Assembly: GCF_020034655.1 (NCBI RefSeq)
Contig: NZ_JAIQDJ010000010.1
Location: 1-64,000, forward strand
Source: Thermomonas beijingensis
Lineage (GTDB): Bacteria; Pseudomonadota; Gammaproteobacteria; Xanthomonadales; Xanthomonadaceae
Length of the DNA stretch: 64,000 bases
Reading direction: 5' to 3'
This document shows, one piece after another, positions 1-64,000 of the stretch. Each line of letters begins with the position of its first letter. Position 1 is the first letter of the stretch. The translations under genes and the position numbers were made by a program. Under the pieces are notes generated by a model. The model had not been told where the DNA came from. It searched no databases and saw only the letters and a list, made by a program, of their open reading frames with translations.

Positions 1-899
1 TGCTCGATGCGGAAACCCAGCGAGAACGGCTTGGCCTCCAGATACACGCCGCGGGCGTGCAGCATGGCGAAGGTGTCGCGCGCGCTGTGGCCCAAGGCCA
101 GCACCACGTGGTCGGCGCGGATCTGTTCACCGCTGGCCAGCGCCACGCCGCGCAGGTGGCGGGTACCGGCGGCATCGGTCTCGACCAGCAGGTCGTCGAC
201 GCGCTGGCCGAAGCGGATCTCGCCGCCCAGCGATTCGATGGTGGCGCGCATCTTCTCCACCATCGACACCAGCCGGAAGGTGCCGATGTGCGGCTTGCTG
301 ACGGTGAGGATTTCCTCCGGCGCGCCGGCGGCCACGAATTCGGTGAGCACCTTGCGGCCATAGTGCTGCTTGTCGCTGATCTGGCTGTACAGCTTGCCGT
401 CGGAGAACGTGCCCGCGCCGCCCTCGCCGAACTGCACGTTGGATTCCGGCGTCAGCACCTTGCCGCGCCACAGGCCCCAGGTGTCCTTGGTGCGTTCGCG
501 CACGGCCTTGCCGCGCTCGAGGATGATCGGGCGGAACCCCATCTGCGCCAGTACCAGCCCGGCGAACAACCCGCACGGCCCCATGCCGATCACCAGCGGG
601 CGCAGCGGTAGTTGCGGCGGGGCTTTGGCCACGAAGGCGTACGTGGTATCCGGGGTGGGGTGCAGCTTGCTGTCTGCGTTCTCGCGGGCGCGCTGCAACA
701 GCTCGGCTTGCCGCGGGGTGTCCACATCCAGCGCATAAATCAGCACGATTGCGCCGCGTTTGCGTGCATCGTAGCTGCGCTTGGCGATGCGATAGCCGGT
801 CAATTCGGTTGCCGCGATGCCCAGCCGCGCCACGATCGCCGCACTGAGTGCGGCGTCGGTGTGATCCAGCGGCAATTTGAGGTCGGTGATGCGCAGCAT
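1..899 (-). CDS. FAD-dependent dehydrogenase (COG2509-like), 3' end cut off by window
   Basis: The first 299 codons are visible; the frame stays open to base 1, so the C-terminus lies outside. It starts MLRITDLKLPLDH. Near residues 105-125 it has a glycine-rich dinucleotide-binding motif, VIGMGPCGLFAG, then ERGKAVRERTKDTWGLWRG and FGEGGAGTFSDGKL, typical of the uncharacterised FAD-dependent dehydrogenases of COG2509 that carry a small N-terminal domain. The substrate is unknown. The gene begins 9 bp after the stop of the upstream S9 peptidase on the same strand, so the two are probably co-transcribed. Family identification is from remembered motifs. Confidence 0.85.
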   Translation of the reverse strand, partial: MLRITDLKLPLDHTDAALSAAIVARLGIAATELTGYRIAKRSYDARKRGAIVLIYALDVDTPRQAELLQRARENADSKLHPTPDTTYAFVAKAPPQLPLRPLVIGMGPCGLFAGLVLAQMGFRPIILERGKAVRERTKDTWGLWRGKVLTPESNVQFGEGGAGTFSDGKLYSQISDKQHYGRKVLTEFVAAGAPEEILTVSKPHIGTFRLVSMVEKMRATIESLGGEIRFGQRVDDLLVETDAAGTRHLRGVALASGEQIRADHVVLALGHSARDTFAMLHARGVYLEAKPFSLGFRIE

Positions 900-908
900 G
901 GGCAGGAC

Positions 909-3311
909 TTACTTCAAGGTGCGTTCGAATAATGCGTGGATGCGACGGTATTCGTCATACCAGCTGTCGGGATGGGTGAAGCCATGTCGCTCCAGCGGAT
1001 ACGGCGCAAGTTCCCACTTGTCTTTGCGCAGCTCGATGAGTTTTTGCGTCATCACCACCGAATCACGAAAGAACACATTGTCGTCGATCATGCCGTGCGC
1101 GATCAGCAAATGATCTTGCAGGCCGGCCGCAAATTCGATCGGCGACGAGCGCGTGTACGCTTCGGGGTCGAGCTCGGGCGTGTTGAGGATGTTGGACGTG
1201 TATTCGTGGTTGTACTGCGACCAATCCGCCACCGGGCGCAACGCGGCGCCGGCCTTGAACACACCCGGCGCCTTGAACAACGCCACGTAGGTCATGAACC
1301 CACCGTAGCTGCCGCCGTAGATACCAGCATGGCCACGGTCGCCTTGCTTGGTTTCAACCAACCAATCCAGACCATCCAGATAATCTTCCAGCTCGGGCTT
1401 GCCCATCCAGCGATAGATCGCGGTGCGCCAATCACGGCCATAGCCTTCACTGGCACGGTAATCCAGATCCAGCACGATGTAGCCTTCGTCCACCAGCAGG
1501 TTGTGGAACATCTGTTCGCGGAAATAAGCGGGCCAGCGCTGCGAGGCGTTCTGCAAATACCCGGCACCATGCACGAACATCACGATCGGATATGTCTTGC
1601 CCGGCTCGGGTGTTGGTGGGCCGTAGTACTTGCCCCAGATCGTGCCGGCCCCGTGCTTGCTGGGGATTTGCACATATCGCGGCTGAATCCAGGTACGCGC
1701 TTTGTAGTCCGCCGTGCGGGTATCGGTGAGTGCTTGCGCCGCACCACCGTTGGCATTGACCACCGACAATTGCGGCGGCACATAGGCCGAAGAGTGCCGC
1801 ACCAATAACTTGGTTTGATCGGGTGATAGCGAAAAATCTTCCACGCCATGCAGCGCCGTCACCGCTTGCACGCTGCCGGTTTGCGCAGCCGTTGTGCACA
1901 CCTCGTAGGTAATCGGTGCACTGCGATTGCACAGGAAATAGAAACGCGTACCGTCACGGGAGACCACCACTTGCGAGGTTTCCCAGGGGCCATCGGTGCG
2001 TTGCACGCGTTTGCCACCATCGAGTGTGTAGAGATGCGAGAAGCCGCTTTCTTCGGACAGATACCACAGCGTGTGGTTGTCCGGCATCCAGCCAAATTCG
2101 TTGAAGCCCCAGTTGATCCACGCGTCATCATGCAAGCGATGGCGCGGTTGCAGGGTGGTCTTGGCCAAATCGACGCTGGCGATCCAGCGGTCTTTGTTGT
2201 CGATGGCACGCAACATCACTGCAGCATTGCGGCTATCGCTGGACCATTTCAGGGCGCTGCTATCGCCGGTGATTTGCAGCGGACGATTACCTTTCAGCGC
2301 ATCCTTGCCGGCGGCTTTGCGCAGCGCGGCCAGCGGGTCGTCGTGGATGCCGGGCAACGGATCGACATGCAGTTCAGTCAGCTTGCCACTGGCCAGCTCG
2401 GCCAGCCACAACCGCTGCGGCACTGGCGCATTGCGGCCTACCCGCGTGCGCACATCCTCAAACTCTTCATAGCCCGATTCGGTGACGTATTTGGGCAGCT
2501 TGCCGGCCTGCCCGGCATCGGCACCCTTGGCGGTGGTGACCACCAGCAGCCAGCGCCCGTCGGGGGATAGCGCGGAATCGGCCACCTCCACATCCTTGCC
2601 CAGATACACCGGCGCGGGTGCGCGGGTGGGGTCGGCCTTGCGCATCGCGTCCATCTGCTCGCGGTTGGCCTCGCGACGGGCGCGGTCATCGCGCAGGGTG
2701 TCGATCAAGCGCAGCTGGCGATCCCGCAGATCGTCGGCCTTGGGAGCAGTGCCCGGTGCGTCTTCGGTTTTGAGCTGCGCCGCCACCGCCACGCTGCGCC
2801 CATCCCAGCGATACCACGCTGGCCCCTGCGCCCAGATCAGGCCGCCATCGTGACTCCATTGCAGGCGCGTGGCGGGAGTGGTGTCGCGGGTAAGTTGGGT
2901 CAGCGCACCACTGCGCAGATCGCGCACGAACACATCGCCACTGCGCACAAATGCGCTGTGGTTGCCGTCATCGGCAACCACCATGTTGCCGGCGTCGATA
3001 TTGGCGCGCGCGGCATTGTCCAATTGCACTGGCGCTGCGCCCTCCAGGCCCACCTGCCAAGTATCGCGGTAGGTTTCGCCCTTGTGCTTGAGCAGGAATT
3101 GCGCGGCCTTGCCATCCCAACGCCACCAACCACCTTCCACTTGCGGGCCGATCCAGTCGGGGTCGGCCATGGCTTGGGTCAGGGTGATTTTGCCTGCTGT
3201 AGCGGTGCCCGCCACCTGTGCCACGGTGTTTGCAGGAAGGCTGGCGACGACGATGGTGAGAACGGCAAACCCGAGCGGAGCACAACGCATGGCAAAATCC
3301 GATGCAGACAA
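909..3311 (-). CDS. S9-family prolyl oligopeptidase / dipeptidyl aminopeptidase, exported
   Basis: This 800-residue protein has the DPP4-like layout: an N-terminal hydrophobic leader, a long beta-propeller region, and a C-terminal alpha/beta hydrolase domain. The nucleophile sits in GGSYGG (Ser668), the acid in MIDDN (Asp743/744) and the histidine in ERHGFTH (His776). A methionine eight residues in (start near 3290, MRCAPLGFAVLT) gives a cleaner signal peptide and may be the true start. The predicted role is removal of short peptides from the N-terminus of proline-containing substrates in the periplasm. It is divergent from ycgL and precedes the FAD dehydrogenase by 9 bp. Confidence 0.9.
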   Translation of the reverse strand: MSASDFAMRCAPLGFAVLTIVVASLPANTVAQVAGTATAGKITLTQAMADPDWIGPQVEGGWWRWDGKAAQFLLKHKGETYRDTWQVGLEGAAPVQLDNAARANIDAGNMVVADDGNHSAFVRSGDVFVRDLRSGALTQLTRDTTPATRLQWSHDGGLIWAQGPAWYRWDGRSVAVAAQLKTEDAPGTAPKADDLRDRQLRLIDTLRDDRARREANREQMDAMRKADPTRAPAPVYLGKDVEVADSALSPDGRWLLVVTTAKGADAGQAGKLPKYVTESGYEEFEDVRTRVGRNAPVPQRLWLAELASGKLTELHVDPLPGIHDDPLAALRKAAGKDALKGNRPLQITGDSSALKWSSDSRNAAVMLRAIDNKDRWIASVDLAKTTLQPRHRLHDDAWINWGFNEFGWMPDNHTLWYLSEESGFSHLYTLDGGKRVQRTDGPWETSQVVVSRDGTRFYFLCNRSAPITYEVCTTAAQTGSVQAVTALHGVEDFSLSPDQTKLLVRHSSAYVPPQLSVVNANGGAAQALTDTRTADYKARTWIQPRYVQIPSKHGAGTIWGKYYGPPTPEPGKTYPIVMFVHGAGYLQNASQRWPAYFREQMFHNLLVDEGYIVLDLDYRASEGYGRDWRTAIYRWMGKPELEDYLDGLDWLVETKQGDRGHAGIYGGSYGGFMTYVALFKAPGVFKAGAALRPVADWSQYNHEYTSNILNTPELDPEAYTRSSPIEFAAGLQDHLLIAHGMIDDNVFFRDSVVMTQKLIELRKDKWELAPYPLERHGFTHPDSWYDEYRRIHALFERTLK

Positions 3312-3434
3312 AGGCGGCAGGGTAGCAGCCCGCCAGCATCAAACCTGTGCCCAAAGTCCCGTGCAGGTTCACGAGCGGCGCAGTTTCCCGCACAATCTGT
3401 GGTTGATTCCTCTGGATGCGGCCGCTGCAACGCG

Positions 3435-3704
3435 ATGCTTGCCTTTGTTTACAAGAGCCTGAAGAAGGTTGACACCTATGTCTATCTGGCCAGTCGCGAT
3501 GCATTCGACTGCCTGCCCGAGCCCCTGCGTGCGCAATTGGGTGGCCTGCAGTTTGTGCTGGAAGTGGCGCTGACACCGGAACGCCGGCTGGCGCGGGGGA
3601 ACGTCGAAGTGGTGCGCAACAACTTGGCCGCTCGCGGCTTTCATGTGCAATTTCCGCCCAGCATGGCCGACCCAATGAGCGAGGACTGGGGCACAGATGC
3701 CTGA
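3435..3704 (+). CDS. ycgL: YcgL domain protein
   Basis: This 89-residue protein (MLAFVYKSLKKVDTYVYL...) matches the small gammaproteobacterial YcgL family in length and in the N-terminal YVYKS-type motif. The frame is open far upstream, but the ATG at 3435 gives the standard family start; the longer reading would run into the divergent S9 gene. No biochemical function is established. Its stop overlaps the start of the ankyrin gene by 8 bp, which implies translational coupling. Confidence 0.85.
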   Translation: MLAFVYKSLKKVDTYVYLASRDAFDCLPEPLRAQLGGLQFVLEVALTPERRLARGNVEVVRNNLAARGFHVQFPPSMADPMSEDWGTDA

Positions 3705-6700
3705 GCGTTCACCCTTGGCCGGCGCTTCATTCCTGGTTCTGAGCCTACTACTGCCGGGTTTGTTGCTGGTGGGTGAACACTTTGCCGGTTCGCTGTTGGC
3801 CGGTGCAGGCTGGATCAAACCGAGTGTTGCCGGCGTGCTGGCGTGGTGCGCGCAAACCGCAGCAGCGCTTGGCGTCGCGCTGCTGCGTGGCAGCCGTGGC
3901 AATGCCGGGTTATGGAGCGACAGTGGCCACTTGGCGTTGCGCTGGGGCGGGGCTGCACTCGCCTGCCTGTTGCTGATCGGCGGGCCATTGGCCTTGCTGC
4001 AAAGTGCACCTTCGCTTGGCCACAGCCTGCTGCTCAGCGGCATGGCAGGCCTGTTGCTGATCGGGGTGTGGTGGCAGTGGCCGCAATGGCAACGACTGGA
4101 GGCTTATGGCGACGCCGCCCGGCCCCCTGATGCGCACCCGCCAGCTGCAACGCGTGCAAGTTGGCGCGGGTTGCTGCAAGTCGCCACGCCGATCACCGCG
4201 CTCCTGGCCGGTGGTCTGTGCCTGGCTTGGCCGGAACTGCTGACCGGGCCGGCGCGACTCTTCGCCGGGGCCGCATATGCCTGTCTGGTACCACTGGCGC
4301 ATCTGCTGGTGCAAGCGGGAACCAAGGTGGCTGTACCCCGCGCCGCGACCATCCACCCCCAACTGCACGGCTTGCCGGTGGTGGATATGGCCACGCATGG
4401 GGCCACCGCAGCGCCTGAATTTGAGAGTGAAGTCGCCGACACGGACGATGCCATCGAAATCGTCCTTGAGGACGCTCCCAACCTGCAGCCACCACTGCCA
4501 GCGCCCAACCCTGTGACAACGCTGTTTCCAACTCCCGCCCAATCCGGCATCGCACCGGCACCGGCTGCCGCCGAAATCTCGATGTTGTCGCGGCAATTGC
4601 AACAGGCGGCACGCAATGGCCGGGTGGATCGGGCACTGGCGCTGCTGGCCTCGGGAGCCGACCCGCTGGCACCCGCCGACCCCACGACCCGCGACCGCCG
4701 CAGTTTGGCCGTACTGGCTGCCGTGCTTCCCGATTTGCGCCTGCTGCGTGCGTTGATCGAGCACAAGGTTGACGTGAATGCCTTGCAGGACGGCATCAAT
4801 CCGTTGTTGGCCGCCACCCGGGATAGCTGGCATGGGCGGCCCGAGGCGGTAATGACCTTGCTCGCCAACGGCGCCGACCCGCACATTACCGATACCGACG
4901 GCAATACCCCCCTGCACCACGCCGCACGCAGCTCTGATCCCGGCGTGGCGGCTTTGTTACGTGATGCAGGGGCCAATCTCGATGCCCTCAATCATGAGGG
5001 CATATCGCCCTTGGGAAGTGCCTGCGCCGCCGGCAACTGGCGCTTGGCACGGTTCCTGTTGGAACGTGGCGCGCACGCCGAAATCGACGGCGGCCAGCCC
5101 GCCCTGTTGTCGGCAGCAGCCAGTGACGAAGACGATGCCGCCGGCGTGCAACTGCTGTTGCGGCACAAGGCGCGGGTCAACGCCCGCGATGCACATGGCC
5201 GCAGCGCACTGCATGAAGCGGCCGCTGCCGATCACGCCGAAGTCTGCAGCGCCTTGCTGGAAGCCGGTGCCGAGGTCAATGCCAAGGCCGCCGACGGCCG
5301 CACCCCTTTGCTGGATGCGGTTCGCAACGGCGCCATGCACGCCTTGGAGGTATTGATCGCGGCCGGTGCCGACGTGCATGCCTGCGATGCCAGTGGCAAC
5401 ACCGCCCTGCATTTGGCATGCGCCGCCGAAACCCCGGTGATGGATCTGGTTGCTGATTTGCGTGACCTCGGGTTGGATCCGCACGCACTGGATGCCCACG
5501 GTCGCAGTAGTCTGGACATGGCCGAAGCGACCGGGCGCTGGAACCTGGTGGGCTTGCTCGACCCGCGCCGCGCCCTGCCGGTGGCGCTGACTGACGATGG
5601 CAGTACAACGTCCGATCGCCCACCGCTGTTGCTCCTGCGCGAAGGCCTGTTGGAAAACGCCGCAGCGCAGCGGCTACAAGCATTGGCCGCGCAGCTGGCA
5701 CCGCGCGATTTCGATGCCCTGCTGCTGGATGATGAGGTGGCAGCGGAACCCGCACGCCTGCGCTGGCTGCTACAGCACGGGGCCAATCCCGAGGCACGCC
5801 TTCCCGCCAATACCATGCCGGTACCCGCAGGGTTGCAACAAGGCATTACCGCGATCCCGGTGCTGCAGCTGTTGTTTGCCGCTGGCGCATCGCCGGCCGG
5901 TGCCGGCGGGCTGGCCAGCTTCCTCGCCGCCTGTACCAGTGCCACCCCCACCCATCCAGGCGAAACCTTTGCACTGGAACTTTTGGAGCGCGGCGCTGAT
6001 CCATTCGCCGCTGGGCAGACCGCCTCTGCACCGTTGTTGCATGCGGTGCGCCTGGGTTGGGATGGCTTGCTGCAGCGGTTACTGCTGCTGGGCGTGGATC
6101 CGGAAGTGTGCGACAACCGTGGCATGGCGGCCCTGCACCATGCCGCTACGTTGGGTCGACAGTACGCACTGAAGCTGCTGGTGGCGCATGGTGCAGCCCC
6201 GGATCGGCGCGCTGCCGACGGCCAAACGCCGCTCGGCATCGCCCTGGCCAGCGGTCAACGTGCGTTGCTGGAATGGCTGGATTGGTCCAACTGGCGGCTG
6301 CCACATCGTCGCTTGCAGGCATCCGATCTGCCAGCTGCGGCCATCGCCGGCGACCTGCCTGCGGTGCAGCGGCTGTTAGCGCTGGGCTTTGCCGTCGATG
6401 CGGTGGATGCGCAGGGTTGTACCGCCCTGCTACGCGCGGCCGGTAGCGGGCATCACGAGTTGGTCAGTTACTTGCTCACGCAAGCGGCAAATCCCGATCT
6501 GGCGGCAAGTACCGGGGCCACCCCGCTGTCGGCCGCAGTCAGCAAGCGGCAATTGGCGATCGTGGATTTGCTGTTGCAGGCTGGTTGCAGCACTGAACAC
6601 CGCCTGCCCGGCGACGTCACCGTGCTGATGCTGGCAGCGGCACTGGGCCTGCCTGAAGTGGTGTCCCGGCTACTGCAGGTTGGCGCGGATCTGCATGCAC

Positions 6701-7185
6701 GCGATGCGCAGGGCTACACCCCTCTGCATTGCGCGGCGATGTATGGCTTCACCGAGCGCGACCGCAGCCGTCTGATGGCGCTGCTGGATGCCCTGCTATT
6801 GGCCGGCGCCGATGCTCAGGCCCGCGCCAATAATGGCGCGACGCCACTGCTGCTGTTGCTGGGCGCACGTACCGAACCTGGCACCCCCAGTAACCAAGAC
6901 GTACTGCTGGCGGGTGTAGAGCGCCTGCTGGACGAAGATGCACGCTTGGATATCTGCGATGCGCGTGGGCTGAGTCCCCTGCATCTGGCTGCCATGCATG
7001 GTCTGCAGCGCGTGGCGCAACGATTACTGCACGCCGGAGCAGACCCGCAACTGCGCGACAACGCCGGGCGCACGCCACGGGAAGTGGCGCAACTGCGTGG
7101 CTATGTCGAAATCGCCGCACAGTTGGCACCAACGGCAACCCCGACGACAGGCCCGCTGTCGATGGCGCGGTTCTTGAAGGACTAA
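3697..7185 (+). CDS. Large membrane-anchored ankyrin-repeat protein
   Basis: This is a protein of 1162 residues. Roughly residues 1-215 hold about five hydrophobic segments (for example FLVLSLLLPGLLLVG, LACLLLIGGPLALL, SLLLSGMAGLLLIGVW). After a Pro/Ala-rich linker (about 215-295), the rest is a long series of ankyrin repeats, recognisable by recurring G-x-TPLHxAA and LLxxGADxxxxD patterns. Ankyrin repeats act as protein-binding scaffolds; with the membrane anchor it should present the array at the inner membrane, probably on the cytoplasmic side. It overlaps ycgL by 8 bp. No enzymatic domain is visible. Its partner is unknown. Confidence 0.9.
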   Translation: MPERSPLAGASFLVLSLLLPGLLLVGEHFAGSLLAGAGWIKPSVAGVLAWCAQTAAALGVALLRGSRGNAGLWSDSGHLALRWGGAALACLLLIGGPLALLQSAPSLGHSLLLSGMAGLLLIGVWWQWPQWQRLEAYGDAARPPDAHPPAATRASWRGLLQVATPITALLAGGLCLAWPELLTGPARLFAGAAYACLVPLAHLLVQAGTKVAVPRAATIHPQLHGLPVVDMATHGATAAPEFESEVADTDDAIEIVLEDAPNLQPPLPAPNPVTTLFPTPAQSGIAPAPAAAEISMLSRQLQQAARNGRVDRALALLASGADPLAPADPTTRDRRSLAVLAAVLPDLRLLRALIEHKVDVNALQDGINPLLAATRDSWHGRPEAVMTLLANGADPHITDTDGNTPLHHAARSSDPGVAALLRDAGANLDALNHEGISPLGSACAAGNWRLARFLLERGAHAEIDGGQPALLSAAASDEDDAAGVQLLLRHKARVNARDAHGRSALHEAAAADHAEVCSALLEAGAEVNAKAADGRTPLLDAVRNGAMHALEVLIAAGADVHACDASGNTALHLACAAETPVMDLVADLRDLGLDPHALDAHGRSSLDMAEATGRWNLVGLLDPRRALPVALTDDGSTTSDRPPLLLLREGLLENAAAQRLQALAAQLAPRDFDALLLDDEVAAEPARLRWLLQHGANPEARLPANTMPVPAGLQQGITAIPVLQLLFAAGASPAGAGGLASFLAACTSATPTHPGETFALELLERGADPFAAGQTASAPLLHAVRLGWDGLLQRLLLLGVDPEVCDNRGMAALHHAATLGRQYALKLLVAHGAAPDRRAADGQTPLGIALASGQRALLEWLDWSNWRLPHRRLQASDLPAAAIAGDLPAVQRLLALGFAVDAVDAQGCTALLRAAGSGHHELVSYLLTQAANPDLAASTGATPLSAAVSKRQLAIVDLLLQAGCSTEHRLPGDVTVLMLAAALGLPEVVSRLLQVGADLHARDAQGYTPLHCAAMYGFTERDRSRLMALLDALLLAGADAQARANNGATPLLLLLGARTEPGTPSNQDVLLAGVERLLDEDARLDICDARGLSPLHLAAMHGLQRVAQRLLHAGADPQLRDNAGRTPREVAQLRGYVEIAAQLAPTATPTTGPLSMARFLKD

Positions 7186-7210
7186 GCGCTCGGCACAATC
7201 CAGGCAATGC

Positions 7211-9004
7211 TCACTCAACCTTGACTTGCGCGATAGCAGCCCCGGCATCGGCTTCGAACAGGCTCTCCAGCTCATCACGAGCATCCAGAGTGGCCTGCAA
7301 CAACGCATCTTCATCATCCTGCAACATGCGTTGGGACTCCAACAACGACTCATCCCATTCGCGGAATCGATGCGCGCGGTCATCCGCTTGCTCGCGCGAC
7401 ATCCCCAAGGCCATCAGCACATCGCGGCCCATTTCCAAGCTGCTGCCAAACGTTTCACGCAGCACCTGCGCGCCAAGATCGATCAATTGCCAGGCATGCC
7501 GACGATCACGCGCACGGGCAAATACCTTGGCTTGCGGGTAGTGCTTGCGCACCAGCCGCACCATCCGCAGGCTGGCTTCCACGCCATTGATGGCGACCAC
7601 AAACACCTTGATCCGCGCCGCACCGGCCGAGCGCAGCAGCGCCAAGCGGGTGGGATCGCCATAGTAAATCTGATCGCTGCTCATGCTGCGCGACAAATTG
7701 ACCTGTTCGATATCCGGGTCGATGGCGATATAGGGAATGCCCTGCGCCCGCAACAAGCGCGCCACGATCTGGCCAAACCGGCCGAAGCCCGCCACCAGGA
7801 CCTGCGGGTGGCGATCCGCAGGAATGGTGTCGAACTCGCGTGGCGGTGTCTTGGCGGGTGGCGGCATCAATTTGGACGCAATCATCAACAGCAACGGCGT
7901 CAGCGCCATCGACAAGCCAACAATCGCGATCAAACGATCGCGGGTAGCAGCATCCACCAACTTGGCACGAAACGCTTCGCCAAATACCACAAAGGCAAAT
8001 TCACCACCTAGCGCCAATACCCCCGCCAGCAACCACGCGCCACGCGTATCCAAACGCCCCAAGCTGCGGCCCAGCGCGAACAACAAGCCGGATTTGACCA
8101 TCATCAAGGTGGCTACACCAGCGGCAATCAGCAACGGTTCCGCAAGGATGCGTTGCACATCAATCCCCATTCCCACCGCCATGAAGAACAGCCCCAGCAG
8201 CAGGCCTTCAAACGGCTTGATCTGTGCTTCCAACTCATGCCGGTATTCGGATTCGGCCAGCAACACCCCGGCCAAAAACGCACCCAGACCTGCGCTCAAG
8301 CCAGCCAATTCCATCACCCACGCACTGCCCAGCACCACCAGTAGGGCGGCGCCGGTAAACACTTCCGGCAGATCGGTGCGGGCAATGACGCGGAACAAAT
8401 GCCGCAACAGGTAGCGCCCTCCCACCACCAGTGCTGCGATCAATGACACTGCGCGCAGCACGTCGGTCCATTCCAGGCCGGCACTTTTGGCCTTGCCCAA
8501 CAATGGAATGGCCGCCAATAAAGGAATCGCGGCCAGATCTTGAAACAGCAGAATCGCAAACGCCAACCGGCCATGTTCGGCCGCCAACTCCTTGCGCTCG
8601 GCCAGCAGTTGCAAACCTACCGCAGTGGAAGACAATGCCAAACCCACGCCCACCACCAACGCGGCCTTCCAGGCCAGGCCTGCCAGCAGTGCCAAGCCAC
8701 CCAAGGCCGCTCCACACAGCAACACTTGCAACCCGCCCACCACAAAAATCGGCCGCCGCATCAGCTTCAGTCGCGCCAGCGATAGCTCCAGCCCAATCAC
8801 GAACAGCAACATCACCACACCAATTTCGCTGGCCGCCAACACCCTTGTGGGGTCACGCACCAGTGCCAGTTCATGTGGGCCCAGCAACACGCCGGTGGCC
8901 AGATACGCCAAGATCGCGCCAAAGCCGAACCGCTTGAACAACGGCACCGCCAGCACCGCTGCCAGCAAAAACACCAACGCAAGTTCCAGACCGCCGCTAT
9001 CCAT
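7211..9004 (-). CDS. KefB/KefC-type monovalent cation:proton antiporter (CPA2)
   Basis: This 597-residue protein has an N-terminal Na+/H+-exchanger domain with about 12 membrane helices (residues 1-380, including FVIGLELSLARLKLM and LALSSTAVGLQLLAERKE). It is followed by an RCK-N (TrkA-N) NAD-binding domain with VLVAGFGRFGQIVARLL near residue 410. This architecture is that of glutathione-gated K+ efflux systems KefB/KefC, which acidify the cytoplasm during electrophile stress. I see no partner kefG/kefF flavoprotein beside it, so ligand gating is unproven. It is convergent with the ankyrin gene, with 25 bp between the stops. Confidence 0.9.
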   Translation of the reverse strand: MDSGGLELALVFLLAAVLAVPLFKRFGFGAILAYLATGVLLGPHELALVRDPTRVLAASEIGVVMLLFVIGLELSLARLKLMRRPIFVVGGLQVLLCGAALGGLALLAGLAWKAALVVGVGLALSSTAVGLQLLAERKELAAEHGRLAFAILLFQDLAAIPLLAAIPLLGKAKSAGLEWTDVLRAVSLIAALVVGGRYLLRHLFRVIARTDLPEVFTGAALLVVLGSAWVMELAGLSAGLGAFLAGVLLAESEYRHELEAQIKPFEGLLLGLFFMAVGMGIDVQRILAEPLLIAAGVATLMMVKSGLLFALGRSLGRLDTRGAWLLAGVLALGGEFAFVVFGEAFRAKLVDAATRDRLIAIVGLSMALTPLLLMIASKLMPPPAKTPPREFDTIPADRHPQVLVAGFGRFGQIVARLLRAQGIPYIAIDPDIEQVNLSRSMSSDQIYYGDPTRLALLRSAGAARIKVFVVAINGVEASLRMVRLVRKHYPQAKVFARARDRRHAWQLIDLGAQVLRETFGSSLEMGRDVLMALGMSREQADDRAHRFREWDESLLESQRMLQDDEDALLQATLDARDELESLFEADAGAAIAQVKVE

Positions 9005-9035
9005 TCACATCCAATATCGTTGCGTTGCGCAAAGC

Positions 9036-9707
9036 TTACGGCTTCCTGGATGGAGCCGGCGCGCCGGGTTTGTCGGAAGCCACCGATGTTGCACAACGGC
9101 TGGCTTTGATCTTGGTATTGATGGCATCCAATGCCGCTTGCCGCTCGTGCCGGCTTTGCGCATCGGCATAGCGCAGCTTGAAGTCGGCCTCATCCAGCCG
9201 CCGATACCAAGCGTTGCACAGTTGGTCGGCGGGAATTTCGGTGCAACTGTCTTGCTTCATCTCGCAGGCTTCACCCATTCCCAGTGCGGCGCTGCCGTCG
9301 ATGCCCACCACTTGCAAGGGCGCGCAGCGGGGTTCCGGTGTTGCGGTGTCACCCAGATACGTATCGCCCTTCCAGGTCGTGCATTGATACAAGGCGGGTG
9401 CCGCGGGCAGCGTTGCGGCCTCTGCCGCCGGCGTGCGCTGCGTGCGTGGACCGCCCACCTGCACAAACTCACCATACAGCGGTGGCGGCGTCGGTGGCGC
9501 CTCGGCTTTCGGTTTTGCTGCAGGCACCGGCACGGTTTTCACCTCGCCCACTTTGCGCACTTCCTGCTGCATGCCGGCCGCACACGGCGTGCCGTTTTGC
9601 ATCGACACCGTGCCCTTGGCATCGGTGCATTTGTAAAAAACCGTTTCCTGTGCGTGCACCCGCGCCGCGCATAGCATCAGCAATACGATGAAAATGACTC
9701 GGCCCAT
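9036..9707 (-). CDS. Secreted DUF4124-domain protein (second of a pair)
   Basis: This protein has 223 residues from the ATG at 9707 (MGRVIFIVLLMLCAARVHAQ), a clear Sec signal peptide ending VHA-Q. DUF4124 follows directly: VFYKCTDAKGTVSMQNGTPC. Then comes a Pro/Lys-rich linker and a Cys-containing C-terminal half. A longer start at 9728 would overlap the preceding gene. The ATG lies one base after the stop of the upstream DUF4124 gene, so the two are coupled. DUF4124 proteins are periplasmic and of unknown function. Confidence 0.8.
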   Translation of the reverse strand: MGRVIFIVLLMLCAARVHAQETVFYKCTDAKGTVSMQNGTPCAAGMQQEVRKVGEVKTVPVPAAKPKAEAPPTPPPLYGEFVQVGGPRTQRTPAAEAATLPAAPALYQCTTWKGDTYLGDTATPEPRCAPLQVVGIDGSAALGMGEACEMKQDSCTEIPADQLCNAWYRRLDEADFKLRYADAQSRHERQAALDAINTKIKASRCATSVASDKPGAPAPSRKP

Positions 9708-9708
9708 C

Positions 9709-10434
9709 TCAATGCCCACCACAATCATTGTCCAAGCGCGCATTGACGCTGCGTTCTTCAATCCGCAGGGTGTCGCGTTCTTTTTCCTGCGCGTTGAAAA
9801 AGCGGGTGCGGATCGCGTCGCGGCGGTCACGCAAGCGTGCGCAGACATCCGCCGGCGGCAGCTGCACGCACGCGTCGCGAATCCACGTGCCACCTCCCGT
9901 GGCCACCGGCCAATTCACATCGCGCGGATGTGGATGCATCACGCGCTCCGGGTGGCCGATATTGCTGCCCAGCGATGACGTGGGCCGCACCGTGGGATAG
10001 CCCAGTGTCCACAGCGGCACCCAGCGCGGGTTGCCACGGTCATCGTCACTGGTATAGCGCTTGCCATCGGGTGTGGTGCACTCGAACATCGGCCTGGGCG
10101 GCACCAGATACACCGTGCGCTGCACTCCCTGTGGCGCAGCCTCGGGCTTGGCTGGTGGTGACGCCACTTGTGGCACGGCCAGCCGTGGCGGCGCATCCAC
10201 CGGCCGCACGGAGCTGCGGATTTGCTGCTTGCTGCCCGCCGCACACGGCGTGCTGGAATAGCTCACCATGCCGCCGGCATCGGTGCAGCGGTACACGGTG
10301 ACCGTGGCCGCGACTGGCGCGACTGGCGCGACTGGCGCGACTGGCGCGGCTGGCGCGGCTGGCGCAACTGTTTGCGCAGGCACGCTGCCTGCAAACGCAA
10401 GCACACAGATGGCAAGGACGAAGACAGCGCGCAT
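9709..10434 (-). CDS. Secreted DUF4124-domain protein (first of a pair)
   Basis: This protein has 241 residues from the ATG at 10434 (MRAVFVLAICVLAFAGSVPAQ), a Sec signal peptide. A 54-codon-equivalent upstream extension exists but has no signal sequence. The mature part begins with an Ala/Pro/Val repeat (APAAPVAPVAP...), encoded by 9-bp tandem repeats. DUF4124 follows (VYRCTDAGGMVSYSSTPC), then a C-terminal Cys-containing region. It is a paralogue of the next gene downstream and is translationally coupled to it. Function unknown. Confidence 0.8.
   Translation of the reverse strand: MRAVFVLAICVLAFAGSVPAQTVAPAAPAAPVAPVAPVAPVAATVTVYRCTDAGGMVSYSSTPCAAGSKQQIRSSVRPVDAPPRLAVPQVASPPAKPEAAPQGVQRTVYLVPPRPMFECTTPDGKRYTSDDDRGNPRWVPLWTLGYPTVRPTSSLGSNIGHPERVMHPHPRDVNWPVATGGGTWIRDACVQLPPADVCARLRDRRDAIRTRFFNAQEKERDTLRIEERSVNARLDNDCGGH
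10312..10366 (-). repeat. 9-bp tandem repeat coding for Ala-Pro-Val/Ala
   Basis: About six consecutive copies of a GACTGGCGC/GGCTGGCGC-type unit (plus-strand reading) lie just after the signal-peptide codons of the first DUF4124 gene. They encode the flexible APV/APA linker. The unit is a multiple of three, so copy-number change would alter only linker length. Confidence 0.75.
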
Positions 10435-10457
10435 GCGCCTATCTTCGCCGCGAATGC

Positions 10458-10484
10458 CGGCAGGGGGAACCCCGCCGTTTTTTT
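10458..10484 (+). terminator. Intrinsic terminator reading on the plus strand
   Basis: An eight-pair stem (CGGC-A-GGGG / CCCCGCCG, one bulged A) with a GAA loop is followed directly by seven T on the plus strand. The flanking genes (gltD and the DUF4124 pair) are both on the minus strand, and the opposite side has no T-run. It would therefore end a plus-strand, antisense transcript. Confidence 0.55.
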
Positions 10485-10488
10485 GCAT

Positions 10489-16439
<5,951 letters not shown>

Positions 16440-16605
16440 TGTGATTGAAAGTGGAGAACACCGCGCGGCAACAATCCCGGTTTGACGCAGTGCACAACCC
16501 GACTAAACCACACTTTGTGCGACGCAACAAGTAGTCTGGCGAAGAAAATTTTTGTTGCGCTTGAAACTGCTTCCGGGGCCCGCAAACACAAGGCCCCTGC
16601 GGGTT

Positions 16606-17157
16606 TCAGCGCAACGTGCTGCCGCTGCGCGCATCGCGAATGGTGCTGGGCTGCTGGCGGCCCAAGGTCTCGCCTTCGCTGATGGCATCCACACCCGCAA
16701 GGATGCGCGGATCGAGTTCGGCGCGGCTGCACGGCGAGGGCTCGCTGGCGATATTGGCGCTGGTGGACACCAGTGCGCCACCGAAGGTATCGCACAGTGC
16801 CCGCACCAGCGGGTGCGCCGTCACGCGCACGGCGATGCCGGTGTGCGCACCGGTGATCCAACGCGGTGCATTGGCCGATGCCGGCACGATCCACGTATTT
16901 GGCCCCGGCCAGCTGGCGCGTACCTGCGCAAGCTGTGCCTGGCTCAATGGCGAAGTCTCGATGAACGCCGCCAACTGGGCTTCATCGCTGGCGATCAGGA
17001 TCAAGCCTTTGGCCACATCGCGCTGCTTGAGCGCCAGTAATCGCAATACCGCCACTTCGTTGTGCGGATCGCAGCCCAAGCCCCACACGCCTTCAGTGGG
17101 GTAGGCAATCACGCCACCTTGACGCAGTAGCGCGGTGATGGTGTCAATGGATTTCAA
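16606..17157 (-). CDS. tsaC: Threonylcarbamoyl-AMP synthase (Sua5/YrdC family)
   Basis: This 183-residue protein is the length of stand-alone TsaC (RimN/YrdC), without the Sua5 extension. The N-terminus has GGVIAYPTEGVWGLGCDP, and KQRDVAKGLILIA is the K-R-x3-KGL nucleotide-binding stretch. It makes threonylcarbamoyl-AMP from threonine, bicarbonate and ATP, the first step of the t6A37 modification of ANN-decoding tRNAs. The start overlaps the topA stop by 4 bp, so the two are coupled. Confidence 0.93.
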   Translation of the reverse strand: MKSIDTITALLRQGGVIAYPTEGVWGLGCDPHNEVAVLRLLALKQRDVAKGLILIASDEAQLAAFIETSPLSQAQLAQVRASWPGPNTWIVPASANAPRWITGAHTGIAVRVTAHPLVRALCDTFGGALVSTSANIASEPSPCSRAELDPRILAGVDAISEGETLGRQQPSTIRDARSGSTLR

Positions 17158-19736
17158 AACGGGGCATCGCCATGGTTGGTTTTTTTCACCACCCGCTTTT
17201 TACCAGGCTCGACTTTGGCTGCAGTGAGCAGTGGCTTGGCCGGCGCAATACCGCTGGAATACAGAAGCGGTGATTTTTTGGCAACGGCTTTTGGGGCCGC
17301 CTTTTTCGCCGCAGGCTTCTTGGCGGCGGCTTTCCTGGCTGGCTTGTCAGCGGCGGTTTTTTTCGCTGTCGCTTTCTTCGCTACAGCTTTTTTGACCACC
17401 GTCTTTTTCGCGCCAAACCCCTTGCGCGCAGGCTTGCCGGTGTCAGCCATCAACTGCTGCACTTCGGCCAGGGTCAACGCTGCCGGCTCGCGGTCTTTTG
17501 GAATTTTGCCGTTGAGCACGCCATCGGACAGATACGGCCCGAAGCGGCCATTGAGAACCTGGATGTCGCTGTCGGGCCATTGCTTGATGACCCGGTTGCG
17601 GGCGATTTCTTCTTTTTCTTCGATCAGGAAAATGGCGCGCGCCAAAGTGATGGCATACGGGTCATCTTCTTTCTTCAATGAGGCATAGGTGCTGCCACGC
17701 TTGGCGAACGGGCCAAACCGGCCGATCCCCACGCTCACTTCCTCGCCGTTGGCATCAACGCCCAGCTGGCGCGGCATCTCGAACAACTGGAGCGCCTCCG
17801 GCAGGCTGATGCTGTAGATGCTTTGGCCGGGTTTGAGCGAGGCAAACCGCGGTTTTTCCTCGTCTTCCACGGTGCCAATTTGCACCAGCGGGCCAAACCG
17901 GCCAATGCGCGCACTCAACGGGCGGCCACTGGCGGGATCCACGCCCAACACGCGCACGCTGCCGGCGTCGGCCTTGTCCAGCGAGACCTTTTTGTCATCC
18001 ACCAATTCCTTGAACGGACCCCAGAATTTCTCCATCAGGGGGATCCAATTTTCTTCGCCACGGCTCACCGCATCCAACTCGTCTTCCAGATTGGCGGTGA
18101 AGTCGTAATCGACATATTTGGGGAAGTGGTTGGACAGGAATTTGCTCACCGCACGGCCAATATCGGTGGGCTTGAAGGCCCGCCCTTCCAGCAGCGCGTA
18201 CTGCTTGCCCAGCAGGGTTTGGATGATCGATGCGTAGGTGGACGGCCGGCCGATGCCATATTCCTCCAGCGCTTTCACCAGCGAGGCTTCGGTGAACCGC
18301 GGCGGTGGCTGGGTGAAGTGTTGGTCGGTATGGATGCGATCCAGTGGCACCGTATCGCCCAGCTTCATCAGCGGCAGCTTGCGGCCTTCGTCCTCATCGT
18401 CCTTGCTCTTGCTGTCTTTGCCTTCTTCATACACTGCCAGAAAACCGGGCACGACCACGGTGGTGCCGCTGGCGCGGAAGGCGTGTTCGCTGCCCGCACT
18501 CAAATCCACACTGACGGTATTGAGCGTGGCCGGAATCATCTGGCTGGCCACCGCACGCTTCCAGATCAGCTCGTACAGCTTGCGCTCGTCGTCGGTCAAA
18601 AACCGCGCCACTTGGGTGGGAGTGCGCAGTGCCGAAGTGGGGCGCACGGCTTCGTGCGCTTCCTGCGCGTTCTTGGCTTTGGTCTGATAGAAATTGGGTT
18701 TGTCGGGCAGTGAGGCCGTACCAAAATCGCGCGCAATCACGTCGCGAATATCGGCCAAGGCATCTTGCGACAGGCTCACCGAGTCGGTACGCATATAGCT
18801 GATCAGGCCCACCGCGCCTTCATCACCAATGGCCACACCTTCATACAATTTTTGCGCCACCTGCATGGTCTTGCGGGTGGTGAAGCCCAGCTTGCGCGCC
18901 GCTTCCTGCTGCAAGGTGGAGGTGGTGAACGGCGGCGACGGCCGGCGCTTGCGCTCTTTGCTGGTGACATCTGTCACATGCAACTTGCCGGCGGCAGCCT
19001 GCTGGATGCGCAGGCGCGCCGCTTCCGCGGCGTTGGCGTCGGTCAGGGTGAATTCCAGCTTGCCGGTATCCTGCGCAAACTTCTTGCCATCCAATTTGAT
19101 GAGTTTGGCGGTGAAGGCTTGCGCGGGATGCGCGCATTCGGCTTCCACCGACCAGTATTCGTGGGCGATGAAGGCTTCGATTTCTTCTTCGCGCTCCACG
19201 ATCATGCGCAGCGCCGGCGACTGCACGCGCCCGGCCGACAGCCCCGCCTTGATCTTGCGCCACAGCACCGGCGACAGGTTGAAGCCCACCAGATAGTCCA
19301 GCGCGCGCCGCGCCTGCTGCGCATCTACCAAGTCCGAGGCGATATCACGCGGCTGGGTCATCGCGTCCTTGATCGCCCGCGGAGTGATTTCGGTAAACAC
19401 CACGCGCTGCAAGCTCTTGCCTTGCAGCAGGTTGCGCTGTTTCAGAATCTCGGCGATATGCCAGCTGATCGCCTCCCCTTCGCGGTCCGGGTCGGTGGCC
19501 AGGAACAAGTGGTCGGCGGATTTGGCGGCCTTGGCAATCGCATCCACATGGCGCTCGTTTTTCTCGATGGTCTCGTAGCGCATCGCAAACCCGTTGTCCG
19601 GATCTACCGCACCTTCCTTCGGCACCAGATCGCGCACATGGCCATAGCTGGCGAGAACGGTGAAGTCCTTGCCGAGATATTTATTGATCGTCTTGGCCTT
19701 GGCGGGCGATTCGACGATAAGCAGATTTTTAGCCAT
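17154..19736 (-). CDS. topA: DNA topoisomerase I
   Basis: This 860-residue protein begins with a TOPRIM domain (LLIVESPAKAKTINKYLG). The type IA core contains the catalytic tyrosine in ISYMRTDS (Tyr314). Its C-terminal repeats have IGRFGP/NGRFGPYLSDG cores but lack Cys4 zinc ribbons. The last 90 residues or so are a lysine/alanine-rich tail (AKKATAKKTAAD..., KKPAAKKAAPK). It relaxes negative supercoils through a 5'-phosphotyrosine intermediate. It is followed with a 4-bp overlap by tsaC. Confidence 0.97.
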   Translation of the reverse strand: MAKNLLIVESPAKAKTINKYLGKDFTVLASYGHVRDLVPKEGAVDPDNGFAMRYETIEKNERHVDAIAKAAKSADHLFLATDPDREGEAISWHIAEILKQRNLLQGKSLQRVVFTEITPRAIKDAMTQPRDIASDLVDAQQARRALDYLVGFNLSPVLWRKIKAGLSAGRVQSPALRMIVEREEEIEAFIAHEYWSVEAECAHPAQAFTAKLIKLDGKKFAQDTGKLEFTLTDANAAEAARLRIQQAAAGKLHVTDVTSKERKRRPSPPFTTSTLQQEAARKLGFTTRKTMQVAQKLYEGVAIGDEGAVGLISYMRTDSVSLSQDALADIRDVIARDFGTASLPDKPNFYQTKAKNAQEAHEAVRPTSALRTPTQVARFLTDDERKLYELIWKRAVASQMIPATLNTVSVDLSAGSEHAFRASGTTVVVPGFLAVYEEGKDSKSKDDEDEGRKLPLMKLGDTVPLDRIHTDQHFTQPPPRFTEASLVKALEEYGIGRPSTYASIIQTLLGKQYALLEGRAFKPTDIGRAVSKFLSNHFPKYVDYDFTANLEDELDAVSRGEENWIPLMEKFWGPFKELVDDKKVSLDKADAGSVRVLGVDPASGRPLSARIGRFGPLVQIGTVEDEEKPRFASLKPGQSIYSISLPEALQLFEMPRQLGVDANGEEVSVGIGRFGPFAKRGSTYASLKKEDDPYAITLARAIFLIEEKEEIARNRVIKQWPDSDIQVLNGRFGPYLSDGVLNGKIPKDREPAALTLAEVQQLMADTGKPARKGFGAKKTVVKKAVAKKATAKKTAADKPARKAAAKKPAAKKAAPKAVAKKSPLLYSSGIAPAKPLLTAAKVEPGKKRVVKKTNHGDAPF

Positions 19737-19794
19737 GGCGACGCGGTTTTCCGAAGTGCAGTGAGCCGGTGCATGCAGCCGGCGAAGATGCCAA

Positions 19795-19818
19795 CGCCCG
19801 GAGCAGATGCCCCGGGCG
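19795..19818 (-). terminator. GC-rich hairpin between the RDD gene and topA, possible terminator
   Basis: A seven-pair perfect stem (CGCCCGG/CCGGGCG, loop of ten) lies in the 147-bp gap downstream of the RDD-family gene and upstream of topA. It has no clear T-run on either strand, so intrinsic termination is doubtful; it could equally shape the topA leader. Confidence 0.25.
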
Positions 19819-19883
19819 CTATTTATAGTGGAATCACGAATGTATGCCCCGTGTCAAGCGCCGCGATATTGCAAAGCCTGTCT

Positions 19884-20711
19884 TTAGTGGCTGGCACGAG
19901 CCGCAAACACCACCGCCGCCATAATGGCCAGCACCCCAACCACGAGCAACAAACCACCCAACACCAAGATGGTGATGGTGACGGCCCCCAGCTCTTTGCG
20001 CTGCCATTCGGGGTGCGAGGTAAATGCCCATTTATCCACCACGAGGGTGTCACACATCATGTCGTGCAGGGCGCGCTTGCGCTCGGTGAAGCCGGCCATT
20101 GCAAAGCCAATGCACAGCGTCAATGAACTCACGATCAGTCCAAAGTAGCGCCCCACACCGCGCAAAAAACTGATCTTCTGCCCATCCGAGCGAACCACCT
20201 TAATACCGACTGCCATTTTGCCCAGTGTGGCCATCGCACTGGAGGCATGCATCCCAGCAAAATAGGCAACACCAATGACCATCCCCACCAGATTACTGAG
20301 CAGCTGTACGGCGAGGAATTTGCCGCCACTGGGATCGCCCATGGAGGCAACGCCCATCATTGCGCCAATGACTCCGCCGATCATGCCGCCCACGATGCCG
20401 GCAATGAAGCCATCAATGATGTAAGCCGCCACCCGCTTCCAAAACCCGGCGTATACCACTTCGCCGCCGTTGACGACGGCCTCCTCGCCCAGCACCTCGC
20501 TGGCCGGCGGCATATAGGGTGAGGCTGGCGCAGCAGCTTGCAGACCCAACGCCTCGGAAAAATCACTCAACGCCTGCCATTGCGGCAATCCCGAATGCCA
20601 CACCAGACTGTCCAGCCGAATATCGCCATTGCGAAACAAGCGCACCAATTCGGCATCGTCCACCGGGCCACACTGCTGATGATTGCGATCTGCGTAATGC
20701 CATTGGGTCAT
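19884..20711 (-). CDS. GYF_2 + RDD-family membrane protein
   Basis: This is a protein of 275 residues. Residues 1-60 form a GYF_2 (DUF4339) domain: MTQWHYADRNHQQCGPV, then LVWHSGLPQWQAL. After a short linker comes an RDD-type membrane domain with several helices (VYAGFWKRVAAYIIDGFIAGIV near 85-105; GVGRYFGLIVSSLTLCIGF). A last hydrophobic helix ends the protein. GYF_2 domains bind proline-rich peptides; RDD proteins are polytopic and mostly uncharacterised. Its ATG overlaps the stop of the upstream GYF gene by 4 bp, so both probably act together. Confidence 0.85.
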   Translation of the reverse strand: MTQWHYADRNHQQCGPVDDAELVRLFRNGDIRLDSLVWHSGLPQWQALSDFSEALGLQAAAPASPYMPPASEVLGEEAVVNGGEVVYAGFWKRVAAYIIDGFIAGIVGGMIGGVIGAMMGVASMGDPSGGKFLAVQLLSNLVGMVIGVAYFAGMHASSAMATLGKMAVGIKVVRSDGQKISFLRGVGRYFGLIVSSLTLCIGFAMAGFTERKRALHDMMCDTLVVDKWAFTSHPEWQRKELGAVTITILVLGGLLLVVGVLAIMAAVVFAARASH

Positions 20712-21337
20712 GGGGTGTTCTCGGAAGCATCAATGGAGCAGGTGGCCGTCTGCATTTCGCAGGTAATCGTTTTCTTGCCCGGTGCTTTGGGGACGCCGGT
20801 GATCGGCGTTTGCATGTCCACTGCGGCATCCGCCTCACTGCACGCCCCATGCGGTGGCGCTGCGGGGGATTCGCCATGATTCATGGCTGCCACCGCGCTG
20901 TTGGCATAGGCCTTCATTTCCGCCAAACATGCCCCTTCGGCAGAACGCACCCGATAACTGTTGTAGGCCGGAAGTGCAATGGCGGCGAGAATCGCGATCA
21001 TCGGTACCGCAAGTACCGCCGCCACAATCACCGCAATCAAGCAGCCAGACATGCCACGTGGCTTGGGCGCGGGTGCGTGATGCACCACAATGCCGGGCTG
21101 TGGGACATTGGCCTGCATCGGAGGTGGTGCTGGCGGCAACGTGGGCGGCAACGGCGGCACCGCGTGCACCCCCAATTCTTCAAGGCTGCGTTGCAACGGC
21201 TGCCAACTGTCCAAGCCTGTACGCCACACCAAGGTGTCGGGCGTAATGGTCCCCGCCCGCAACAACTCAACCAATCGCTCTGCCGGTACCGGACCAACCT
21301 GCTCGGTGCCCCCTGCGGCGTAATACCACTCTGTCAT
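20708..21337 (-). CDS. GYF_2-domain protein with pilin-like transmembrane segment
   Basis: This is a protein of 209 residues. It opens with a GYF_2 domain (MTEWYYAAGGTEQVGPV, LVWRTGLDSWQPL) and a proline-rich linker (PPLPPTLPPAPPP). One hydrophobic helix, AVLAVPMIAILAAIALPAYN, then SYRVRSAEG, resembles the N-terminal helix of type IV pilins. The C-terminal 70 residues contain Cys residues that could pair. There is no pilin leader at the N-terminus, so normal prepilin processing is unlikely. Its stop overlaps the next GYF/RDD gene by 4 bp. The linker could be a ligand for its own or the neighbour's GYF domain (inference). Confidence 0.8.
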   Translation of the reverse strand: MTEWYYAAGGTEQVGPVPAERLVELLRAGTITPDTLVWRTGLDSWQPLQRSLEELGVHAVPPLPPTLPPAPPPMQANVPQPGIVVHHAPAPKPRGMSGCLIAVIVAAVLAVPMIAILAAIALPAYNSYRVRSAEGACLAEMKAYANSAVAAMNHGESPAAPPHGACSEADAAVDMQTPITGVPKAPGKKTITCEMQTATCSIDASENTP

Positions 21338-21359
21338 GCAACCTCCGTGTTCAAATCAT

Positions 21360-21851
21360 TCAATGAAGTGGTTCGGGATCGTCCAGATACATCTGGGTTT
21401 CCATCCAGGCGTAGGCCGCTTCGCTACCCGGCTGATTGAACAGTACCAGCAACACCACCCATTTCAGATCATCCAGATCCAGCGAGTCTTGATCAAGCGC
21501 CATGGCTCGATCCAGCACCAATTCGCGCTGGTTTGCATCCAGCACGCCGTGCTGTTCGAGCAGCAGCAAGAAACCGCGTGCTTCCACATCCAACTTGTCC
21601 AGCTCCGCACCCTGGAACACCCGGATCGGGGCGCTGACCCGGGCCGGGCTTGCGGCCGGGCGTTGGGTGACCAGCACATCCAGCCAGTCAAATGCGCGGT
21701 GGATTTCATCGGGGGCGAAGCCGGCTTCGATCAACTCCCCCATCAACGCACCGTCTTGACTGCCAGACGCATTTCCGGGCACCAGCGCAATGTCGTTGGC
21801 GAAATAGTGTTCGAACAGATACAGCAGGACGTCCAGAATGCTTTCTTTCAT
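21360..21851 (-). CDS. smg: Smg protein (DUF494)
   Basis: This 163-residue protein starts [17 protein letters not shown] and matches the DUF494/Smg family, which sits beside dprA in many beta- and gammaproteobacteria, as it does here. It is acidic and soluble. Its role is unknown; the name comes from the neighbourhood. The gap to dprA on the same strand is 48 bp. Confidence 0.9.
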
Positions 21852-21899
21852 CCCCCCCTGCCTGCGCCACCAAGGCGCTGTTGCTGCTGATTGCTGGTC

Positions 21900-23030
21900 T
21901 CAACCGCCGATTCGGCAGTAGCGGCCGTGCTCGGCCACCACCCGTCCTTCCAGTTCCAGCGTCAGCAGCATGGCCGACAGTTCGGCCACCGTCAATCCGG
22001 TGCGCTCCTCCAGCTCGTCCATACCGGTTGGGTCATGACCCAAGGCAGGCCACAACCGGTTGTAGTTGGCATTGTCTTGATGCGGTGCCGGCAGGGCCGC
22101 CAATGGTTGGATGGGTACGCTATCCAGTTCGCCACGCAGGGCGCGGGCCAACTCCAGAACCGAAGGACTGAGGACGTCGATGACCTCCTGCGCCGACTCC
22201 ACCAGCGCGGCCCCTTCGCGAATCAGGTGGTGGCAGCCACGCGCCATCGGGTTGTGGATGGAGCCGGGCAGGGCAAACACTTCGCGCCCGGCGTCGGCGG
22301 CCTGACGGGCGGTAATCAGCGCACCTGAACGCAGTGCAGCCTCGATCACCAAGGTGCCCAGACTCAATCCCGCCAAAATGCGGTTGCGGCTGGGGAAGTG
22401 CTGGCGCAGCGGGCCGGTACCGGGGGGGTGCTCGGACACCACGGCACCCGTGGCCGCGATGCGCTCCAGCAATGTCTGGTGGCGCGTTGGGTAGGCGATA
22501 TCCGGGCCGGTGCCCAACACTGCGACGGTGACTCCACCCGCCTCCAGCGTGGCGCTGTGGGCGGCGGCGTCGATCCCGGCAGCCAGCCCACTGGCGATGC
22601 AGAACCCGGCGTTGGCCAGCTGCCGCGCAAACTGCCCGGCATTGGCGCAGCCGCCGGCGGTGGCAGTCCGGCTGCCGACAATGGCAACCGCAGGCCGCCA
22701 CAACCGGGCCGGGTCGCCGGCCACGAACAACATTGCAGGCGGCGAGCCGATGCGCCGCAGTAGTGGGGGGTAGTCGGCATCGCGCCAGCCCAGCAGATGG
22801 TGCCCGGGTGCTTGCAGCCAGTCCGCCGCATTGCGCAGCGCCGCCGCATCAGGTGTGCGGATGGCATTGCAGGCCGGCGCGGCCAGGCCGTGGCTGGCCC
22901 AATCGCGTGCACCAGCTGCAATAGCCGCCTGCGCGGTGGCGTGCGAATCCAGCAGGCGGCGCAGCCCTGAGGCCGGCGCGCCACTAAACAGCAGGCGCAG
23001 AAGAGGTTCATGTTCGCAACGATCTGACAT
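21900..23030 (-). CDS. dprA: DNA-processing protein DprA (Smf)
   Basis: This protein has 376 residues from the ATG at 23030 (MSDRCEHEPLLRLLF). The longer open frame to 23147 would overlap the LysM gene and lacks family similarity. The Rossmann-like DprA core has VGSRTATAGG, SGLAAGIDAAAH, SEHPPGT and FPSRNRILAGLS. A C-terminal winged-helix segment (DELEERTGLTVAELSAMLLTLELEGRV) completes it. DprA loads RecA on incoming single strands during natural transformation. comF in the same window fits a competent lineage. Confidence 0.95.
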   Translation of the reverse strand: MSDRCEHEPLLRLLFSGAPASGLRRLLDSHATAQAAIAAGARDWASHGLAAPACNAIRTPDAAALRNAADWLQAPGHHLLGWRDADYPPLLRRIGSPPAMLFVAGDPARLWRPAVAIVGSRTATAGGCANAGQFARQLANAGFCIASGLAAGIDAAAHSATLEAGGVTVAVLGTGPDIAYPTRHQTLLERIAATGAVVSEHPPGTGPLRQHFPSRNRILAGLSLGTLVIEAALRSGALITARQAADAGREVFALPGSIHNPMARGCHHLIREGAALVESAQEVIDVLSPSVLELARALRGELDSVPIQPLAALPAPHQDNANYNRLWPALGHDPTGMDELEERTGLTVAELSAMLLTLELEGRVVAEHGRYCRIGG

Positions 23031-23106
23031 GCCTCCAGCATCACGCACAAACAACAACGGCACCCTCAGGTGCCGTTGCGGTACTGGGTCGGAAAACCCT
23101 GAAAAC

Positions 23107-24297
23107 TCAGTAAGACGCGTCCGGGTGCTTGAGCTCGTAGCCCACACGCACCGGTTTGACGCTGCTCATCACCAAGGCGTAGCTGACATTGTCGAAGGTG
23201 CGGAACACCATGGCATGACCGGCAAATTCATCCGGCAGGCGCACTTTGTGTTCGGCCAAGGTGATGTCGTCGTTGGCATCCAGCCCCGATTTGATCTTGT
23301 CGGTGACCGCGTCGCCACGCTTCCACAGCGAGAACACGGTGCCATTGTCGATGCCCTCGCGTGCACCACCAGAAATGGCGATGACGTCGCGGGTGCCGCC
23401 GAACTTGTCGTGATCGGCCACCGACATTACCGTCACCCGGCCATACTTGGCCTGCTGCTTGGGTGGATGCGGAAAGAACTGCAGGTCGTAGGTTTGCGCC
23501 TCAACCGGAATCAAGCGATCACCAGCGCGCACATCACGGCCTTCGGCATCCAACAACACCGTGCTGGCCTGAATACCCGCCACTTCACCACGGGTCACCG
23601 TGCCTACCGTCTGGGTCACCAATTCATAGCCCAGAAACTCGGTGTTCTTGCTCGGAAAGACCGCATTGCTCCACAAGGTGCCGTCATCCGGGCCGGAATG
23701 GCCACGCGCATCCAGCTCCTGCCCTTGGAACACGTCACAGCACATCCCGGCGCGTTCTACCATGCGATAGCGCTTTTCCGGGCGGACTATCAAATAACGC
23801 TGACCGGCAGCAATGCCTTCCAAGCCGCGCACATACGCCACTTGGCCCCGTGATGCGTGCAAACGGCCATCTTCCAAGCCCACCACATACGGTAGGCTGG
23901 AAATATCGGACACGATACGCATGTCTTTCAGGAACGGCTCGATTTCCGCCAGCGGCACGGCATTGACCGGGCTTTCGGTCCGTGCGCCCGGCTGCACCGC
24001 CACTCGATCCAAGTACGCCAGACTCAGCACGTCACCTGGATAGATCAAATGCGGGTTTTTGATCTGCGGATTGGCTTGCCAGATTTCCGGCCACAGCCAA
24101 GGCTTCTTCAAGAAGCGCGCAGAAATGTCCCACAAGGTGTCGCCACGCTTCACCACGTAAGAATCCGGATGGTCACCGCGCATTTGTGCCGCCGCCGCAT
24201 AGGTGGCCACCGTCAACAATGCAGCAGCAAGCATCGTGCGCAGCCCGCGAGAGCGCGGCACATTGGAACGCATCAGGTTGGAAACCCGTTCAAGCAT
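23107..24297 (-). CDS. LysM peptidoglycan-binding domain protein
   Basis: This protein has 396 residues from [11 protein letters not shown] (24297; an internal start at 24273 is possible). A signal sequence ([18 protein letters not shown]) precedes one LysM domain, [17 protein letters not shown] to [13 protein letters not shown]. The remaining 280 residues have no domain I can name and are typical of the LysM proteins placed between dprA and def in xanthomonads. It probably binds cell-wall glycan in the periplasm. It is divergent from def, with 153 bp between the start codons. Confidence 0.85.
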
Positions 24298-24450
24298 GAT
24301 CGCTATCTCCCCGCAGCTCTTGGCAAAATCCCCTGTCGCCCGCTCAATATAGCTCACAATCCAATCGGTCTGGCAAGCGATGGTGCAGGTTTGAGCGGCT
24401 ACAATCGGCAGCGGACAGCCGTGTGGGCTGTCAAATACCGGATTTCCGCC

Positions 24451-24963
24451 ATGTCCATGCTCCCGATTCTTGAATTTCCCGACCCGCGCCTGCGCACCAA
24501 AGCCGCCGACGTTGACCCGGCGGAATTGGCCACACCGGCGTTCCAAACCTTGCTCGACGACATGTTTGAAACCATGTACGAAGCCCCCGGAATCGGCCTT
24601 GCCGCCAGCCAGGTGGACGTGCACAAGCGCTTCATGGTGATTGACGTGACCGAGGACAAAAGCCGGCCACTGGTGTTCATCAACCCGCGGATCAGTGCCC
24701 GGGCGGGCGAACAGGTCTATCAGGAGGGCTGCTTGTCGGTGCCGGGGATTTATGCGGACGTGACACGCAGCGACACCGTCACGGTGGAGGCGCTGGATCG
24801 CCACGGACAGGCGTTTTCGCTGGACGCCGATGGCGTACTGGCGGTCTGTGTACAGCACGAAATGGACCACTTAGACGGCAAATTGTTTGTCGATTACCTG
24901 TCCCCGCTGAAACGTGAAATGGTCCGCAAGAAGTTGCTGAAGGCCAAGCGCAGCGCGGCCTGA
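24451..24963 (+). CDS. def: Peptide deformylase
   Basis: This protein has 170 residues from the ATG at 24451; upstream in-frame sequence runs into the divergent lysM gene. The three class-I motifs are present: [14 protein letters not shown] (Cys94) and HEMDH (His136, Glu137, His140), which bind the metal and catalyse removal of the formyl group from nascent Met. It is followed by fmt after 4 bp, so both formyl-cycle enzymes are co-expressed. Confidence 0.97.
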
Positions 24964-24967
24964 CCCC

Positions 24968-25885
24968 ATGCGCATCGTCTTTGCAGGCACGCCCGAATTT
25001 GCCGTGCCCTGCCTGCGTGCCGCAGCCCTGCGCGGTGAAGTGGCGGGCGTGTACACCCAACCCGACCGCCCGGCCGGGCGCGGCCGCGGGCTGACGGCTT
25101 CGCCGGTCAAACTGGAGGCGGTACAGCGCGGTATTCCGGTATTCCAGCCGGACAATTTCCGCAGCGCCGAGTCCAAACGCACGCTGCGCGCACTCAAGCC
25201 CGACCTGATGGTGGTGGTGGCCTACGGTCTGCTGCTGCCGCAATCGGTGCTGGAGATTCCCGCATACGGTTGCTGGAACGTGCACGCCTCGCTGCTGCCG
25301 CGTTGGCGCGGCGCGGCACCGATCCAGCGCGCGATCGAAGCCGGCGACCGCCAAACCGGCGTGTGCCTGATGCAAATGGAGAAAGGGCTCGACACCGGCC
25401 CGGTGCTGCTCTCGCAGGCGATCGACATTGGTCCCGATGACACCGGCGGCCAGCTGCACGACCGCCTGGCCGAACTCGGCGCGCGCGTGCTGTCCGATGC
25501 GCTGGGTCTGCTGCGCGCCACGATTGTGTTGCCGCCCAAGCCGCAAGCCACCGCGGGCGTGACCTACGCGCATAAGCTGGACAAGGCTGAAGCCAGGCTC
25601 GACTGGGTGCTTCCCGCCACCGTGCTGGCCAACAAGGTGCGCGCGTTCAACCCATGGCCGGTGGCCGAAGCGCAGCTGTTGGGCGAACGCGTGCGCATCC
25701 ATGCCGCTTGTGCGCTGGATGAGACCCACAACACCGCACCGGGACGCGTACTGGGCGCAGGGCGCGAGGGCATCGACGTCGCCTGCGGACAAGGCGTGCT
25801 GCGCCTGCTCAGCTTGCAGCGCGACGGCGGCAAACCGATCAGTGCACAGGATTACCGCAATGCCCGCCGCGATGTGCTGCCATGA
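24968..25885 (+). CDS. fmt: Methionyl-tRNA formyltransferase
   Basis: This 305-residue protein has the N-terminal formyltransferase fold: [16 protein letters not shown], then [20 protein letters not shown] with the catalytic Asn/His, and KGLDTGPVL with the Asp. A smaller C-terminal tRNA-binding domain follows. It formylates Met-tRNAfMet using 10-formyl-THF. It lies between def (4 bp upstream) and rsmB (4-bp overlap), a widespread order. Confidence 0.97.
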
Positions 25886-27165
25886 GTGATGGCGTTGCCA
25901 GCCGCATGACCGCTGCCAATGTGCTGGAAGACGTCTTGCACCACGGGCGCTCACTGAAGGCAGCGTTGGGCAGCGCATTGCCGACACTCCCCGACCCGCG
26001 CGACCGCGCCTTGGTCGAGGCCATCGCGATGACGGCACTGCGCCAGCGCGTGCGCTACAACGCAGCGCTGGATGCGTGGATGGCACGGCCGCTGGGGCAA
26101 CGTGATGGCAATTTGCGCAGCATGTTGCTGGTTGGCCTTGCCCAACTCGAAATGGGTTTGCCCGCGCATGCCGCACTGGCCGCCACGGTGGATGCCGCAC
26201 GCGCACTGGGGCGCGCACATCAAGCCGGCATGGTCAACGCCCTGCTGCGCCGCGCCACCCGTGAAGCGCTACCGCCCGCCGCGCCCGAAGCGGCTTGGCC
26301 GACATGGCTGGCGCAACAGATCCGCAGCGATTGGCCGCAACAGGCGGATGCAATTTTTGCAGCCAGCGCTGAAATGCCGCCGCTGTGGCTGCGCGTCAAT
26401 CGGCGCTGGATCGTGCGTGATGATTATTGGAATTTGCTGCGCGAAGCGGGGATCGAGGCAACCGACGCCCCATACTTGGCTGATGCGCTGCGCTTGCATG
26501 CCGCCGTGCCGGTACAGCAGCTGCCGGGTTTTGATGCAGGACTGGTATCGGTGCAAGACGCTGCCGCACAGGCCATTGCTGATGCGTTGACACCCGCAGC
26601 CGGCAGCCGGGTGCTGGATGCCTGCGCCGCCCCCGGTGGCAAGGCCGCGCATCTGGCCGAACGCGATGCCAGCTTGCGCATCACCGCACTGGATGTGGAT
26701 GCCCGCCGCATGCGCCGCATGCAAGACAGCTTCACCCGTTTGCGCTTGGGGATCGAGGTGCGGGTGGGTGATGCCACATCGCCCGCCGCGTGGTGGGATG
26801 GCACGCCATTCGACGCGATCCTGATCGATGCCCCGTGCAGCGCCAGCGGCATCGTGCGCCGGCAACCCGATGTGCTGCTGCATCGGCGCGAGGCCGATGT
26901 GGTGGCACTGGCCTGCATCCAGGCGCAGTTGCTGGACGCACTGTGGCCACTGCTCGCCCCCGGCGGTACGCTGGTGTATGCCACCTGCTCCATCGTGCGT
27001 GCCGAAAACAGCGCGCAAATCGAAGCCTTCCTGGCCCGCACCGCCGACGCCGCACTCGCACCACTGGCCGCCCACTTCGGCCACGACACCGGCTTTGGGC
27101 ACCAGCGCCTGCCCGGCGAAGACGGCATGGACGGGTTTTTCTGTGCGCGGCTGAGAAAACGCTAA
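25882..27165 (+). CDS. rsmB: 16S rRNA m5C967 methyltransferase
   Basis: This 427-residue protein has a NusB-like RNA-binding domain at residues 1-140 and a Rossmann methyltransferase at 230-427. The SAM motif is [15 protein letters not shown]. The two cysteines of m5C enzymes are Cys319 in DAPCSASG and Cys369 in ATCSIV; by family knowledge the latter attacks the base and the former helps release it. The start overlaps the fmt stop by 4 bp. Confidence 0.95.
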
Positions 27166-27189
27166 CCGTTCCCGTTCAGACTATTGGCC

Positions 27190-28860
27190 ATGACCCTCAC
27201 TCGCCGCGACCTCTGGCTGTTTTGGCTGTTTGCCCTGCTGATCCTGGCCACCGGCCTCGGCCTGCGTGACCCGTGGCCGGCCGACGAGCCGCGCTTCGCG
27301 CTGGTGGCCAAACACATGGTGGAAAGCGGCCACTGGCTGTTTCCACAGCGCGGCATCGAACTGTATTCGGACAAACCACCGCTGTTCATGTGGATGCAGG
27401 CCAGCCTGCTGTGGCTGACCGGCAATCTGCGTATCGCCTTCCTGCTGCCCTCGCTGTTGGCCGCACTGGGCACACTGTGGTGCGTGGTCGATCTGGGCAA
27501 GCGGCTATGGACACCACGGGTGGGCATCTACGCCGGCTGGGCGGTGCTGCTGACCATCCAGTTCACCTTCCAGGCCAAGAAAGCGCAGATCGATCCGATG
27601 GTGGTGTTCTGGATCACGCTGTCTTGCTATGGCCTGCTGCGGCATGTGTGGAAGGGCCCCGACTGGCGCATGTGGGCGCTGGGCTGCGCGGCGGCAGGCT
27701 TGGGCACCATTACCAAGGGCGTGGGCGTGATCGCACTGCTGATGCTGATTCCAGCCGGCATGGCATCGCTGCGCGGCTGGCCCGATGTGCGCGTGCACGC
27801 ACGCAATCCAAGATTCTGGCTTGGCCCGCTGGCCTTCCTGGCGGCGTGCGGGGTTTGGCTGATACCGATGCTGATTGCGGCATTGGGCAATGGCGGCGAT
27901 GCCTACCGCGCCTATGTGGATGACATTTTGCTGCGGCAAACCGTCACCCGCTATGCCAATTCCTGGCACCACGGCCAGCCGTGGTGGTACTTCATCGAAG
28001 TTGCGCTGACCACCTGGCTGCCGACCCTGCTGGTGCTGCCATGGGCGATCCCGGCGTGGAAGCACCGCCTTGAGCGCCGCGATGCACGCTATGCCGTACT
28101 CCTGGGTTGGGTCGTGTTGGTGTTTGTGTTCTTCAGCATTCCCTCCGGCAAGCGCGACATGTACATCCTGCCCGCACTGCCGATGCTGGCGCTGGCGCTG
28201 GCACCGCTGTTGCCGGGCCTGCTGCGCAAACCCAATGCGCAGCGCCTGTTGCTGGGCTTTGTGCTGGTGTTTTCACTGGTGGCGCTGGCGGCAGGGATCG
28301 CCATGCTCACCGGTGACCCCAAGTTTGCGCGCAGCTTCATGGAGGGCCGCGATGCACAGGTAGCGCAGGGCCTTGCGTGGATGTTCGTGGCCAGTGGCGG
28401 CTTCGGGCTGGGTGCCTGTCTGTGGTTTGGCCGCCAGCGTGCACATTACGCGCTGATTGCGATGCTCACCGCCCTGTGGGTGCTGTATTCGCTGATCGGT
28501 GCACCCTTGCTCAACGACGGCAGCTCATCACGTGGCCTGATGCGCAATGTTGGCCAGGCCATTGGCCCCGACGCGCAACTGGGGCTGGTCGGCTGGCGTG
28601 AACAACAGATGCTGATGGCCGACCGCCCCACCACCGATTTCGGCTTCAAGCGCGAGTCCGCGCAGCAATTTGCCGATGGCATGCGCTGGCAACTGCAACA
28701 GCCCGCCACGCGCTGGCTGCTGGTGGAAGAAGGCGACGGCCTGCCGGCCTGCGTTGGCAAATCGTTGGCACGCGATATGGGCATGGCCAATGGGCGGCGC
28801 TGGTGGTTACTGGATGCTGGGGCGACCAACCCTTGCCTTCGCCGGTCATTGCCGCACTGA
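27190..28860 (+). CDS. Family 39 (ArnT/PMT-like) membrane glycosyltransferase
   Basis: This protein has 556 residues from the ATG at 27190; a TTG two codons earlier is possible but less likely. About a dozen hydrophobic helices are present. The first periplasmic loop carries WPADEPRFALVAKHM and YSDKPPLFMW, the D-E motif region of GT39/GT83 enzymes that take sugars from polyprenyl phosphate. An ArnT-type role, moving a sugar onto lipid A or another envelope acceptor, is plausible. The acyltransferase and second glycosyltransferase nearby fit envelope work, but donor and acceptor are not deducible. Confidence 0.85.
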   Translation: MTLTRRDLWLFWLFALLILATGLGLRDPWPADEPRFALVAKHMVESGHWLFPQRGIELYSDKPPLFMWMQASLLWLTGNLRIAFLLPSLLAALGTLWCVVDLGKRLWTPRVGIYAGWAVLLTIQFTFQAKKAQIDPMVVFWITLSCYGLLRHVWKGPDWRMWALGCAAAGLGTITKGVGVIALLMLIPAGMASLRGWPDVRVHARNPRFWLGPLAFLAACGVWLIPMLIAALGNGGDAYRAYVDDILLRQTVTRYANSWHHGQPWWYFIEVALTTWLPTLLVLPWAIPAWKHRLERRDARYAVLLGWVVLVFVFFSIPSGKRDMYILPALPMLALALAPLLPGLLRKPNAQRLLLGFVLVFSLVALAAGIAMLTGDPKFARSFMEGRDAQVAQGLAWMFVASGGFGLGACLWFGRQRAHYALIAMLTALWVLYSLIGAPLLNDGSSSRGLMRNVGQAIGPDAQLGLVGWREQQMLMADRPTTDFGFKRESAQQFADGMRWQLQQPATRWLLVEEGDGLPACVGKSLARDMGMANGRRWWLLDAGATNPCLRRSLPH

Positions 28861-28902
28861 ATTCCACGCGGGGATGCTCCCGTTCACCCCATTCGAGGCT
28901 GC

Positions 28903-29913
28903 ATGCGCATCGTCCATCTCCTGTTGACCAGTCGCTTTGCCGGTACCGAGCGCCACGTTTTGGAGCTGGCGGCGGCACAAGCGGCTGCCGGCCACGACGT
29001 GAGTCTTGTCTTGCGCCGTGCGGCTGGACAGCCACGTGCAGATGCAATTGCACAGCGGGTTGACCCGAAGGTAAAGATTGTTTGGGTGGGGAATTTGCTG
29101 AGTACATGGCAGGCGCGTCGCGTGGTGCAACGCCTGCGGCCGGACGTTGCGCATGCCCATTTGAGCAAGGCCTGCCATGCGCTGCGCCGGCTGCGTGGCG
29201 ATGGCTTACGCGTCGCTACCCTGCATATCCGCTACAAAGCGCGGCAACACCGCGATCTGGATGGCCTGATTGCCATTGCGCCTTGGCAGCTTGCCGCGAT
29301 TCCTGAACCGTTGCGCTCACAGTCGGTGCAAATCGACAATTGGACCATGCCACATACCGCTGACAGCACTGCGCGCGCGCGTCTGCGGGCCGCTTATGGC
29401 ATTGATGCCACCACCGTGCTGGTCGGTGCCTTGGGCCGAATCGAGCGCAGCAAGGGCTTGGATGTGTTGATCGACGCATTTCATCGCGCGAACCTGCCCG
29501 ATGCCCGGCTTGCCATTATTGGCCAGGGCCGTGAATTCAAACGCTTGCGCGCATTGGCCGACGCAACCATCATCATGCCCGGCTTTGCCGCTTCACCACA
29601 GGATTGGCTGGCCGCGTTTGATGTGTTCGTCAGCGCGGCGCGCTCGGAGCCGTTTGGTTTGGTGTTGCTGGAAGCCATGCAAGCCGGCCTGCCGATCGTG
29701 GCCAGTGCCAGCGAAGGCGCTCAGCATCTGGCGACGCAGATCGGCACCCCGCTGGTGGGCATTGACGATGCCACTGCACTGGCGCTGGCACTTCGCACTG
29801 CGTGTGCCACGCCACCCGCCCGCGTTGAGTATCCGATGGCACGTTTTCGCATTGAAGCCAAACTGCCGCAGATCGACGCGTTTTATCGCATGGGGCTTGC
29901 GCGCAGGGGCTGA
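28903..29913 (+). CDS. Family 4 glycosyltransferase (GT-B)
   Basis: This 336-residue protein starts MRIVHLLLTSRFAGTERHVLELA, with the GT4 acceptor-side glycine/His region. The C-terminal half has VLVGALGRIERSKGLDVLIDAF and the E-x7-E donor motif SEPFGLVLLEAMQAGLP. It is cytoplasmic or membrane-peripheral and probably adds a sugar in LPS core or another glycan. It is 42 bp downstream of the GT39 gene on the same strand, so they may form one unit. Confidence 0.9.
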   Translation: MRIVHLLLTSRFAGTERHVLELAAAQAAAGHDVSLVLRRAAGQPRADAIAQRVDPKVKIVWVGNLLSTWQARRVVQRLRPDVAHAHLSKACHALRRLRGDGLRVATLHIRYKARQHRDLDGLIAIAPWQLAAIPEPLRSQSVQIDNWTMPHTADSTARARLRAAYGIDATTVLVGALGRIERSKGLDVLIDAFHRANLPDARLAIIGQGREFKRLRALADATIIMPGFAASPQDWLAAFDVFVSAARSEPFGLVLLEAMQAGLPIVASASEGAQHLATQIGTPLVGIDDATALALALRTACATPPARVEYPMARFRIEAKLPQIDAFYRMGLARRG

Positions 29914-29933
29914 TCAACAGTTGCAAGCAGCGC

Positions 29934-30854
29934 TCAACGATACAAATCCCAATACGGATTTTCTTCGCCGCTTTCCGGTGGCCGCAGGGTATAGCGCTTG
30001 TAGGTCCACTGATATTGCGCGAAGTCGTGTTGTGCTATGGCCTCCACTCCGGCGTTAAGTGCGGTCACTGCACGTTGTGGATCGGCATCGGCGATGGCGC
30101 CTGGGGCGGCTTCAATATGCAATGCAAACTTTGGCACGCCTTTGCCGGGCAAGCGCTGGCACCAACACAGCAATACGGTCGCACCGCTGCGGTTGGCCAG
30201 CCGCCCGAGCAGGGTCATGGTCAGCGCCTGCTTGCCGAAGAACGGCGCAAATTCACCCTCTCCCGCCTTGGGCTGTTGATCCGGCAGAATGCCGACCACG
30301 CCATTTTTTTGCAGGCGCTTGAGCAAGGTGCGTACCCCCGAGGCCTCGGCGCGTACTTGCTCGACATCACCCTCCACATTGGCACGCACACGGCGCAAGA
30401 AGGCTTCACCGATGGCCGATTCCGGTGGCCGATACAAAATGGCCAGTGGCGTTTTTTTCGCCAGCCATTGATTGAGCAATTCCCAATTGCCCATATGCGG
30501 CGCGGCCACGATCAAGCCGCGCCCCGACTGTACTGCCGCATCGAACAGTGCTTCGCCGTGGACTTCAACGATGTCGCGCAGATTGCATGCCGCCGGTCGC
30601 GTCCACAGGCGCAGGGTTTCAAACGCCTGGCGGGTGGTGGTGCGCAGAATCTCGGCCAGCAGTGCTTCGCGTGCAGCGGCATCCAGCTCGGGGCGGATCA
30701 GCTCCAGATTGCGCCGCGCCACGCGCGCTTCGCGGGCGTCCAGCCGCCGCCACACATGCGCCATGCCATCGGCCAAAGCCCGCAGCACGACCCACGGCAG
30801 GCGTGCGACGGCCCATGCCAAGGCATATAGCACAGCGGCGGCAAATGCGTTCAT
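29934..30854 (-). CDS. LpxL/HtrB-type lipid A acyltransferase family protein
   Basis: This 306-residue protein has one N-terminal membrane segment (AAVLYALAWAVARLP). The acyltransferase signature is HMGNWELLNQWL (H-x4-E), followed by ILYRPPES, GVGILPDQQPKAGEGEFAPFFG and ALTMTLLGRLA, all typical of LpxL/LpxM late acyltransferases using acyl-ACP. It is convergent with the GT4 gene (20 bp between stops). Whether it adds the first or second secondary chain cannot be told from sequence. Confidence 0.88.
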   Translation of the reverse strand: MNAFAAAVLYALAWAVARLPWVVLRALADGMAHVWRRLDAREARVARRNLELIRPELDAAAREALLAEILRTTTRQAFETLRLWTRPAACNLRDIVEVHGEALFDAAVQSGRGLIVAAPHMGNWELLNQWLAKKTPLAILYRPPESAIGEAFLRRVRANVEGDVEQVRAEASGVRTLLKRLQKNGVVGILPDQQPKAGEGEFAPFFGKQALTMTLLGRLANRSGATVLLCWCQRLPGKGVPKFALHIEAAPGAIADADPQRAVTALNAGVEAIAQHDFAQYQWTYKRYTLRPPESGEENPYWDLYR

Positions 30855-30890
30855 TCCGGCATTGTAGAGGGCGCTTGGGTGGCGCTTGGG

Positions 30891-31793
30891 TTACTCCGCC
30901 TTGCTCAGCTTGAACGCGGCTTCCAGCACGTTGAACAGGCGCTTAAACTCGCCCGCCATCAGCGCAAAGCGCGCGCCCAGTTCGGCCACGATGTCATCGC
31001 TATCGCTGGCCTCAAGCTGATCCACCGCACCATCCAGCAACTTGAACTTGCGCACGACGAGATCTTCGCCAAGTACGAAACTGACGTGATCGTCCAAGGT
31101 CAGCGCCAGGCGCGTGGCCTGTTTGCCGGCTTCCAGATGCTTGGCGATTTCATTGCCGGACAGATCCATGCGCTGAATTTTCACCACCGCACCGGTGTCG
31201 GTGGGGTCGCGCAGTTCGCATTCATCCCCCAGGCTCAGGCCATCAGGTAACGGGTCGCCGGCAATCCAGCCGGTGAGAATGGCGCGTGGGGCGACTTCGG
31301 CATTCAGCGGCAACGCCGGAAAACTGCCCAGTGCACGGCGCACTTCCGACACCACGCTTTCGGCGCCCTTGCGCGAGGAGGTGTCCACCGCGATCACGCC
31401 GGTTTGGGTGTCGATCAGCGCATCGGTGCGCACCGGGCGCACGAAGGCACGCGGCAGCAATTCCGTGATGAGCTCATCCTTAAGCCGCTTGCGGGTACGC
31501 CCGCCGGGCTTGCGGCCTTCCTTCTCCTCGATCGCGGCCAGCTTCTTCTGCAGCAGGTCGTTGACCACCGCACCGGGCAGCAGTTTGTCTTCGCCGCCGA
31601 TGGCCAACCACAGCGCATCGCCTTGGCGTTGGCAAAATTGATCGCCATGCTGGCCCAGCGGCGTCACAAAGCCGCGTGAGGACAGCTCCAGCGCGCCCAC
31701 CGGCTTGAGTTCGCACTCGGCCAACTGGGCGTCCAGATCGGCAAGGTTCAAGCTGGTGGGAAAACGAAACAGAGTGAGGTTGCGAAAGAACAT
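30891..31793 (-). CDS. rdgC: Recombination-associated protein RdgC
   Basis: This 300-residue protein has the family length and start (MFFRNLTLFRFPTSL). It includes the typical LELSSRGFVTPLGQHGD stretch and the Lys-rich KKLAAIEEKEGRKPGGRTRKRLKDE helix that lines the DNA channel. RdgC is a ring-shaped dimer that binds DNA non-specifically and restrains RecA. It is followed by the acyltransferase 36 bp on. Confidence 0.95.
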   Translation of the reverse strand: MFFRNLTLFRFPTSLNLADLDAQLAECELKPVGALELSSRGFVTPLGQHGDQFCQRQGDALWLAIGGEDKLLPGAVVNDLLQKKLAAIEEKEGRKPGGRTRKRLKDELITELLPRAFVRPVRTDALIDTQTGVIAVDTSSRKGAESVVSEVRRALGSFPALPLNAEVAPRAILTGWIAGDPLPDGLSLGDECELRDPTDTGAVVKIQRMDLSGNEIAKHLEAGKQATRLALTLDDHVSFVLGEDLVVRKFKLLDGAVDQLEASDSDDIVAELGARFALMAGEFKRLFNVLEAAFKLSKAE

Positions 31794-31870
31794 TCGGGAA
31801 TCCTGTGGAAAGGCCCTCGCCAGCGGATGGGCCAGGGCCAGGTGGAAATGCGGGGAAGCGCGGCGCGGGC

Positions 31871-32833
31871 TCAGGACTTGAGGATGTCCAGCCCGTCGTG
31901 GTTGCGCACGGGATGCAGCGCCATCGCCACCGGTTCGGCCTCGGCCGCGGTGCCGGCCAGCCAGGCGTGCGCGTTGGGCAGTGCATCATCGCCGCGTTTG
32001 CCCAGCGCCAGAAAGTCGAACAGTTTGGGATCGCTCAATTGCGAGGGGCGAATATCGCCCAGCGCGCGCGCCATGGTCTCGATGCGGCCGGGCGCGTCCT
32101 TCTCCCACTGCACCAGCATCTTCTTGACCTGCTTGCGCTGCAGGTTTTCCTGCGAGCCGCACAGGTTGCAGGGGATGATCGGGAAGCCCTTGGTCTCGGC
32201 ATACGCCTCGATGTCGTCCTCGCGCACATAGGCCAGCGGGCGGATCACCACATGCTTGCCGTCGTCGCTCAGCAGCTTGGGCGGCATGCCCGACAGCTTG
32301 GCGTGGAAGAACAGATTGAGGAAAAACGTGTTGACCAGATCATCGCGGTGGTGACCCAGCGCGATCTTGGTGAAGCCGTGGGTTTCGGCATAGGTGTACA
32401 GCGCGCCGCGGCGCAGGCGTGAACACAGCGAACACATGGTCTTGCCTTCCGGAATCACCCGGCTGACCACCGAATAGGTGTCTTGTTCGATGATGTGGTA
32501 ATCCACGCCAATCGAAGACAAGTACTCAGGTAGTACATGCTCGGGGAAGCCGGGCTGTTTCTGATCCAGATTGACCGCGGTGATACTGAAATTGACCGGT
32601 GCTTTTTTCTGCAATTGCAGAAGTACGTCCAGCAGCGTGTAGCTGTCCTTGCCGCCGGACAGGCAGACCATCACCTTGTCACCGTCTTCGATCATGCCGA
32701 AATCGGCAATCGCCCGACCCACCTGATGGCGCAGGCGCTTGGCCAGTTTATCGGCCTGATATTTGTTCGCCACAGGCGCGCTGCGCGGGGTACGCGCAGG
32801 GACATCGGCGAGGGGCAGATCCATGGTGTGCAT
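31871..32833 (-). CDS. ttcA: tRNA 2-thiocytidine(32) synthetase TtcA
   Basis: This 320-residue protein carries the PP-loop motif [12 protein letters not shown] and the cysteine motifs [10 protein letters not shown] and [13 protein letters not shown] that bind the 4Fe-4S cluster. It thiolates C32 of certain tRNAs using ATP. The start [12 protein letters not shown] leaves a choice between Met1 and Met4. It is divergent from the small YdcH-like gene. Confidence 0.95.
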
Positions 32834-32884
32834 CTGTGCATTTTACCTGCCACACGGGGGCTGCCGTCGCGTTATGCTGAGTCA

Positions 32885-33103
32885 ATGAGCCAGCCCCTGA
32901 ATCCGGCAGAACAATCCCGCCTGTCCCAGCGCATGGCCGTGCTGCGGCAGGAACATCGCGACCTGGATGCGGCGATCGAGCGCCTGCAGGCCGATATCCG
33001 GGCCGATGAGTTGATGCTCAAGCGCTTCAAGAAGCGCAAATTGCTGCTCAAAGACCAGATCGCCTGGATTGAAAACGCGCTGATCCCGGATCAGCCCGCT
33101 TGA
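32885..33103 (+). CDS. YdcH-like small protein (DUF465)
   Basis: This 72-residue, highly charged, almost wholly helical protein (MSQPLNPAEQSRLSQRMAVL; ADELMLKRFKKRKLLLKDQI) matches the DUF465/YdcH family, whose members form short coiled-coil hairpins. The start at 32885 is the first Met after the divergent ttcA region. Function unknown. Confidence 0.75.
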   Translation: MSQPLNPAEQSRLSQRMAVLRQEHRDLDAAIERLQADIRADELMLKRFKKRKLLLKDQIAWIENALIPDQPA

Positions 33104-33181
33104 GGTGCCGCTGGCCGATTCCGCGTTTATTCGCAAGACACAGCCGGTCTCACGAGTAAACACAACTGGACCAGCGTTGCC

Positions 33182-33907
33182 CTAAGCCACCCGCGCGCAC
33201 ACCCATGCATCCACCCGTGCCACACCGGCATTGCGCAAGGCTTGTGCCGCTGCGTACAGGGTTGCGCCGGTGGTCATGACATCGTCCAGCAGCGCGATAT
33301 GTGCGGGAAGATCGGGCAACGTGGCCACACGAAAGGCATCCCGCAAATTGCGTTGCCGCGCATCGGCATGCAAACGTGATTGCGCCGAGGTGGGTTTGCC
33401 GCGCTGCAACAGATTCCCGCGCAACGGCAGCGCCAATGCGCGTGCGATGGGTTTGGCCAGCTCCAACGCCTGGTCGTAGCCGCGCCTGCGCAGGCGCGCA
33501 GGATGCAGTGGCACCGGCACGATGGCGGCGGGCCGTGGCAATGCGGCGAAGCGTTCGGCCATGCACTGCGCCAGCATGCGCCCGCAGGCGAAATCCGCGT
33601 GAAATTTCAGCCGTGGCAGCAGCCGGTCCAACGGGAAGCTGTAATCGAAGGCTGCATGCGCCGCATCCAAAGGCGAGGGTTGTTGCAGGCAATGCCCGCA
33701 GATGCCGGTGGTGGGCAGCGGCAGCGCACAGCATCCGCAGGCCAGCCCTTGCCAAGGCAGGTCGGCATGGCAGCACGCGCACACATCGCGGCCTGGCATG
33801 CCGGCATCACCGCACACCACGCAGCGGGGTGGCAGCAACCAGCCCAGCGGCGCGTGCAGGTGTCTGTCAACTTTGCTGATGGTGATTTGGTTGACGGTGG
33901 CATCCAT
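33182..33907 (-). CDS. comF: ComF family phosphoribosyltransferase-like protein
   Basis: This protein has 241 residues from the ATG at 33907, just before the divergent bioB start. A Cys-rich zinc region ([25 protein letters not shown]) precedes a PRTase fold with the PRPP-loop-like [15 protein letters not shown]. ComF is needed for DNA uptake in naturally competent bacteria. The open frame continues upstream over bioB, but that part has no family similarity. Confidence 0.92.
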
Positions 33908-33956
33908 GCATTCCAGACTGCGCACTTGTCTTTGGCTTGTCTGTCGGAAAACCCCC

Positions 33957-35120
33957 ATGCAAATCGTCAGTGCTTTCCCCGTTCGCCACGATTGGTCGCG
34001 CAGCGAAGTCGAAGACTTGCTGGCGCTGCCGCTGCCGGATTTGTTGTATCGCGCCGCCACCGCGCACCGGCTGCATTTCGACCCCTGCGAAGTGCAGGTG
34101 TCCACCTTGTTGTCGGTGAAAACCGGCGGCTGCCCGGAAGATTGCAGCTACTGCCCGCAGGCAGCGCGTTATCACACCGGGGTGGAAGCCTCCAAGCTGA
34201 TGGAGGTGGAGGATGTGGTGGCCAAGGCACGGCAAGCCAAGGCCGCCGGGGCGTCGCGCTTTTGCATGGGCGCGGCATGGCGCAGCCCGAAGGACCGCGA
34301 TATCCCCAAAGTGGCGGCGATGATCCGTGAGGTGAAAGCATTGGGGCTGGAAACCTGCGCCACCATGGGCATGCTCAGTGGCGGGCAGGCGGTGGCCTTG
34401 AAAGAGGCCGGGCTGGATTACTACAACCACAATCTGGATACCGACCCCGAGTTTTACGGCGACATCATCCACACCCGCGAGGTGCAAGACCGGCTCGACA
34501 CCCTCACCCAGGTGCGCGATGCCGGCCTGAAAACCTGCTGTGGCGGCATCGTGGGGATGGGCGAATCACGCCGTCAGCGCGCCGGTTTGCTGATGACGCT
34601 GGCCAATTTGCCGGCGCATCCGGATTCGGTGCCGATCAACCGGCTGGTGCAAGTGGAAGGTACCCCGCTGCACGGCACAGTGGCGTTGGACCCGTTTGAA
34701 TTTGTGCGCACCATTGCAGCGGCACGCATCATGATGCCGCGCTCGATGGTGCGGTTGTCGGCAGGCCGTGCCGAGATGAGTGATGAGTTGCAGGCGTTGT
34801 GTTTCAGCGCCGGTGCCAACTCCATTTTCTATGGCGAAAAATTGCTCACCACCGGCAACCCCGACACCGAGCGCGATAATGCCCTGTTCGAACGCTTGGG
34901 ATTGCGCGCCATGGTGGTTGAAGAAGTCAAAACCGCACTGAACGATGTTCCTGGTCTCACCCTCGTTGGCAACGACGGCGGCTGTGGCAGTGGTGGCTGT
35001 GGTTGCAGTGGTGGCGTGGTCAATCTGACCATCGTCAAGGAACAAGCGGCTGGCTGCTGTGGTGGTGCGTCGCAACGCGCACCGGAAGATGGCTGCGGCT
35101 GCGGATGCAGCGGCTGCTGA
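33957..35120 (+). CDS. bioB: Biotin synthase with cysteine-rich C-terminal tail
   Basis: This protein has 387 residues from the ATG at 33957. The radical-SAM motif CPEDCSYC places ligands at Cys59, Cys63 and Cys66. Downstream [26 protein letters not shown] and [12 protein letters not shown] are standard BioB. The enzyme inserts sulfur into dethiobiotin. Residues from about 341 to 387 are extra compared with the 346-residue E. coli enzyme and form a Gly/Cys-rich tail with nine cysteines, ending GCGCGCSGC. The end overlaps bioF by 16 bp. Confidence 0.95.
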
Positions 35121-36298
35121 GCCAGCGCATTGCGGCGCTGCGTGAGGCGCGCAGCGCTGCGCAGCGCACGCGGATGTGCCGTGTGGTGACGCAGCGGCAA
35201 GGTGTGCAGTGTGTGGTGAATGGCCGCACGCTGCTGAACTTTTGCAGCAATGATTATTTGGGGCTGTCGCAACACCCGCAGGTGATCGCCGCACTGCATG
35301 CGGCCTCCAGCGCGGGTAGTACCGCCTCGCATCTGGTGTGTGGCCACAGCGCCGAACATGCCGGGTTGGAAGCCGCGTTGGCAACGTGGCAGCAAGCACC
35401 GCGTGCACTGCTGTTTGGCAGCGGCTATCTGGCCAATCTGGCGGTACTGCAGGCGCTGCTGGGCAAGGGCGATGCGTGCGTGCAAGACAAGCTCAATCAC
35501 GCCAGTTTGATTGATGGTGCACGTCTGTCCGGTTGCACGCTCAAACGCTATCCGCACAACGATGCGCAGGCCGCTGCACGCCAGTTGCACGTGGATGCGC
35601 AAGCGGTAGCGGTGCTGGCCACCGACGGGGTGTTTTCGATGGATGGCGACGTGGCACCGCTGGCCGAGTTGGCCGCCGTGGCGCACGCACACGATGCGTT
35701 GTTGTATGTCGATGACGCGCACGGGGCCGGTGTACTGGGCGCACACGGGCGCGGCAGCATCGCCGCCGCAGGACTTACCGTGGAGGACGCGCCACTGCGC
35801 TTGATCACCTTCGGCAAAGCGTTGGGTGGCGTGGGCGCGGCAGTGGTGGGCACAGACGAGCTCATCGAACACTTGTTGCAAACCGCACGCCCCGGCATCT
35901 ACACCACCGCGCTGCCACCGATGCAAGCCGCCGCCACGCGCGCCGCCGTGCAGGTGGTGCAGTCGGCACAGGGCGATGCCTTGCGAGCACAGCTGCACGC
36001 CAATATCGCCCAGTTCCGCCGGGCTGCGGCGCAGTTGGGCTTGCCGCTGATGGCGTCAGACACCGCCATCCAACCACTGCTGATGGGTGCGGATGCCGAT
36101 GCGCTGACGCTGTCTGCAGCCTTGGAAGCAGCCGGCTATTGGGCCAGTGCGATCCGCCCACCCACCGTGCCGGAAGGCAGCGCACGGCTGCGCATCACCT
36201 TGTCAGCCGCGCATACCACGCAGCAGATTGACGGCTTGCTGGATGCGTTGGCGCGCAGCTATACCCCACCCACGCAGATATATTTCAGCTCGGTGTAA
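35105..36298 (+). CDS. bioF: 8-amino-7-oxononanoate synthase
   Basis: This protein has 397 residues from the ATG at 35105 ([15 protein letters not shown]), chosen because longer starts lie inside the bioB tail and lack similarity. Alpha-oxoamine synthase motifs are present: [31 protein letters not shown]-type [14 protein letters not shown], and the PLP lysine Lys238 in TFGKALGG. It condenses pimeloyl-ACP with alanine. It overlaps bioB by 16 bp upstream, and its 3' end overlaps that of gabD (convergent) by 40 bp. Confidence 0.95.
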
Positions 36299-37722
36299 TC
36301 GTCGAGGCCGTACTTCGAGCCTTCGCGGCCCATACCGGATTGCTTGACGCCGCCAAACGGCGCCACTTCGGTCGAGATCAGCCCGGTGTTGATGCCGACC
36401 ATGCCGCATTCCAGTGCTTCGGCTACGCGCCAACTGCGCGCCAGGTCACGCGTGTAGAAATAGCTGGCCAACCCATACTCGGTGGCATTGGCCATTGCGA
36501 TGACGTCCGCTTCGGTGTTGAAACGGAACAGTGGCGCAACCGGGCCGAAGGTTTCCTCCTGCGCGACCAACATGTGATCAGCAACGTCGAGGAGCACGGT
36601 CGGTTCGAAGAAGGTGCCGCCCAGCGCGTGGCGCTTACCGCCGGTGGCAATGCGCGCGCCTTTTGCCGTGGCATCGGCAACATGCTGCTCGACTTTCGCC
36701 AAAGCCTTGGCGTCGATCAACGGTCCTTGCTCGGTGGGGCCTTGCAAGCCATCGCCTACGCGCAGTGCGCGCACAGCGGCCACCAGTTTTTCCGCAAATG
36801 CGGCGTACACCGCGTCCTGCACGAACAAGCGGTTCGCGCAGACGCAGGTTTGCCCGGTGTTGCGGTATTTGCTGGCAATCGCACCGGCCACCGCGGCATC
36901 CAAATCCGCATCCTCGAACACGATGAATGGCGCATTGCCGCCCAGTTCCAGCGACACCCGCTTCATGCCCTCGGCGCACTGTGCCATCAAGCGTTTGCCC
37001 ACCGCCGTTGAGCCGGTGAAGCTGAGCTTGCGCACCTTCGGGTGTGCTGTCATTTGCGTGCCAATTGCCGCCGCATCCTGGCCAGTGACGATATTCAGCA
37101 CGCCCGGCGGCAGGCCAGCGCGCTCGGCAATCACGCCCAGCGCCAGCGCCGAAAACGGGGTTTGCATCGCCGGCTTGCACACCACCGTGCACCCCGCTGC
37201 CAGCGCCGGGCCCAATTTGCGGCCAAGCATGGCCGAAGGGAAATTCCACGGTGTGATGGCCGCCACCACACCCACCGGCTGGCGCAACGTGAGGATGCGA
37301 TTGTCACCGGCGTGGCCGGGAATCGTGTCGCCGTCCATGCGCTTGGCTTGTTCGCCAAACCATTCCAGAAAGCCAGCCGAATACAGCACTTCGCCCTTCG
37401 CCTCCGCAAGCGGCTTGCCCTGCTCGGCGGTCATCAACACGGCCAGATCATCCTGATGGTGCAGCATCAGGTCGAACATGCGGCGCAGCACGTGCGCGCG
37501 CTCCCTGGCGGTCATGTTTGCCCACGCCGGGAACGCCGCATGCGCGGCATCGATGGCACGCCGGGTTTCATCCGCACCCATGTCTGGCACCGTGCCCAGC
37601 AGCGCGCCTGTGGCGGGGTTGCGTACTTCGCAGGTACCGCCGGTCGCGGCCGCACACCATTGGCCCGCAACCAGTGCCTGGTTGCGCAACAACTGCGGAT
37701 CGGTCAATGGCAGTGTGGTCAT
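36259..37722 (-). CDS. gabD: Succinate-semialdehyde dehydrogenase (NAD(P)+)
   Basis: This protein has 487 residues from MTTLPLTDPQLL; six residues further upstream are also open. Aldehyde dehydrogenase motifs are clear: ITPWNFPSAML, FTGSTAVGKRLM, catalytic Glu in LELGGNAPFI and catalytic Cys in GQTCVCANRL. The overall match is to the GabD subfamily, which oxidises succinate semialdehyde to succinate at the end of GABA degradation. It lies antisense between bioF and bioH. Confidence 0.9.
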   Translation of the reverse strand: MTTLPLTDPQLLRNQALVAGQWCAAATGGTCEVRNPATGALLGTVPDMGADETRRAIDAAHAAFPAWANMTARERAHVLRRMFDLMLHHQDDLAVLMTAEQGKPLAEAKGEVLYSAGFLEWFGEQAKRMDGDTIPGHAGDNRILTLRQPVGVVAAITPWNFPSAMLGRKLGPALAAGCTVVCKPAMQTPFSALALGVIAERAGLPPGVLNIVTGQDAAAIGTQMTAHPKVRKLSFTGSTAVGKRLMAQCAEGMKRVSLELGGNAPFIVFEDADLDAAVAGAIASKYRNTGQTCVCANRLFVQDAVYAAFAEKLVAAVRALRVGDGLQGPTEQGPLIDAKALAKVEQHVADATAKGARIATGGKRHALGGTFFEPTVLLDVADHMLVAQEETFGPVAPLFRFNTEADVIAMANATEYGLASYFYTRDLARSWRVAEALECGMVGINTGLISTEVAPFGGVKQSGMGREGSKYGLDDYTELKYICVGGV

Positions 37723-37849
37723 CACATCTTCTCCATGCATGGATTCATCCTGTACTCGGCAAGCAGCACGGGGTTCTTGCGATAATGCGCGTTTACCGTC
37801 ATCGGCTATCTACGCTGTTGCGCCTTTGGCCACAACGCAAAACCACATC

Positions 37850-38644
37850 ATGACCCAGCTGTCCGTTGACATCACAGGCCACGGCCCCCCCCTGATCCTG
37901 CTGCACGGCTGGGCGATGCACGGCGGTATTTTCGCGCCGTTGGTGCAAGCACTGCGTGAACACCACACCTTGCACGTGGTGGATCTGCCCGGCCACGGGC
38001 ATAGCCGGGATTGCGGTGTGCCTTTGCAGCTGGATGCCTGCGTGCAGGCGGTGCTGGCGGTGGTGCCAGCTGCGCCGTGGTGTGGTTGGTCGCTAGGGGG
38101 GTTGTTGGCACTGCATGCAGCGGCCACGCAACCGGCGCGTGTGCCGGCACTGGCGATGCTGTGCGCCACCCCCAAGTTTGTGCTGAGTGACACTTGGCCA
38201 CACGGCATGGCGCGTGACGTGTTCACCGGTTTCGAAGCCGGCCTGCGCAGTGATTGGCGCGCCACGATTGACCGCTTCATCGCACTGGAAGCGTTTGGCT
38301 CTGACCATATGCGCGAAGAACTCAAGCTGCTGCGCGATGCGGTGCTGACGCGCGGCGAACCGTCACCACGGGTGTTGGCGGAAGGCTTGCAGCTGCTGGA
38401 GCAGAGTGATTTGCGTGACGCATTGCCGGCACTGGCGGTGCCCAGCCTGTGGCTCGCTGGCCGACGCGACCGCTTGGTCAACCCAGCGGCGATGCAGGCC
38501 AGTGCGGCGCAGTCCCGGTTGGCGCAATTCGTACCCATAGAACATGCCGGGCATGCGCCATTCCTGACCCATGCAAATACAGTGGCAGACGCATTGATGG
38601 CGTTTCTTGCAAGCGCCGGCCACGCGTCATTGAAGCACGCCTGA
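37850..38644 (+). CDS. bioH: Pimeloyl-ACP methyl ester carboxylesterase
   Basis: This protein has 264 residues from the ATG at 37850. It is an alpha/beta hydrolase with HGWAMHGG, nucleophile Ser81 in GWSLGG, Asp207 in RRDRLVNP and His235 in HAGHAPF, nearly the same numbering as E. coli BioH. It releases pimeloyl-ACP from its methyl ester, ending the BioC-BioH pathway. The stop overlaps the bioC start (TGATG). Confidence 0.93.
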   Translation: MTQLSVDITGHGPPLILLHGWAMHGGIFAPLVQALREHHTLHVVDLPGHGHSRDCGVPLQLDACVQAVLAVVPAAPWCGWSLGGLLALHAAATQPARVPALAMLCATPKFVLSDTWPHGMARDVFTGFEAGLRSDWRATIDRFIALEAFGSDHMREELKLLRDAVLTRGEPSPRVLAEGLQLLEQSDLRDALPALAVPSLWLAGRRDRLVNPAAMQASAAQSRLAQFVPIEHAGHAPFLTHANTVADALMAFLASAGHASLKHA

Positions 38645-39552
38645 TGAACGATTCGCTATTTGATGCCAAGCAAGTGCGGCGTGCATTTTCGCGTGCGGCC
38701 GCCAGTTATGACGCCGCCGCCCATGTGCAGCGCAATGCACAGGCACGATTGCTGGAGTCACTGGATTATCTGGATGACCCGGCACTGGCGCGCAAGCCGC
38801 CACAGCGGGTGTTGGACTTGGGCTGCGGCACCGGTGCGGCCAGCGTGGCGCTGCAAAAACGCTGGCCCAAAGCACAGATCCTGTCGATGGATTTGGCGCT
38901 GCCGATGTTGCAGCACACCCGCGCCGCCTGCAGACGCTGGAACCCGTTTGTGCAAGTGCCGCAGCCCTTGTGTGCCGATGCGCGTGCGCTGCCGTTGGCC
39001 GAAGGCAGTGTGGATGTGATTTTCTCCAACTTGTGCCTGCAATGGGTGGAAGATTTGGGCGCGGTGCTCAATGGCTTCCGGCGGGCGCTCAGGCCGCAGG
39101 GTTTGCTGCTGTTCTCAACGTTTGGCCCGGAAACCTTGTGGGAACTGCGCAACGCGTTTGCCTACGCCGATGCCGCGCCGCATGTCAGCCCGTTTGTGGA
39201 CATCGCCGGGATGGGCGATGCCCTGGTCAACGCCGGCTTCTTTCAGCCGGTGGTCGATCGCGAGGAAGACATCACCCACTACCCGCAGCTGACGGCCCTG
39301 ATGCACGAATTGCGCGCACTGGGCGCCACCAATGCGCTGACCAACCGCCGCAGCAGCCTGACCGGGCGCGGGCGGTTTGCCGCGGCGGCCACGGCCTACG
39401 AAGCGCATCGCACACCGGCGGGACTGCCGGCCACGTGGGAAATCATCAGCGCGATGGCGTGGGCACCGGAACCTGGTGCGCCGATCCGCGAAGGCGGTGC
39501 GGATTTGGTGGCGGTGCCGGTCGCGAACATTCCGATTCGCAGGCGCGGATGA
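38644..39552 (+). CDS. bioC: Malonyl-ACP O-methyltransferase
   Basis: This 302-residue protein is a class-I SAM methyltransferase: VLDLGCGTGAASVALQKRWP (motif I), LSMDLALPML, ADARALPLAEGSVDVIFSNLCLQWVED. It methylates malonyl-ACP so that fatty acid synthesis can make a pimeloyl chain. It is coupled to bioH by a TGATG junction and overlaps the following exporter gene by 4 bp. Confidence 0.93.
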   Translation: MNDSLFDAKQVRRAFSRAAASYDAAAHVQRNAQARLLESLDYLDDPALARKPPQRVLDLGCGTGAASVALQKRWPKAQILSMDLALPMLQHTRAACRRWNPFVQVPQPLCADARALPLAEGSVDVIFSNLCLQWVEDLGAVLNGFRRALRPQGLLLFSTFGPETLWELRNAFAYADAAPHVSPFVDIAGMGDALVNAGFFQPVVDREEDITHYPQLTALMHELRALGATNALTNRRSSLTGRGRFAAAATAYEAHRTPAGLPATWEIISAMAWAPEPGAPIREGGADLVAVPVANIPIRRRG

Positions 39553-40541
39553 GCGCGCAACACCACGTCCTCCGTGCGGTAGGACTGTCGCTGTTGGCAG
39601 CATTGTTATTCACCAGTACCTATGTGCTCAACCGCGCGGTGGCGGTGGGTGGCGGGCATTGGGCATGGACTGCCGCGCTGCGCTACTTGTTCATGCTGCC
39701 GCTACTGTTGCCGCTGATGCATTGGCAGGGCGGCATTGCCCCCGTGTGGCGTTCGCTCCGCGCCGCGCCGGGTGCATGGCTGGGCTGGAGCAGTGTCGGC
39801 TTTGCCCTGTTCTATGGACTGCTCAGCGCGGCCGCGGCCAGTGGCCCGTCGTGGCTGGTGGCCGGCAGTTTCCAGATGACGGCGGTGGCGGGCATGTTGT
39901 CTGCGCCCCTGTTGTATCGCGATGCACGGGCGCGCATCCCACGTACTGGATTTACGGTGGGCGTGCTGATTGTGACGGGCGTGCTACTGATGCAATTTGG
40001 CAATGCGCATGGGACCTTGACGCCTTCCGCATGGCTGGCTCTGGCCTGCGTACTGGTCAGTGCGTTTGCTTATCCACTGGGCAACCGTGGCCTGTTGCTG
40101 CATTTGGAACGGCGTGGTGAACCCCTCAATGCCACCCAGCGCGTCTTCGGAATGACCTTGGCCAGCCAACCGGCATGGTGGGCACTGGCACTATGGGCAT
40201 GGACGCAAACGGGGCCACCGCCTGCTGCGCAAATGGAAGCGATCTTTGTGGTGGCATTGGTCTCCGGTGTGGCCGCCACCATTCTGTTTTTCCATGCCAG
40301 TGGCATGGTTCGCAGCAATCCCACCGCGCTGGGCGCAGTGGAGGCCATGCAGGCATCGGAAGTGGTCTTTGCCGCACTGCTGGGGGTGATGTTCCTTGGC
40401 GAACCGTGGCCGCATGGACAAGCCTTGTTCGGCGGACTGCTGGTGGTCGCCGGAATTGCACTGTTTGCTTGGGTGGTGGCACACGAAGCGGCGCGGGATC
40501 AACGTGACGTGCAAGCACTGCGTAGCGAGCGTGGGCGTTAG
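39549..40541 (+). CDS. DMT-superfamily (EmrE/EamA-like) exporter
   Basis: This 330-residue protein has about ten hydrophobic helices (GLSLLAALLFTSTYVLNRAV; LRYLFMLPLLLPLM; VLIVTGVLLMQFG; VVALVSGVAATILFFHASGM). It resembles the 'multidrug resistance efflux transporter' family of the drug/metabolite superfamily. The ATG overlaps the bioC stop by 4 bp, so expression with biotin genes is likely, but a biotin-related substrate is only a guess. It is convergent with the dehydratase gene, overlapping by 4 bp. Confidence 0.8.
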   Translation: MSAQHHVLRAVGLSLLAALLFTSTYVLNRAVAVGGGHWAWTAALRYLFMLPLLLPLMHWQGGIAPVWRSLRAAPGAWLGWSSVGFALFYGLLSAAAASGPSWLVAGSFQMTAVAGMLSAPLLYRDARARIPRTGFTVGVLIVTGVLLMQFGNAHGTLTPSAWLALACVLVSAFAYPLGNRGLLLHLERRGEPLNATQRVFGMTLASQPAWWALALWAWTQTGPPPAAQMEAIFVVALVSGVAATILFFHASGMVRSNPTALGAVEAMQASEVVFAALLGVMFLGEPWPHGQALFGGLLVVAGIALFAWVVAHEAARDQRDVQALRSERGR

Positions 40542-41518
40542 CCGGCCGCCAGCAATCCCGGCAGTGCGTCCAAATCCACATTCCCGCCCGACAAAATAAC
40601 GCCCACCTTGCGCCCCGCGAAGACTGCGGGGTGCGCCAACACCGCCGCCAATACGGTGGCCGATGACGGCTCGACCAGTTGTTTGGTGCGCGACCACAGC
40701 AAGCGCAGCGCGGCCACGGCCTGGACATCATCCACCGTCAATACCTGCGCATCGCAGGCACGCAGGATTTCGAAATTGATCGCGCCCAGCGTGCCACGCA
40801 AGCCATCGCAAATGGTGTCCGGAATCCCCGCGTGATCCAGCGCACCGGCAGCAAACGATCGTGCACCGTCGGCAGCGCCGGCAGGTTCGGCCAGATACAA
40901 GCGGCAGTGCGGGGCCAGTGCGCGCATCGCCAATGCCGTACCTGCCGCCAAACCACCACCCCCCAATGGCACCACCAGTGCGTCCAACCCTGGTTGCGCG
41001 GTCAACAACTCCAATGCGGCGGTGCCTTGCCCGGCAATCACGCGCGGATCGGTATAGGGATGCACGCTGTTGCCGCCAGTTGTGGCTTGCACCTGCGCAC
41101 ACATCGCCTCGCGTGCCGCAAGCGTCGCTGCGCAGCGATGCAACTGAGCGCCGTAGTGCGCTATCGCCGCCACCTTGGCCGCCACCGCACCGTCCGGTAC
41201 CACCACATGGCAGGCAATCCCGCGCAGCTGCGCCGCCAGCGCCAGCGCTGCCCCGTGATTGCCGGAAGAATGCGTCACCACCCCACATGCGGCTTGCGCA
41301 GCGGTGAGTGACCACACCGCATTGCACGCGCCGCGAAACTTGAATGCACCCACGCGCTGCAAGTGTTCGGCTTTGAAGTACAGGCTTGCGCCAGTCATCG
41401 CATCCAGCGCGCGCGAGTGCAGCACGGGCGTCACATGCGCATACGGTGCGATGCGGGCGGCGGCGGTTTGCACATCGGCAAACGCGGGAAGTGGGGCACG
41501 GCTATCGGAAGCATTCAT
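40538..41518 (-). CDS. PLP-dependent threonine/serine dehydratase-type enzyme
   Basis: This 326-residue protein has fold-type II PLP motifs: EHLQRVGAFKFRGA (Schiff-base Lys), SSGNHGAALALAA (phosphate loop) and VVPLGGGGLAAGTAL. There is no C-terminal ACT domain, so it resembles catabolic threonine dehydratases, serine racemases or hydroxyaspartate dehydratases rather than full-length biosynthetic IlvA. Exact substrate cannot be assigned. Confidence 0.85.
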   Translation of the reverse strand: MNASDSRAPLPAFADVQTAAARIAPYAHVTPVLHSRALDAMTGASLYFKAEHLQRVGAFKFRGACNAVWSLTAAQAACGVVTHSSGNHGAALALAAQLRGIACHVVVPDGAVAAKVAAIAHYGAQLHRCAATLAAREAMCAQVQATTGGNSVHPYTDPRVIAGQGTAALELLTAQPGLDALVVPLGGGGLAAGTALAMRALAPHCRLYLAEPAGAADGARSFAAGALDHAGIPDTICDGLRGTLGAINFEILRACDAQVLTVDDVQAVAALRLLWSRTKQLVEPSSATVLAAVLAHPAVFAGRKVGVILSGGNVDLDALPGLLAAG

Positions 41519-41867
41519 TCAGCGCATGCTAACGCGCCAGCTGGTGATTGGCCGCGTTGTACACAGATCTGCGCGGCGCCAATTTCAATGCGGTGCATCG
41601 ACGATGCGTACGGAAAACACAAAAACGTGATCGCTTGCACAAGCTGAATCGAAGTTGGGCCAGCCTGTGACTTTCTGCGTCACTTCACGCCAGATCGCGC
41701 TACTCTACGCGCGTCGGTGCCTTGCAGGACTTTCCGGATCCCCCCTGTTCCGCCCGTCCTGCGGGCACCGACACTTTCCTGCACGCATCCCCCATGCATG
41801 TCAGCGACGACCACTTGCAGACGCAGTGGCGGTGCAGCTTCAGCGCACCAACAACAGCAGCACGCAT
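41519..41867. other. Intergenic, no gene supported
   Basis: This is the left part of the 538-bp gap between the dehydratase start and mnmG. Short open frames here have no recognisable similarity. It should hold the dehydratase promoter. C-rich runs near 41740 and 41788 are visible but unexplained. Confidence 0.5.
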
Positions 41868-41906
41868 AAAAAAAGAGGGCCGGATGTCCCCCGACACCCG
41901 GCCCTC
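41868..41906 (-). terminator. Intrinsic terminator of the candidate small RNA
   Basis: A perfect nine-pair stem GAGGGCCGG/CCGGCCCTC (41875-41883 with 41898-41906) extends by TGTC/GACA beyond one mismatch. On the minus strand it is followed by seven T. It is the strongest terminator in the window. Confidence 0.8.
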
Positions 41907-41984
41907 GTAGCGTCCTCGTTATGCGCAGGATCGGCCCCTGTTCAGTCCGATCATCACCTTGCGGCGTGCCACAGCGAGTGCTGA
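41868..41984 (-). ncRNA. Candidate sigma-54-dependent small RNA
   Basis: About 117 nt are expected from a start near 41984 to the end of a U-run. Three stem-loops are visible: SL1 pairs CATCA (41986-41982) with TGATG (41956-41952); SL2 pairs GATCGG (41952-41947) with CCGATC (41934-41929) around a 12-nt loop, sharing base 41952 with SL1; SL3 is the terminator. A sigma-54-type promoter lies directly upstream and no ORF with similarity lies in the transcript. I do not recognise an Rfam family. GGA motifs occur in SL3 and in the linker, but are too few to claim CsrA/RsmA binding. Confidence 0.55.
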
Positions 41985-41993
41985 TGAGGATAA

Positions 41994-42009
41994 AGCAGGA
42001 AGCGTGCCA
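41994..42009 (-). promoter_or_regulatory. Sigma-54 (-24/-12) promoter
   Basis: On the minus strand TGGCACG, four bases, then CTGCT matches the consensus TGGCACG-N4-TTGCW with one mismatch and exact GG-to-GC spacing. It predicts a start near 41983-41985, at the 5' edge of the folded region. The upstream activator site was not found by eye. Confidence 0.65.
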
Positions 42010-42056
42010 ACTTTTCAAAACCCAGCCCAGGCGCATTTGCGCGCGATAATTGCCCG

Positions 42057-43946
42057 ATGAACACGTCCTTCTACGCCTTCGATGTCATCGTGATTGGTGG
42101 CGGCCATGCCGGCACCGAAGCCGCACTGGCCTCTGCCCGCACCGGTGCGCGCACCTTGCTACTCACCCACAACATCGAAACCGTGGGTGCAATGAGTTGC
42201 AACCCGGCGATTGGCGGGATTGGGAAAGGCCATCTGGTCAAGGAAATCGACGCGCTCGGCGGCATCATGGGCAAGGCCGCCGATGCGGCCGGCATCCAGT
42301 GGCGCGTGCTCAATGCGTCGAAGGGGCCAGCCGTGCGTGCAACGCGCTGCCAAGCCGACCGCGCGCTGTATCGCAGCTTCATCCGGCGCACGGTGGAGAC
42401 ACAGCCCAACCTCACCGTATTTCAAGCCGCCGTCGATGATCTGGTGATCGTCAATGACGCCGTGCGCGGTGCGATCACGCAAACCGGCCTGACCTTCGCA
42501 GCCCCCGCCGTCGTGCTGACCGCAGGCACGTTTTTGGCCGGCAAAATCCATATCGGGCAAACCCAATACGCCGCCGGGCGCATGGGCGACGCACCGGCCA
42601 CCGCATTGGCGCACAAACTGCGCGAGGGCCGCTTTGTGGTGGACCGGCTCAAGACCGGCACGCCGCCACGGATTGACGGCCGCACCCTGGATTATTCGGT
42701 GATGAGCGAACAGCCCGGCGATGACCCACGCCCGGTGATGTCGTTCATGGGCAGCCATGCCGATCAACCCGCGCAAGTGAGTTGCTGGATCACCGATACC
42801 TGCGAGCGCACCCACCAAATCATCCGCGACGCACTACATCGCAGCCCGTTGTATTCCGGCCAGATCGAAGGCATCGGTCCGCGCTATTGCCCGTCGATTG
42901 AAGACAAGGTCGTGCGTTTTGCCGAGAAGGCCAGCCATCAGATTTTTGTCGAGCCCGAAGGCTTGTCGGTCACCGAAATCTACCCCAATGGCATCAGTAC
43001 TTCGCTGCCATTCGATGTGCAATTGGATCTGGTACGCAGCATTCGCGGCTTCGAACACGCGCATATCACCCGCCCCGGATATGCCATCGAATACGATTTC
43101 TTCGATCCACGCGGGCTCAAAGCCTCACTGGAAACCAAGGCGGTGGCCGGGCTGTTTTTTGCCGGCCAGATCAACGGCACCACCGGCTACGAAGAGGCCG
43201 CTGCGCAAGGCTTGTTGGCTGGCGTGAATGCGGCGCGCTTTGTGCGACAACAAGACGCCTGCACTCTGCGCCGCGATGAAGCGTATCTGGGCGTATTGGT
43301 GGATGACCTGATCACCCACGGCACCAGCGAGCCATACCGCATGTTCACCAGCCGCGCCGAGTACCGCCTGCAATTGCGCGAAGACAATGCCGATACCCGG
43401 CTCACGCCCATTGGCCATGCACTGGGCCTGGTGGATGAAGCGCGCTGGCAGGCATTTTCACGCAAGCGTGACGCGGTGGCCGCCGAAACCGCACGCCTGT
43501 CCAGCCTGTGGGCAGCACCCAATAACGCACTGGGCGCCGCATTGGCACGCGACCTTGGGATTGAAGTCAGCCGTGAAAACAATGCATTGGATTTGCTGCG
43601 CCGCCCGGAACTCGATTACTCGCGCCTGCTGCACGTGCCTGAATTCGGCCCCGCCGTGGACGATGCAAAAGTGGCCGAACAAGTCGAAATTGAAACCAAA
43701 TATGCCGGCTATCTGAACCGCCAGCGCGATGAGATCGCCCGCCAACAGCGCAACGAAGCCACCACCATCCCCACCCACTTCGACTACGCCCACGTGCGCG
43801 GCCTCTCCGCCGAAGTCCTGCAAAAGCTGCAGCGCGTACAGCCGCAAACCGTGGGCCAAGCGCAGCGTATCCCCGGGGTGACGCCAGCGGCGATTTCGCT
43901 GCTGTTGGTGCACCTGGAACGCGCCCGCCGCGAACGGGCGGCGTAA
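42057..43946 (+). CDS. mnmG: tRNA uridine-5-carboxymethylaminomethyl modification enzyme
   Basis: This 629-residue protein (GidA) has the FAD motif [17 protein letters not shown] at the N-terminus, then [20 protein letters not shown] and [26 protein letters not shown], and the C-terminal helical domain for MnmE and tRNA ([14 protein letters not shown]). With MnmE it makes cmnm5U34. It stands alone here. The divergent candidate sRNA lies just upstream. Confidence 0.97.
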
Positions 43947-43962
43947 AAAAACGACACACAGG

Positions 43963-44165
43963 CATGTCAGGGATGGGGTGTTCACGCAGCGGCATTTCGA
44001 GCCGCGTAGTGAATGCCCCATCCCTGACATGTCGATTCACGCAGCGGCAGTTCGAGCCGGGTAGTGAATGCCCCATCCCCGGCACGTCGATTCACGCAGC
44101 GGCAGTTCGAGCCGCGTAGCGAATACCCCATCCCCGACACGTCGATTCACGCAGCGGTATTTCGG
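43963..44165 (+). repeat. 55-bp tandem hairpin repeat (3.5 copies)
   Basis: The motif TTCACGCAGCGG recurs at 43981, 44036, 44091 and 44146, exactly 55 bp apart. Each unit contains an inverted pair, TTCAC...GTGAA around GCGGC...GCCGC. The first unit is flanked by a longer near-perfect inverted repeat: CATGTCAGGGATGGGG at 43963 against its complement ending near 44032. It is downstream of mnmG and may act as REP-like terminator/cruciform DNA. Confidence 0.85.
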
Positions 44166-44188
44166 GCTGACAGGCGTATTCTTTGCCG

Positions 44189-45445
44189 ATGACACTTCGC
44201 AACCTGCTCGTCCTCGCCATCGCCCTGACCGCCTTCACCGGCTGCAAGCGCGACACACCGCCCAGCAAACCCGCCAATGCCGGCTACAGCGTGCAGACCT
44301 GGGTGCTTCCCGCCGAAGCCGGCTCGATGGCTCCGGACTTGCAAACCGCATCCGGCGGACGTGTGCTGCTGAGTTGGATCAACCGCACCCAAGGCCGCCG
44401 CAACGCCTTGCAATTTGCCTCGTACACCGAAGCTACCGGCTGGCAAAGCCAACCGCGCACCGTGGCGGTGGGCAATGCGCTGCTGGCCAATGCTGGGGAC
44501 ACCCCGCACCTGCTGGCCACCCCCGATGGCGCACTGTGGATGCAGTGGTTGCAGACCCAACCTGACAGCCCCTCTGGCTATGACACGGTGCTGGCGCGCT
44601 CAAAAGACGGCGGCATGAACTGGGACCAGATCACCCGCGTCAACAGCGATGGTAAGCCGGCCGAACACGGATTTGCCGCACTCTGGCCGAATGGCAGCAA
44701 TAGTGCCGGCATTGCGTGGCTGGACGGGCGCGACCAAGCGGCGATGGGCGCGGGCACTGCAGCACAGCACGCGATGGGCGCAATGCAATTGCGCAGCAAT
44801 CTGTTCACGCTGGATTTGCAGCGCGGCACCGATGCCGTGGTGGATGCGCGCACCTGCGATTGCTGCCAGACCGCGGTGGCAATGACCCGCAAAGGACCCT
44901 TGCTGGCATGGCGTGACCGCAGCGCAGACGAGGTTCGCGATATTGCGCTGGCGCGCTTTGAAAACAATGCCTGGACAGCGCCCAAGCCGGTGCATGCCGA
45001 TGGTTGGAAAGTGGAAAGCTGCCCCGTGGCCGGGCCGGCATTGGCGGCATCCGGCGATAGCGCGGTGGTGCTGTGGTACAGCGAAGCCGGCGGCACCCCG
45101 CATTTGCAATTGGCGCGTAGTCATGACGCTGGCGATAGCTTCCTGGCACCGGTCACTGTGGAGGCCGGCGCCCATGTCCTGGGTCGCAGCGCGGTGGGGA
45201 TTGATGCCAGGCAGGTATGGGTGGCCTGGCTGCACGAAGATGCACACGGACAAACCTTGCAGTTGGCACGCTACCCCCGTGACCTCTCCAAACGCTTGCA
45301 GACCTTTGCCGTGGCCAAACTGGGCGCACGCGGCATGGCCAGCGGCTATCCCAAGCTGGCGGTGGATGCCGGTGGCGTATGGCTGGCCTGGACCGACGTG
45401 GTCGATGGCGTGGCCCATCTGAAAGGCGCACGGGTGGCGCACTGA
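44189..45445 (+). CDS. Sialidase/BNR-like lipoprotein
   Basis: This protein has 418 residues from the ATG at 44189. The signal peptide ends LTAFTGC with Cys18, a lipobox. The rest looks like a beta-propeller of the exo-alpha-sialidase/BNR class: repeated Ser/Asp blocks such as ARSKDGGMNWDQ and ARSHDAGDSFLAP (BNR signature S-x-D-x-G-x-x-W/F). A DARTCDCCQTAV cluster is notable. Sialidase activity is not implied; many such proteins only bind. It should be anchored to a membrane leaflet. Confidence 0.75.
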   Translation: MTLRNLLVLAIALTAFTGCKRDTPPSKPANAGYSVQTWVLPAEAGSMAPDLQTASGGRVLLSWINRTQGRRNALQFASYTEATGWQSQPRTVAVGNALLANAGDTPHLLATPDGALWMQWLQTQPDSPSGYDTVLARSKDGGMNWDQITRVNSDGKPAEHGFAALWPNGSNSAGIAWLDGRDQAAMGAGTAAQHAMGAMQLRSNLFTLDLQRGTDAVVDARTCDCCQTAVAMTRKGPLLAWRDRSADEVRDIALARFENNAWTAPKPVHADGWKVESCPVAGPALAASGDSAVVLWYSEAGGTPHLQLARSHDAGDSFLAPVTVEAGAHVLGRSAVGIDARQVWVAWLHEDAHGQTLQLARYPRDLSKRLQTFAVAKLGARGMASGYPKLAVDAGGVWLAWTDVVDGVAHLKGARVAH

Positions 45446-45459
45446 GACCACTTGACGGC

Positions 45460-46038
45460 TTAACTCCGCATTTCCGCCAATAAAAAAGCGCGGGCCTTGC
45501 GCCAATCGCGGCGCACGGTGCGTTCACTGATGTCGAGCAACCGCGCGATTTCGGATTCTTCATAACCGCCGAAATAACGCAGCTCCACAATCTGCGCGGC
45601 GCGCTCGTCCAAGCTGTGCAGGCCGGTGAGCAATTCATCCAGTGCCAGCACTTCTACCGCAGCCGCCTCGCCACTGCCTTGTGCTGCACTCAGGGTCAGC
45701 GCGTCCTGCCCGCCGCCGCGCTTGTCCGCTTTGCGCGCCCGGGCGTCGTCCACCAGAACCTGACGCATGGCGCGTGCCGACAACGCCAGCAAATGATTGC
45801 GATCGACCGCTTTGAGATCCGCACCGTTGGCCAGCTTCAAATACGCCTCGTGCACCAGTGCCGTGGTTTGAAAGCCATCGCGCATGCGCCGCAGCTGCGC
45901 ACGGGCGGCGCGCTTGAGCTCGTCGTATACGGCGCTATAAGCGGTGCCCAACGCCTGCGCATCGCCATTGCGGGCACGCGCCAGCAATTGCGTGACCGGC
46001 GCATCCACAGGTACTGCTGCCATCACATGACTCCGCAC
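45460..46038 (-). CDS. ECF-family RNA polymerase sigma factor
   Basis: This protein has 192 residues (a start at 46023, MAAVPVDAP, is also possible). Region 2 shows TALVHEAYLKLANGADL and ALSARAMRQVLVDDARARKADKRGGG, typical of the TIGR02999 (Sig-70_X6) subgroup. Region 4 is the helix-turn-helix GYEESEIARLLDISERTVRRDWRKAR. I see no adjacent anti-sigma factor. The BNR lipoprotein gene is convergent, 14 bp away. Confidence 0.9.
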   Translation of the reverse strand: MRSHVMAAVPVDAPVTQLLARARNGDAQALGTAYSAVYDELKRAARAQLRRMRDGFQTTALVHEAYLKLANGADLKAVDRNHLLALSARAMRQVLVDDARARKADKRGGGQDALTLSAAQGSGEAAAVEVLALDELLTGLHSLDERAAQIVELRYFGGYEESEIARLLDISERTVRRDWRKARAFLLAEMRS

Positions 46039-46119
46039 TGTTCAAACACTGGCCAATCCCCGTGCACGAGTGTCGCATGCGTTGGCTATTTCGCGCATCT
46101 TGCTCCGGTTGTTGCGGCG

Positions 46120-49100
46120 CTATTTTTCCTTGCGCCAGTTCAGCGATGCCCGGTTTTCGATGGTCGACGATTCGATCTGAATATCGAAGCCTTTGCGCAA
46201 CAGATATTTCAGCGTCATCACTTGCCCTGTTCCCAGCAGTGAAACGCCATAGCCCACATACAGTTTGGGCGATAAATATTTGCCCACGCTGAGCACATCG
46301 CCGCCCAATGCGCGCGACTCATTCACGCCGGCATCGTCCAGCCCAATGCGTGCGCCCAGCTCGGCTGCCAACAAGCCACTACCGGCATTCAACGCGGCCT
46401 TGGCCGCCCCCAGTTGGCGCGCTTCATTGCCGGACAATGCCGACAATGGTCGGCCCAGGGTGAGATAGGCCAACGCTTCGGACTCGCTCTTGGCCGGGTC
46501 GGAATACACACTGGCCTGCGGTGCACTGGCGCGGCCTTCCACGCGGATGCCGGCGGTGACATCCCCCACCTGGCGTTCGGCGCGGATGTCCAGCAAGGGG
46601 TCATCTACCGGTGTGTTCGACCAACGCAGGCGACCACGGGTGATCTGCAAGTTTTGCCCGTAAGCGCGGTAGCGGCCTGCGATGTCGAGTGCGCCGCTGC
46701 CCAGCATGTCGCGCTGGGGCGTGGCACGCACGCGCAGGCTGCCGCCCAGTGTGCCTTTCAGGCCATAGCCATCCAGTTGCACGGCCTGGCCCATGACCAA
46801 ATTGAGATCCATGTCCAAGGCAGTGGCGGCGGCCACAGGGGTGGGATCGGCGGGATCCAACACCACGACATCAGGCGAGGGTGACACCCCCATATCCAGC
46901 CGTTCCAGCTGAATGTTGGCTTCCGATACATTGACGCTGCCGCGTATTTGTAAGGGCTGCCCGGCGCGATAACGCAGGCTCAAGTCGGGGCTGGCGATTG
47001 CGCGCAGTTGGTGGGTATCGGCCAGCAGCAGGTTGTTGCCGCGCAGTTGCAATTGCAGCGGCGTGTCATCGCTGCGCCAATCCAGCTGACCATCGAGCTG
47101 CAACACGCCTGTTCCTGCGCCCACTTGGCCGTGGATGCGGGCGCTGCCATCGGCTTGCGCAAGCAATTGCACGTCACCCTCGTGCAGACTGATGCCCAGC
47201 GCGGGGAGTTCGGTGGAAAACTTTTGCAGGCGTGCCTGCCCACCCAACAACGGTTTCGCGCGGGTGCCGGCCAACTGCACATCCACATGCAGATTGCCGG
47301 TGGGCGACACGATATCGGGCGAGAACAATTCAACCCAAGTCAGTGCATCAGTATCCAGTCTCAAATTGCCGGACAACGGTGCGTAAGCATCAAAACCGGT
47401 GACGATGTGCGCATCCAGTTGACCGCTGCCATTGAGCCCGCTGCTCAGCGTGGCTTCCACACGATGCGGGTCAAACGCAGCTTGCACCGCCAGTGCACGG
47501 TAGCTGAACACATCCCGGCGTGCGCGCGGCCGATTGCGCAGGCCGCCGGCGTCCGAGCGCAGCGTGGCGGTGCCGCGCCATGTGCCGCCAACGGGTTGAA
47601 GATGGGCATTCAGCGACAGCACACCATGTACGGCCCACGGCTGGCCATCACTGCGGTCGGGCAGATACGGCGTGAGCAAGGTCAGTGGCAAAGCGTGCCC
47701 TGCCAACTGCACACCGCGCCGTGGCCAGTCGGCGTCGGCACACACGCCGCCACCGCCCACCGCTTGCAAGCAGGCATTGGCCAGCGTTGCGCTGCGCCCA
47801 TCCCACGTCCACTGCGCAGCGTGTTGCAACGCCCATGCTGGGCCGATGCTGGGCTGCAATTGCAGTGCCGTCACCCCCCCCTGCCAACGCGTGCCGTGTT
47901 TGCCCGCATCACCACGCGCACTCAGGCTGCCGCTATCACTGCTGACATCGATGCCCCATCGCAGACGCTCCATCGCGCCGCGCAGATCTGCGTGCAGCGT
48001 GTGCAGCGGCAGCCCAACGTGCAGGCCTTGGGCGTCGATGACCAGCGCGCCAGAACCACGCCGCCACGGCAGATGCCCCTTGGCGCTCAACTGCGCGACC
48101 CGATAGTCGGCAAATGCCAGCCCATTGCCGACAAGCTCGGCGGTGATATCGGGCGCGTCACGCGCACCGCGCAGGTGCACGCTGCCGCGCACACTGCCGC
48201 GCCCATCGGGCAGCAGGTCTTGCAATTGCAGGGGGTCAAAACGCGCATCGAGTTCGATGCTGTCTGCCCATTTGCCGTACGCGCTCAGCTTGCTTTGCCC
48301 CAGTGTCAGCTCGGCATTGCCCGCGTAGTGGTCACCATCGATTTGCACATCCAGCTGGCCGGCCAAAGCACGTTTGCGCAAGCTGCCGCCCAAGCGAGTG
48401 ACCTCCAATTGCGCCAGCAAGCCGCGCGCGCCTGTCCGCAGTTCGCCATGGCTTTGCAGATCGCCATTCACCGCACCCGGCCAATCGGGCGCGAAATAGC
48501 CAGGATCAAAACCCGCCAATTGCGCCTTGGCCGTCCACTGCAATGCCGGTGACCATGCCAGTTGCCCACTGGCATCCAAACGCCCCTGCGGCATACTGAT
48601 GCGCAGATTACGCAGCTGCACACCGTCGCGGTTACCCAACCCATCAAGCTCCAGCACGGCGTGGTCGCGGCCGCGTTGCAACTGCGCCTTGCCAGTTGCC
48701 AGCCAACGCGCCAGCGTGCCTTCCAGTTTGAAGTCGCCATCCGCGCTGATCGTGGTTTGCGCATCCCGACTACGCCAGCGCAGACCGCGCGCGGCGATGT
48801 TCAGCGCCAACGCGGCGTGCTTGGGATCGCGCAGATCGGCCTTGCCATCGGCGCTGATGCGTCCATCAAACACCTCCGCCACCAGCGAGTGCGCGCGCAA
48901 GGTTTGGGCTTCCAAACTGAGCTGTGAAGGCAGCACGCGCAAATTGAAGTCATCCTGTTGCAGCTGCCCCTGCACGTTCGCGCGGCCCCCCACACCGGTA
49001 GCCGTGAGTTGCACGGCCAAGGGGGTGGACGTCTCACCACGGCCGGCGAGCACGGCCAAATCCAACGCGGTGCTGTTGGCTTGCAAACGCCAGCGCGGGG

Positions 49101-49917
49101 TGGCGGTATCGCCTTGCAAGCGCAGCATGGCGTGCACCGGGGCGGGTGCATGGCCATCCACGGTGACCACCAGTGCGGCCAAGTCACCGCTGGCATACAC
49201 GCGCAACTGCGCGGCGGTTTGCCCGGTGGCGGCGGGGAATATGGCGCTGGCACGCACATCGCTGCGGAAGTTGTCGCGTGGGCGATAGTCACCCTGCGCA
49301 CTGAATTGGCCGCGATCACTGTCGATGCGCAACTGTTCGATATGCAGCGCGCCCGGATCCAGCCGCACACCACCGCGCACACGCTGCAACAGAATTTGCG
49401 GCACGCCTTCTTCAGCGATGGCGAGGCGATCCATGACGATGGCATCGACGTGCACATGCACGGGCACATCCAGCATGGGCAGGACATCCGGCCAGCGCGG
49501 CAACTTGAAAGGTGAATCGTCGCGCGGCAGATCCAGCCTGGCATCAGCAAGACGCAGGCTGTGTACACGCACGCTGCGGGTCAACAGCGGCAGCAGCGCC
49601 GCCTCCAGCGTCAAGGTACCGGCATCCAATTTGAGGGTGCCCATTGCGCATGCCGCCTGCGCAGTTGCCACGCAGTCACCATCCCGCTGCATTGGCATGC
49701 GCAGCTGCACGCCCCGCAAAGTCAGCGGGCCGGCCAAATGGCCCTCGGCCTGCGTCCACGTCAGCGTACTGCCGGCGGGCAACTGGGCCGTGATGTGTCG
49801 CAATAGGAAGTCACGGCCGCCAACGGTCGCCAGCAACCACGTCAGTGCCCCGGCCGAAATCAGCAGCAGCAACACCAGTGCGATACCACCCACGCGCAAC
49901 ACGACGCGCCGGATCAC
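46120..49917 (-). CDS. tamB: Translocation and assembly module inner-membrane protein TamB
   Basis: This is a protein of 1265 residues. An N-terminal membrane anchor (VLLLLISAGALTWLLATVGG) precedes a very long beta-helical region of repeated DGRISADGKADLRD-like strands. The C-terminal DUF490 domain has YLTLGRPLSALSGNEARQLGAAKAAL and ends SLNWRKEK. TamB spans the periplasm and works with TamA in outer-membrane protein assembly and phospholipid transport. Its start overlaps the tamA stop by 4 bp. Confidence 0.93.
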   Translation of the reverse strand: MIRRVVLRVGGIALVLLLLISAGALTWLLATVGGRDFLLRHITAQLPAGSTLTWTQAEGHLAGPLTLRGVQLRMPMQRDGDCVATAQAACAMGTLKLDAGTLTLEAALLPLLTRSVRVHSLRLADARLDLPRDDSPFKLPRWPDVLPMLDVPVHVHVDAIVMDRLAIAEEGVPQILLQRVRGGVRLDPGALHIEQLRIDSDRGQFSAQGDYRPRDNFRSDVRASAIFPAATGQTAAQLRVYASGDLAALVVTVDGHAPAPVHAMLRLQGDTATPRWRLQANSTALDLAVLAGRGETSTPLAVQLTATGVGGRANVQGQLQQDDFNLRVLPSQLSLEAQTLRAHSLVAEVFDGRISADGKADLRDPKHAALALNIAARGLRWRSRDAQTTISADGDFKLEGTLARWLATGKAQLQRGRDHAVLELDGLGNRDGVQLRNLRISMPQGRLDASGQLAWSPALQWTAKAQLAGFDPGYFAPDWPGAVNGDLQSHGELRTGARGLLAQLEVTRLGGSLRKRALAGQLDVQIDGDHYAGNAELTLGQSKLSAYGKWADSIELDARFDPLQLQDLLPDGRGSVRGSVHLRGARDAPDITAELVGNGLAFADYRVAQLSAKGHLPWRRGSGALVIDAQGLHVGLPLHTLHADLRGAMERLRWGIDVSSDSGSLSARGDAGKHGTRWQGGVTALQLQPSIGPAWALQHAAQWTWDGRSATLANACLQAVGGGGVCADADWPRRGVQLAGHALPLTLLTPYLPDRSDGQPWAVHGVLSLNAHLQPVGGTWRGTATLRSDAGGLRNRPRARRDVFSYRALAVQAAFDPHRVEATLSSGLNGSGQLDAHIVTGFDAYAPLSGNLRLDTDALTWVELFSPDIVSPTGNLHVDVQLAGTRAKPLLGGQARLQKFSTELPALGISLHEGDVQLLAQADGSARIHGQVGAGTGVLQLDGQLDWRSDDTPLQLQLRGNNLLLADTHQLRAIASPDLSLRYRAGQPLQIRGSVNVSEANIQLERLDMGVSPSPDVVVLDPADPTPVAAATALDMDLNLVMGQAVQLDGYGLKGTLGGSLRVRATPQRDMLGSGALDIAGRYRAYGQNLQITRGRLRWSNTPVDDPLLDIRAERQVGDVTAGIRVEGRASAPQASVYSDPAKSESEALAYLTLGRPLSALSGNEARQLGAAKAALNAGSGLLAAELGARIGLDDAGVNESRALGGDVLSVGKYLSPKLYVGYGVSLLGTGQVMTLKYLLRKGFDIQIESSTIENRASLNWRKEK

Positions 49918-51755
49918 AGATCAGCCCCGATATTCAGATGCAGGGTGAAGGGCGATTCGGGGCGGTTGAGGCCACGTGCAATATCAATCCGCACCGGCCC
50001 GACCGGCGAGCGCCAACGCAGGCCGATGCCTACGCCGGTGTGCGGGTCGGCGCGCCTGCCATCAAATGCACTGCCGCTATCCACAAACACCGCCGCACCC
50101 CACGGGCCGTTGAAATAGCGTTCGTATTCGATGCTGGTGGTCAGCACACTGGAGGCACCCACGGCATACAAATCGCCTTGGCTGTTGCGAATGCGCGGGC
50201 CAATTTCACGCCACCCATAACCGCGCACGCTGCGATCGCCACCGGCGAAATAACGCAGGCTGGGTGGCAGATTCAGCAGGTCGCCGGTGAAAGTGCGGCC
50301 GGCTTCGCCGCGCACGATCAGCCGGCTATCGGCATCGAAGCCATGAAACCACTGCGCATTGGCATGCAACTGCACGAAGCCTGCGGCATTGCCGTTGCCA
50401 CCGCGCAGCGTGAGACCAGCACCAAAGCCGCTGCGCGGGGCCATCCGGTTGTCCACATCGATGTAGTCGGCGCGCAGTTCCGGAAACACGAAGCTGGCAA
50501 ATTGATACAGCCCCACCGGCTGGTTGACGGTGAAATACGACCACCGCTCGCGCAGCACGTGCGCAGAGGCCACCAGATTCAGATGTTCGCTGTATTGCCC
50601 GCTGCGGCTAACCACAAATTCCAGGCGGCGATTGTCGAGTGAGTCGGTCTGTTCATCGGCCGCTTGCAGACTGGCGGTGTACCAGCCGTCCCGCCACGCA
50701 AACGCCGGCATGCGGTATTGCACGGTGGCGGTTTTGCGCTGGTTGCCCCAATCGATTTGCGCCAGCGCCTTGTGCCCGCGTTGATTCAAATAGCGGCGCT
50801 CAAAGCCCGTGCTGAAGCCGGCACCGCTGCGGGTGCCGTAACTGAGGCCATAGCTGTAAATACTGCGCGGAGCCGGGGTCAGGTTGACCTGCACCAGCAC
50901 CTGTTTGTCCTGCGCCGTTTCCGGGGTGGCGCTGACATCCACCAAGCCGAAATAGTCCAGCGCCACCAGCGAGCGCCGCAGGCGTTCCAACTGCGCCGCG
51001 TCATAGGCCTGGCCTGGCGTCCAGCCCACCAGTTTTTGCAACAGCTCGTCGCGCAACACCGGCGCTGGCGACTGCGTGAACACCACCTCGCCCAACCGGT
51101 AGCGCGGCCCGCTGCTCCAGCGCAGGTCAATATCGGCGGCGTGCTCGGCGCGGGTCACCTGCACTTGATGGATGATGAAGTCGGCATCGAAATACCCCTG
51201 TGCCGCCAGCGCCCGGTTGACCCGGGTTTTGCTGGCCTCGTAGCGGCTGTGATCAAGCACCTCGCCCGTGTGCGGTACGAATGCCGCCAGTGCCGCGCGG
51301 ACTTGCGCATCGTCGCCACCGGCACCGGTCACCACCACTTGCCGGCCCCGCACCTGCACGGGGAGGCCGGGGTCAATGCTGATGCTGACGCTGAGCACGT
51401 CGTCCTGCGACGTTTCCGGCGCGTCGGCGGCGGCGGGGTCATCGTCGGGCGCACCGACGGTCTGCGGGTCGGCACGATCACTGCGCTGAATGCGAATGAC
51501 CGGCGCGTAATAGCCAAACGGCTCCAAGGCCTGCCGCGTCTGCGCATCCGCTTGCTGCAACAGGTACGCCAGCCGCCGGTGCGTCAACCGCTTGCCCACC
51601 GCATCTTGCAAAGACAACGCACTGCGCACGTTGTCGAGCAGTCGTTGGTCGCTGGTGCCCCGCAAATCGACACGCGTCACCGTGACCGCCGATACCGGCA
51701 GCGCCAACAAACAGAGCACAAGGCTGGACAACACGCGGGGGATCACCACAGGCAT
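49914..51755 (-). CDS. tamA: Translocation and assembly module outer-membrane protein TamA
   Basis: This 613-residue protein has a signal peptide (VLSSLVLCLLALPVSA), three POTRA-like domains (about residues 25-270) and an Omp85 beta-barrel. The lid-lock region is GGDRSVRGYGWREIGP, followed by a C-terminal strand pair ending FTLHLNIGADL. It is the outer-membrane partner of TamB and is co-transcribed with it. Confidence 0.93.
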   Translation of the reverse strand: MPVVIPRVLSSLVLCLLALPVSAVTVTRVDLRGTSDQRLLDNVRSALSLQDAVGKRLTHRRLAYLLQQADAQTRQALEPFGYYAPVIRIQRSDRADPQTVGAPDDDPAAADAPETSQDDVLSVSISIDPGLPVQVRGRQVVVTGAGGDDAQVRAALAAFVPHTGEVLDHSRYEASKTRVNRALAAQGYFDADFIIHQVQVTRAEHAADIDLRWSSGPRYRLGEVVFTQSPAPVLRDELLQKLVGWTPGQAYDAAQLERLRRSLVALDYFGLVDVSATPETAQDKQVLVQVNLTPAPRSIYSYGLSYGTRSGAGFSTGFERRYLNQRGHKALAQIDWGNQRKTATVQYRMPAFAWRDGWYTASLQAADEQTDSLDNRRLEFVVSRSGQYSEHLNLVASAHVLRERWSYFTVNQPVGLYQFASFVFPELRADYIDVDNRMAPRSGFGAGLTLRGGNGNAAGFVQLHANAQWFHGFDADSRLIVRGEAGRTFTGDLLNLPPSLRYFAGGDRSVRGYGWREIGPRIRNSQGDLYAVGASSVLTTSIEYERYFNGPWGAAVFVDSGSAFDGRRADPHTGVGIGLRWRSPVGPVRIDIARGLNRPESPFTLHLNIGADL

Positions 51756-52301
51756 GTCTCCAGAATAACGGTGACTGCTGCGTTGGCAATCATTGCTGGC
51801 ATTGCAGGCACTGCGATGATGGTCTTGCGCATAAACATCGCCGCCCTTATGAAGGAATGTACTAATCCAAATTTAAACAAGGAGTTGAGTTGCAAGCAAC
51901 GCGCTGAGCTAAGGTGAGTACGCATGCAATGTCTTCAGGATCGCGCCTGAGCAAATCATTCCTACCAATTGAAACTGAAGCCTCCGCCGCACTTCGCCGA
52001 TTGCTTTCTCGGCAGTGGGAGGCAGGCGAAGCAATCGCGGAGAGACTCGCTATACCGCTCACTACACTGGCCACACGCGTTGCGTGACTGCCGTGCGCCC
52101 GCCTACATGCTCTCGGTTGATTCGCAGCGCGTGTTGTCCATTGCGATGCAGGAGTTCGTCGAAGAAGCCCATTCAGGGTGGTGAGTCGAACGCGTGTATT
52201 CGCTCAGCGATAATCCATGCCTACTGCGATTGAGTGGAGTTGGTGCATTCCTCGCGCCGAGAATAGTCGAAGGTCCAAGCGTCTATAGGATCTCGGGCAT
52301 G
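51756..52301. other. 546-bp gap, no gene supported
   Basis: Short open frames exist (for example 51969-52184 on the plus strand) but none has recognisable similarity or a convincing start. It marks the change from core genes to the accessory block. The tamA promoter should lie at the left end. Confidence 0.5.
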
Positions 52302-53006
52302 TCAAAGCGAGAGGTGGAGCTCAGGCGCAAACACCGCCTCATAACCCGCGTACGGCAATGGCTGCGCCATTAAGGCTGCAGCCTCCAGTTGCAGGCGGTC
52401 TTCGCTGGATAGGGCGCAGCCATTGGCTGAGCTCGAGGTGACCGCACCGCCTGTACTCTGATTCAGCGTCAGGGTGCAGCCAGAGGGAAATGCGCGGGTC
52501 GTGAGGCTTTGCCAGGTCGTGACGATCCGGGCCCGCAAGGCGGCATGGTAGCTGGCGCGTAGATCATTGTCTGGGCTGCCGCTTTGGGCACTGCTGGCGC
52601 CGGCCGTAGAGGTCGTGGGCGGAGGCGATAGGCTCGATGCCGCCGATGACATGTTTGAAGTGACGTAGTCGCCGGTCGTACTCAGGGTGCGCGCAAGGCT
52701 CGGGTCACGATTCGGAATGATGGCGTGCGAGGTCGTGGTGGCGGGATGTTCGGCGGGCGGCTCGGATGCCGGCGGCACCGGCACTGTGGGGCTCGGCTGC
52801 GGGTTCGTCTCCTTGCGCGGCACCGCAATGAACGTCACCACCAACGCACCACCATCACCTTGTTCTGCGGTCCCCGTACCAGTCATGCCTTGGCCTGCGA
52901 CGTGCAGTAGGCACCAAGCGAGGACAGCATGTAGCAGCAGCGTGACTGCGCCGATGATCTGACGTTCGAGCGTGGATTCGGTGCTGGAGGGCAGCAGGCG
53001 TGGCAT
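52302..53006 (-). CDS. TonB/TolA-like envelope protein, function unknown
   Basis: This is a protein of 234 residues. One N-terminal membrane helix (IIGAVTLLLHAVLAWCLLHVA) is followed by a Pro/Ser/Thr-rich stretch (about 60-135). A C-terminal domain begins ASYHAALRARIVTTWQ and ends PLPYAGYEAVFAPELHLSL, much like the ends of TonB/TolA-family proteins. No ExbB/ExbD genes are adjacent. It probably spans part of the periplasm. Confidence 0.65.
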   Translation of the reverse strand: MPRLLPSSTESTLERQIIGAVTLLLHAVLAWCLLHVAGQGMTGTGTAEQGDGGALVVTFIAVPRKETNPQPSPTVPVPPASEPPAEHPATTTSHAIIPNRDPSLARTLSTTGDYVTSNMSSAASSLSPPPTTSTAGASSAQSGSPDNDLRASYHAALRARIVTTWQSLTTRAFPSGCTLTLNQSTGGAVTSSSANGCALSSEDRLQLEAAALMAQPLPYAGYEAVFAPELHLSL

Positions 53007-53152
53007 CTGCCAAGTGTACGAGCCCTGCCCTGAATCTGATGAGCCCCTCCATCCATCGGGAGAGCAAGGACACGCACCAATCCCCCTTTCACTGACCCTC
53101 AGATCAGGGTTTCCCGATAGTGCCGCAATTCACGCGCTATGACACTGGTGCC

Positions 53153-54112
53153 ATGACCACGGCCCGTTCCCAGCTGATCACCACCGGTACCGGCGGCACC
53201 TTCCACTGCGTCCAGCGCTGCGTGCGCCGCGCCTTCCTGTGCGGGCAGGATCGCTACACCGGTCAATCCTTCGAGCATCGCAAGGCCTGGGTCGAGCAAC
53301 GCATCTCCCTGCTCTCCGACTGCTTTGCGGTGGCCATCCACGCCTATGCGGTGATGAGCAACCACCTGCATCTGGTGCTGCAGCTCGATCCAACGCTGCC
53401 TGCTGCATGGTCCGATGCCGAAGTCGCCACCCGCTGGGTGCGCCTGTTCCCCCCGCGCGAGGACGCCGAGGCCGCCCGTGACGCCAAGCGCGACCGGCTG
53501 ATGCAGCAGCCGGACTATGTGACGGTACTACGCGAGCGCCTGAGCAATCTCTCCTGGCTGATGAAATGCCTGGCCGAACCTCTGGCACGCGCCGCCAATG
53601 CTGAGGATGCCTGCAAAGGCCGGTTCTGGGAGGGACGGTTCAAAGTCCAAGTGCTGTGCGACGAACGGGCGCTGCTGGCGGCCATGGCCTACGTGGATCT
53701 GAACCCCGTCCGGGCAGGCATGGCCGAGACCCTGGCAGTCTCCGACCACACCAGCATCCGGCATCGCCTGGCCACATTGACGCCTGCCGACCTGGATCGT
53801 CCGCTGCGCCCTGTGCTGGGGCAGGCGACAGCCCGCACCCCGCTGGGCCTCAGCCTGCGCGCGTATGTGGGCCTGGTGGAATGGACTGGCCGGCAGCTGC
53901 GGCCCGGCAAGCACAGCATGGCGCACGATGCGCCGCGCGCTCTGGCTTGCCATGACGATGCGGATCGCTGGGCCATGCGGGTCAAGGCGGTGGGCTCTGG
54001 CTACTGGCGGGTGGTGGGCGATGCGACGGACCTGATCGCGACCGCCGAACGGTTGGGACAACGCTGGTTGAAGGGGATCGGGCTGGCAAGGCAACTGGCA
54101 AACGCCGGTTGA
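53153..54112 (+). CDS. REP-associated tyrosine transposase (RAYT, Y1 HUH)
   Basis: This protein has 319 residues from the ATG at 53153 (MTTARSQLITTGTGG). The family marks are FHCVQRCVRRAFLCG near the start, the HUH pair His71/His73 in SNHLHLVL, and Tyr180 in YVDLNPVRAG, the expected nucleophile. These single-copy, domesticated relatives of IS200/IS605 transposases are thought to act on REP hairpins. One candidate hairpin is just downstream. Confidence 0.88.
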   Translation: MTTARSQLITTGTGGTFHCVQRCVRRAFLCGQDRYTGQSFEHRKAWVEQRISLLSDCFAVAIHAYAVMSNHLHLVLQLDPTLPAAWSDAEVATRWVRLFPPREDAEAARDAKRDRLMQQPDYVTVLRERLSNLSWLMKCLAEPLARAANAEDACKGRFWEGRFKVQVLCDERALLAAMAYVDLNPVRAGMAETLAVSDHTSIRHRLATLTPADLDRPLRPVLGQATARTPLGLSLRAYVGLVEWTGRQLRPGKHSMAHDAPRALACHDDADRWAMRVKAVGSGYWRVVGDATDLIATAERLGQRWLKGIGLARQLANAG

Positions 54113-54120
54113 GGATTTGA

Positions 54121-54155
54121 CGCGTGTTCCATCGCCCGGACGGGAGGATGGCGCG
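54121..54155 (+). repeat. REP-like imperfect palindrome beside the transposase
   Basis: CCATC...CCG-GA-CGG...GATGG forms a hairpin flanked by outer CGCG pairs, 8 bp after the transposase stop. RAYT genes are often bordered by such elements. Only this copy is clear. Confidence 0.4.
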
Positions 54156-54289
54156 TGGGCGCAGGTTTGTTCGGGGCTTTGGTAGCAAGTAAGGAGATGC
54201 GATTTCAGGACTTCAGCGCGGGTGCCGTTTTACTCATGGGGAATGGTGCGTGTCCTTGTTTTTCTGTTTTTCTACATCACAACCCCACA

Positions 54290-54325
54290 AACAACAAAGC
54301 CCGCAGCGATGCGGGCTTTGTTGTT
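54290..54325. terminator. Bidirectional terminator at the end of module 1
   Basis: A perfect 15-pair stem, AACAACAAAGCCCGC/GCGGGCTTTGTTGTT, with loop AGCGAT can stop transcription both ways because its arms are A- and T-rich. The flanks (CAACCCC-CAAACAACAA before, GTTATGGGCGATCAG after) recur at the terminator near 59719. Confidence 0.75.
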
Positions 54326-54381
54326 ATGGGCGATCAGAGTCAAACGCTAATTTACTCTGGCCCCTTTTTTCCCGGACGCCG

Positions 54382-54783
54382 CTAGCCTTCGATACTTACA
54401 ATCAAACTTGCCGAATCACTGCTGATTAAATCTTGGTCAGATACGTGGTCGAAGTGCATATGGGACACGCCTTTCGTTTCTGCGAGAACTATTAGCCCCA
54501 ACAAATTATTCGCGATTTGCTTGAGGGCACTGGAGTCGCCTTTGATAGTCACCGTGTTGTCGGCCACGGATATCTTTACAGGCCCATTGGCGACTTCAAC
54601 GACAATCATCGTCAATGAAAGTGCGACATTGAGAACAGAATCAATTGCGAACGCGTCGCCATCAGCTGCGGATAGTACTGAAGCGAAGCGAGAGATCGCA
54701 TCGACAGTCATGGTCAACTCCAGCTCAACTCCATCCCATGCCGCGCTGATGCCATGAATATGCTCTCGTGCATGAGTACTCAT
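54382..54783 (-). CDS. Putative immunity protein 1 (Imm32-like)
   Basis: This is a protein of 133 residues, acidic and soluble, with no signal peptide. The C-terminal part VSHMHFDHVSDQDLISSDSASLIVS recalls the Imm32 immunity family; I cannot confirm this without a profile search. The ATG overlaps the stop of the Rhs tip by 4 bp, the usual toxin/immunity layout. It should neutralise the tip in the cytoplasm. Confidence 0.6.
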   Translation of the reverse strand: MSTHAREHIHGISAAWDGVELELTMTVDAISRFASVLSAADGDAFAIDSVLNVALSLTMIVVEVANGPVKISVADNTVTIKGDSSALKQIANNLLGLIVLAETKGVSHMHFDHVSDQDLISSDSASLIVSIEG

Positions 54784-55550
54784 TCGTAGTCACCCCGCCG
54801 AATGGTTTCTGGCTTGATTGGGGTATGAGGGTCAGGGAGCTTCGTCACTTGACCCGACGGGGACTTAATTTGAGTCTCAAGATTCAGATGTGGGCCTTGT
54901 TTCTGAACATGACCACTATTTGGGTTGACATCAAAACGAGCGTTCTTTGTGACCGTGTTTCCAGCGGCATCGACGGTGGAACTAGAGAACTGCACATTGC
55001 CAGCCGGTGTCAAAGCAACCTTGGCATCTGATCCCACGTGCGCGGCCCCTTTTTCCACGGCTTTAGTCATTGATATTGCTTCGTCCGCGTGTTTGAGGGC
55101 CTTTCCAGCAACATCACCAGCAATAGGAACGAAGCCCACGCCAGCGGCAACCACATTGATAACAGTGGGATTCTGGATCGCCTCAACAACACCCTTGATA
55201 TCGCCGATAACCGGCAAGAAATCAGCGATCAACCCAATCGTAGCCCTTGCCGTTGCTGGGTCAGGCGGAGCCATCTGGTACTGGCCCGTATAGAAGTTCG
55301 CTCCATCGCGACCATCCGGGTCAGTGAAGCGATACGGATTGTTAAAGGCGTAGGCGTATCGGTTGAAGTTCGTCATCGGCTTCTCGTAAGCCGTGACGGG
55401 ATCGACGGAGAGGAAGCGTCCGATCTGCGGATCGTAATAGCGCTGAACACTCTGACCCGACGCGATTCTCCACCGCCGACGGTGCGAGGCCTTGATGCGG
55501 CGCGGCTTGGCGAGTGCTGGCAGCCCTGACACGGGTTCGACGATCCTCAA
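54780..55550 (-). CDS. Orphan Rhs C-terminal tip 1 with toxin-24-like domain
   Basis: The frame from a TTG at 55550 gives 256 residues; there is no ATG. Residues 36-80 or so are the conserved Rhs core end, QRYYDPQIGRFLSVDP to NNPYRFTDPDGR. Before that lies sequence belonging to the mobile element. The variable part begins GANFYTGQYQ and ends with QKQGPHLNLETQ, like polymorphic toxin type 24 (uncertain). Orphan rhs tips are known reservoirs that can replace the tip of a complete rhs gene by recombination. Without a start codon, this copy may be silent. Confidence 0.65.
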   Translation of the reverse strand: MRIVEPVSGLPALAKPRRIKASHRRRWRIASGQSVQRYYDPQIGRFLSVDPVTAYEKPMTNFNRYAYAFNNPYRFTDPDGRDGANFYTGQYQMAPPDPATARATIGLIADFLPVIGDIKGVVEAIQNPTVINVVAAGVGFVPIAGDVAGKALKHADEAISMTKAVEKGAAHVGSDAKVALTPAGNVQFSSSTVDAAGNTVTKNARFDVNPNSGHVQKQGPHLNLETQIKSPSGQVTKLPDPHTPIKPETIRRGDYE

Positions 55551-56345
55551 AAAATCCCTTGATGCACTTTTTCGCCCAGACGGGCGCGCAGGTCAAGAGC
55601 AAGAGCGGTTTTGCAGGAGTGGATGATCGCTGATCGGATGGTGTCGCGTGTCCGGCTCGCCTCGCGGTGGCCAGCGTGTCGGTGCGGAAGAGCGCTCCTT
55701 CCAGTCGCAGTCAGCGTGGGCCTGCGGCCCACCAGGAGCGTACTCCGGGGTGTTGGGGCGGAGCCCCAACGGTGACGCTCTTGGAGGCGTGGCGAAGCGG
55801 GATCGCACGGGTCGCGGCGGCGGTGGAGAGGCGATTCAGTCTCGTCCTGCTGACCCGCTTTTCGTTTTGCTGTTGCTGTTCTGATGTCACGAAGCGGCGT
55901 CGGCTTGAACCGCGTAGCGGTTAAGCCGCGCCGCCTCGTGTACGCGAACGTGCGACGTGCTCTTGCGTGTGCGCGCAGCGCGCACGCGGCTTGAGTGGGC
56001 GTGCGCAGCACGCGCACTGCGCGGCCAAGGACGGCCGCGCCGGTGAGCGAGAGTGGTGGGGCCACGTGGCCCCGGCGCGACTGCGCCGGCAGGCCAGCCA
56101 ACATCAACGCAGATTATGCGAAGCGACGGGCTGGCGCGGCGCTTGCTGCGCATCGGCTCTTTGGCGCGCAGCCCTTGCGCAAGCGCCGTGACAGACCGGC
56201 GGTTTGCATAATCCGGCGTTATGTTGGGACTGCAACCCGCGCAGCGGGTTGGGCCGCGTGGCGCGACAGCGGCCATGGATGGCCGCAACGGGGTGATCGG
56301 TCGCGCGAGCATGCTGCTTGTCGGCGTCGGCTTGAACGCGAAGCG
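55551..56345. other. Non-coding hairpin-rich tract of the element, copy 1
   Basis: Open frames here are GC-driven and unsupported. Short perfect hairpins with three-base loops are dense: 55716-55732, 55752-55770, about 55905-55926 (AACCGC-GTA-GCGGTT), 55965-55987, 55999-56013, 56233-56251, 56335-56347. Longer palindromes lie at 56058-56073 and 56072-56089. A 40-bp hairpin recurs as a direct repeat at 55895-55935 and 56322-56360. No promoter or ORF explains the tract. Confidence 0.75.
56098..56227. repeat. 130-bp attC-shaped palindrome, copy 1
   Basis: 22-bp arms (56098-56119 and 56206-56227, CCAACAT...GATTATGC against GCATAATCC...ATGTTGG) differ at only a few positions. Between them lie two further paired blocks: GGGCTG/CAGCCC and GGCGCTTGC/GCAAGCGCC. 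Size and nested arms resemble integron attC sites, but the strict RYYYAAC/GTTRRRY core is absent. It is the best candidate recombination site for the adjacent recombinase. Confidence 0.55.
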
Positions 56346-57341
56346 TTAAGCCGCGCCGTCGGGATCGCGCGTGAGCCGCGCCGCCGGGTGCGTCGCCGCG
56401 TGCACGGCATGCAGGCGCGCAATGGAGACGTGTGTGTACCGCTGCGTGCTGGTGATCTGCCCGTGCCCGAGGATCTCCTGCACATGGCGGATGTCCGCCC
56501 CGTTGTCGAGCATGGCGGTCGCCATCGTGTGCCGGAACAGGTGGCACGCGCCGCGCTTGGTGATCCCGGCCTGCTTGAAGTAATCGCGCACACGCCAGCT
56601 CAACCCATCAGGAGAGAGGGGTTGTCCGTACTGATTCAGGAACAGGTGCTTTACCGTGGGATCGACCAGCACCGCCGGCCTGGCCTCGCGTTCGTATTTC
56701 GTGACCCATGCAAGAGCGCGTTCGCCGATGGGCACGAACCGATCCTTCTTGCCCTTGCCCAGCCGCACATGCAGCGTGCCGCGCGTGCGGTCGAGGTCGG
56801 ATTGATGCAGGTTCGTCAGCTCCACGCGCCTGATGCCGGTGGCGTAGAACAGTTCCAGGCATGCCCGATCCCGCAGGCCGTCCGGTGTCTCGATGTCGGG
56901 CAAGGCGAGGACGGTTTCCATTTCATCGAGCGTCAACGGCTCGCGCAGGTCGTCCGTGCGCTTGGGTAGCTCCAGATCGGCGGCAGGGTTCGACTCCAGG
57001 ACGCGCTGCCGCACCAGCCAACGGAAGAACATCTCCAGCGTGAACAGGGCCACCCGCTGACCATTGACCGCGATGGGCGCGCCGTTGGCCTTGCGATACA
57101 GGAATAGATGCCGCTGGAAGCGTTGCAAATGCGCGTGGGTCACCTCCTGCGGCTTGCCGATGCCGCGCTCCATGCACCACGCATGGAAGTGCGCCAGCCG
57201 GCTCCTGCGCGTGCGCACGTCGTTCACGCTGCGGTGCTGGGTCTCCAGTGCATCGAGGTAGCGACGCATCCATGCCGCCAGCCCGTCCGGATCGGACGGA
57301 GCCAGCAATAGGCGCAGTCGCTCGGTGCGAACGCCGGCCAT
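56346..57341 (-). CDS. XerC/XerD-like tyrosine recombinase, copy 1
   Basis: This protein has 331 residues from the ATG at 57341, two bases after the ATPase stop; a start at 57401 overlapping that gene is less likely. It has an N-terminal SAM-like DNA-binding domain. Catalytic residues are Arg171 in TGIRRVEL, a Lys in GKGKKDRFVPI, His267 and Arg270 in CHLFRHTMAT, His293 in LGHGQ, and Tyr302 in TQRYTH. It lacks the extra domain of integron IntI. It is followed by the hairpin tract and an Rhs tip. Confidence 0.92.
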   Translation of the reverse strand: MAGVRTERLRLLLAPSDPDGLAAWMRRYLDALETQHRSVNDVRTRRSRLAHFHAWCMERGIGKPQEVTHAHLQRFQRHLFLYRKANGAPIAVNGQRVALFTLEMFFRWLVRQRVLESNPAADLELPKRTDDLREPLTLDEMETVLALPDIETPDGLRDRACLELFYATGIRRVELTNLHQSDLDRTRGTLHVRLGKGKKDRFVPIGERALAWVTKYEREARPAVLVDPTVKHLFLNQYGQPLSPDGLSWRVRDYFKQAGITKRGACHLFRHTMATAMLDNGADIRHVQEILGHGQITSTQRYTHVSIARLHAVHAATHPAARLTRDPDGAA

Positions 57342-57342
57342 G

Positions 57343-59202
57343 TCAGTGGCCCGCCGTCGTGTGGCCGTTGAGCTTCCTGCTACGCGGTTTTGCAGCGACA
57401 ACCGCAGCGGGAACGCTGGAAGCCGCGTCGGGCGTGGCTTTGCGGGTCATTTGACCACCCCGCGAGGTACCCGCAAGGTCACCGCAAGGTGGCCGCAAGG
57501 TACCCGCAAGGTCGGAGGTCTGACCCCGCAAGGTCGCCGGTTTACCCCGCAAGGTCGTGTCGTTACCCCGCAAGGTCGGTGTGATTTCCGGTGCGGCAAG
57601 CCCCATCAACTGCGGTTCGGCACGGTCGTTCTGGCCATCGAACGCCAGACTGTAGGTGTACAAGCTGCCGTTCTGGCCGCTGTGCATGCGCACGTATTCC
57701 AACTGCACCAGTCGATCCAGATGCACCCGCAATTGCGTGTCCGACAGGCCCAGCACCCCACGCACCGTGCGACGGGTAAAGCGCACCCCCGCTTTCGCGG
57801 GGGCAGGCTCGCCGCGTGGCGTGTCGCTGCCCTGCACTTGCTGGCTTACCCACGCATCGAGCGCGGCCAGCACGCGCCTTGTTTGGGGTGGCAGTTCATC
57901 CAGCGAGCGACCCAGCACCGCATGCGCAAGCCGATTGGCCAGTGCGATATCAGCCTGCGTGACCTCGATGTACTCGACGCTCGCGCCGTCGACCTCGATC
58001 ACGCCGACCTTGCGCTGGTGCTGGTGCAGCAGCGCAATGGCGTCGATCAGGGCCAGGTACTTCACATGGTCGCGGCGCAGGCGCACGCGATCCGATGCGA
58101 AGGTCAGCGATTCGGCGAAGGGGTTCACCACCGCCAGCGGGCGTAGCAGCGTTTGCGCGGCGCGATGCGCACTCAACACATGCTCGCTGCGCACCTTCGC
58201 CTGCAAGCCTTGCAACGTGCGCGCCTGCCGCTGGCGCTGCTGGATCGCCGCCGTTTGTTCGGGGGTTTCGTTGATGGTGAGGACAAGACAGCGGTTCAAC
58301 AGCTCTTCGTCGATGTCGATGGCCGTGGTCGTCAGGCACAGCATCACCGGGCCTTCCACCCGATATTCCGACGTGACCAGCTTCCCCGTCGCCGGGTCTT
58401 TGCCCGTCGAGGCAATCGTGAGTTCGCCTTGCGACTGCAGCAGCTTCAACGCATAGGCGGCTTGGCGCACGCCTTCTTCCTCGGCAATCGCCAGAATCTT
58501 GTGCCGCAAGTCGCCCTCGCCGATGTAGAACAACGATTGCCCGGTCATCGCGCTGTAGTGGACGCGCTGGCCTTCCGGCATCAGCGACAGCAGCGCATCC
58601 ATCAGCGTCGATTTGCCGGCGGCGCTGGTGGACTGGATCAGGATCGCCAGCGGCTTGTCCAGCAGCCGCGAGGTCATCGCCAGATAGCCCACCAGTGCAT
58701 TGGTCGCCTCGCCGATCACGCCGATGGCCTCCACGTCGGCCGCGATGCGCGAGACAAGCTCGGGATCGCGCAGCAGCGCCAACCCGACGGCTTCCTGTTC
58801 GGCGGTGAGTGCGGGTGTCGTATCCGTGGCGTCCGGCTGCAACGCGCCCCGGATCGCCGCGTCCTGCACCGGCTCCAAGGCCAGCACCAGCGCCGACAGG
58901 TCGGCGAGGAGAAGGGATTCGGACACGCCGAGTTCAACGGCGGCGGCTTTCACGAACGCGGCACGCGAACGTGCCTGATACAGATCGAGCGTGTCCACGT
59001 GCAAGCGCTCGCCCAGCGACAGCCGAGCCGTCACCTTCAACGCCTCCGCGCTCAACGCCCGCGCCAGCCCACGCACCCGATACGCACGCGGGCCGCGCAG
59101 GAAGCGGGCTTCATCGGGCGAGACTATTTCGATGCCTTCACCGGCGGCGGGCAACAGCGGGGCGGCGAGCGGATCGGGGGCCTTTGGGGTGGTCGTGGGC
59201 AT
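57343..59202 (-). CDS. AAA-type ATPase related to CHC2-primase element proteins, copy 1
   Basis: This protein has 619 residues from the ATG at 59202, which has AGGAG eight bases upstream; an earlier ATG (59238) lacks this. Walker A is STSAAGKST (about residues 191-199), with HKILAIAEEEG as Walker B and TTTAIDIDEELLNR as sensor/finger. A winged-helix segment (RRTVRGVLGLSDTQLRVHLDRL) lies near 475. Relatives usually join a CHC2 zinc finger/TOPRIM half to this ATPase; that half is missing here. The last 40 codons contain a phased DNA repeat. A role in replication or transposition is inferred. Confidence 0.75.
   Translation of the reverse strand: MPTTTPKAPDPLAAPLLPAAGEGIEIVSPDEARFLRGPRAYRVRGLARALSAEALKVTARLSLGERLHVDTLDLYQARSRAAFVKAAAVELGVSESLLLADLSALVLALEPVQDAAIRGALQPDATDTTPALTAEQEAVGLALLRDPELVSRIAADVEAIGVIGEATNALVGYLAMTSRLLDKPLAILIQSTSAAGKSTLMDALLSLMPEGQRVHYSAMTGQSLFYIGEGDLRHKILAIAEEEGVRQAAYALKLLQSQGELTIASTGKDPATGKLVTSEYRVEGPVMLCLTTTAIDIDEELLNRCLVLTINETPEQTAAIQQRQRQARTLQGLQAKVRSEHVLSAHRAAQTLLRPLAVVNPFAESLTFASDRVRLRRDHVKYLALIDAIALLHQHQRKVGVIEVDGASVEYIEVTQADIALANRLAHAVLGRSLDELPPQTRRVLAALDAWVSQQVQGSDTPRGEPAPAKAGVRFTRRTVRGVLGLSDTQLRVHLDRLVQLEYVRMHSGQNGSLYTYSLAFDGQNDRAEPQLMGLAAPEITPTLRGNDTTLRGKPATLRGQTSDLAGTLRPPCGDLAGTSRGGQMTRKATPDAASSVPAAVVAAKPRSRKLNGHTTAGH
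57460..57576 (-). repeat. Phased 9-bp direct repeats (iteron-like), copy 1
   Basis: CCGCAAGGT (first copy CCGCGAGGT) starts at 57460, 57471, 57482, 57493, 57504, 57526, 57547 and 57568. Spacing is 11 bp four times, then 22, 21 and 21 bp: one or two helix turns. They lie in the 3' end of the ATPase gene, about 120 bp upstream of the recombinase start. Confidence 0.9.
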
Positions 59203-59247
59203 AGCGGGCTCCTGGCCAAAACCTGTCAAGCAGAACAACTCGACGCA

Positions 59248-59275
59248 AGAATATCCGCTTTAGTAGTATTTACAA
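59248..59275 (-). promoter_or_regulatory. Promoter of the ATPase-recombinase operon
   Basis: TTGTAA, 16 bp, TATTCT on the minus strand fits a sigma-70 promoter and would start transcription about 40 nt before the ATPase ATG. It lies in the 100-bp divergent gap shared with the XRE gene, a natural place for repressor binding. Confidence 0.45.
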
Positions 59276-59302
59276 CCCCAATAGCAAAGCTGGCCTTACG
59301 GT

Positions 59303-59692
59303 ATGGACTCCTTCAATGCTTCCACTCCAACCCCCGTGGCCATCAGCGACGACGAACGCACCTTCTTCATCGAGCTCGGCACGCGCATCCACGCGTTGCG
59401 CAAGGCACGCCGCATCACCCAGGTGCAGCTTGCCGAGCAGCTTGGCGTCTCCCAGCAGACCGTGACCGCCTACGAGAGCGGCAAGCGGCGCGTGCCGATC
59501 TCGCACCTACCGCGTCTGGCCAGGCTGCTGGGCACGTCGGTAGAAGCCTTGCTCGGCGAGCCTGCGCCCAGCGGCAAGCGCGGGCCACAACCCAAGATCG
59601 CGCAGCAGCTACAGCAGATCGAAGCGCTGCCCAAGGCCAAGCAGCGAGCCATTAGCCAAGTGTTGGATTCGGTCATCGCCGCGCATCAGTAG
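59303..59692 (+). CDS. XRE-family transcriptional regulator
   Basis: This is a protein of 129 residues. The helix-turn-helix domain runs from about residue 26 to 85 (LRKARRITQVQLAEQLGVSQQTVTAYESG cut by PISHLPRLARLLGTS). A basic C-terminal helix follows. It is divergent from the ATPase-recombinase genes and probably represses them and itself, as in phage-like elements. The matching gene of module 2 would lie outside the window. Confidence 0.88.
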   Translation: MDSFNASTPTPVAISDDERTFFIELGTRIHALRKARRITQVQLAEQLGVSQQTVTAYESGKRRVPISHLPRLARLLGTSVEALLGEPAPSGKRGPQPKIAQQLQQIEALPKAKQRAISQVLDSVIAAHQ

Positions 59693-59718
59693 CGGAGCAC
59701 CGCAACCCCGCAAACAAC

Positions 59719-59746
59719 AAGGCCCGCAACCTGCGTTGCGGGCCTT
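59719..59746. terminator. Terminator at the end of module 2
   Basis: A perfect 12-pair stem AAGGCCCGCAAC/GTTGCGGGCCTT with loop CTGC lies 26 bp after the XRE stop and 74 bp before the immunity lipoprotein stop. It can serve both. The flanks match those of the 54290 terminator. Confidence 0.75.
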
Positions 59747-59820
59747 GGGCGTTATGGGCGATCAGGAAGTGAGCCTGGAACCGTTTTTCCTCTTTTCGTG
59801 ATGTGCCACGTCCCGCTGGC

Positions 59821-60297
59821 TCAATTCTTAAGCCATTTGACGCAAGGACCGTCGTGCCTGAGTTGCGAGAGCTTTCGATCAGCTCTCATTACCAATTTGG
59901 CATCGGTCGCAGATGACTTTGCTCGATCAATCCACTCAACTGCCTCAAAGCACGTTTCTTCGCGTCCATGCATAGCGAGATAGGTGGAAAGATTCAACAT
60001 TGCACCGACGTCGCCCCTATTAGCTGCAACTCGTTGCCAATGCATCGCCTTGCCCATATCTGGAGCGGCGAGTTCATAGTAAAGAATTAGCTTCTTGACT
60101 GCCTGCAAATCTCCTTTGTCAGCCTTATCTTGCAAGACGACCAAATCCGCGGGGCTAAGTAAATATTGATCCCCAGGAGTGGCTGATTGCTCAGTCGCAC
60201 GATTTCCCTGACCAGAGCAACCCAGGAGCAACATAATCGCCAGCATCAATCCAAACAGCGGCATCTTGGCCATGATCGAGGTGCTCACTGGGGTCAT
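59821..60297 (-). CDS. Putative immunity lipoprotein 2 (Sel1-like)
   Basis: This protein has 158 residues from the ATG at 60297, which overlaps the Rhs tip 2 stop by 4 bp; Met9 (60273) is an alternative. The signal peptide ends LMLAIMLLLGC, a lipobox. The body has Sel1/TPR-like helices (LQDKADKGDLQAVKKLILYY; AANRGDVGAMLNLSTYLA). Its position predicts an immunity protein, and its periplasmic location suggests the toxin acts or is met there. No known Imm family is recognised. Confidence 0.6.
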   Translation of the reverse strand: MTPVSTSIMAKMPLFGLMLAIMLLLGCSGQGNRATEQSATPGDQYLLSPADLVVLQDKADKGDLQAVKKLILYYELAAPDMGKAMHWQRVAANRGDVGAMLNLSTYLAMHGREETCFEAVEWIDRAKSSATDAKLVMRADRKLSQLRHDGPCVKWLKN

Positions 60298-61103
60298 TTC
60301 AGCTTGTCGTCTTTGAGCTTAAAGGTCTCAGTTCTCGGAATACGAGAGCCTGTTTCCGCTTGGCCATAACGCAACGTGACTGTTCCGGTCTTCGTATTGA
60401 CCGAAATGCTCTTAATAGCGGAACCGGCGACGGGGTTGCCCTTCCCGCCCGGAGCAAATTGCTGGAACGCACCTTGCTTCCCCGTGCCGTTTCGCCCCGA
60501 CCAAACCGTCATCGTTGTTGTGTCACCCTGCTTTTTGTAATTGATCCAGCCATCGGCACCGGTCACCTTTGACCCATTCTTGTCCGCCATAACTTGCGCT
60601 TGATTGACGCCGAGGCTGTTCGTCATACCAAAGCGACACGAGAGCGAGAACACTGGCTCCCCAGGCTTCAACCCCATGCTGACCGCGTTGCTGTAGGTCT
60701 GATATGCATCCCAGTTTTCGTACGGCGCCCGTGTTTGATCTTGGATGATGCTTTCGTTTCCGTGGGAACCGACAGTGAATGTCCCCGGCAAATCGAACGC
60801 CGCTGCTGCGTTGTAGAAAAGACCGCCGTGGTCGTTTTGGAGGAAGTTGTTGACGTCTGTTCGGCCATCTGGGTCAACGAACTTGTACGGATTATTCGAG
60901 GCATACCAATACCGATTAAACGCCCCCACCGGATTGCTGTAAGCCGTGACGGGATCAACGGATAGGAACCTTCCGATCTGCGGATCGTAATAGCGCTGAA
61001 CACTCTGACCCGACGCGATTCTCCACCGCCGACGGTGCGAGGCCTTGATGCGGCGCGGCTTGGCGAGTGCTGGCAGCCCTGACACGGGTTCGACGATCCT
61101 CAA
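60294..61103 (-). CDS. Orphan Rhs C-terminal tip 2 with possible His/Cys protease-like domain
   Basis: This is a protein of 269 residues from a TTG, with the same first 55 residues as tip 1, including QRYYDPQIGRFLSVDPVTAY, and then NNPYKFVDPDGR. The variable domain has a hydrophobic strand ending in GSHGN (His114) and another ending FSLSCRFG (Cys156). This spacing recalls the His/Cys dyads of clan-CD peptidases (C80/caspase-like), but no profile match was possible. The domain is unrelated to tip 1. No ATG is present, so expression probably needs recombination with a full rhs gene. Confidence 0.6.
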   Translation of the reverse strand: MRIVEPVSGLPALAKPRRIKASHRRRWRIASGQSVQRYYDPQIGRFLSVDPVTAYSNPVGAFNRYWYASNNPYKFVDPDGRTDVNNFLQNDHGGLFYNAAAAFDLPGTFTVGSHGNESIIQDQTRAPYENWDAYQTYSNAVSMGLKPGEPVFSLSCRFGMTNSLGVNQAQVMADKNGSKVTGADGWINYKKQGDTTTMTVWSGRNGTGKQGAFQQFAPGGKGNPVAGSAIKSISVNTKTGTVTLRYGQAETGSRIPRTETFKLKDDKLK

Positions 61104-61898
61104 AAAATCCCTTGATGCACTTTTTCGCCCAGACGGGCGCGCAGGTCAAGAGCAAGAGCGGTTTTGCAGGAGTGGATGATCGCTGATCGGATGGTGTCGC
61201 GTGTCCGGCTCGCCTCGCGGTGGCCAGCGTGTCGGTGCGGAAGAGCGCTCCTTCCAGTCGCAGTCAGCGTGGGCCTGCGGCCCACCAGGAGCGTACTCCG
61301 GGGTGTTGGGGCGGAGCCCCAACGGTGACGCTCTTGGAGGCGTGGCGAAGCGGGATCGCACGGGTCGCGGCGGCGGTGGAGAGGCGATTCAGTCTCGTCC
61401 TGCTGACCCGCTTTTCGTTTTGCTGTTGCTGTTCTGATGTCACGAAGCGGCGTCGGCTTGAACCGCGTAGCGGTTAAGCCGCGCCGCCTCGTGTACGCGA
61501 ACGTGCGACGTGCTCTTGCGTGTGCGCGCAGCGCGCACGCGGCTTGAGTGGGCGTGCGCAGCACGCGCACTGCGCGGCCAAGGACGGCCGCGCCGGTGAG
61601 CGAGAGTGGTGGGGCCACGTGGCCCCGGCGCGACTGCGCCGGCAGGCCAGCCAACATCAACGCAGATTATGCGAAGCGACGGGCTGGCGCGGCGCTTGCT
61701 GCGCATCGGCTCTTTGGCGCGCAGCCCTTGCGCAAGCGCCGTGACAGACCGGCGGTTTGCATAATCCGGCGTTATGTTGGGACTGCAACCCGCGCAGCGG
61801 GTTGGGCCGCGTGGCGCGACAGCGGCCATGGATGGCCGCAACGGGGTGATCGGTCGCGCGAGCATGCTGCTTGTCGGCGTCGGCTTGAACGCGAAGCG
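61104..61898. other. Non-coding hairpin-rich tract, copy 2
   Basis: Same sequence and same hairpins as 55551-56345, shifted by 5,553 bp. The attC-shaped palindrome is at 61651-61780. Confidence 0.75.
61651..61780. repeat. 130-bp attC-shaped palindrome, copy 2
   Basis: Identical to the site at 56098-56227. Conservation in both modules next to an Rhs tip supports a function linked to the element. Confidence 0.55.
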
Positions 61899-62894
61899 TT
61901 AAGCCGCGCCGTCGGGATCGCGCGTGAGCCGCGCCGCCGGGTGCGTCGCCGCGTGCACGGCATGCAGGCGCGCAATGGAGACGTGTGTGTACCGCTGCGT
62001 GCTGGTGATCTGCCCGTGCCCGAGGATCTCCTGCACATGGCGGATGTCCGCCCCGTTGTCGAGCATGGCGGTCGCCATCGTGTGCCGGAACAGGTGGCAC
62101 GCGCCGCGCTTGGTGATCCCGGCCTGCTTGAAGTAATCGCGCACACGCCAGCTCAACCCATCAGGAGAGAGGGGTTGTCCGTACTGATTCAGGAACAGGT
62201 GCTTTACCGTGGGATCGACCAGCACCGCCGGCCTGGCCTCGCGTTCGTATTTCGTGACCCATGCAAGAGCGCGTTCGCCGATGGGCACGAACCGATCCTT
62301 CTTGCCCTTGCCCAGCCGCACATGCAGCGTGCCGCGCGTGCGGTCGAGGTCGGATTGATGCAGGTTCGTCAGCTCCACGCGCCTGATGCCGGTGGCGTAG
62401 AACAGTTCCAGGCATGCCCGATCCCGCAGGCCGTCCGGTGTCTCGATGTCGGGCAAGGCGAGGACGGTTTCCATTTCATCGAGCGTCAACGGCTCGCGCA
62501 GGTCGTCCGTGCGCTTGGGTAGCTCCAGATCGGCGGCAGGGTTCGACTCCAGGACGCGCTGCCGCACCAGCCAACGGAAGAACATCTCCAGCGTGAACAG
62601 GGCCACCCGCTGACCATTGACCGCGATGGGCGCGCCGTTGGCCTTGCGATACAGGAATAGATGCCGCTGGAAGCGTTGCAAATGCGCGTGGGTCACCTCC
62701 TGCGGCTTGCCGATGCCGCGCTCCATGCACCACGCATGGAAGTGCGCCAGCCGGCTCCTGCGCGTGCGCACGTCGTTCACGCTGCGGTGCTGGGTCTCCA
62801 GTGCATCGAGGTAGCGACGCATCCATGCCGCCAGCCCGTCCGGATCGGACGGAGCCAGCAATAGGCGCAGTCGCTCGGTGCGAACGCCGGCCAT
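61899..62894 (-). CDS. XerC/XerD-like tyrosine recombinase, copy 2
   Basis: The 331-residue translation is identical to copy 1, with the Arg-Lys-His-Arg-His-Tyr set intact. Both copies look functional. Confidence 0.92.
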   Translation of the reverse strand: MAGVRTERLRLLLAPSDPDGLAAWMRRYLDALETQHRSVNDVRTRRSRLAHFHAWCMERGIGKPQEVTHAHLQRFQRHLFLYRKANGAPIAVNGQRVALFTLEMFFRWLVRQRVLESNPAADLELPKRTDDLREPLTLDEMETVLALPDIETPDGLRDRACLELFYATGIRRVELTNLHQSDLDRTRGTLHVRLGKGKKDRFVPIGERALAWVTKYEREARPAVLVDPTVKHLFLNQYGQPLSPDGLSWRVRDYFKQAGITKRGACHLFRHTMATAMLDNGADIRHVQEILGHGQITSTQRYTHVSIARLHAVHAATHPAARLTRDPDGAA

Positions 62895-62895
62895 G

Positions 62896-64000
62896 TCAGT
62901 GGCCCGCCGTCGTGTGGCCGTTGAGCTTCCTGCTACGCGGTTTTGCAGCGACAACCGCAGCGGGAACGCTGGAAGCCGCGTCGGGCGTGGCTTTGCGGGT
63001 CATTTGACCACCCCGCGAGGTACCCGCAAGGTCACCGCAAGGTGGCCGCAAGGTACCCGCAAGGTCGGAGGTCTGACCCCGCAAGGTCGCCGGTTTACCC
63101 CGCAAGGTCGTGTCGTTACCCCGCAAGGTCGGTGTGATTTCCGGTGCGGCAAGCCCCATCAACTGCGGTTCGGCACGGTCGTTCTGGCCATCGAACGCCA
63201 GACTGTAGGTGTACAAGCTGCCGTTCTGGCCGCTGTGCATGCGCACGTATTCCAACTGCACCAGTCGATCCAGATGCACCCGCAATTGCGTGTCCGACAG
63301 GCCCAGCACCCCACGCACCGTGCGACGGGTAAAGCGCACCCCCGCTTTCGCGGGGGCAGGCTCGCCGCGTGGCGTGTCGCTGCCCTGCACTTGCTGGCTT
63401 ACCCACGCATCGAGCGCGGCCAGCACGCGCCTTGTTTGGGGTGGCAGTTCATCCAGCGAGCGACCCAGCACCGCATGCGCAAGCCGATTGGCCAGTGCGA
63501 TATCAGCCTGCGTGACCTCGATGTACTCGACGCTCGCGCCGTCGACCTCGATCACGCCGACCTTGCGCTGGTGCTGGTGCAGCAGCGCAATGGCGTCGAT
63601 CAGGGCCAGGTACTTCACATGGTCGCGGCGCAGGCGCACGCGATCCGATGCGAAGGTCAGCGATTCGGCGAAGGGGTTCACCACCGCCAGCGGGCGTAGC
63701 AGCGTTTGCGCGGCGCGATGCGCACTCAACACATGCTCGCTGCGCACCTTCGCCTGCAAGCCTTGCAACGTGCGCGCCTGCCGCTGGCGCTGCTGGATCG
63801 CCGCCGTTTGTTCGGGGGTTTCGTTGATGGTGAGGACAAGACAGCGGTTCAACAGCTCTTCGTCGATGTCGATGGCCGTGGTCGTCAGGCACAGCATCAC
63901 CGGGCCTTCCACCCGATATTCCGACGTGACCAGCTTCCCCGTCGCCGGGTCTTTGCCCGTCGAGGCAATCGTGAGTTCGCCTTGCGACTGCAGCAGCTTC
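62896..64000 (-). CDS. AAA-type ATPase, copy 2, 5' end outside window
   Basis: The C-terminal 368 codons or so are visible and identical to copy 1. The frame is open to the last base, so the Walker A region lies outside. It keeps the 2-bp spacing to the recombinase and the repeat array. Confidence 0.85.
   Translation of the reverse strand, partial: KLLQSQGELTIASTGKDPATGKLVTSEYRVEGPVMLCLTTTAIDIDEELLNRCLVLTINETPEQTAAIQQRQRQARTLQGLQAKVRSEHVLSAHRAAQTLLRPLAVVNPFAESLTFASDRVRLRRDHVKYLALIDAIALLHQHQRKVGVIEVDGASVEYIEVTQADIALANRLAHAVLGRSLDELPPQTRRVLAALDAWVSQQVQGSDTPRGEPAPAKAGVRFTRRTVRGVLGLSDTQLRVHLDRLVQLEYVRMHSGQNGSLYTYSLAFDGQNDRAEPQLMGLAAPEITPTLRGNDTTLRGKPATLRGQTSDLAGTLRPPCGDLAGTSRGGQMTRKATPDAASSVPAAVVAAKPRSRKLNGHTTAGH
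63013..63129 (-). repeat. Phased 9-bp direct repeats, copy 2
   Basis: Same eight CCGCAAGGT-type copies with the same 11- and 21/22-bp spacing as at 57460-57576. Confidence 0.9.

Follow-up and report, generated by a model that had tools for sequence, protein, structure and literature searches.

The DNA analysed here, referred to as the window, is a stretch of 64,000 nucleotides from Thermomonas beijingensis in which two structured elements lie between mnmG (gidA), at 42057..43946 on the plus strand (PF01134, E 4.2e-169), and a PLP-dependent enzyme on the minus strand at 40538..41518 (PF00291, E 9.5e-72), named by eye as threonine-dehydratase-like. The element nearer to mnmG is the small RNA asX1, transcribed away from mnmG behind a predicted sigma-54 promoter, with the PLP-dependent enzyme downstream of it; the other is a putative hairpin RNA that faces asX1. 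An earlier note on this DNA had proposed, next to mnmG, a folded small RNA driven by a sigma-54 promoter, and comparison across relatives supports this, sigma-54 dependence being a prediction. The RNA and promoter of that reading were borne out, while the RNA turned out to be one already known as asX1 and the neighbouring partner hairpin had been overlooked. The RNA had also been described as antisense to mnmG, for which divergent is the better term: the promoter faces away from the mnmG start at 42057 and the coding sequence is not overlapped.

Readthrough from asX1 into the threonine-dehydratase-like gene was considered and set aside, as adjacency to asX1 could not be shown for XF1819, the annotated catabolic threonine dehydratase that is activated by RpoN in Xylella under nitrogen starvation according to the available sections of PMC3224663. 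The table of predicted RpoN sites in that paper covers only regions that lie upstream of annotated genes on the coding strand, and in the part of it available no mnmG/gidA entry was seen. Elsewhere in the window, four pairs of pattern hits (55526/61079, 56132/61685, 56542/62095, and 57861/63414) connect the regions ~55500-57900 and 61050-63450 at a constant offset of 5553 bases, which makes a long direct duplication likely.

Identity of asX1 and its predicted promoter

asX1 occupies 41868..41983 on the minus strand. The minus strand from 41984 to 41868 folds at -58.3 kcal/mol (z -4.65), with none of 200 shuffles equally good; for the opposite strand over almost the same interval (41884-42009), z is -0.98. 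The fold ends in an intrinsic terminator at 41875..41906 (minus strand), with 14 pairs, 10 of them G-C, and a G-rich loop, followed by T7. The earlier note had singled this out as the best terminator in the window, in agreement with which its stem is the longest among the terminator-like sites listed for the window. It had also seen no ORF here; mechanically called ORFs of 62-118 aa run through the region, but nothing found short of a homology search favours them.

A permissive Rfam scan matched RF02235 at 69.5 bits (E 2.8e-10) over model positions 1-115 of 115, and the gathering scan missed the RNA because this score is 0.5 bit below the cut-off of 70. The RNA in the window is almost certainly an orthologue of asX1 and hence already known in itself. 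Within the window's family, RF02235 was found in 218 of 247 genomes at E<=0.001 and above the cut-off in 188 of 247, versus none of 14 control genomes. Among 11 named loci, cmscan recovered asX1 in all 10 that were scanned, and five named Luteimonas or Lysobacteraceae loci that a regular expression had missed each proved, on reading of the sequence, to have both the promoter and asX1. The position is syntenic with that in named Xanthomonas loci.

The Infernal search that had been suggested for this RNA returned a match to RF02235, and the pairs of asX1 covary. In an alignment of 51 sequences, 25 of 34 pairs have double-sided changes (0 of 500 shuffles), 96.0% of cells are paired, and the terminator helix, also with covariation, reaches 98.5%. 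The strand is known in this case, and the strand test gave 121 G-U versus 20 A-C cells. Expression of asX1 in Xanthomonas campestris pv. raphani is described in the available part of PMC4652430, and Xylella asX1 is placed in cellular RNA only, not vesicular, in that of PMC12189769; the literature searched, as far as its texts were available, assigns asX1 no role.

The sigma-54 -24/-12 element TTGGCACGCTTCCTGC lies at 41995..42010 on the minus strand and predicts a +1 near 41983. It agrees with the consensus TGGCACG-N4-TTGC, as given in the available sections of PMC3224663, apart from one T, and nowhere else in the 64-kb window is TGGCACG-N5-TGCW matched exactly. By itself the motif carries little weight, since allowing up to one mismatch yields 13 matches in the window against 9.2 expected. 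The pattern TGGCAC-N6-TGCW occurs 45 times in the window's own genome, compared with 18 for a reversed control pattern.

What raises the promoter call above chance is that TGGCA-N7-TGC sits at the same place, opening the conserved block, in 86 of 86 asX1 family loci from 35 genera; other sites of this pattern in the same loci amount to 13 per 504 kb, both strands counted. An early alignment of the region comprised 30 loci, one of them truncated, and 91 loci were then anchored by profile; the 86 are these 91 minus the truncated locus (L033) and four duplicates, and alignments A1 and A2 hold 51 of the 86, near-duplicates within genera having been thinned. Column identity is 98-100% for TTGGCA and 100% for TGC, then drops to 73% at the first base upstream of TTGGCA, to 60-64% over the two bases after that and to roughly 30-60% farther out, so that conservation begins with a sharp boundary at the sigma-54 element. 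GG and GC stand at -24/-12 with exact spacing in all 86 loci. The Rfam match starts at 41980, 3 nt from the predicted +1, and the same 3 nt separate the two in Xanthomonas cannabis. The near-consensus element with exact spacing noted earlier is therefore a family-wide feature, and promoter and terminator, on whose conservation in relatives the earlier reading depended, are both conserved. From this pattern of conservation we consider it very probable that asX1 is driven by a sigma-54 promoter.

A convergent hairpin with a C-rich tip

The second element, at 41713..41772 on the plus strand, is a long hairpin with a C-rich tip, present in single copy, convergent to asX1, and recognised by its fold, covariation and a model match. 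The plus strand of 41711-41800 folds at z -6.76. The conserved tip GGATCCCCCCTGTTCC (41736..41751, plus strand), within which CCCCTGTTC lies at 41742-41750 on the same strand, was present at 91 of 91 family loci examined, and its nearly invariant form is GGAUCCCCCCUGUUCC (87 exact, 4 variants); this linkage count is conditional on asX1, because the loci were found through asX1. The exact tip string occurs once each in 22 of 25 genomes of the genus, including the window genome, and in 0 of 16 genomes from other families. The hairpin is convergent to asX1 in 89 of the 91 loci and on the same strand in L034 and L126, both loci of one genome, and the distance from asX1 terminator to tip ranges from roughly 1 to 218 nt, with a median of 84.

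Double-sided changes are found in 10 of 17 hairpin pairs (0 of 500 shuffles), and G-U cells outnumber A-C cells within these pairs by 102 to 13, which argues that it is the plus strand that folds as RNA. Judged from these substitutions, the second element is probably a plus-strand RNA. The hairpin covariance model R1, whose alignment includes this locus, matches the window at 41706-41785 with 66.4 bits. Rfam contains no credible match to the hairpin in the window or in six relatives, and the sX13 model (RF02232) gave none at E<=10 in the window stretch and none at E<=1 in the six relatives.

A dyad, TGAC-N7-GTCA, lies upstream of the hairpin at 41668..41682 and is probably its control site; in the form TGAC-N7-GTCR it recurs in 46 of 51 loci, ~64-91 nt ahead of the tip, and is seen in 2 of 1020 mononucleotide shuffles. 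A possible -10 (TACTCT) can be seen by eye at 41701..41706 on the plus strand. Terminator-like sites right after the hairpin were found in 9 of 51 loci (2 of 1020 mononucleotide shuffles) and in 2 of 20 order-level loci. Given the conserved upstream dyad and the terminator-like site in 9 of 51 loci, the hairpin looks like an independent, putative sRNA gene. By eye, a third TGAC half-site often follows the dyad. Three loci (L127, L128, and L129), Xanthomonas-like ones among them, have a tyrosine/glycine-rich lipoprotein-like gene upstream of the hairpin and in the same orientation.

The hairpin could instead be the 5' leader of a long mnmG mRNA, with asX1 as a sigma-54 antisense RNA that tunes MnmG and tRNA modification. 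In nearly all loci the hairpin does precede mnmG in the same orientation, asX1 lying antisense between them, and no terminator is evident after it in 42 of 51 loci. Against this, the terminator-like site follows directly in the other 9, far above the shuffles, and L013, L032, and L112 keep both RNAs together with no mnmG within the 1.2-1.5 kb flank, while in L034, from another genus, asX1 alone is inverted with the hairpin in place. We regard the leader reading as very improbable. The position beside mnmG given in the earlier note is the usual one but mostly reflects synteny, since three loci keep the pair without it; for the same reason, and because of the inversion in L034, mnmG is a neighbour and not likely the target.

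Loop complementarity within the family and across the order

The apical loop of asX1 carries the anti-loop motif GAACAGGGG (41935..41943, minus strand), which is conserved and complementary to the hairpin tip: hairpin CCCCUGUUC(C) matches the conserved loop (G)GAACAGGGG. Across 51 aligned sequences, GAAC and two of the G's of the anti-loop are invariant and its other A and G's are conserved to at least 90%; the window has GAACAGGGG where most other genera have GGAACAGGGG. The longest perfect run between asX1 and hairpin averages 9.0 nt in 78 locus pairs (L276, L279, L280, L281, L282, and L283 having been left out), versus 5.9 nt in dinucleotide shuffles. Sixty-five of the 78 pairs lay at or below 5 of 100 shuffles and 13 above, including L109, L268, and L275 of the window's family. 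Both loops are predicted to be accessible, with hairpin CCCCUG unpaired to a mean of 88% (more than half in 78 of 78) and asX1 CAGGGN to a mean of 64% (more than half in 61 of 77). Since the hairpin tip scarcely varies, the family shows little classical covariation linking asX1 to the hairpin.

Across the order, 161 of 299 genomes have a match to the hairpin model, and most of the other-family loci that were read have the tip GGATTCCCCCTGTTCC. We collected 33 further hairpin loci (14 of the window's family, 19 of other families) in sets of 20, 11, and 2, the set of 11 coming from 38 genomes most of which had come up without asX1 or without the hairpin in stricter searches. In 32 of the 33, a sigma-54-like element and then CAGGG stand in the interval from the mnmG side to the hairpin; the strict pattern detects 24 of these, and the other 8 emerge with the relaxed one only. 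At L279, from the single genome of family f5 examined (G039), the hairpin and GGGAACAGGGGC are found and rpoN is present, and no sigma-54 element is visible between the mnmG side and the hairpin. Of 20 genomes in which Rfam detects no asX1, half contain the hairpin together with a divergent RNA where asX1 would lie, so the RF02235 count of 218 of 247 is an undercount; in the other 10 the hairpin was not found either.

A second sigma-54-like promoter, on the asX1 strand and 165-217 nt beyond the hairpin, was observed at 8 of the 20 loci in the largest of the three sets (L251, L252, L253, L257, L258, L262, L263, and L270), in families f12 and f3. At 7 of these 8 it is followed by a similar 60-76-aa protein (..HDLLIE.G..), with L253 having a different longest frame; one such protein that was tested had no Pfam match.

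In the distant family f11, the RNA at the asX1 place consists, in the five genomes examined, of promoter, anti-loop and terminator, the terminators being called by eye. Its anti-loops complement the first half of the tip (GGATTCCCCCTG) and not the second: L260 and L261 carry CAGGGGGAATC, with 11 nt complementary to GGATTCCCCCTG, L283 carries CAGGGGGAATCC, with 12 nt complementary in a different register, L259 has CAGGGGGAGTCC, and L282 the looser CAGGGGGGGAGTCC. Since f11 keeps the complementarity while its register changes, we take this shift as the strongest sign that the RNA may serve to pair with the tip.

The complementarity could also be a coincidence of G-rich and C-rich sequences, asX1 being a sigma-54 sRNA with unrelated mRNA targets. 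Such composition makes some complementarity easy, and in f12 and f3 the complementary run shortens to 6-8 nt, an argument against the need for an extended pairing. The conservation of both loops in linkage and the shifted but extended complement in f11 fit poorly with this, and coincidence seems to us improbable. That asX1 and the hairpin pair in vivo is, on the conserved complementarity, likely.

A further alternative is that asX1 is chiefly a decoy for sX13, with the neighbouring hairpin as a related second client. sX13 matches the window genome at 64.6 bits, on a different contig from asX1, and is found in 39 of 60 relatives at E<=0.001 (29 of 60 above the cut-off), with one sub-threshold hit in 14 controls. 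Its loops hold CCCCUG runs, and sX13 represses 4G-motif mRNAs in the available text of PMC3771888. The core shared with the sX13 loops is however ~6 nt by eye, where most of the family has 9-10 nt of complementarity with the neighbouring hairpin, and this hairpin is linked at every family locus examined, which leaves sX13 rather unlikely as the chief client.

Candidate activators, a possible mechanism and known systems

A search for rpoN in 35 genomes with asX1, or with an RNA in its position, was positive in 34, among them the window genome. The exception, G062 (L275), has the hairpin, a sigma-54-like element and CAGGGG, and is a draft, 82% complete, in 710 contigs. Absence of rpoN was rejected as a cause of missing Rfam asX1 hits, as 18 of 20 such genomes still have it, and for the same reason the presence of rpoN is not discriminating.

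The window genome has seven enhancer-binding-domain matches, three of them strong: NtrC (TIGR01818, 662 bits against a cut-off of 559), a protein that we take to be PilR-like, by eye, from its neighbouring kinase and its sequence, and a third response regulator. The one reduced, asX1-bearing genome whose set was identified (G193, 2.1 Mb) also has three strong enhancer-binding proteins. NtrC and the PilR-like protein are the two strong ones common to both genomes, from which we infer that they are the likeliest activators of asX1. NtrC binds TGCACC-N5-GGTGCA and GlrR binds TGTC-N10-GACA. Upstream of 51 promoters, full matches to the NtrC sequence, its core, the GlrR sequence and TGAC-N7-GTCA numbered 0, 0, 0, and 1 of 51, and the best matches to these enhancer consensus strings were barely above mononucleotide shuffles.

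The conservation of both RNAs and their loops suggests a conserved two-RNA regulatory pair of asX1 and a complementary hairpin. In the model that we propose, asX1 would be transcribed by sigma-54 RNA polymerase, as its conserved promoter indicates, and would therefore need an activated enhancer-binding protein. The stable RNA would present (G)GAACAGGGG in its apical loop and a run of G in its terminator loop, and its main partner would be the neighbouring hairpin RNA, whose apical loop would show CCCCCCUGU. The two may pair loop to loop over about 6-12 bp, as the conserved complementarity implies. By analogy with sX13, the C-loop hairpin would most likely act on G-rich sites near translation starts, and when sigma-54 is active asX1 might relieve its repression as an inducible decoy. 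We lean slightly towards this overall reading, in which a sigma-54-inducible asX1 serves as an anti-loop (decoy) RNA for the neighbouring C-loop sRNA.

Which of the two RNAs would be the decoy is a separate matter, and that it is asX1, with the hairpin as regulator, has an even chance in our estimate. With the roles reversed, the G-rich loops of asX1 would regulate C-rich mRNA sites, and the hairpin would be a sponge until transcription from sigma-54 exceeds it. The complementarity is symmetric, the hairpin tip varies less than the asX1 motif, and the asX1 fold is the more complex of the two, all of which suit this reversal. The f11 RNA, of which promoter, anti-loop and terminator remain, is more what one would expect of an antagonist than of a regulator with mRNA targets of its own, and we consider reversed roles unlikely, if the least so of the alternatives. 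Extended to the whole order, the decoy reading becomes a two-RNA switch of sigma-54 anti-loop RNA and C-loop RNA, its logic kept at ~55 nt or in another register, that would place G-rich ribosome-binding sites under post-transcriptional control by nitrogen or pilus signals; we put forward this wider version tentatively, as somewhat short of an even chance.

asX1 itself is known, from a founding paper that is reportedly that of Schmidtke in 2012. The literature searched, which did not cover that paper, contains no link between asX1 and sigma-54 and no description of the partner hairpin, so that the promoter, the hairpin and the loop-loop complementarity are apparently undescribed there. With them asX1 acquires sigma-54 as a candidate signal, a putative partner RNA that matches no Rfam family, and a pairing that can be tested. 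If the proposal is true, the locus encodes an order-wide, chromosomal pair of antagonistic RNAs with sigma-54 as inducer, and the sigma-54 regulon would be joined to the sRNAs whose C-rich loops, in Xanthomonas, bring about repression of 4G-motif mRNAs such as pilH and hfq.

Among known systems, asX1 of Xanthomonas and Xylella (RF02235) shares sequence, structure, synteny beside mnmG, and a full-length model match with the window RNA. The window copy differs in scoring 0.5 bit under the cut-off, and the available portions of PMC4652430 and PMC12189769 mention no sigma-54 promoter or partner. The C-rich loops of sX13 (RF02232, Xanthomonas) repress 4G-motif mRNAs, for example pilH and hfq fusions, without needing Hfq, as described in the accessible part of PMC3771888. 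The partner hairpin resembles sX13 in having a CCCC-type apical loop in a rigid stem, but is one hairpin where sX13 has three, lies at a locus without an sX13 match, and is linked to asX1 at all loci examined.

CrcZ-type RNAs of Pseudomonas are sigma-54-dependent decoys that titrate a protein (Hfq/Crc) through CA-rich motifs. asX1 would likewise be a sigma-54-driven RNA that titrates a repressor, its proposed client being an RNA loop instead. GlmY/GlmZ and Qrr are sigma-54-dependent sRNAs with -24/-12 promoters and share with asX1 the arrangement of an sRNA behind such a promoter; their Rfam families had no match in the window scans, and we know of no convergent complementary partner RNA in either system. 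RNAI/RNAII and CopA/CopT are kissing-loop antisense pairs in which linked RNAs are complementary loop to loop. The complementarity of asX1 and the hairpin is also between the loops of linked RNAs, whereas their structured regions do not overlap and the complementarity is confined to the loops.
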